A DNA stretch of 21,704 nucleotides, taken from positions 1 through 21,704 of the IMG/VR virus record IMGVR_UViG_3300043773_001613. One strand, 5' to 3'. This DNA is from a virus. Positions 1 to 21,704 of this stretch are shown here, piece by piece; the stretch's first letter is position 1; every line of letters begins with the position of its first letter. The position numbers and the translations under genes are program-made. The notes beneath the pieces are model-generated. The model worked only from the letters and a program-made list of their open reading frames with translations, was not told where the DNA came from and searched no databases.

Positions 1-219
1 GTGGACGTCCGTGCGGGCGACGTAGTACCGCTTGGTGGTGTTGAGCGAGATGGCAGGAGCGGCCGCTGGCTTCTCAATGCCAGCATTCGTGGCCGTGCCA
101 GAGCCCGTCCAGCGTTTGGGCTGCACGCCACCGCCCTGCGCAATGATGAGCTCTCCGTACCTTCCCTGTGCGCAGGAGACTGGCTTGGTGGCAGCGAACC
201 CAGAGGCAATCACAGTCAC
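1..219 (-). CDS. N-terminal part of a phage structural protein (partial, runs off left edge)
   Basis: An open frame starts at a GTG at 219 and stays open for 73 codons to the window edge. The GTG overlaps the TGA stop of the upstream 121-aa gene (GTGA), and AGGAG lies 7 nt upstream, which decides the start. The visible protein begins MTVIASGFAATKPVSCA and contains GGGVQPKRWTGSGTATNAGI. This glycine- and tryptophan-containing style is common near the start of large podoviral tail or virion proteins, but I do not recognise a named family. Because it continues the structural operon without a gap, a virion role is the best inference. Its full length cannot be seen. Confidence 0.7.
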   Translation of the reverse strand, partial: MTVIASGFAATKPVSCAQGRYGELIIAQGGGVQPKRWTGSGTATNAGIEKPAAAPAISLNTTKRYYVARTDVH

Positions 220-581
220 GGCGGCTCTCCTGCGTGATCGTAGAAGTCGCCGGTGTAGCTGCTCTGCACTTGGTTGGCAGTCGGGCTAAGGGATGGATCG
301 AGGGGGCTGGACAGCTCCGTGCCGTACGCTGGCGTGGTCAGCACCACGATCTGCCCGCTGGCGTTCAGCGCAAGCAGCCGTACGGAGTTACTGAACACGT
401 AGGGGTAGCAGTCCCGAATCTCTGGCGCCGCCGCCGTGAAGGAGACAGGCCGCATGCCATCGCGACTCGTCAACTGCCCGGGCGTCGAGGTGACGAGATT
501 CGTCTGCTCGACGGCTCCGCCGGGAGGTAGGACATAAGGGCTGGCGTTTGTGGCCAGCCCGGCCCACATGGGCTCTGCCAT
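216..581 (-). CDS. Hypothetical phage virion-associated protein, 121 aa
   Basis: The 121-aa frame starts at ATG 581, two bases after the stop of the 286-aa gene, and its TGA overlaps the next gene's GTG. It contains MWAGLATNASPYVLPPGGA near the N-terminus, then NLVTSTPGQLTSRDGMRPV and a beta-rich middle (VRLLALNASGQIVVLT). The 'PGQL..R.GMR.V' segment resembles the opening of phage tail tubular or tail-tip beta-propeller proteins, but the protein is far too short to be one. It may be a small separate subunit or a split N-terminal domain of the downstream protein. No signal peptide or membrane segment is seen. The function is not assigned. Confidence 0.72.
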   Translation of the reverse strand: MAEPMWAGLATNASPYVLPPGGAVEQTNLVTSTPGQLTSRDGMRPVSFTAAAPEIRDCYPYVFSNSVRLLALNASGQIVVLTTPAYGTELSSPLDPSLSPTANQVQSSYTGDFYDHAGEPP

Positions 582-583
582 AG

Positions 584-1444
584 CTACACCCCCGTATCCG
601 GGCCGGATGGCGAGTAGTAGCCCAGTGCGCGGGCGACACTGACCTCGTAGGCTCCGGAGCGCAGGCCGGACAGCGGCACCACAACGTCCGCCTCAAATGC
701 CATGCGCAGGTCTTTTGCGTAGACGGTCATCGAGCCTTCGACGTTCTTGCCCAGCAGGCGAGCCATCCACGTCTCGGCGCCCGACAGCAGCGGGGTGTAC
801 ATGGTGCTCGAAATGTCCAGGTAGTCGGACACGACAGTCTTGGCATTGGCTGGCGCAGTGCCCTGCAGGCTGCCCGAAAGGCCGATGACCTCTTGGGCCG
901 TGTAGGGGTGGATGCCGTAGTGGGACTCGGGGTACGTCGTGGCCGTGCCGTACCGCCGCACCAGGCCATTGGCGGTGAGCGAGCCGTCGCGGCTGGCGGC
1001 TTCGTACCCCATGTACCGCAGCGGTGTCGGCAGCCGGCGGTAGGTGTAGCGGTAGGTCGCTGAGGCGGGGGCACCGGCCAGCTTCAGCAGCCAGCGGTCT
1101 GCGTGCTGAGGCGACTTCAGGACCGTCCAGTACACGGGCGAGTCAAGCTGGGGCAGCTTCGTGTCGATGCGGTTCCAGTCGGCCGGGCTCACGTGAATCG
1201 TGGGCGTCGAGACCGTGTCTGGGGGAATCAGGGCATCGAGGTTCCGAACGCCCTCCGGCAGCACGAAGTCCCCGCTGCCGGTGACTGACCCCTCTGTGAC
1301 GTGCCAGAGCCAGTCCCGGCAGGTGCACAGGTCTCGGTAGGCGTGATGCACGGCCGCCCGCAGGGCGCGATGCTCACTGTCCTGAGCGCCGCCACCGTAC
1401 GAGGACATGAGATACTCGGCGATGTCTTGGGCGGCGTAGTACAT
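584..1444 (-). CDS. Putative head-tail connector / adaptor-like protein, 286 aa
   Basis: I chose ATG 1444 (MYYAAQDIAEYLM) because AGGGAGC lies 5 nt upstream; the in-frame extension to 1579 overlaps the upstream gene. The N-terminal 45 residues are helical and include ALRAAVHHAYRDLCTCRDW, a pattern seen in phage adaptor proteins that sit under the portal. The rest is mixed and beta-rich (YRYTYRRLPTPLRYMGYEA, VVPLSGLRSGAYEVSVARAL). Its place downstream of portal and fibre genes in a structural operon suggests a role in head completion or the tail tube. The family assignment is inference from pattern only; a tail protein of another kind is equally possible. Confidence 0.7.
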   Translation of the reverse strand: MYYAAQDIAEYLMSSYGGGAQDSEHRALRAAVHHAYRDLCTCRDWLWHVTEGSVTGSGDFVLPEGVRNLDALIPPDTVSTPTIHVSPADWNRIDTKLPQLDSPVYWTVLKSPQHADRWLLKLAGAPASATYRYTYRRLPTPLRYMGYEAASRDGSLTANGLVRRYGTATTYPESHYGIHPYTAQEVIGLSGSLQGTAPANAKTVVSDYLDISSTMYTPLLSGAETWMARLLGKNVEGSMTVYAKDLRMAFEADVVVPLSGLRSGAYEVSVARALGYYSPSGPDTGV

Positions 1445-1469
1445 TGACGCTCCCTGCGATCCTGGACGA

Positions 1470-1799
1470 TCAGCCCTTGACGCTGGCCCGGAACGTGGCC
1501 GTGCCTGCGTTGACAACCGCCACGATGTACGGCGCACCAAACAGAGCGTCGGGCAGTGCGTAGGCGTTGCTGGCGGCAATCGTGGTGGTCACCGCAGCGC
1601 CGTCGGCGTTCAGCGGCACTGGGGTCTCCTCCTGGCCAAATGCCACGTGCCACGTGATCGTCGTGGCGCTCGACACCGCACTGACATGGATCATGCCCCC
1701 CGCCACCGCTCCGAACGGAATCTTGGGGCTTGTGGCCGCACTGTTGGTGGCCGTGACGGAACCAGTCACGGAGTTCAGCCGCTCGAGCTTCTGAGGCAT
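1470..1799 (-). CDS. Small beta-rich virion protein, 109 aa
   Basis: The frame starts at ATG 1799 and the SD-like AAAAGGAAGAAG directly precedes it. That SD lies inside the remnant reading frame whose TAA overlaps this ATG (TAATG). The sequence is rich in Thr, Ala and Val with alternating hydrophobics (MIHVSAVSSATTITWHVAFG, YIVAVVNAGTATFRASVKG), as in small phage Ig-like or cement proteins. There are no cysteines, membrane segments or catalytic motifs. It sits just upstream of the 286-aa connector-like gene with a 25-bp gap. A structural role is inferred from fold style and context; the specific function is unknown. Confidence 0.72.
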   Translation of the reverse strand: MPQKLERLNSVTGSVTATNSAATSPKIPFGAVAGGMIHVSAVSSATTITWHVAFGQEETPVPLNADGAAVTTTIAASNAYALPDALFGAPYIVAVVNAGTATFRASVKG

Positions 1800-1885
1800 T
1801 ACTTCTTCCTTTTCCAGTGCGGGACGATCCGGCCCTTGACCTTCTCACTGGTATTTATGTCCGCCGCACCGGCCTTCCGGCTCAA
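1799..1885 (-). pseudogene. Remnant of a second copy of the 181-aa gene's 3' end
   Basis: Between the stop of the 61-aa ORF and the 109-aa gene, the minus strand encodes VKGRIVPHWKRKK followed by TAA. This matches the C-terminus of the 181-aa protein at 6025-6570, which ends VKDRIVPHWKRKAR. The clear similarity covers 1799-1849. The frame can be extended to a TTG at 1885, just after an in-frame TAA, but the residues before SEKVKG do not convincingly match. The two copies differ at several synonymous third positions (ATT/ATC, GTT/GTC, CCC/CCG), so this is not a recent duplication. The fragment supplies the ribosome-binding site of the downstream 109-aa gene, which may explain why it persists. 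Confidence 0.65.
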
Positions 1886-2030
1886 TTAATGATCCCGAAA
1901 TCTGCTTCGGGATCACCCAGCATTTGCCTTGTTTTCCCGGCCCAACGCATGCGCTCTTTCGTCGGCAACCAACCGGAATCGCCGGATAGTTCCGGCCGCA
2001 GATTAGTGCGTCTAACGCCGCGCAGGTCAT
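1845..2030 (-). CDS. Candidate Cys-rich small protein, 61 aa
   Basis: The ATG at 2030 overlaps the TGA of the 100-aa gene (ATGA), the same coupling used throughout this operon. The frame runs 61 codons to a TGA at 1845. The product has six cysteines (near residues 3, 11, 22, 28, 37 and 55) and a basic middle (GCRRKSACVGPGKQGKCW). I do not recognise it. Its third-position GC is clearly lower than that of its neighbours, and it contains a perfect hairpin at 1890-1915. It may be an imported short gene or non-coding sequence left at a recombination joint. There is no strong SD, so expression would rely on coupling. Confidence 0.4.
   Translation of the reverse strand: MTCAALDALICGRNYPAIPVGCRRKSACVGPGKQGKCWVIPKQISGSLIEPEGRCGGHKYQ
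1890..1915. repeat. Perfect 10-bp inverted repeat (hairpin)
   Basis: TGATCCCGAA and TTCGGGATCA flank the 6-base loop ATCTGC. The arms pair perfectly and the site is symmetric, so it could fold on either strand. On the minus strand it is followed by ATTAATTGAG rather than a T-run, so it is not a good intrinsic terminator. It lies within the 61-aa ORF, next to the remnant of the 181-aa gene. It could be a protein-binding palindrome, an mRNA hairpin or a recombination-associated sequence. Confidence 0.6.
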
Positions 2031-2329
2031 CCGCCCGGCAGCAGGGCCAGGGCATCCGCGAGCGGCACCACTGCGATCTCGGAGAACCGACCCGCGTCCA
2101 ACTGCGAGAATCCCCCGTACACCAGCCCGCCGGGCAGGCACTCGGTCAGGATGTCGGCCAGTAGCATGAACCGCCCGCCGGATAGCGGGACGGCGACCGG
2201 CACATGGCGGGGATCGCCATGCTCTGCCTGCACCTCCGCGAGCCGCTGGGCCAGGGCGGCGTCGAAGACGAGGGCGTTCTGACGCCCCCATTCGACAGTC
2301 ACCGGCAGTGCCAGTTCCTCCAGAGTCAT
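2027..2329 (-). CDS. Hypothetical protein, 100 aa, at the 3' end of the tail-fibre cassette
   Basis: The ATG at 2329 overlaps the TGA of the 998-aa fibre gene (ATGA). The protein is acidic and Leu/Ala-rich: an N-terminal VTVEWGRQNALVFDAALAQR segment, a central HVPVAVPLSGGRFMLLADIL, and an end SEIAVVPLADALALLPGG. No membrane helix or known motif is seen. Its position immediately after the fibre suggests a fibre-associated role such as a chaperone or small tail component, but that is only context. The stop overlaps the start of the 61-aa ORF. Confidence 0.68.
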   Translation of the reverse strand: MTLEELALPVTVEWGRQNALVFDAALAQRLAEVQAEHGDPRHVPVAVPLSGGRFMLLADILTECLPGGLVYGGFSQLDAGRFSEIAVVPLADALALLPGG

Positions 2330-5322
2330 GCTCTACCCATCGCGGTGTTGAAGGCGGCGAACGCGGCGTGGTACGCGGTCACATCGGCGGATGACAGATG
2401 CACGCCCGCTGAATAGCCATACATGGCATAGGGCCAGGCGACGTTTGAACTGACGGTGCCGTCAGTGTTGCGGAACGTAAACACTGTGAAATCGTTGGCG
2501 TTCGCCGTTGGCGTGCGGGCACCGTCTGTGGCAACGCTGGTGGTATCTTTGTAAATGACAAGCCCGCTGGTGTTGCGGGTGATCGTCACTAGCCCGGCGG
2601 CGGTATCTGCGCTGGCTCCAGTAACGAACGCGCCATGCCCAATGTTGCCAGCCAGGGTATCGGTGGGGGCGGTTTGCCGGACATACCAGAACTGCGTAGA
2701 CGTGCGACTGCCAATGAGGGCTATAGTGCTGCCGCCGATGCTGCCCGCGCCCTTCCATGCTGCCAGATGCACTGAACTCAGTGCAGGCAAATCGTCAGGC
2801 GCGAGCCCAGTGTCAAGGTACTTAGAACTACTGCCCGCAGAGCCGTTCGCGTTGAGCCCGCCGGTCAGCGTGTAGTCGCCGCTGACGAACGGGCCGTTAT
2901 TGGTGTCGGTGGTGTTGCCGTACTGCGTCCCCGTCCGTGACGGCCCCCGATACACCGGCACCAGTGCGGCGTTCAGCCCCGTCCCAGCGAACAGGTTGAG
3001 CCTGTAGAAACGGTCGCGGATGCCAGCCGCGTCGATGGCATTGCAGAACTCATTGACCGCGCTCGCCGTGCCGGTGCTGACGGTGCCGCCGTTGTCATAC
3101 ACGCGGTTCAGCCAATCCTGGGCATCGGCGTTGGAGACTTGCGGGACAAGGGCCGCTCCAATGGCGGTGATGAGGGCCGAGACACGCGAGTCCAACTGCG
3201 TAAGATTCAGGCTGTCCCCAATGGAGTAGAACGCCAGCCGGGCAGCGGTTCGCGCCGCGATTGCGCCAGCATTGTTCAGCGCAAAAACTGAGATGTTTTG
3301 ATTGGAACTGAGTCCGCTAATCAGCCCGCCGTGCGTCGTAGTGGTGCCGTTCGCCCGCACGGAATACTCAGGACTTCCTGGCCTCGCCGCGCCGATAAAT
3401 CCAGTAGCCCCACCAACGGACGACGGCCCGCCGTCCGCGCCGGTAAAAAGCCGGACGCCAATGTTGCCAGACAGGTTGCGAATAATAAGCCCGCCGCCCC
3501 CTGCGTTCGCGCCGATGGCTGTTTCGCTGGCCCCCATGCCGGTGGATGCGTAAACCGCCAGATGACCATTTCCTACCGTCAGCGAGTCCGTAAAGAATCC
3601 TGACGCAAGGTGCTTGCTGGAGGCATTGCCCACCAGCCCCGTCTTGCGGTTGTAGTCGCCGCTGACGAATGGCCCGTTATTCGTCGGCGCGGCACCCTTC
3701 AGAGGCACCAACGCCCCAGCCAGCGTGTCCGCACCCGCCAGGATGCAGGACGCCTTGATCGCATCCCAGATGCCGTCTGCCTTGCAGCCCACAACGAAGT
3801 CATTGACGGCGTCAGCGACCGGCTGCGACACCGTAGAGCCAGCGGCGTAGACGCGGCTCACCCACGCCTGCGCATCGGCGTCAGCGACCTGCGGGGCGAG
3901 GGTGATGCCCCACTTGGCGGCGAGGTAGCGTTCCACTTGCTGCCGCTGCGAGGCTGTCAAGGCGGCGTTGTAGGCAAGTATCTCTGCCACTTGCACGTTG
4001 GCGTAAAACGTAAGCGTCCCGTCCGTAGCCCGCCGGACACCAATCGCGTGTGTGCCCGTCAGCCCTGGCCGCGTGCCTGTATCCTCCAGAGGAAAACGGG
4101 CGCCGTTAACAAAAAATGTATTGCTGCCACTGGATGGATAGGTAATCGACAGAATGTCGCTTGAACCAGTGCGGGACGTTCCTGTGATGGCAGTGCCGGG
4201 AATGATCGAAAGAACGCCACCCCCACCGGCTTGCCGAACGTTGAACTCTGTCGCCATTGTGTACGTCATCCCAAACGATGTGCCAGCGACGATCCTCTGG
4301 GCAACAAAAAACGTCAGCGGCATCGATGTAGGCAACGGATTGACGGCGGTCATGAAATCATTCACGCCATCAAGCGCAACTGTTTTCCGGCCATTCTGGC
4401 TTCCAACAACCGGCCTCGCCGTCGCGACAGCCTGAGAGAAATGCCCGGTTCCTGACTTGTCGCCCCAGTACCCCACCGGATCGCTGGTCGCGGTGGCGGG
4501 GGCGTGGACGCCAGAGATGCCCCACTTGGCGGCGAGGTAGGCTTCGACGGATGCGGTCTGCGAATCAGTGAGCGTTGTCGGATAGATGATGATTTCGCAG
4601 AGCAGGCCATCGACAAAGTTGCCAGCCGTGCGGCTGCCGATGAGCATTGAGCCGGAACTCCACGCAGCCGCGCTCCCGCTGGTGGCAGACACCACGCCCG
4701 CCCCAGCAGATCGCATCGACGCTGATGCTTCCCGAGCCGAAAAAACAACGGGACCAAGCCCGATGACGGATGAAGTCATCGAAGTCCCAAGATTGTTGTT
4801 GAACATATAGTTGATCGCGGTTGACCCGAATCCCGCCACGCGGATTTCTTGGTGAGCAATCGTTGCCGCCGTCAAGAGAACACTCGTCCGCGATTGCGAT
4901 GCGGTGTCCAGTTGGTAGACAAGGAACACCGTGTGCGTTGCAGCGGTGGGGAACGCCGACCCGCCGGTCGCCATTGAGTTGGCAGCCCCGTCAAAATCAA
5001 GAGCGTTCCTGCCGCCAACAGTCCTCGTCCCTGTCGTTGGCCGTGCGGTAGTGCTGGCCGTTGCGTGGCGGCTATTGCCGCTCTTGTCGGCCCACTGGCT
5101 CACCAGCCCGCCAGACTCTGTGATGCTCCCCGCATCACTTGCATCCAGCCACAACGCACACCCGCTGATCTCCAGCGGGCTCGCCACTGCCGTCACCGGC
5201 CCCGCGTCGGTGGTGTACAGCGACGAGGCGTCCGCACCGTCCAGCCAGAGGGCTAGACCGCTGATCTGGCGGGGATTGAATCCGCTGGCGGTCGGACGCA
5301 GGAGTCTCGGATTCATCGGCAT
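2326..5322 (-). CDS. Large tail-fibre / receptor-binding protein with lectin-like repeats, 998 aa
   Basis: This is the largest gene of the window and very probably the host-recognition fibre. Residues about 20-474 hold concanavalin/LamG-like units recognisable by ISG(L/C)ALWLD, WxDKSG, an (A/T)LDFDG-like strand and the closing LAAKWGI, seen at about 263-269 and 468-474. The first ALWLDGADASS start (20-48) lacks its DKSG part, while VGYWGDKSG at about 283-291 lacks a start, so one unit seems inserted into another. Residues about 479-700 and 727-998 are two further related modules (ADAQxWxxRVY, later NNGPFVSGDY in both). Such modular, Gly/Ser/Thr-rich proteins are typical of phage adhesins. No catalytic residues are evident. 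The SD is weak; ATG 5322 is taken as start, with ATG 5316 as alternative. Confidence 0.82.
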   Translation of the reverse strand: MPMNPRLLRPTASGFNPRQISGLALWLDGADASSLYTTDAGPVTAVASPLEISGCALWLDASDAGSITESGGLVSQWADKSGNSRHATASTTARPTTGTRTVGGRNALDFDGAANSMATGGSAFPTAATHTVFLVYQLDTASQSRTSVLLTAATIAHQEIRVAGFGSTAINYMFNNNLGTSMTSSVIGLGPVVFSAREASASMRSAGAGVVSATSGSAAAWSSGSMLIGSRTAGNFVDGLLCEIIIYPTTLTDSQTASVEAYLAAKWGISGVHAPATATSDPVGYWGDKSGTGHFSQAVATARPVVGSQNGRKTVALDGVNDFMTAVNPLPTSMPLTFFVAQRIVAGTSFGMTYTMATEFNVRQAGGGGVLSIIPGTAITGTSRTGSSDILSITYPSSGSNTFFVNGARFPLEDTGTRPGLTGTHAIGVRRATDGTLTFYANVQVAEILAYNAALTASQRQQVERYLAAKWGITLAPQVADADAQAWVSRVYAAGSTVSQPVADAVNDFVVGCKADGIWDAIKASCILAGADTLAGALVPLKGAAPTNNGPFVSGDYNRKTGLVGNASSKHLASGFFTDSLTVGNGHLAVYASTGMGASETAIGANAGGGGLIIRNLSGNIGVRLFTGADGGPSSVGGATGFIGAARPGSPEYSVRANGTTTTHGGLISGLSSNQNISVFALNNAGAIAARTAARLAFYSIGDSLNLTQLDSRVSALITAIGAALVPQVSNADAQDWLNRVYDNGGTVSTGTASAVNEFCNAIDAAGIRDRFYRLNLFAGTGLNAALVPVYRGPSRTGTQYGNTTDTNNGPFVSGDYTLTGGLNANGSAGSSSKYLDTGLAPDDLPALSSVHLAAWKGAGSIGGSTIALIGSRTSTQFWYVRQTAPTDTLAGNIGHGAFVTGASADTAAGLVTITRNTSGLVIYKDTTSVATDGARTPTANANDFTVFTFRNTDGTVSSNVAWPYAMYGYSAGVHLSSADVTAYHAAFAAFNTAMGRA

Positions 5323-5357
5323 GGTGAATGTCGCAAGAGTAGGGTGATGTGAAGCCG

Positions 5358-5756
5358 TTAGCAGACTTGGCCGACAATGTCAGCGGCCAGCGGGCCGTAG
5401 CCGATAGCATTGCGGGCGCGCACCGACACATCCAGGCCGTCGAAGGACTCGCCCTCAACGGTGATTGTCAGCGAGCCAGCAGGAGAGTTAGGGTCGTACA
5501 CGGGGCCGGTGACAACGGCGCCTTGGGCGTAGTCGTCCAGCGGTGCGTTATCGACCCAGACTTCATAATCCAAGATAGGGGAGCCACCGTCAGTGGGCGG
5601 GTAGAACACCACCAGCGAGTTGACATCGGCACAGCATTCGATCATTTCCGGCGCGCCTGGCACGCTCTGCACCGACGCGCTGCCCAGGAACACCTTCGAC
5701 GGCGAGCCGCTGCCGACGCGAAAAAGGACGCTGGTTGTGCCGACTGCCGCAGCCAT
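5358..5756 (-). CDS. Fibronectin type III-like small tail protein, 132 aa
   Basis: The ATG at 5756 follows the previous stop by one base. Residues about 32-130 look like one FN3-type domain: VPGAP lead-in, a strand NSLVVFYPPTDGG, then DYEVWVDN and the G-F strands DGLDVSVRARNAIGYGP. FN3 and Ig-like domains are common add-ons of phage tails and fibres, where they bind surface carbohydrate or stabilise the fibre. Here the domain forms nearly the whole protein, so it may be an accessory decoration of the fibre encoded just downstream. Two adjacent cysteines (ECCAD) lie at the domain start. There is no signal peptide or membrane helix. Confidence 0.75.
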   Translation of the reverse strand: MAAAVGTTSVLFRVGSGSPSKVFLGSASVQSVPGAPEMIECCADVNSLVVFYPPTDGGSPILDYEVWVDNAPLDDYAQGAVVTGPVYDPNSPAGSLTITVEGESFDGLDVSVRARNAIGYGPLAADIVGQVC

Positions 5757-5757
5757 G

Positions 5758-6021
5758 CTAGGTGATGATGTAGAGGGTCTGGGGGTCTTTCACGGCGAGT
5801 GCGGTGTACGCCGCCTGCGTCAGGGCGACGATGTTCGTGAAGCCCACGAACCCGGGCGGCGGAAGGTGATTCGTGGACGCCCATCGCTGGCCCACTCCGA
5901 GCTTCATGCGGCCGGTATCCATCTCGACGCCAAGGTCATTCTTGGGGAGGAAGGGATTCTCTAGCGTCCAGTCTGCCGCCGTCCTGCTGTGGATGTCGGC
6001 CTTGAAGTCCTTGTCTTGCAC
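5758..6021 (-). CDS. Mtd-N-like tail-fibre adaptor protein, 87 aa
   Basis: The start is GTG 6021, preceded by AAGGCTAGG, an SD supplied by the 3' end of the upstream gene. The N-terminal half (HSRTAADWTLENPFLPKNDL, then GVEMDTGRMKLGVGQRW) matches the short domain at the start of many phage fibres, related to the N-terminal domain of the Bordetella phage major tropism determinant. The end, LTQAAYTALAVKDPQTLYII, is the recurrent tail-fibre motif of the form LTxAxYxAL..KDPxTLYxI. The two together in only 87 residues suggest a compact adaptor linking a fibre to the virion. No reverse transcriptase or template repeat of a diversity-generating retroelement is seen in the window. Confidence 0.75.
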   Translation of the reverse strand: MQDKDFKADIHSRTAADWTLENPFLPKNDLGVEMDTGRMKLGVGQRWASTNHLPPPGFVGFTNIVALTQAAYTALAVKDPQTLYIIT

Positions 6022-6024
6022 GGT

Positions 6025-6570
6025 CTACCTAGCCTTGCGCTTCCAGTGGGGAACAATTCGGTCCTTGACCCGCTCGATCGCGTCCTGGCGCTTGAGCGAG
6101 GGGTTGGCCTTGATCTCCTTGCGGACCTGCTCCCGGAGGATGTCGGGGGCAATGTCGACACTCTTCTTGGGCGGCTTCTCGGGCGGGGTGTATTCGACGA
6201 TGCCCTGCACGTGCAGGTCGCGCTCCTGCGCCACCTTCTTTATGTCCGCCACGCTGTCGACCCACGCCTTTGGATCCAGATGCGCGCGCTTGTCGGCCAG
6301 GCCGCCCATGTAGAACCGGCCGCTGGTGGAGATTCCGGCGGCTTTGGCCTCGCGGAGCATCCGCTGGGCCAGCGGGCTGTTCATGTCGGCGAACTGCTGG
6401 TTATTGAGGCGGCCCTGCATGAAGGCCCTGTCCGTGCCTCGCGTGCCGGGTGGCTGCTGCAAGGCGGCCATTTCGGCGAAGCGCGGGGTCTGGCCGGCGC
6501 TGACGAGCTTGCGGTAGTGCGCCTGGACGTCCGGGCCCGCTACGGAGATGTCGTATGGGAGGTCGCTCAT
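6025..6570 (-). CDS. Conserved-looking phage protein next to portal, 181 aa
   Basis: ATG 6570 overlaps the portal's TGA (ATGA) and starts MSDLPYDISVAGPDVQAHY. The longer in-frame extension to 7050 runs inside the portal gene and is a shadow. The protein is charged and helical, with GRFYMGGLADKRAHLDPKAW near the middle and a strongly basic end (VKDRIVPHWKRKAR). It is soluble and lacks membrane helices. Its place directly after the portal suggests a head-tail or internal virion protein, or an assembly factor. I do not know a named family. A diverged leftover of its C-terminus occurs at 1799-1849, on the far side of the tail-fibre cassette. Confidence 0.78.
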   Translation of the reverse strand: MSDLPYDISVAGPDVQAHYRKLVSAGQTPRFAEMAALQQPPGTRGTDRAFMQGRLNNQQFADMNSPLAQRMLREAKAAGISTSGRFYMGGLADKRAHLDPKAWVDSVADIKKVAQERDLHVQGIVEYTPPEKPPKKSVDIAPDILREQVRKEIKANPSLKRQDAIERVKDRIVPHWKRKAR

Positions 6571-8582
6571 GCCATCATCTCCGGCGGGAGCTGCGGAACG
6601 GCCTCTGGGGGCATGCCATCCGGCGGTAGTCCCTCTGGCGGCGGCGCGCCTGGCGGCATCATTTCTGGGGGTGGAGGTGGTGGAGGGGGAGGCGGCACCA
6701 GGTAGGGCGTGGCATCCAGGTCCAGCGAGTCGGCCCAGTCTTTGACGAGGGCGTTGAACGGATCCACGATCCCGGAGCCGATCAGGCCGCTCAGGACCGG
6801 CCCCAGATTCTGCAGGGCCGCCTGCATTTGCTCCGCCCGGGTAGCCTTGTTGGGCTTCCGGGCGCTGCCAGACTCGATCCGGTATTCGTACTCCCGGGCG
6901 ACCTGGATGGGCTCCATTGCCATGACGTGCTGCTCCCACGCCACCGCGCCAAGCGGGCCCACAATGGGAGCCACGTCCTGCGGCGTCAGCAGCCACCGGG
7001 CCGCCAGGGCCTCCTTGCGAGCCAGCTCTGTCATGGCATTCTCGACGCACTCGGCCATGTCGTCCGGGCGGATGCTGATCTGCTCGGCGCGGACGTTAGC
7101 CTCTGTGGCTGATCTGATCTGGGTATTGGTCATGCCGTAGACCAGCTCTGTCAGGCCCAGCCGCTTCTCGAGCATGTCCGTGACGGCGCTGATGACGTTC
7201 CAGATCTCGTTGGTGGCGTTGGGCAGCTGGAACACCGAGATCACGTCGGACACGCTGCGCCCCAGAATCTCGCTCAGCTCCACGATCTTGAACCCGCCCT
7301 GCGACTGCGACAGGATCTGGTCCTTGATGTCCTGGTCGGCGGCCTTCGACACGCCAATCAGGGTCTCGCAGCTTACGGCCACGCGCTGCGCCAGGAAGGA
7401 AAACGCCCAGCACAGGAAGCGCAGCTCGGGAATGCCCGGCTTGATGTGGCTCACCGGCCAGACGTAGCCGGGCTTGCGGTGGAAGGCCAGCATCGTGAAG
7501 GGCCAGCCGTTGCTTTCGGCCCAGTAGGGGATCGGCCACTGCACGGCCCGGAACATGGACTCCGGCAGGCCGGTTGCCTCATCTACCTGCTCGGCCAGAA
7601 TGTCTGGCGAGACGTTGAGCGGAAACGGCACGCCGTCCGCCACCACGATGTAGGCGTTTTCTCCGACGGCATCGAAGAAGCCGCGCTTTTCCTTCGGGGC
7701 GTCCTTGAGCCGGTCGCCGAAGCCGGTCTTGCTCCAGACCTTCCAGTAGGTCATCAGGTCGTTGGTCTTGCCGACCCGGCGGCCCGTGCCCTTATCGTCG
7801 CCTGCCCGGCGGTCTGCGTAGGCGTCCTCGAGCGGGGCGGACGTCCGGCCCTCGAGGTTGCCGCGCAGCAGCTCCGGGTCGACGCCGTATTGGCGCGCCA
7901 CGACGTCAATGGGGTGCACGCACTTGCGGGCGCACCAGGTGATGTCCTCGATCTCTGTGGCGTCGGGATCCAGGACCAGGTTGTCCACCGAGTCCGCAAA
8001 GCTCCCCACCGAGCGCAGCTGGTTGCCGGGATCGGTCACCAGCTCCGTCCACCAGACCCCGCCGCCTTTGATGATCGACTCGTCGACGGCCCGCCGGCTG
8101 TGGGTCTTCAGCCCCAGCTCGTTCGGTGTGTAGTTCAGGTAGGCCGACAGGAGCGAGGCCACGACCCGCCGGATCTGATCGCGCGTAGCCGTCTCCTCAA
8201 GGGCCATCTGGAACTGCTGCACCACCTCCGGGTTGTTGGGATCCAACCCCAGCGCCTCCGGAGGGACTTCCGGGAAGCTCTTGGGCGAAACCTGCCGGAC
8301 CGGGTTGCGGTGGTAGATCACGCTGGCGAACAGCTTGACTACCTCAAACACGCGGTTTAGCTGCATCCGGAATCCCGGCGGAGAGATGGAGCGGTTGTAG
8401 CCGTACTCGCTCCGGGAGTACTCCTCCTTCCAAAACCAGTTGTGCGGGCCATCGAAGAAGTCCATGGCTTCGCGGGCGTCCTGCGAAAAGGGGCGCTTGT
8501 GCTTCAGGCCCAGCTCAATCTTCTTGAGCCAGCCGGAAGAAATGGCCTTCAGGACGTCTTCGCCGGTGTCATTTGCCGCCAT
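6567..8582 (-). CDS. Portal protein, 671 aa
   Basis: The portal forms the dodecameric ring at the DNA-packaging vertex. The assignment rests on its size and position behind TerL, and on portal-like features: an N-terminal helical and Trp/Tyr-rich segment (FDGPHNWFWKEEYSRSEYGY), a long alpha/beta core, and a late conserved-looking stretch GMTNTQIRSATEANVRAEQI (about residues 482-501) that resembles the SATEA motif of portals. The C-terminus is unusual: an uninterrupted run of about ten prolines followed by repeated MPP/PPE units to the end. ATG 8582 overlaps the previous gene by 14 nt, with AAGGCG upstream. The TGA overlaps the next gene. P22-like versus T7-like portal cannot be decided by eye. 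Confidence 0.82.
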   Translation of the reverse strand: MAANDTGEDVLKAISSGWLKKIELGLKHKRPFSQDAREAMDFFDGPHNWFWKEEYSRSEYGYNRSISPPGFRMQLNRVFEVVKLFASVIYHRNPVRQVSPKSFPEVPPEALGLDPNNPEVVQQFQMALEETATRDQIRRVVASLLSAYLNYTPNELGLKTHSRRAVDESIIKGGGVWWTELVTDPGNQLRSVGSFADSVDNLVLDPDATEIEDITWCARKCVHPIDVVARQYGVDPELLRGNLEGRTSAPLEDAYADRRAGDDKGTGRRVGKTNDLMTYWKVWSKTGFGDRLKDAPKEKRGFFDAVGENAYIVVADGVPFPLNVSPDILAEQVDEATGLPESMFRAVQWPIPYWAESNGWPFTMLAFHRKPGYVWPVSHIKPGIPELRFLCWAFSFLAQRVAVSCETLIGVSKAADQDIKDQILSQSQGGFKIVELSEILGRSVSDVISVFQLPNATNEIWNVISAVTDMLEKRLGLTELVYGMTNTQIRSATEANVRAEQISIRPDDMAECVENAMTELARKEALAARWLLTPQDVAPIVGPLGAVAWEQHVMAMEPIQVAREYEYRIESGSARKPNKATRAEQMQAALQNLGPVLSGLIGSGIVDPFNALVKDWADSLDLDATPYLVPPPPPPPPPPEMMPPGAPPPEGLPPDGMPPEAVPQLPPEMMA

Positions 8583-8907
8583 CGGTTTTCGCCTTGCGCT
8601 CGTGGGAAATGGCCATCTGGGTGGCTACGTGCTGGGTGCGGGCCAGGTCCTTGTGCGCTTCGCTGAAGTCCCAGCATCCCCATGAGCGCCAGGCCGGGTT
8701 CTCCTTCAGGCCCGGATCGTCCTTGTAGCGCACGCTCGGCTTCTCCACGAAGCCCACTCCGGGAGCGAACACCAGCAGAGTGACCGTCACGCTGCCCGGG
8801 CGGGCGCACACCCAGCCCAGCTGCGGCTCGGCCAGCGTGGCCGGATCCTGATACCAGTAGACGGTGTCTCCGAGACGGACGGTCGGCGGCGCGTAGTCAA
8901 TGACCAT
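8569..8907 (-). CDS. Small protein between TerL and portal, 112 aa
   Basis: ATG 8907 (MVIDYAPPTVRLGDTVYWY) has GGGAG about 6 nt upstream and overlaps the TerL stop by 11 nt; the ORF could be extended to 9006 but only inside TerL. The N-terminal half forms a likely small beta barrel (GDTVYWY..., LGWVCARPGSVTVTLLVFAP), followed by VRYKDDPGL and a Trp-rich WRSWGCWDF. The C-terminus is charged and helical. Small proteins of this kind often lie between terminase and portal genes in podoviral-type genomes; their role is unclear. A head-assembly or packaging-accessory role is inference from location. Confidence 0.75.
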   Translation of the reverse strand: MVIDYAPPTVRLGDTVYWYQDPATLAEPQLGWVCARPGSVTVTLLVFAPGVGFVEKPSVRYKDDPGLKENPAWRSWGCWDFSEAHKDLARTQHVATQMAISHERKAKTDGGK

Positions 8908-10588
8908 GAGGAACTCCCGTTGTTGGACCCAGATAGACGAAGCCTTCTCCGCCGAGTCGCTTAGCGCGCCGGCGCTTCCACTCAACGTACCAGGGCTCTT
9001 CTGCAAGCGCGACCTTAGGCTTGTGGTATCGGGGCCTGTAAGCGCAGAGATACTCGAGGCACTGGCAGGCGTGGACCTCGCCGCGCGTGTTCGGCTCGTC
9101 AGTGACCACGTAGGTGCCGGCCAGGTAGTTCACCTTCTTCTTGTAGCGCTTTATCTCCCGCTCCAGGTCGGGCACAGCGCCCCGCAGGATGCGCAGCTGT
9201 GGCGTGCCCTCCGGGCGGATGTGCATGTAGCTCTGGGTGGCCGCCATCCGGGCCTGAATGTCATCACAGCCCGCAAGAAAACTGCTGCCAGTGACAGCAC
9301 TAGCGACATTGCGCTGGCGGAGCTGCTCGGTGTACAGCTCGACCGGGAGGCGGCCTGAGCCGATTTCCCGGATCCGCCCGCCGTGCATGTCAATGATGAA
9401 GGCGTGGAAGGACTGCCCCTTCGTCTTCTCGGCGAACTTTTCTCCGAAGATCACGGCATTGCACTGCCGGATGTAGAGCTGGTCGTAGACCAGGAGCATC
9501 GACTCGTCGGGCGGAACGGCCCCAAAGATGACCGATGTCACAACGTGACCCGGGTCGATAGCGGCATAGCGGGTCCAGTCGTCCGGGACGACGTTCTTGG
9601 GTAGCTCCGACCGCTCGTACCCATGGACCGCCATGGTGAAGGTGGGGTAGCAGAGGATCGAGTCCGTGACGAACTCGCCCTCACTGCGCATCCGCAGCAC
9701 GTCCTCGCCCAGCGCCGACCAGCGCTCGATATTCTTGCGCTTCTCGTCCTCGTCAATATGGGGATTGTCGAGGAACCGGAGGACGAACTTGACGATGTCC
9801 GGGTTGGGGTTGCCGGCCTGGACGGCGTTGTCGGCGCGCTCTGACAGGCCGGCCAGCGAGTCATTCTTGCTGTGGGGCATCGCGCTCCAGCACAGCCGCC
9901 CCTTGCGGTCCGCCAGCCGGGCCTGCATTTCCGGAAGCCAGGCCTCTGACGCCAAGTCCTCGTCGATGTGGACGCGGTCGGCCTGAAAGCCCTGCGGGGG
10001 CTCGCCTTCGGAGCTGAAGAAGTAGATCGTCCAGCCGTTAGTCAGCTCGGCGCTCTGGACGTAACGGGCGCTCTTGAGCAGCCAGCTGATCTTCTTGACC
10101 ATGCGCGGCGGGATCAGGGGAGGCGCCAGCTTGGCCTCTGCGGCTCGGGCCTTGTCGCGGGCCGGGTTGTATGCCCGCCAGGCCCCCGTCTTCTCGTCCT
10201 TGATCATCTTGAAGGCGCCAGCCCGGAACAGCATGGGATAGACCACCATGCCGATGTGCTTCCAGTCCCGGCCAATGATCACCAGATTGCCGTCCCGCTC
10301 GGGGTACTTCTTGTGCGGGTCGTTGCCAGTGACGGCGCGGGCGTCCTCGACAAACGTGGACAAGGACTTGCCGGAGCGATTACCGCCCAGCACGATCACC
10401 TCACTCGCCCGGCAGGCGTGCATCTCCGCCTGCAGGGGCGTCGGTTCGTACAGCTTTAGGGCCTCGACTCTTCGGTCGGCCAGCTCGGCCTGGATTTCCT
10501 TCAGCTGCTGGGCCTGGAAGCCGCTGAGCTTCGCGACGGACGGCAGCGGTGGCGGGGCCTGCGGCTTCTTCCTGCGAGAGCGTGCCAT
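8897..10588 (-). CDS. terL: Terminase large subunit (DNA packaging ATPase-nuclease), 563 aa
   Basis: This is the packaging motor. Residues 68-75 are the Walker A loop GGNRSGKS, and 206-211 (VHIDED) the Walker B strand with catalytic acid. SAMP at 235-238 sits where the coupling motif is expected. The C-terminal RNase H-like nuclease domain begins around 340 with AIDPGH (D345) and a second acidic strand FIIDMHG (D400). The start is ATG 10588 (MARSRRKKPQ) because GGGAGGATCGTTG lies directly upstream; 35 in-frame codons before it have no SD. The first 188 bp overlap the C-terminal frame of the TerS-like gene. About 560 residues is normal for the family. Confidence 0.93.
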   Translation of the reverse strand: MARSRRKKPQAPPPLPSVAKLSGFQAQQLKEIQAELADRRVEALKLYEPTPLQAEMHACRASEVIVLGGNRSGKSLSTFVEDARAVTGNDPHKKYPERDGNLVIIGRDWKHIGMVVYPMLFRAGAFKMIKDEKTGAWRAYNPARDKARAAEAKLAPPLIPPRMVKKISWLLKSARYVQSAELTNGWTIYFFSSEGEPPQGFQADRVHIDEDLASEAWLPEMQARLADRKGRLCWSAMPHSKNDSLAGLSERADNAVQAGNPNPDIVKFVLRFLDNPHIDEDEKRKNIERWSALGEDVLRMRSEGEFVTDSILCYPTFTMAVHGYERSELPKNVVPDDWTRYAAIDPGHVVTSVIFGAVPPDESMLLVYDQLYIRQCNAVIFGEKFAEKTKGQSFHAFIIDMHGGRIREIGSGRLPVELYTEQLRQRNVASAVTGSSFLAGCDDIQARMAATQSYMHIRPEGTPQLRILRGAVPDLEREIKRYKKKVNYLAGTYVVTDEPNTRGEVHACQCLEYLCAYRPRYHKPKVALAEEPWYVEWKRRRAKRLGGEGFVYLGPTTGVPHGH

Positions 10589-11090
10589 CAACGATCCTCC
10601 CCTGAAACTGCGCCGCCAGGGCGCGCAGCCGGCCGTCCAGCTCGGACTCCAGCTCGTCGTCTGTCCACTGGCCCATCGGCTTCTTGGCTCCACCCTGGTC
10701 GGTGTTTTTCACCACCAGCCGCAGGACGGAGTCCAGCATCTTGGTGCGGGTGGCTCCGCCGGCCGGGCTGTCGAAGTACTGCTTGACCAGGAGCGAGGTG
10801 AATCCGCTGACGCCCCCGAAGTACTCCATCAGCCGCTCCAGGACCTCGCAGCTGTGCGGAATGCTCTCCCCGCCGGTCGTGGCCGCCGTCATGAAGCTGG
10901 CGACTGCGCCCACCTCGATGTCCCGGAGGGAGCGGGCGTCCTCTTTTTTGCGCTTCCCTCGCAGCTTTGACCGCCGGCAGACCAGGCAGCGAATGTCGAG
11001 AGAGCCATCCTTCCGCTTGCGGAAGTGCAGCGTCGAGGCCGGCAGGTTTTTCCCGCAATCCTTGCACGTCTTGGCCTGCTGCGCATCCAT
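10401..11090 (-). CDS. Zinc-ribbon protein upstream of TerL, possible small terminase, 229 aa
   Basis: I take ATG 11090 (MDAQQAKTCKDCGKN); a GTG at 11123 is possible but no clear SD supports either. Residues 9-12 and 35-38 form CxxC...CxxC, a treble-clef or zinc-ribbon pattern followed by a very basic patch (RRSKLRGKRKKED). A helical core follows (SCEVLERLMEYFGGVSGFTS, KMLDSVLRLVVKN). Position immediately before TerL suggests the DNA-recognition small terminase, with zinc ribbon as DNA binder; that function is inference. The last 62 or so residues are Arg/Pro/Gly/Ala low complexity and overlap the TerL frame, so the natural end may once have been earlier. Confidence 0.7.
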   Translation of the reverse strand: MDAQQAKTCKDCGKNLPASTLHFRKRKDGSLDIRCLVCRRSKLRGKRKKEDARSLRDIEVGAVASFMTAATTGGESIPHSCEVLERLMEYFGGVSGFTSLLVKQYFDSPAGGATRTKMLDSVLRLVVKNTDQGGAKKPMGQWTDDELESELDGRLRALAAQFQGRIVDGTLSQEEAAGPATAAVRREAQRLPGPAAEGNPGRAGRPKSRGPKAVRTDAPAGGDARLPGE

Positions 11091-11124
11091 GCTGTTCAGC
11101 CGTACAGCATACCATAAAACCACA

Positions 11125-11159
11125 GGGGGCGGGTGAGGCTGTATGCCGCACCCGCCCCC
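11125..11159 (-). terminator. Strong GC hairpin, probable intrinsic terminator after capsid genes
   Basis: Arms GGGGGCGGGTG and CACCCGCCCCC pair perfectly over 11 bp, and a further GGC/GCC pairs inside after one mismatch. On the minus strand the stem is followed by TGTGGTTTTATGG, a short T-run starting 6 nt after the stem. It lies 25 bp past the stop of the decoration gene and before the TerS-like gene, so it would separate the capsid and packaging modules. TATGGTATGCT follows and could be part of a promoter for the packaging genes, but no convincing -35 is seen. Confidence 0.65.
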
Positions 11160-11184
11160 GCAGATCGTTGCAGCTCGGCCCGAC

Positions 11185-11724
11185 TCAGAATCCGGCCGCC
11201 GTCTTGACTAGCACCCGGCCGGAGGTCGTGGCGCTGGTCGCGATGGCAAACCCAAGCAGGGCGTTGGAGCCCTGCGCAGCAGCCGACCCAGCGGTCGCCG
11301 ACGGGCCGTAGGCGGCCCCTGCCGACACGCTGGTCGCCGTCTTGGTGACCGTCGAGGGCCCGCTCACCACCACCCAGAACACCTCGTTGTTCGGCACACC
11401 GGCCGACGGGAGGTATTCGTCCGCCACGCCCATAAGCAGGGTGGCAGCGACAGCGCCGCCGTCCACCTCCGTGAGGATGGCATCGGCATCGAACTTGACC
11501 ACCGCGCCCGGCAGGATCGCCGAGCCGCTGGTGTTCTTGACGCAGATGCAGTCCACCGTGTGGTTGCTCAGGAGAGCGCCGGTCTTGGGATTCTCGTCCC
11601 GGAAGGTCTTGCGGACGCCCAGCAGATGGGAGCCATCACCAACCTGAGCGTCATAGACGTTCGTGTTGGTAATGCCCAGCGTTTGGCCGCGAGCGAATCC
11701 GGGATCAGCAGTCAGGGTGCTCAT
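11185..11724 (-). CDS. Putative capsid decoration (cement) protein, 179 aa
   Basis: ATG 11724 has AGGAAAGGAAAGC upstream. The N-terminus is polar (GFARGQTLGITNTNVYDAQV), then a beta-rich body with HTVDCICVKNTSGSAILPGA, GAVVKFDADAI and NEVFWVVVSGPSTV, ending in Ala/Ser/Thr-rich strands. This pattern, with 'ILPGAVVKFD' and a 'VVVSGP' strand, resembles small beta-tulip or head-decoration proteins of tailed phages. It lies directly behind the major capsid gene with an 18-bp gap, the usual place for such a protein. The alternative is a head-fibre protein. No catalytic or membrane features are seen. Confidence 0.72.
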   Translation of the reverse strand: MSTLTADPGFARGQTLGITNTNVYDAQVGDGSHLLGVRKTFRDENPKTGALLSNHTVDCICVKNTSGSAILPGAVVKFDADAILTEVDGGAVAATLLMGVADEYLPSAGVPNNEVFWVVVSGPSTVTKTATSVSAGAAYGPSATAGSAAAQGSNALLGFAIATSATTSGRVLVKTAAGF

Positions 11725-11742
11725 GCTTTCCTTTCCTTGAGA

Positions 11743-12861
11743 TCAGGCGATGGCCTGCCACTTCACGAAGTTGCGCGGGCTCTTCATCTTGATGTTGGCC
11801 AGGACGGAGACCGCATACCGATGGGACTGGAGCTCCTCGTTGTAGTAGGGGCCCTCCGCGACCATCAGTTGCGATTCCATGCACTTCATCTCCATGTTGC
11901 CGATGGAGAGACCATAGCCCACGCCTGACGGCACGGCGTATTCAGTCGAGACCTCGATGCCGTCGATTTCGACGACGTCGCCGAAGCCGTAGGACCGAAG
12001 GCCGGACGACTTGGTCACGATCGCCCGTTCCCGGCTGTCGAGCCGGTTGAGGAACTGGATGTAGAGCGTCCGGTCGAGAAGGATCATGTCGATCTGGTTC
12101 TCGCGCGTGTCATTCCGCTTGGCGTGATGGACCGCCTCGCGAATCGCCTCGACGCACTGATCCTTCCAGGTCGCCGTCGCACCGCCGAAGTAGGTGCTCG
12201 TGTAGTTGCACACGATGGGAGAGTAGTAGTCGTACTCAGGATCGACGGCGACGTACGGCCACGAGCCAGTCGCGAGCTGCGAGCCGGCGATGTAGCCCAG
12301 TCCGGTATTCAGGCCGGCATACTCATCGGCCGGGAAGCCGAACGGGTCGGCGGCGTTGGCGGTCCGCTGCGCACCCGTCCCGACATTGACCGTGCCGTTG
12401 ATGGCGAAAATGCTCTCGAGGCCATGCCACCGGTTGTCATTCCCGGTCGCATTCCCGTCGATGTAGATCTCCTTGCTCAGGTGCTCCTGCATCGACTCCT
12501 GAAGCCGGCTCGCCATCTTGCCAGCGACGTCGATCAGCGCCTGTGCGCCGCGATTCTCGAGCATCTCGCGCTTGGTTACCTGGTCCGTCACGGTGTAGCC
12601 GCGATAGGGCAGGTAGGCGCGCTGCCACAGGTTGTGGCGCGCGAAGACGCGCGGCGACTCACCGTTATTCGAGGTGACAGGCTGGTTGCGATAGCGCACC
12701 TGCCAGTCGAAGCCCCGACCTCCCTGGTTCATGGCAACCTTGCCATTTGCCTCCAGGGCGGCGAAGACCTTGAACTTCCGGAAGGTGGTCTGCTCCTCTT
12801 CCTTGAGGTGCGTGACCAGCGTCGTCCCAATTGTCCTCGCCCAGTCAGTGCTCGACGGCAT
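11743..12861 (-). CDS. Major capsid protein, 372 aa
   Basis: The ATG at 12861 is preceded by GAAAGGTAA. Size, position behind a scaffold-like gene and before a decoration gene, and composition point to the major head protein. Features include a helical N-terminal arm (residues 1-45), then RGFDWQVRYRNQPV, a long helix LIDVAGKMASRLQESMQEHL (about residues 109-128; spine-helix candidate), and the end HRYAVSVLANIKMKSPRNFV, which is typical of phage MCP C-termini that form the A-domain and last strand. The HK97 fold is expected for the family but cannot be proven by eye. No protease gene is visible nearby, so maturation by cleavage is not indicated. Confidence 0.85.
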   Translation of the reverse strand: MPSSTDWARTIGTTLVTHLKEEEQTTFRKFKVFAALEANGKVAMNQGGRGFDWQVRYRNQPVTSNNGESPRVFARHNLWQRAYLPYRGYTVTDQVTKREMLENRGAQALIDVAGKMASRLQESMQEHLSKEIYIDGNATGNDNRWHGLESIFAINGTVNVGTGAQRTANAADPFGFPADEYAGLNTGLGYIAGSQLATGSWPYVAVDPEYDYYSPIVCNYTSTYFGGATATWKDQCVEAIREAVHHAKRNDTRENQIDMILLDRTLYIQFLNRLDSRERAIVTKSSGLRSYGFGDVVEIDGIEVSTEYAVPSGVGYGLSIGNMEMKCMESQLMVAEGPYYNEELQSHRYAVSVLANIKMKSPRNFVKWQAIA

Positions 12862-12871
12862 GGTTTACCTT

Positions 12872-13933
12872 TCACTCGATTCCGTCCCGGGCCATCTGGG
12901 CCCGGAGACGTTGCTCGAAAGTCATGGGAGCCTTAGGGACTCGAGGATCCGAAGGAGGTCCTGACCTGCTTGGGTTTCTGCTCGCTTCCCTTCTCAAATA
13001 TTCTATGTCCTTCTCGGCGCGATTTTGGGCCGGCGCTGCCTGCAGAGGTGCAGATGGAGCAGTCGCAGGCGCTGATGGAGCGAACGCAGCAGGGCGCGAA
13101 GCAGCAGCCTGGCGCTGCTCAACGACCTCGCGAAGCAGGTCGCGCTCGACCATGTCGCAGGCGAACTGCCAGCGTTCCTGCGGCGTGCCGTAGCCCGCCT
13201 GAGAGGCCTGATTGATGTACTTCTGAATCATCAGCCCTTCGCGCGACGGCGTCTTGCCGTCCTGTTCGTAGAGCCAGTCGCGGTTCTGCTGCTCTAGGGT
13301 CGAGACGTAGCTGGCCTCGCTGACCTCGCGGATTTGCTCCTGGACGATTTCCCTGGCCCGGTCGGCGGCCACTTGCTCCACCATCGGGCCGAGCGCAGCC
13401 TGCGGGTCCGAGAGGAACTTCTGGGCAAAGTCGGCCCGGTACTGCATGTACTCGAGCAGTCGCTCGCGCACGTGGAGCGGCGCATCCTCAGCGATGGCAT
13501 CCCGGCCGTTCGGGTCCTTCACCAGGTAGCGCCGGTCGGCGTCGCGGACTTCCGGAGGGTTCCACCACTTGTGCTGCTCAGGCGGCGAGGCCGGAGCTGC
13601 CTGGGGGGCAGGGGCCTGCTGGGCGCGGCTCTGGTGCTGCCGCCACTGGTCGAACGAATCGCGGTGGGTCAGGTATTCCTGCGCGTACGGGATGAGCTGC
13701 TGGTACTGCTGGAGAGCTTTTGTTGCCGCTTTTTCTCGCTCCATCGACGCGTACAGGCGGCCAGCAATTTGAGTGTCGTCTTGCCCCTGGAAGTCAGGCA
13801 GAGAGCGAAAGGAGGACCAGATGTCGGCACTGCCGGAACCGCCCGCCGCCGGCTCGCTTGCAGGCGACTGGCCCTCTGCCGGGCTTGCAGTGACGTCGGC
13901 AGTGGAAGCATCGAGAACGGTCTCTTCGCTCAT
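12872..13933 (-). CDS. Scaffolding protein, 353 aa
   Basis: The ATG at 13933 follows GGAGTTCCGCC. The protein is hydrophilic, acidic at the N-terminus (MSEETVLDASTADVTASPAE), Pro/Ala/Gln-rich in linkers (QAPAPQAAPASPPE and APSAPATAPSAPLQAAPAQ), and helical with coiled-coil character between about 165 and 290 (VEQVAADRAREIVQEQIREV). The C-terminus is basic (TFEQRLRAQMARDG), matching the usual capsid-binding helix of scaffolds. It precedes the major capsid gene by 10 bp. These are the standard signs of a phage scaffold; no protease catalytic triad is evident. Confidence 0.82.
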   Translation of the reverse strand: MSEETVLDASTADVTASPAEGQSPASEPAAGGSGSADIWSSFRSLPDFQGQDDTQIAGRLYASMEREKAATKALQQYQQLIPYAQEYLTHRDSFDQWRQHQSRAQQAPAPQAAPASPPEQHKWWNPPEVRDADRRYLVKDPNGRDAIAEDAPLHVRERLLEYMQYRADFAQKFLSDPQAALGPMVEQVAADRAREIVQEQIREVSEASYVSTLEQQNRDWLYEQDGKTPSREGLMIQKYINQASQAGYGTPQERWQFACDMVERDLLREVVEQRQAAASRPAAFAPSAPATAPSAPLQAAPAQNRAEKDIEYLRREASRNPSRSGPPSDPRVPKAPMTFEQRLRAQMARDGIE

Positions 13934-13989
13934 GGCGGAACTCCGTAATGGTTTATGGGGCGCTGGCGTCCAGTGTACGCCCGGCCACC

Positions 13990-15657
13990 TTAGCGCGCGA
14001 CTTTGCGCCGCAGAGAGTCAGGCGCTGCACGCATCGCGCCTTGCGCCCACGAAGGAACCTCGAGCTGGCCTTGCGCCTTGCTGAACTCGTTCCAGATCTC
14101 GTTGGGGTTCTGCCAGGTGGCCAGTTCAGTGCGCTTCGCAGCGTCTTCTGCGGCGGCTCGCCTGTCGGCCAGGAGCTGCTGGTACTCGCTCTCCGGCATG
14201 TCCATGGCCGGGTCGGTCAGGAACTGCCCCCACGTTCGCTGCGGCTGTGTCAGAGTGGAGCTAATCGCGGCCTCGACGCCCATGTCAGGCAACAGGTCCT
14301 CTCTGGCGACTCTCCCCGAAGCTCCAGGAAGGAAGTTGGTCAGGCCCGGGCGCCGCAGCTGCTCAGCGTAAGCCGCTGCCGGCACGCCCCTGTAGCCGGC
14401 TACCCGAGCGCCCTGGCCAAGCATTCCGGTCTCGGGCAGCGCCCGGGCAGCCCTTGCCATCTGCGCCCGGGCAGCGTTCATCGGCAAGCCGGTGGAGCGA
14501 GAGACAGCTCGGGTGGCTTCTTTGGCCAGCCAGGCTCCCGGAGCCGCCTTCGCTGCGGAGGCGAGGCTGACGGGAGCGGTGGCGTCGGCAAAGCCCATCA
14601 GCGTTTCCAGGACGCGGCCGGAAACCTCTGGCGTGCCCGCCCCAAAGGTGTTCCGGGACATCTCCGCCGCATCCGGCGGTGTCATTGCCACGATGTCACC
14701 CACGACCTCCGACTCGCGGCGGCGCCAGCGGTCGGCACGATCGGCCTCGCTCTCGCCAGGCAATCGCTCGGGCACGTCAAGGATTGGGTTTTCGCCGGTG
14801 CGGTAGCGCTGCTTGGCCAGGTCCGCCGCATAGGCGATGCCGAGCGTGTCTCGCGCACCGCCCGGGTATCCGCGAGTGTCGTGGGCAAGAGCCGCCGGCA
14901 CGATCGACTGGGTGCCCAAGTACCGCCCGATCGGCGACAGCGGGCTTCCGAGCAGCTCGAGTGCCCCAGCGCCCGCGCCTTGATACCTGCCGTAGTTCGA
15001 TCCGGCCCCCTGCATCAGCGGATCACCGTACTCGTCCCGGGTCGTTCTGGCATCCTTGCTCCTGTTCCAGAAGTGCAGGGCTGTCTGAGGGTCGTCGCGC
15101 AGTTGCCCGAGCAGGTCGACGGCCCGGCCGGGCCCCGCCTGCATGTACTCGTATCGCTCCGGCGACATCAGGAACTGCGACTCGCGCCGAGCCGGCTCCG
15201 TCCCGCCGCGCTCCTGCGCATACTTGGCGGCCTCCCGCCCGAACTGCTTGGCATTGAACCAGCCGGGATTCGACTCCAGGCGGTCGAACACTGTCTCTAG
15301 CTGCTCGGCGGCCACGACCGGACCGTAGCCTGGCGCTGCGCCGTACACCGCCTGCTCGGGAGTGTCGATGAGATTAGCGAGCGGCACGGCCGGCCTGTAC
15401 AGCGTCTGGCCGTCCTTCGCCACCCGCAGCCCGGAGGGCCGATCGACGCTCATGCCCGGCAGGAATTCCGTGTACGCCCGGAGCGCACCCACCTCTTCGG
15501 CTGGCAAGCGGACCGGCGGCACGGCACCCCTGAGGCGGTTCATCTCGTAGAGGGCCGCCTGCTCGGCCTCTAGCTGCGCAGTCGAGGGGCCGGCTGGGCG
15601 CTCCGGAGCGGCCGGAAGCCGACGGCCGTCCACGCCGATCATGTCGAACAAGCCCAC
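13990..15657 (-). CDS. Large Ala/Arg-rich probable virion protein, 555 aa
   Basis: The GTG at 15657 has GGGAGGG 5-6 nt upstream, which supports it over the ATG five codons later. The product is Ala-, Gly-, Arg- and Pro-rich and mostly helical by appearance. Parts such as GRAVDLLGQLRDDPQTALHF and SLASAAKAAPGAWLAKEATR resemble internal or ejected virion proteins. No lysozyme, protease or transglycosylase active-site motif could be seen, and there is no membrane anchor. It lies between small early-type genes and the scaffold, an unusual place for an ejection protein. I do not recognise a family; virion protein is inference from size, composition and neighbourhood. Confidence 0.65.
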   Translation of the reverse strand: MGLFDMIGVDGRRLPAAPERPAGPSTAQLEAEQAALYEMNRLRGAVPPVRLPAEEVGALRAYTEFLPGMSVDRPSGLRVAKDGQTLYRPAVPLANLIDTPEQAVYGAAPGYGPVVAAEQLETVFDRLESNPGWFNAKQFGREAAKYAQERGGTEPARRESQFLMSPERYEYMQAGPGRAVDLLGQLRDDPQTALHFWNRSKDARTTRDEYGDPLMQGAGSNYGRYQGAGAGALELLGSPLSPIGRYLGTQSIVPAALAHDTRGYPGGARDTLGIAYAADLAKQRYRTGENPILDVPERLPGESEADRADRWRRRESEVVGDIVAMTPPDAAEMSRNTFGAGTPEVSGRVLETLMGFADATAPVSLASAAKAAPGAWLAKEATRAVSRSTGLPMNAARAQMARAARALPETGMLGQGARVAGYRGVPAAAYAEQLRRPGLTNFLPGASGRVAREDLLPDMGVEAAISSTLTQPQRTWGQFLTDPAMDMPESEYQQLLADRRAAAEDAAKRTELATWQNPNEIWNEFSKAQGQLEVPSWAQGAMRAAPDSLRRKVAR

Positions 15658-15672
15658 GCGACCCTCCCGGAC

Positions 15673-16020
15673 CTAGCGGCCCATGCCGCGTTGCTGGGCG
15701 ATTCGCTTCTGGTGCGCCGCTGCGATGCGCTCCCGGTTGGACGGCGGATCAAACGTCACGCCCTCGACATACTCCTCAGGCACCAGCATTTGCAGCGGCG
15801 CCGGATCGCGAAGTCCTGCATACACCGGCCCGGCGGAGTACATCGGCGGCAGCTTGACTTTGGGCGGCACGGAGGCAAACGGGTCGCGCCCAAGCTCGGC
15901 GGATTCCCTCGCAGGAAGGGGCACGGGCTTGGCGGCATCGTCTCCGTCGATGCCGACTGGCCGCCGCATCCTCAGCAGCTCGCGAATGCCATCCTCTGGG
16001 CTTTTGCTCGGCATTGGCAT
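15673..16020 (-). CDS. Hypothetical protein, 115 aa, proline-rich
   Basis: ATG 16020 has a strong AGGAGGCGGTC upstream. The protein starts MPMPSKSPEDGIRELLRMRR and is rich in Pro and charged residues. Its middle (DPFASVPPKVKLPPMYSAGP) looks extended, and its C-terminus (SNRERIAAAHQKRIAQQRGM) is a basic helix. It precedes the 555-aa gene by 15 bp and is likely co-translated. It may be a small virion or assembly protein, but nothing specific supports this. Confidence 0.68.
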   Translation of the reverse strand: MPMPSKSPEDGIRELLRMRRPVGIDGDDAAKPVPLPARESAELGRDPFASVPPKVKLPPMYSAGPVYAGLRDPAPLQMLVPEEYVEGVTFDPPSNRERIAAAHQKRIAQQRGMGR

Positions 16021-16045
16021 GACCGCCTCCTGGTTTCTAAGGGAT

Positions 16046-16249
16046 TTATGTCTCCCGTGCAGTGCGATTGGGCCGGCGGCGCTGAGGCTTGGCCTGGCTG
16101 GCCTCGAGCTTGCGCTGGGACTCCTGGCGCCAGCGCACGGCGAACCCGGCCATCTGGCTTTCAGTTAGCGGCCGGTACGTACCCCACTCCTTGCATTGCT
16201 GGCGGTATTCCCGGTGGATGCGGGCCAGCGGGTCTTCCTTCTCGGTCAC
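16046..16249 (-). CDS. Small basic protein, 67 aa
   Basis: The GTG at 16249 directly abuts the TAG of the upstream membrane protein. The sequence MTEKEDPLARIHREYRQQCK is helical and charged, followed by a very basic Arg/Lys/Gln-rich tail (KPQRRRPNRTARET). A nucleic-acid-binding or capsid-associated role is possible from charge alone. No zinc motif or named domain is seen. Coupling and the tight operon make it a likely real gene. Confidence 0.6.
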   Translation of the reverse strand: MTEKEDPLARIHREYRQQCKEWGTYRPLTESQMAGFAVRWRQESQRKLEASQAKPQRRRPNRTARET

Positions 16250-16513
16250 CTAGCGCTTCTCCGGGTGAAGGCGCACTGTAAGGTAAGTGCCGAGAAACGC
16301 ACCTGAGGCCAGAGGGACCAGGTACAGGATGTTCTGGCTGTAGCTGACAACGCCGTACGCGAGCAGGCTGTAGATCACGGCCGTGAGGCATGCAGCCGTG
16401 AAGGCGCGTCGGTCCCCTACGCACATCACGTACCAGGCGTACAGCATGTCAATCAGCACGTAGGTGCCGAAAATCGTCGCCGCCGTGAGCCAGGAGAACT
16501 CCGCCACATTCAC
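16250..16513 (-). CDS. Three-helix membrane protein, 87 aa (holin-sized)
   Basis: The GTG at 16513 overlaps the TGA of the 30-aa ORF. The protein has three hydrophobic segments: about 9-31 (TAATIFGTYVLIDMLYAWYV), 37-59 (FTAACLTAVIYSLLAYGVVS) and 62-81 (NILYLVPLASGAFLGTYLTV), with charged loops and a basic C-terminus (RLHPEKR). Size and topology fit a class I holin, but an unrelated small inner-membrane phage protein is equally plausible. No endolysin or spanin pair is visible beside it. It probably works with the 30-aa membrane peptide encoded immediately upstream. Confidence 0.72.
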   Translation of the reverse strand: MNVAEFSWLTAATIFGTYVLIDMLYAWYVMCVGDRRAFTAACLTAVIYSLLAYGVVSYSQNILYLVPLASGAFLGTYLTVRLHPEKR

Positions 16514-16602
16514 CCCCTAAGGAAAATCAGGGCCGATACCAGCATCGCCGCCAGCAGGGCCGTCGATATCGCCATAGACATCAGAAATGCGCGGACGCTC
16601 AT
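16510..16602 (-). CDS. 30-aa single-pass membrane peptide
   Basis: A 30-codon frame, MSVRAFLMSM then AISTALLAAM and LVSALIFLRG, starts at ATG 16602, overlapping the TGA of the 69-aa gene (ATGA). It ends in a TGA overlapping the GTG of the 87-aa membrane protein. Nearly the whole peptide is one hydrophobic helix with Arg near both ends. The perfect stop/start coupling on both sides argues that it is translated. Such tiny phage membrane peptides can be holin partners, antiholins or modulators, but no function is shown. Confidence 0.6.
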   Translation of the reverse strand: MSVRAFLMSMAISTALLAAMLVSALIFLRG

Positions 16603-16808
16603 GTGTCGAGTAGCTCCCCGTCAATCATCGCCCTGATATCCTGCGCCAGCCGTGCCTGCTCTGGCGTCGGGTCGCCGTGCTTCAGCAAGCTGCGGCACTT
16701 CTGGTCGATCTCCCACAGAACGAGCAACGCCTGGCTGCCCAGCCGGGCGGCGTCGAACTCGCCCTGCTCGTCGGGGAGTCGGTATCGGAGTGTCGCTACG
16801 GGAGACAT
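16599..16808 (-). CDS. Small conserved-type phage protein, 69 aa
   Basis: It begins MSPVATLRYRLPDEQGEFDA and contains ALLVLWEIDQKCRSLLKHGD. Small proteins of the form 'tLrYrLPeE..EF..A.....L..L.eiDq..R..LKhG' are frequent in phages near replication genes. I recall the pattern but know no function. No SD precedes ATG 16808 (CATCTGAT), and an inverted repeat at 16847-16879 lies just upstream, so translation may be controlled. It is followed by an ATGA-coupled membrane peptide. Confidence 0.7.
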   Translation of the reverse strand: MSPVATLRYRLPDEQGEFDAARLGSQALLVLWEIDQKCRSLLKHGDPTPEQARLAQDIRAMIDGELLDT

Positions 16809-16846
16809 ATCAGATGTGATGTGTTGCGAGAGCGGGTTTTTGGCGA

Positions 16847-16879
16847 CACAGAAACTGTCACTTTTCGACAGTTTGTGTG
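16847..16879. repeat. Imperfect inverted repeat at the junction of two leftward genes
   Basis: On the plus strand, AAACTGTC (16852-16859) and GACAGTTT (16867-16874) pair perfectly around a 7-nt loop. After one mismatch, CACA and TGTG extend the stem to 12 pairs. It overlaps the last codons of the 184-aa gene (stop at 16858). On the minus strand, TCGCCAAAAACCC follows, so there is no U-run and it is not a classical terminator. An RNase III-type processing site, an mRNA-protecting hairpin or an operator are options. Confidence 0.6.
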
Positions 16880-17412
16880 CAGGCCGTGAACGTACACGCC
16901 AGCTCCTGCATCGCCAGCGACTCCGGGTAGCCGCTCGCGATCAGCCACGCGGTCATATCGCCGTCCGTCGCCGGATCGTAGAGGCGCGGGAACCCGTACC
17001 TGTGGCCGCCTGCCGGATCGACCCAGTACGGGCGTGACAGCCACGCGGGCGGGATCGCAGGCTCGGGTGGTGTGGCAGTATCGCCCCCTGCGATAGCCTC
17101 TGGCCGGTCGGGCGAAAGCCGCTCCCACAGACCTTGCAGTGTCTTCGCCCACTGAATCAGCGGGCGAGCCTCGTCAAGCCGCGTGGCGCTTTGCAGCTCG
17201 CGGGCGCGGTCGCACAGCAAATCGTACACCCTGGAGATCGCCTCCCGCTCCGCGTCGGCGAGCGTGGGCGAACGGTAGAGCGGGATGATGCCGTGATTGC
17301 CCGTCACAACCTCGTCAATCGCCTTGGCTTCCTCTTCGATGGCGTAGACATCGTAGATGCGGTCGCCGTCCGCGAGCAGGACCGCCCACGCTATCGGCTC
17401 GTTGTGCCTCAT
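16858..17412 (-). CDS. Hypothetical phage protein, 184 aa
   Basis: ATG 17412 overlaps the TGA of the previous gene (ATGA). The N-terminal about 50 residues (EPIAWAVLLADGDRIYDVYA, ending NHGIIPLYRSP) form a small module of a type often seen in phage-encoded proteins, with a question/answer pattern of W..V...G and IPLYR. A helical middle follows (ADAEREAISRVYDLLCDRAR), a proline linker (PPEPAIPP), and a C-terminal domain with WLSRPYWVDPAGG and two cysteines in the last 20 residues. No enzyme motif is seen. The function is unknown; co-transcription with SSB suggests early or middle expression. Confidence 0.72.
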   Translation of the reverse strand: MRHNEPIAWAVLLADGDRIYDVYAIEEEAKAIDEVVTGNHGIIPLYRSPTLADAEREAISRVYDLLCDRARELQSATRLDEARPLIQWAKTLQGLWERLSPDRPEAIAGGDTATPPEPAIPPAWLSRPYWVDPAGGHRYGFPRLYDPATDGDMTAWLIASGYPESLAMQELACTFTACTQTVEK

Positions 17413-17648
17413 GTCGTCCTCTCCAGTAGCGTCCGCAGCGTGGCGTCAACCGCGTCGGGGCCGCCCGTGCCGACGTAGTAGGCAATCGCCTCCCGCTCCT
17501 CGTCGGTGAGCGTGGCCCTTTCCAGCGCATCCGCGAGCCGGTGAATCATGCACCGATCATGGTACATATGGCAGCGGTCGCTGTGGGTGCTGACGCGCAC
17601 CGGCTGGGCGTCACGCCACTCGCGGTAGTCGGCAAGGATGTCGCTCAT
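17409..17648 (-). CDS. Hypothetical protein, 79 aa
   Basis: The start is taken as ATG 17648 (MSDILADYREW); an in-frame GTG at 17672 would add eight residues and has a G-rich run just upstream. The protein has RCHMYHDRCMIHRL with two Cys and three His that could bind metal, then a helical LTDEEREAIAYYVGTGG and LRTLLERTT. The LTDEEREAI...LRxLLER type of short protein occurs in phage and planctomycete-like genomes, to my memory. No function is assigned. Its stop overlaps the next start. Confidence 0.65.
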   Translation of the reverse strand: MSDILADYREWRDAQPVRVSTHSDRCHMYHDRCMIHRLADALERATLTDEEREAIAYYVGTGGPDAVDATLRTLLERTT

Positions 17649-17871
17649 TTTACAGTTTCCAGAATGTGCCACTGCCCCCGTCCCATCGTCGCCAGGGTGT
17701 TGTCCACCTGCGCTACGCCTGGGGGCAGCCCGCCGACAGCACCCATAGACGCCGTAGGGCGCGGCGTCGGCTGACGGTGGGCAATTACGCAGTTTCGGTC
17801 GCCCAAATCATATCCAATACGATACGAAAAGTGGTGCTTTTTTCTTACGGTTGGGGCGTTACTTTCCGCCT
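17649..17871 (-). other. Intergenic stretch with hairpin and AT-rich patch
   Basis: No well-supported gene is seen. A perfect 7-bp inverted repeat GACGCCG/CGGCGTC lies at 17748-17768. Just left of it, a 33-codon frame (ATG 17746 to TGA 17645, overlapping the next ATG) has no SD. An AT-rich patch around 17810-17850 contains TATGAT on the minus strand (plus 17807-17812), a possible -10 without a good -35. It may hold a second promoter of the leftward unit. Confidence 0.35.
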
Positions 17872-17982
17872 CTAGCGTCTGCTGGCGATCCAGACGACGA
17901 GCGCCTGCCCTGCGAGCAGCACCGCCATCATCGCGACGACTGGCCATGTGATTTCGTCCGCGCCGCCCGGCACCCCTACCAT
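17872..17982 (-). CDS. 36-aa single-pass membrane peptide behind SSB
   Basis: The frame MVGVPGGADEITWPVV continues with AMMAVLLAGQALVVWIASRR. It starts at ATG 17982, overlapping the SSB stop by 7 nt, and has a strong AGGAGG about 9 nt upstream inside the ssb gene. A polar, acidic N-terminus is followed by one hydrophobic helix (about residues 12-32) and a basic end, so an N-out, C-in topology is likely. The near-consensus SD makes translation very likely despite the small size. It could be a holin-like or membrane-active peptide; nothing else identifies it. Confidence 0.65.
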   Translation of the reverse strand: MVGVPGGADEITWPVVAMMAVLLAGQALVVWIASRR

Positions 17983-18329
17983 GGCTCCGACCCTCCTGCG
18001 GGTGCCGATTCCTGCTTGCGGAAGCGGACACTGAGGGCCACGTCATCGGCGATCATCCGCAGCGACTGCCCCTCCCCGCCGTCCTTCTTCTGGTACCTCT
18101 CCAGCTCGACGCGGCCGGTCACCATCACGCGATCGCCCTTGTTCAGGCTTTCGCAGACAGCCTCAGCCGACTCGTCGAAGCACACCACATCCACCCACGT
18201 CGTCGTGGGCTCACCGCCCTTGCGCTTGTAGGTCGACGCCACCCCAAAGGTGGTCATCGGCTTGCCGCCAGAGGTGGTCCTGAGCTCGGGTGTTTTGCCC
18301 ACATTGCCGGTCACTGTGGCAGTGATCAT
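17976..18329 (-). CDS. ssb: Single-stranded DNA-binding protein, 117 aa
   Basis: This OB-fold protein coats single-stranded DNA during phage replication and recombination. The typical bacterial-type SSB order is visible: MITATVTGNVGKTPELR, then TTFGVASTY, TTTWVDVVCFDESAEAV with the conserved Trp (residue 45), LNKGDRVMVTGRVELERY, and RMIADDVALSVRF. ATG 18329 is preceded by AAAGGACTCGC; an upstream in-frame extension to a TTG at 18590 crosses a promoter and hairpin and is not used. It ends GGSEPW and lacks the acidic DDIPF-like tip that recruits partner proteins in cellular SSBs, as in some phage versions. It is the first gene of the leftward unit. Confidence 0.92.
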   Translation of the reverse strand: MITATVTGNVGKTPELRTTSGGKPMTTFGVASTYKRKGGEPTTTWVDVVCFDESAEAVCESLNKGDRVMVTGRVELERYQKKDGGEGQSLRMIADDVALSVRFRKQESAPAGGSEPW

Positions 18330-18354
18330 GCGAGTCCTTTCTGCTTGGGAGACA

Positions 18355-18375
18355 GCCCCGCCCAACCGGCGGGGC
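18355..18375 (-). other. 8-bp leader hairpin in the ssb mRNA
   Basis: GCCCCGCC and GGCGGGGC pair perfectly around a 5-nt loop, ending 25 nt before the ssb ATG. On the minus strand it lies about 10 bp past the candidate -10 box, so it would form close to the mRNA 5' end. TGTCTCCC rather than a T-run follows, so mRNA stabilisation or translational control is more likely than termination. Confidence 0.55.
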
Positions 18376-18384
18376 ATGCGCACC

Positions 18385-18413
18385 GTTGTACACCCATCGC
18401 GCCTGGCGCGCAA
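18385..18413 (-). promoter_or_regulatory. Candidate promoter of the leftward unit with palindromic operator
   Basis: On the minus strand TTGCGC (18413-18408) and TACAAC (18390-18385) are separated by exactly 17 bp, fitting a sigma-70-type promoter about 60 bp before the ssb start. A perfect 6+1+6 palindrome, CGCGCCAGGCGCG, occupies 18398-18410 and so covers the -35 box and spacer, as a repressor site would. The -10 is only a partial match. No regulator gene is visible in the window. Confidence 0.45.
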
Positions 18414-18636
18414 GTGGGCCGGGACGCTCAAAATCGGGAAAAAATCCAGGGGGGGTACGTATATATGATCGGATCGCGACTGGGGGGCTCGGGGCCTTTG
18501 AACTTGGCGTCGTAAGTCCGCGCTGCCGCAGGACTTGCATCGCCCGCACGGGAACACGAACGGGTAGGGCCTGTCCGAAACTCCAAACAACCGGGTCGAC
18601 CCCTCCTCATTTCACTCGTGCTTCACCGCCGTCCGG
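18414..18636. other. Divergent control region
   Basis: This stretch between the two transcription units holds no gene I would accept. Seen in it: a TATATATGAT patch at 18460-18469 (plus -10-like TATGAT at 18464-18469, no clear -35); a long hairpin at 18506-18544 (GGCG/CGCC, a small internal loop, AAGTCC/GGACTT, GCG/CGC with one bulge); and the 10-bp palindrome GGGTCGACCC at 18593-18602. One minus frame opening with TTG 18590 contains PCGRCKSCGSADLRR, a CxxC-type zinc-ribbon-like piece, but then degenerates. Confidence 0.4.
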
Positions 18637-18710
18637 CCCTTTGTTTTCAGGGGTCGGCGAGCTCTTAGTGTCAGCAGCAACCACAGCAAGTGACTGTGGC
18701 CTGACTGGCA
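18637..18710 (+). repeat. Element A, copy 1 (leader of first rightward gene)
   Basis: The conserved core lies at 18643-18667, consisting of GTTTTCAGGGG followed by TCGGCGAG and CTCTTA. CCC just upstream can pair with its GGG. Downstream is a copy-specific hairpin: CCACAG (18681-18686) with CTGTGG (18694-18699), enclosed by GTCAG/CTGAC (18670-18674, 18701-18705). The SD GGAGG and the ATG at 18724 follow. No rightward gene precedes this copy, so the element belongs to the 5' side of genes rather than to gene ends. Confidence 0.7.
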
Positions 18711-18723
18711 TGGAGGACTCGCC

Positions 18724-19017
18724 ATGGCCAAGACGCTTCTAGTTGAGTGCTACGAGCCGGACGGTGGATCGTATGCGTTCCGCATGACGGTCGACGACTG
18801 GGAGAAGATGATCCCGATGGTTGGGCCGGCGCTGCGCAAGGACGGCGCTCTCGGGCCGTGCTTTTACATCGCCTGGAAGACCATGCGGAGGTGGGACGGC
18901 GCTCGGCTTCGCAAGATGCACGAAGCCATTGTCCCGTCTGGGCTGTCCGTGATCTGGAAGTCTACGCGCTCCAAGTGCGGCGGACGGCGCTGGTTCCCTG
19001 TGCTTGAGCCGCAGTGA
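18724..19017 (+). CDS. Hypothetical protein, 97 aa, first gene of rightward operon
   Basis: ATG 18724 has GGAGG seven bases upstream. The protein starts MAKTLLVECYEPDGGSYAF, continues with DDWEKMIPMVGPALRKDG, has a positively charged middle (WKTMRRWDGARLRKMHEAI) and ends in CGGRRWFPVLEPQ. There is no membrane segment, zinc motif or known domain. It looks like a small soluble alpha/beta protein. Being first in the strand opposite to the structural genes, it may be an early, host-takeover-type gene, which is inference only. Confidence 0.7.
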   Translation: MAKTLLVECYEPDGGSYAFRMTVDDWEKMIPMVGPALRKDGALGPCFYIAWKTMRRWDGARLRKMHEAIVPSGLSVIWKSTRSKCGGRRWFPVLEPQ

Positions 19018-19019
19018 AA

Positions 19020-19076
19020 GTCCCCTGTTTTCAGGGGCTGGCGAGTTCTTTCTGGAGCCAGGGAGGTCCTGGTTCC
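19020..19076 (+). repeat. Element A, copy 2
   Basis: This copy starts 3 nt after the previous stop. Hairpin 1 is perfect (CCCCTG, TTTT loop, CAGGGG; 19022-19037). The core runs 19027-19051 and has GGGGCTGG in place of GGGGTCGG, otherwise ending GCGAGTTCTTT. Hairpin 2 at 19054-19076 pairs nine positions (GGAGCCAGG with CCTGGTTCC, one G-T pair) and shares no sequence with the hairpin-2 stems of the other copies. A pyrimidine-rich stretch and GGGAGGTGTGTC lead to ATG 19111. Confidence 0.72.
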
Positions 19077-19110
19077 TGGTTCGGTGGTTTCTTTCTCTGG
19101 GAGGTGTGTC

Positions 19111-19380
19111 ATGGAATGGGTTCTGCAACACGGCGCTGATGCGGCTCAGGGTCTGGTGGTGATCGGCGTTGTGGTCGCTGTCGCCGTCGCCTGGCGGGTG
19201 ATGAGCAATGCGATCTCGTGGGTCGCAGACGATGCGTCTCAGGCGCTCGGGATGGCGGTTCACGCCCACGCCGAGATCGACGCCCTCAAGACGCGAGTCC
19301 GGTCCCTTGAGGACGCCGCTGCCCGCTCCAAGAAGCGGGACGCTGACAAGGCCCAAGTCCGGATCGCGAAGGTCGCTTAG
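19111..19380 (+). CDS. Small membrane-anchored coiled-coil protein, 89 aa
   Basis: ATG 19111 is chosen because GGGAGGTGTGTC precedes it. A GTG at 19084 would add nine residues without an SD. One transmembrane helix is evident at about 14-31 (GLVVIGVVVAVAVAWRV), followed by an amphipathic, then heptad-like charged region (EIDALKTRVRSLEDAAARSK). The topology resembles a short inner-membrane spanin or a membrane-tethered small phage protein, but it is shorter than usual i-spanins and no lipoprotein partner is seen. Its TAG stop shares its last base with the first hammerhead ribozyme. Confidence 0.72.
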   Translation: MEWVLQHGADAAQGLVVIGVVVAVAVAWRVMSNAISWVADDASQALGMAVHAHAEIDALKTRVRSLEDAAARSKKRDADKAQVRIAKVA

Positions 19381-19431
19381 CCCGAAACCGGCTTCGGCCG
19401 GTCCTGCCGTATGGCGGCAGCTGATGAGGGC
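19380..19431 (+). ncRNA. Type II hammerhead ribozyme, copy 1
   Basis: This is a self-cleaving RNA. All core elements are in type II order. Stem II is GCCC (19380-19383) with GGGC (19428-19431). GAAA is at 19384-19387. Stem III is ACCGGC/GCCGGT closed by a TTCG loop. The cleavage nucleotide is C19403 in GTC. Stem I is CTGCCG/CGGCAG with a TATGG loop, and the core CTGATGA is at 19421-19427. Cleavage would fall between 19403 and 19404, leaving the downstream mRNA with stem I near its 5' end. The first base is the G of the preceding TAG stop. An SD (GGAGGTGAAT) follows. Stem II is only 4 bp, so activity without loop contacts may be modest. Confidence 0.92.
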
Positions 19432-19457
19432 AGTTTCCCTGAGTCGTGGAGGTGAAT

Positions 19458-19637
19458 ATGGATCGCTACCTGGTGATCTACGGCCCCGACTATCCCGCAG
19501 TGGTGGTCGGTCCGTTTCCTGAGGGCTTCAACGCGCTCAAGGAATTCGAGCTCCCGCCCGGCTACGACACCGCATCCTCCCACGCTACACGCGAAGAGGC
19601 GGAGTCGGAGGCGGAGTGGTATTGGGCCAATGCTTAA
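19458..19637 (+). CDS. Hypothetical protein, 59 aa, between two hammerhead ribozymes
   Basis: ATG 19458 has GGAGGTGAAT directly upstream; the in-frame GTG at 19446 is part of that SD region. The protein begins MDRYLVIYGPDYPAVVVGPF and ends acidic (SHATREEAESEAEWYWANA). It looks like a small alpha/beta fold and has no cysteines or membrane helix. It is encoded exactly between the two ribozymes, so cleavage at both would release a monocistronic mRNA of about 260 nt. No family is recognised. Confidence 0.7.
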   Translation: MDRYLVIYGPDYPAVVVGPFPEGFNALKEFELPPGYDTASSHATREEAESEAEWYWANA

Positions 19638-19689
19638 GCCCGAAACCCGCTTCGGCGGGTCTCACCGTATGGCGGTGACTGATGAGGGC
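19638..19689 (+). ncRNA. Type II hammerhead ribozyme, copy 2
   Basis: It begins at the base after the TAA stop. Stem II is GCCC (19638-19641) with GGGC (19686-19689). GAAA is at 19642-19645. Stem III is ACCCGC/GCGGGT with a TTCG loop, cleavage C is 19661, stem I is TCACCG/CGGTGA with a TATGG loop, and the core CTGATGA is at 19679-19685. Compared with copy 1, one stem III pair (G-C to C-G) and three stem I pairs change on both sides, while loops and core are identical. This is compensatory evolution and strong evidence for function. GGAGGTGTGTG and ATG 19718 follow. Confidence 0.93.
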
Positions 19690-19717
19690 AGTTTCTCTCG
19701 AGGAATGGAGGTGTGTG

Positions 19718-20104
19718 ATGGGGTACTTCGACAAGTTGGCACAGCTGGGGTTTGTGGTGATCTGCCGCCGCAACCCGCTTGGGACCACGACGATGTTCGC
19801 GGTCAAACCGGAGGAGATGCAGGTGGAGCTGGCGATCGGCGAGACCTTCGACGACTACCTGTCGGAGTTCCTTCCCGAATGGCGGCTCGTGGACTTCAGG
19901 CACGACGACGCCGCCGGTGGGGCGAAGATGCTCTACGAGAAGCTCACCTGCACCGGCAGCTACGCCGACAGGGATGAGCGACTGCTGGAGGCGTTCCCTG
20001 GCGAGGCGGGCAGCGAGCTGCTGATCGGCTTCGCGCACCGCCCGGAGCGGGAGCGGTTCAGTCCGGTCGACGGGCCTGCAGGCTGGGATCGGATCGAGGC
20101 CTGA
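19718..20104 (+). CDS. Hypothetical acidic protein, 128 aa
   Basis: ATG 19718 follows GGAGGTGTGTG; the longer frame from 19682 would begin inside the ribozyme core and is rejected. The protein reads MGYFDKLAQLGFVVICRRNP, then TMFAVKPEEMQVELAIG, DDYLSEFLPEWRLVDFRHDD, and ends PERERFSPVDGPAGWDRIEA. It is soluble, acidic and without recognised motifs. Its transcript would start at the cleavage site of hammerhead copy 2 if cleavage occurs. Its TGA is the first part of an outer stem of element C1. Confidence 0.7.
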   Translation: MGYFDKLAQLGFVVICRRNPLGTTTMFAVKPEEMQVELAIGETFDDYLSEFLPEWRLVDFRHDDAAGGAKMLYEKLTCTGSYADRDERLLEAFPGEAGSELLIGFAHRPERERFSPVDGPAGWDRIEA

Positions 20105-20169
20105 CGACGCGGATCCGGTGGCGGGAGGTGACTAACCGCCACTCAATCCGGGCCGTTGCCTGGACGTCA
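20102..20169 (+). ncRNA. Element C, copy 1 (structured RNA of unknown class)
   Basis: TGACG (20102-20106, including the stop codon) can pair with CGTCA (20165-20169) and enclose two hairpins. The first is GTGGCGG/CCGCCAC (20118-20124, 20136-20142) with the 11-nt loop GAGGTGACTAA. The second is CCGGG/CCTGG (20148-20152, 20159-20163) containing CCGTTG. The outer stem is not clear in copy 2. The loop shows an SD-like GGAGGT. Conserved loops with changing stems indicate a selected RNA structure; its class is unknown to me. Confidence 0.6.
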
Positions 20170-20173
20170 AAAA

Positions 20174-20231
20174 CCCCTTGTTTTCAGGGGTCGGCGAGTT
20201 CTTTTTAGAGGGACGGCACTCTGCCGCTCCC
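20174..20231 (+). repeat. Element A, copy 3
   Basis: Hairpin 1 is CCCCT/AGGGG (20174-20178, 20186-20190). The core 20180-20204 matches copy 4 exactly. Hairpin 2 (20210-20231) pairs GGGACGGC with GCCGCTCCC with one bulged C, loop ACTCT. CGTTCTTTCCTG and GGGAGGTGTGCG then lead to ATG 20257. It lies immediately behind element C1. On the minus strand AGGGG is followed by TTTTT, but no leftward gene ends here. Confidence 0.72.
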
Positions 20232-20256
20232 CGTTCTTTCCTGTGGGAGGTGTGCG

Positions 20257-20739
20257 ATGAAGGTGCGTGATCTGTTGATTGTCGGGGCGTTTGTTCTGGG
20301 CGGCGTGGTCGTTGCCTACTGGGGCGACGCGATCAAGGCGCTGCGAACCTGGCACTACACGGCGCCGCTGTGCGTCCAGGTCGAGGAGGCATGGGCCGAT
20401 GCGACGGGCGCCAGCAAGGCCAAGCTGGCCAACGAGATCGCCATGCTGGAGGGGCGGCTCGATGCAGCTCGGGACGTGCAGGGTCAGCTGCGGGAAGCGC
20501 TGAACCTCAGCATCCAGGAGGTCGGTGAGGCGGACGCCCATGTCGCCAAGCTGGCCGATGCGCTGGCCCACAGCGAGCGGGTGCGGGACACGCAGGAACA
20601 GCAGCTCTCCCACCAGGGGCAGCTGCTCGCCAGCCAGGAGTCTGTGATTCGGGAGACGAACCACCGCTACCAGGCGCTGGTCTCTCGGATCCGGGATCTG
20701 GGGCGGGACGATGCGCTCGCCGGGCTGGTTCGTGAGTGA
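20257..20739 (+). CDS. Membrane-anchored coiled-coil protein, 160 aa (i-spanin-like topology)
   Basis: ATG 20257 follows GGGAGGTGTGCG. Residues about 6-22 form one transmembrane helix (LLIVGAFVLGGVVVAYW). After a short linker with one Cys, residues about 50-150 are a long charged helix with heptads (KAKLANEIAMLEGRLDAARD, VGEADAHVAKLADALAHSER, LLASQESVIRETNHRYQALV). This N-terminal anchor plus periplasmic coiled coil is the layout of phage i-spanins such as lambda Rz. However, no o-spanin lipoprotein frame or endolysin is found beside it, so spanin is only one option; a membrane-tethered early protein is another. Confidence 0.72.
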   Translation: MKVRDLLIVGAFVLGGVVVAYWGDAIKALRTWHYTAPLCVQVEEAWADATGASKAKLANEIAMLEGRLDAARDVQGQLREALNLSIQEVGEADAHVAKLADALAHSERVRDTQEQQLSHQGQLLASQESVIRETNHRYQALVSRIRDLGRDDALAGLVRE

Positions 20740-20815
20740 CGGCTCAAGGTCCAGCGGCAGGAGGTAACTAACTGCCGCTCCCCCTGCGCCGTTGCAGGCC
20801 TGCGTAGACCGCAGG
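20737..20815 (+). ncRNA. Element C, copy 2 (structured RNA of unknown class)
   Basis: Right after the stop, AGCGGCAG/CTGCCGCT (20753-20760, 20772-20779) encloses the loop GAGGTAACTAA, and CCTGC/GCAGG (20783-20787, 20794-20798) encloses GCCGTT. Compared with copy 1, the stem sequences differ with pairing kept, while the loop and GCCGTTG are conserved. A third hairpin CCTGCG/CGCAGG (20799-20804, 20810-20815) follows. Because CCTGCG and GCAGG each occur twice, alternative pairings are possible. TTCTTC and GAGGAGG lead to ATG 20839; no A core is present here. Confidence 0.6.
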
Positions 20816-20838
20816 TTCTTCTATGAGGAGGTTCGGTG

Positions 20839-21261
20839 ATGGAGAGTCCAGCGCACGTGATTCTAGTGGCGTTCACCGTGAACGCCGATGGCATGGAGCA
20901 GGCACAGAGGCAGCTGATGTCGCAGCTACCCAACTGCAAGGACAATCCCGGAGTGGCCGGCATCGACAGCTGGTACATCGCGATGGACGAGCGGCACGAT
21001 GGCACGACGCCGGCGGATGGGTGGTCCGCCGAGTTCCAGCCGCCGGACTACAGCTCCGCCGCCTACCGGCGCTTCGGGGAAGAGTCGCATCTGCGGAGCA
21101 GGGTGTCCGAGCTGGAGGAGCAACTCCTCATGGCCAGGACAGAGGCCAAAGACGTGGGCGAGTTCCGGGAGCGCGAGCAACATGAGTACAAGCATGTGCT
21201 CATCGGCTTTCGGCTGGCCATCCAATCCATGATGTCGGGACTGAAAGGAGGGGACAAGTGA
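20839..21261 (+). CDS. Hypothetical protein with C-terminal coiled coil, 140 aa
   Basis: ATG 20839 is chosen over the ATG-overlapping GTG at 20836; GAGGAGG lies upstream. The N-terminal half looks like a small alpha/beta domain (HVILVAFTVNADGMEQAQRQ, then GIDSWYIAMDER). A Pro/Ser linker follows (QPPDYSSAAYRRFG), then a coiled coil at about 80-112 (HLRSRVSELEEQLLMARTEA) and a helical end. No transmembrane segment or known motif is seen. Its last codons overlap the next gene (GTGA), so the two are co-translated and may act together. Confidence 0.7.
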   Translation: MESPAHVILVAFTVNADGMEQAQRQLMSQLPNCKDNPGVAGIDSWYIAMDERHDGTTPADGWSAEFQPPDYSSAAYRRFGEESHLRSRVSELEEQLLMARTEAKDVGEFREREQHEYKHVLIGFRLAIQSMMSGLKGGDK

Positions 21262-21515
21262 AGCGCGTCGCCCTGCATGCACGAGGGGCGACAGTCGCTT
21301 TCCTCACGGATGAGCTGGAGCTGTTCGGCGAGGCGCTGGCCGCGCTCATCGACAGCCAGGATGGCGGCGGTGGATTCACCGACGACCACATGGAAACCCT
21401 TGCGGGACTGCACAGCAAGCTGCGGACGGCGCTGCTGCTGGCGACTGCCCGCGAGCGCCTCACGGTGCCCACCCAACAGCACCTGGAAAAGGCTGAGGCT
21501 TGGGACCTGGAATGA
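21258..21515 (+). CDS. Hypothetical acidic helical protein, 85 aa
   Basis: The GTG at 21258 overlaps the previous TGA, and AAAGGAGGGGACAA precedes it. The protein begins MKRVALHARGATVAFLTDEL, continues with LFGEALAALIDSQDGGGGFT, and ends helical (LHSKLRTALLLATARERL, then HLEKAEAWDLE). It is soluble, with no Cys and no known domain. This is the only gene pair in the rightward operon without an RNA element between them. Confidence 0.7.
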   Translation: MKRVALHARGATVAFLTDELELFGEALAALIDSQDGGGGFTDDHMETLAGLHSKLRTALLLATARERLTVPTQQHLEKAEAWDLE

Positions 21516-21583
21516 CCCTTGTTTTCAGGGGTCGGCGAGTTCTTTGTGAGGGGCCAGCAGTCGGCCGGGCTGCTGGCTCCTCG
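21515..21583 (+). repeat. Element A, copy 4, with terminator-like hairpin
   Basis: The core is at 21521-21545, identical to copy 3. CCC at 21516-21518 can pair with its GGG. Hairpin 2 is the longest of the set: GAGGGGCCAGCAG with CTGCTGGCTCCTC (21548-21560, 21570-21582), 13 pairs with one G-T, 9-nt loop. It is followed by GTGTTTTT, which would make an intrinsic terminator. TTCGGAGGTGTGCG and ATG 21615 follow, so termination here would attenuate the next gene. Confidence 0.72.
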
Positions 21584-21614
21584 TGTTTTTCCACCGGCCA
21601 TTCGGAGGTGTGCG

Positions 21615-21704
21615 ATGGACGATTGCCAGAATCGAGAGCTGAAGGAGCTTCCCGTCCCCCCGTTCGTGGTCCTGTACCGCAACCAGGATGGCGCGATCGA
21701 CAAG
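21615..21704 (+). CDS. Start of a further rightward gene (partial)
   Basis: ATG 21615 is preceded by CGGAGGTGTGCG, the same SD type as its neighbours. Thirty codons are visible, beginning MDDCQNRELKELPVPPFVVL and continuing YRNQDGAIDK, before the window ends. The length and family cannot be judged. The SD and the A element upstream support a real gene. Confidence 0.6.
   Translation, partial: MDDCQNRELKELPVPPFVVLYRNQDGAIDK

Follow-up and report, generated by a model that had tools for sequence, protein, structure and literature searches.

Compact pseudoknot-free hammerhead ribozymes predicted to split a tailed-phage operon into single-gene mRNAs

Two compact type II hammerhead ribozymes (HHR1 and HHR2), both lacking a pseudoknot, lie behind stop codons in a viral DNA stretch of 21,704 nucleotides (IMG/VR record IMGVR_UViG_3300043773_001613, positions 1 to 21,704; here termed the window). 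The reading that we favor, with a probability of approximately 0.7, is that they cleave themselves and thereby split the genes g2, g3, and g4 into separate mRNAs; cleavage itself is inferred. The window carries SSB, terminase, and portal genes, which indicate a tailed phage. The features concerned are as follows.

19111..19380, plus strand: g2, 89 aa; its TAG stop codon (19378-19380) gives its G to HHR1
19380..19431, plus strand: HHR1, type II hammerhead, 52 nt (sequence; RF02276, 30.4 bits; own model R2, 74.2 bits); stem II 5' strand 19380-19383, GAA 19384-19386, stem III 19387-19402, C17 19403, stem I 19404-19420, CUGAUGA 19421-19427, stem II 3' strand 19428-19431; predicted cut between 19403 and 19404
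19404..19661, plus strand: predicted excised g3 mRNA, 258 nt (inferred from hammerhead chemistry and coordinates)
19427..19440, plus strand: alternative hairpin of HHR1, AGGG-CAGUUU-CCCU, a possible competitor of stem II
19458..19637, plus strand: g3, 59 aa, between HHR1 and HHR2; its TAA stop codon (19635-19637) abuts HHR2
19638..19689, plus strand: HHR2, type II hammerhead, 52 nt (sequence; RF02276, 31.1 bits; own model R2, 74.6 bits); stem II 5' strand 19638-19641, GAA 19642-19644, stem III 19645-19660, C17 19661, stem I 19662-19678, CUGAUGA 19679-19685, stem II 3' strand 19686-19689; predicted cut between 19661 and 19662
19685-19698, plus strand: weaker counterpart of the alternative hairpin in HHR2
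19718..20104, plus strand: g4, 128 aa, downstream of HHR2

Two complete type II hammerhead cores

HHR1 reads GCCC-GAA-ACCGGCUUCGGCCGGU-C/CUGCCGUAUGGCGGCAG-CUGAUGA-GGGC and HHR2 reads GCCC-GAA-ACCCGCUUCGGCGGGU-C/UCACCGUAUGGCGGUGA-CUGAUGA-GGGC, where the slash marks the predicted cut. The hammerhead core (C3 U4 G5 A6 N7 G8 A9, G12 A13 A14, A15.1-U16.1, and H17) is complete in both copies. Their permutation is that of type II: stems I and III each end in a loop, stem II is open, and the order is GAA, stem III, C17, stem I, CUGAUGA. Four pairs differ on both sides between the copies (one in stem III and three in stem I), and the core and loops are identical. HHR1 and HHR2 are thus confirmed as complete type II hammerhead cores, although their self-cleavage is inferred from sequence alone. 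A preliminary description had claimed two complete 52-nt cores at these positions, their placement at stop codons with the first copy sharing a base with TAG, and covariation at four pairs with unchanged core and loops; all three claims held, the first being supported also by the full-model fit reported next.

The Rfam model RF02276 (Hammerhead_II) spanned its full length on both HHR1 (E value, 2.3e-4) and HHR2 (E value, 1.5e-4), as computed on 401 nt. This search had been proposed in the preliminary description as a check, and its outcome was significant (E value, ~2e-4) but below the gathering score of 37 bits. Because 30 to 31 bits falls short of that score, the window yields no hit in a default Rfam scan. 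The borderline scores are explained by the nature of the model, which describes a subclass with the usual pseudoknot, whereas the window copies belong to a compact subclass without it. A covariance model built from the latter subclass (R2), whose training alignment included the window copies, scored HHR1 and HHR2 at 74 to 75 bits.

Further tests addressed chance and pairing. The stem III pattern matched the window exactly twice, against a chance mean of 0.05, even with two mismatches allowed. A sequence-only pattern (GAAAC, UUCG loop, GUC, and CUGAUGA, with no pairing demanded) was run on viral contigs and yielded at least 108 unique instances; stem III paired at 4/4 positions in 107 of 108 and stem I formed at least 4 bp in 103 of 108. 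By our own arithmetic, four free stem III pairs would arise by chance in approximately 2% of cases. An alignment of 32 sequences showed two-sided changes at 13 of 17 pairs. That count is inflated, since its rows came from a descriptor that demanded pairing, and the pairing-free test is the more trustworthy. The structural descriptor itself detected 218 elements in 1.9 Mb of loci and none in the reversed-sequence control. Several sequence-only instances without a regular stem II have one extra U behind A9. At least 10 loci (L072, L082, L089, L090, L096, L101, L125, L145, L148, and L152) have a single additional U separating A9 from stem II (CUGAUGA-U-GGC or similar) and are otherwise fully paired.

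An alternative explanation is that the elements are inactive remnants, or plain hairpins acting as 3'-end stabilizers or terminators, that merely resemble hammerheads. In its favor are the scores below gathering and the absence of a cleavage assay. Against it, all core positions are kept in both copies and in essentially all relatives, and the descriptor counts (218 versus 0 in reversed sequence) do not suit accidental hairpins. A terminator scan found no intrinsic terminator at HHR1 or HHR2, neither of which has a U-tract behind it. We regard this explanation as very unlikely.

Two subclasses of type II hammerhead

The elements that we collected fall into two subclasses. The first has a stem I block of 22 to 23 nt and short stem II helices, and its loop I forms a Watson-Crick pseudoknot with the tail; a loop I-tail match of at least 4 was present in all 81 elements with a 22-nt stem I block. 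This is the subclass that RF02276 models. The second, to which the window copies belong, has a 17-nt stem I block (6 bp plus a 5-nt UNANN loop), a 4-bp stem II, and an A directly before stem II. The window copies did not meet the pseudoknot test: the longest loop I-tail match was 3 bp in both (scored on identical copies in L004 and L005). A loop I-tail pseudoknot occurs in most, but not all, type II hammerheads and is not required of a hammerhead.

In a replication set of the window's subclass, stem II was exactly 4 bp in 239 of 243 elements. Loop I began with U in 242/243, and A preceded stem II in 241/242; the search pattern fixed the loop-I U and left the A free. In the discovery set, the A was present in all 28 elements in which it was not part of a stop codon, so that it is a structural requirement. 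Its likely role, inferred by analogy with loop-loop hammerheads, is as the partner of the loop-I U in a tertiary contact.

None of 28 elements of the window's subclass from seven loci matched RF02276 at gathering (two of the 28, in L008, were the window pair's own copies); pseudoknotted elements in the same scan reached 64 bits. A strict pattern of the window's subclass was found in only three contigs among 85,000 prokaryote genomes. With looser stem III spacing, two viral scans each returned at least about 80 contigs. For the scans made, the pseudoknot-free subclass is therefore abundant in viral contigs and invisible at the Rfam gathering cutoff, which means that annotation pipelines relying on default thresholds undercount such ribozymes.

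Stop-codon placement and predicted mRNA products

Type II elements are locked to stop codons. Of 193 unique elements, 151 start between -2 and +5 nt from the stop of the upstream gene, compared with 45 of 965 random positions, and in the replication set 205 of 243 were placed at the upstream stop codon. The leader from cut to start codon is short and uniform in the window's class (median, 53.5 nt; quartiles, 49 to 57 nt). The most saturated case is a 57-kb phage record (L433; IMGVR_UViG_3300017605_000570, positions 9500-18500), with 24 type II hammerheads on one strand within 7.6 kb. They follow nearly every gene in a run of genes of 26 to 119 aa, with leaders mostly of 48 to 51 nt. All 24 are of the pseudoknot type and score above RF02276 gathering, and the window is thus a sparse member of a wider design. 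The design is also present in isolated phages, namely RcSimone-Hastad (Rhodobacter), CRP-7, and Paedore (Streptomyces); in RcSimone-Hastad, which grows on R. capsulatus SB1003, and Paedore, which grows on S. lividans, the related pseudoknotted form stands behind stop codons. The stop-codon lock, the uniform leaders, and the recurrence across phages are shown by sequence.

In the mechanism that we propose, each ribozyme would fold once it has been transcribed behind the stop codon and then cut after C17. Cutting would be cotranscriptional and would yield single-gene mRNAs with a hairpin at both ends, because in the type II permutation the upstream product retains all of stem III and the downstream product all of stem I. 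The g2 mRNA would terminate in a stable UUCG hairpin approximately 24 nt beyond its stop codon, and the mRNAs downstream of it (g3 and g4) would begin at nucleotide 1 with a hairpin and a 5'-OH. The predicted g3 mRNA would consist of a 5'-OH, the stem I hairpin at nucleotide 1, a 54-nt leader, g3, and the UUCG-capped stem III hairpin ending in a 2',3'-cyclic phosphate. Both ends of such mRNAs should resist exonucleases and 5'-monophosphate-dependent decay, giving stable messages with near-uniform leaders. The architecture and covariation of the ribozymes are shown by sequence; cleavage in vivo and any benefit to mRNA stability or dosage are inferred. Against the reading, the scores are below gathering, RNAfold prefers an alternative fold for HHR1, most relatives by terminase have at most one copy, and there are no stability data for split mRNAs.

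A different fate for the 258-nt g3 RNA would be excision as a circular mRNA, through religation by a hybrid hammerhead or through an RtcB-type ligase. After the cut, the upstream and downstream products would be held together by the 4-bp stem II alone, and this stem (GCCC/GGGC) is common to both copies, so that the two termini of the released fragment can assemble into a hybrid hammerhead. Hammerhead products bear a 5'-OH and a 2',3'-cyclic phosphate, as joining requires. Among class A pairs, the stem II strand was identical in 57% of those within a contig versus 12.5% between contigs. However, stems I and III likewise show greater similarity within contigs, and shared ancestry may therefore suffice. 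Moreover, Perreault et al. sought spliced or circular products and found none (PMC3088659). We consider a circular product unlikely and retain linear single-gene mRNAs as the preferred reading.

A 61.6-kb record with a 100% identical terminase, apparently the same phage, holds these two ribozymes alone. No close DNA relative of the window was found among named phages, and the terminase matched only distant Arthrobacter phages, with 23 to 24% identity. Most relatives by terminase have zero or one ribozyme copy, and cutting is therefore not essential to this type of phage. PHROG and Pfam searches gave no match for g2 or g3. From our own reading of its sequence, without topology prediction, g2 looks like a short N-terminal membrane segment followed by a coiled coil. 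The genes just upstream of a ribozyme (g2 and its counterparts in L001, L003, L020, L025, L036, and L052) are short and of membrane-anchored appearance, and most end in a coiled-coil-like tail, yet their sequences are mostly unrelated (again our own reading).

A repeated element, CCCYTGTTTTCAGGGGYYGGCGAGYTCTTT, was observed in four other gene gaps of the window operon (18638-18670, 19022-19054, 20175-20207, and 21516-21548; plus strand), so that either this repeat or a ribozyme occupies several of the gaps. The 5' strand of its hairpin varies only by C/U opposite G, its tail is nearer to an antitermination boxA than to a terminator U-tract, and further copies were found in L001, L004, L036, and L052.

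The ribozymes could, as another explanation, be chiefly DNA-level seams at which recombination between almost identical copies adds and removes small genes. The presence of g3 in the window and its absence from L001 are shown: in L001, a g4 relative (81% identical) comes straight after g2 and one ribozyme, compared with g2-ribozyme-g3-ribozyme-g4 in the window. In L003, a ribozyme stands directly before a g3 relative (94.5% identical). Other relatives also retain a ribozyme behind a short gene, whose N terminus mostly looks membrane-like by our own reading, and in most relatives this ribozyme is followed by different downstream genes. Nevertheless, compensatory stem changes and an intact catalytic core show selection at the RNA level, and gene turnover may be a by-product. 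Seams as the chief function are thus unlikely, although recombination between ribozyme copies probably does move small genes in and out. The L001 ribozyme may be chimeric, but few base pairs differ. Operon splitting by self-cleavage remains the reading that we prefer.

The downstream strand and comparison with known hammerheads

Part of the window's subclass carries the motif RUCAG right behind stem II, complementary to the core CUGAY. Its first base matched the variable core position 7 in all 31 such elements of the replication set (C-G, 22; U-A, 9; Fisher's exact test, 5e-8) and in 11 of 11 of the discovery set: elements with C at position 7 all have G as R, and those with U all have A. In the 210 replication elements without the tail, no association with position 7 was found (P = 0.33). 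These statistics ignore relatedness among the phages. With kinship uncorrected, the match amounts to support by covariation for a hairpin incompatible with the active fold, and any function of that hairpin is inferred. The tail is a minority feature (31/241) and is absent from the window copies. UCAG occurred in 38% of 16-nt tails versus 3.2% of control windows, a figure that overstates the anti-core motif because in 50 of the 91 elements scored the motif arises from UC at the end of stem II plus an adjoining AG; support for the anti-core strand comes from the 31 plus 11 elements with RUCAG directly behind stem II. In L160 (7308-9740, minus strand), seven class A ribozymes stand in a row, all with an anti-core tail; in six of the seven, a change at core position 7 is accompanied by changes in the tail base and the fourth stem II pair, giving UGAC..CUGAUGA..GUCAUCAG or CGAC..CUGACGA..GUCGUCAG.

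In the window, a possible alternative hairpin of 4 bp would compete with stem II. RNAfold, which omits tertiary contacts, gave a minimum-energy fold for HHR1 that contains the GGG/CCC part of this hairpin and folded HHR2 as the active hammerhead. The hairpin is kept in relatives, but the evidence for it is weak because two-sided covariation is lacking. The idea that all tails in the window's subclass mimic stem II was not supported, as own tails in general folded no better than swapped tails.

These strands raise the possibility of a timed or translation-coupled switch. Since a stem II strand overlaps the stop codon and the downstream strand can pair with stem II or the core, the ribozyme could be kept inactive by a ribosome terminating there or by continued transcription. 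In a variant, the same downstream strand may render cleavage irreversible by releasing the upstream product. The position 7 match, confined to elements with the tail, the predicted bistability of HHR1, and, in part, the UCAG enrichment favor a switch. Against it, RUCAG is a minority feature not seen in the window, the 4-bp competitor in the window lacks two-sided covariation, own tails generally fold no better than swapped ones, and ribosome coupling is pure inference. We treat the switch as a possibility that is less likely than operon splitting. A bolder reading would unite ribozyme-punctuated operons (i.e., a hammerhead behind nearly every stop, yielding up to approximately two dozen hairpin-capped mRNAs) with, in the pseudoknot-free subclass, a tertiary-contact A in or beside the stop codon and, in part of that subclass, a covarying anti-core strand whose refolding of the ribozyme would terminate or gate cleavage. 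Taken as one claim, we consider it less likely than not.

In 2011, Perreault et al. reported type II hammerheads, the associated pseudoknot, and the framing of prophage genes by such ribozymes (PMC3088659); three tandem arrangements cleave in vitro, and the A. tumefaciens ribozymes cleave in Escherichia coli as well. The class and the basic arrangement are therefore already known. The preliminary description had called the class not new, which held. It had also described a pair framing a 59-aa gene and releasing a monocistronic mRNA; the framing held, and the release remains a prediction, since cleavage is inferred. Its view that such framing is unusual failed, given the prophage cases of 2011 (PMC3088659), a review (PMC6155905), and the widespread occurrence found here, with up to 24 consecutive copies. 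We found no report of saturated arrays, of the anti-core strand, of a pseudoknot-free subclass below the Rfam cutoff, or of a quantified stop-codon lock in the open literature searched; most subscription papers and preprints were outside its scope.

According to that review, published in 2017, the role of prokaryotic hammerheads is still open, and a link to phages was noted. Our data offer a sharp role, with cleavage inferred: gene separators locked to stop codons. The use of type II between genes would then be explained, because this is the permutation in which both products retain a closed hairpin. Should the anti-core strand prove functional, it would provide a natural hammerhead with an integral switch, for shutting off or for release.

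The window ribozymes share with RF02276 and the published type II examples (PMC3088659) the type II permutation, the core, a UUCG-type stem III hairpin, the phage or prophage context, and the framing of small genes. They differ from RF02276 in the 6-bp stem I with its 5-nt UNANN loop, the 4-bp stem II, the A before it, and the lack of a pseudoknot. Another parallel is the set of tandem and triple hammerheads around ardA of Agrobacterium and around further prophage genes (PMC3088659), where a single transcript likewise contains several ribozymes that frame one gene or a small number of genes; the present analysis adds a quantified stop-codon lock and, in other phages, up to 24 copies per operon. 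The loop-I U and the stem II-side A resemble, by inference, the conserved reverse-Hoogsteen U-A contact of type I and III loop-loop hammerheads (e.g., sTRSV and Schistosoma; PMC6155905), but the window copies have an open stem II, and their A is located within or beside the stop codon rather than within a closed loop II. Compared with the crystal structure of a pseudoknotted hammerhead (PMC11300833), the window copies have the same catalytic core and chemistry without its pseudoknot.
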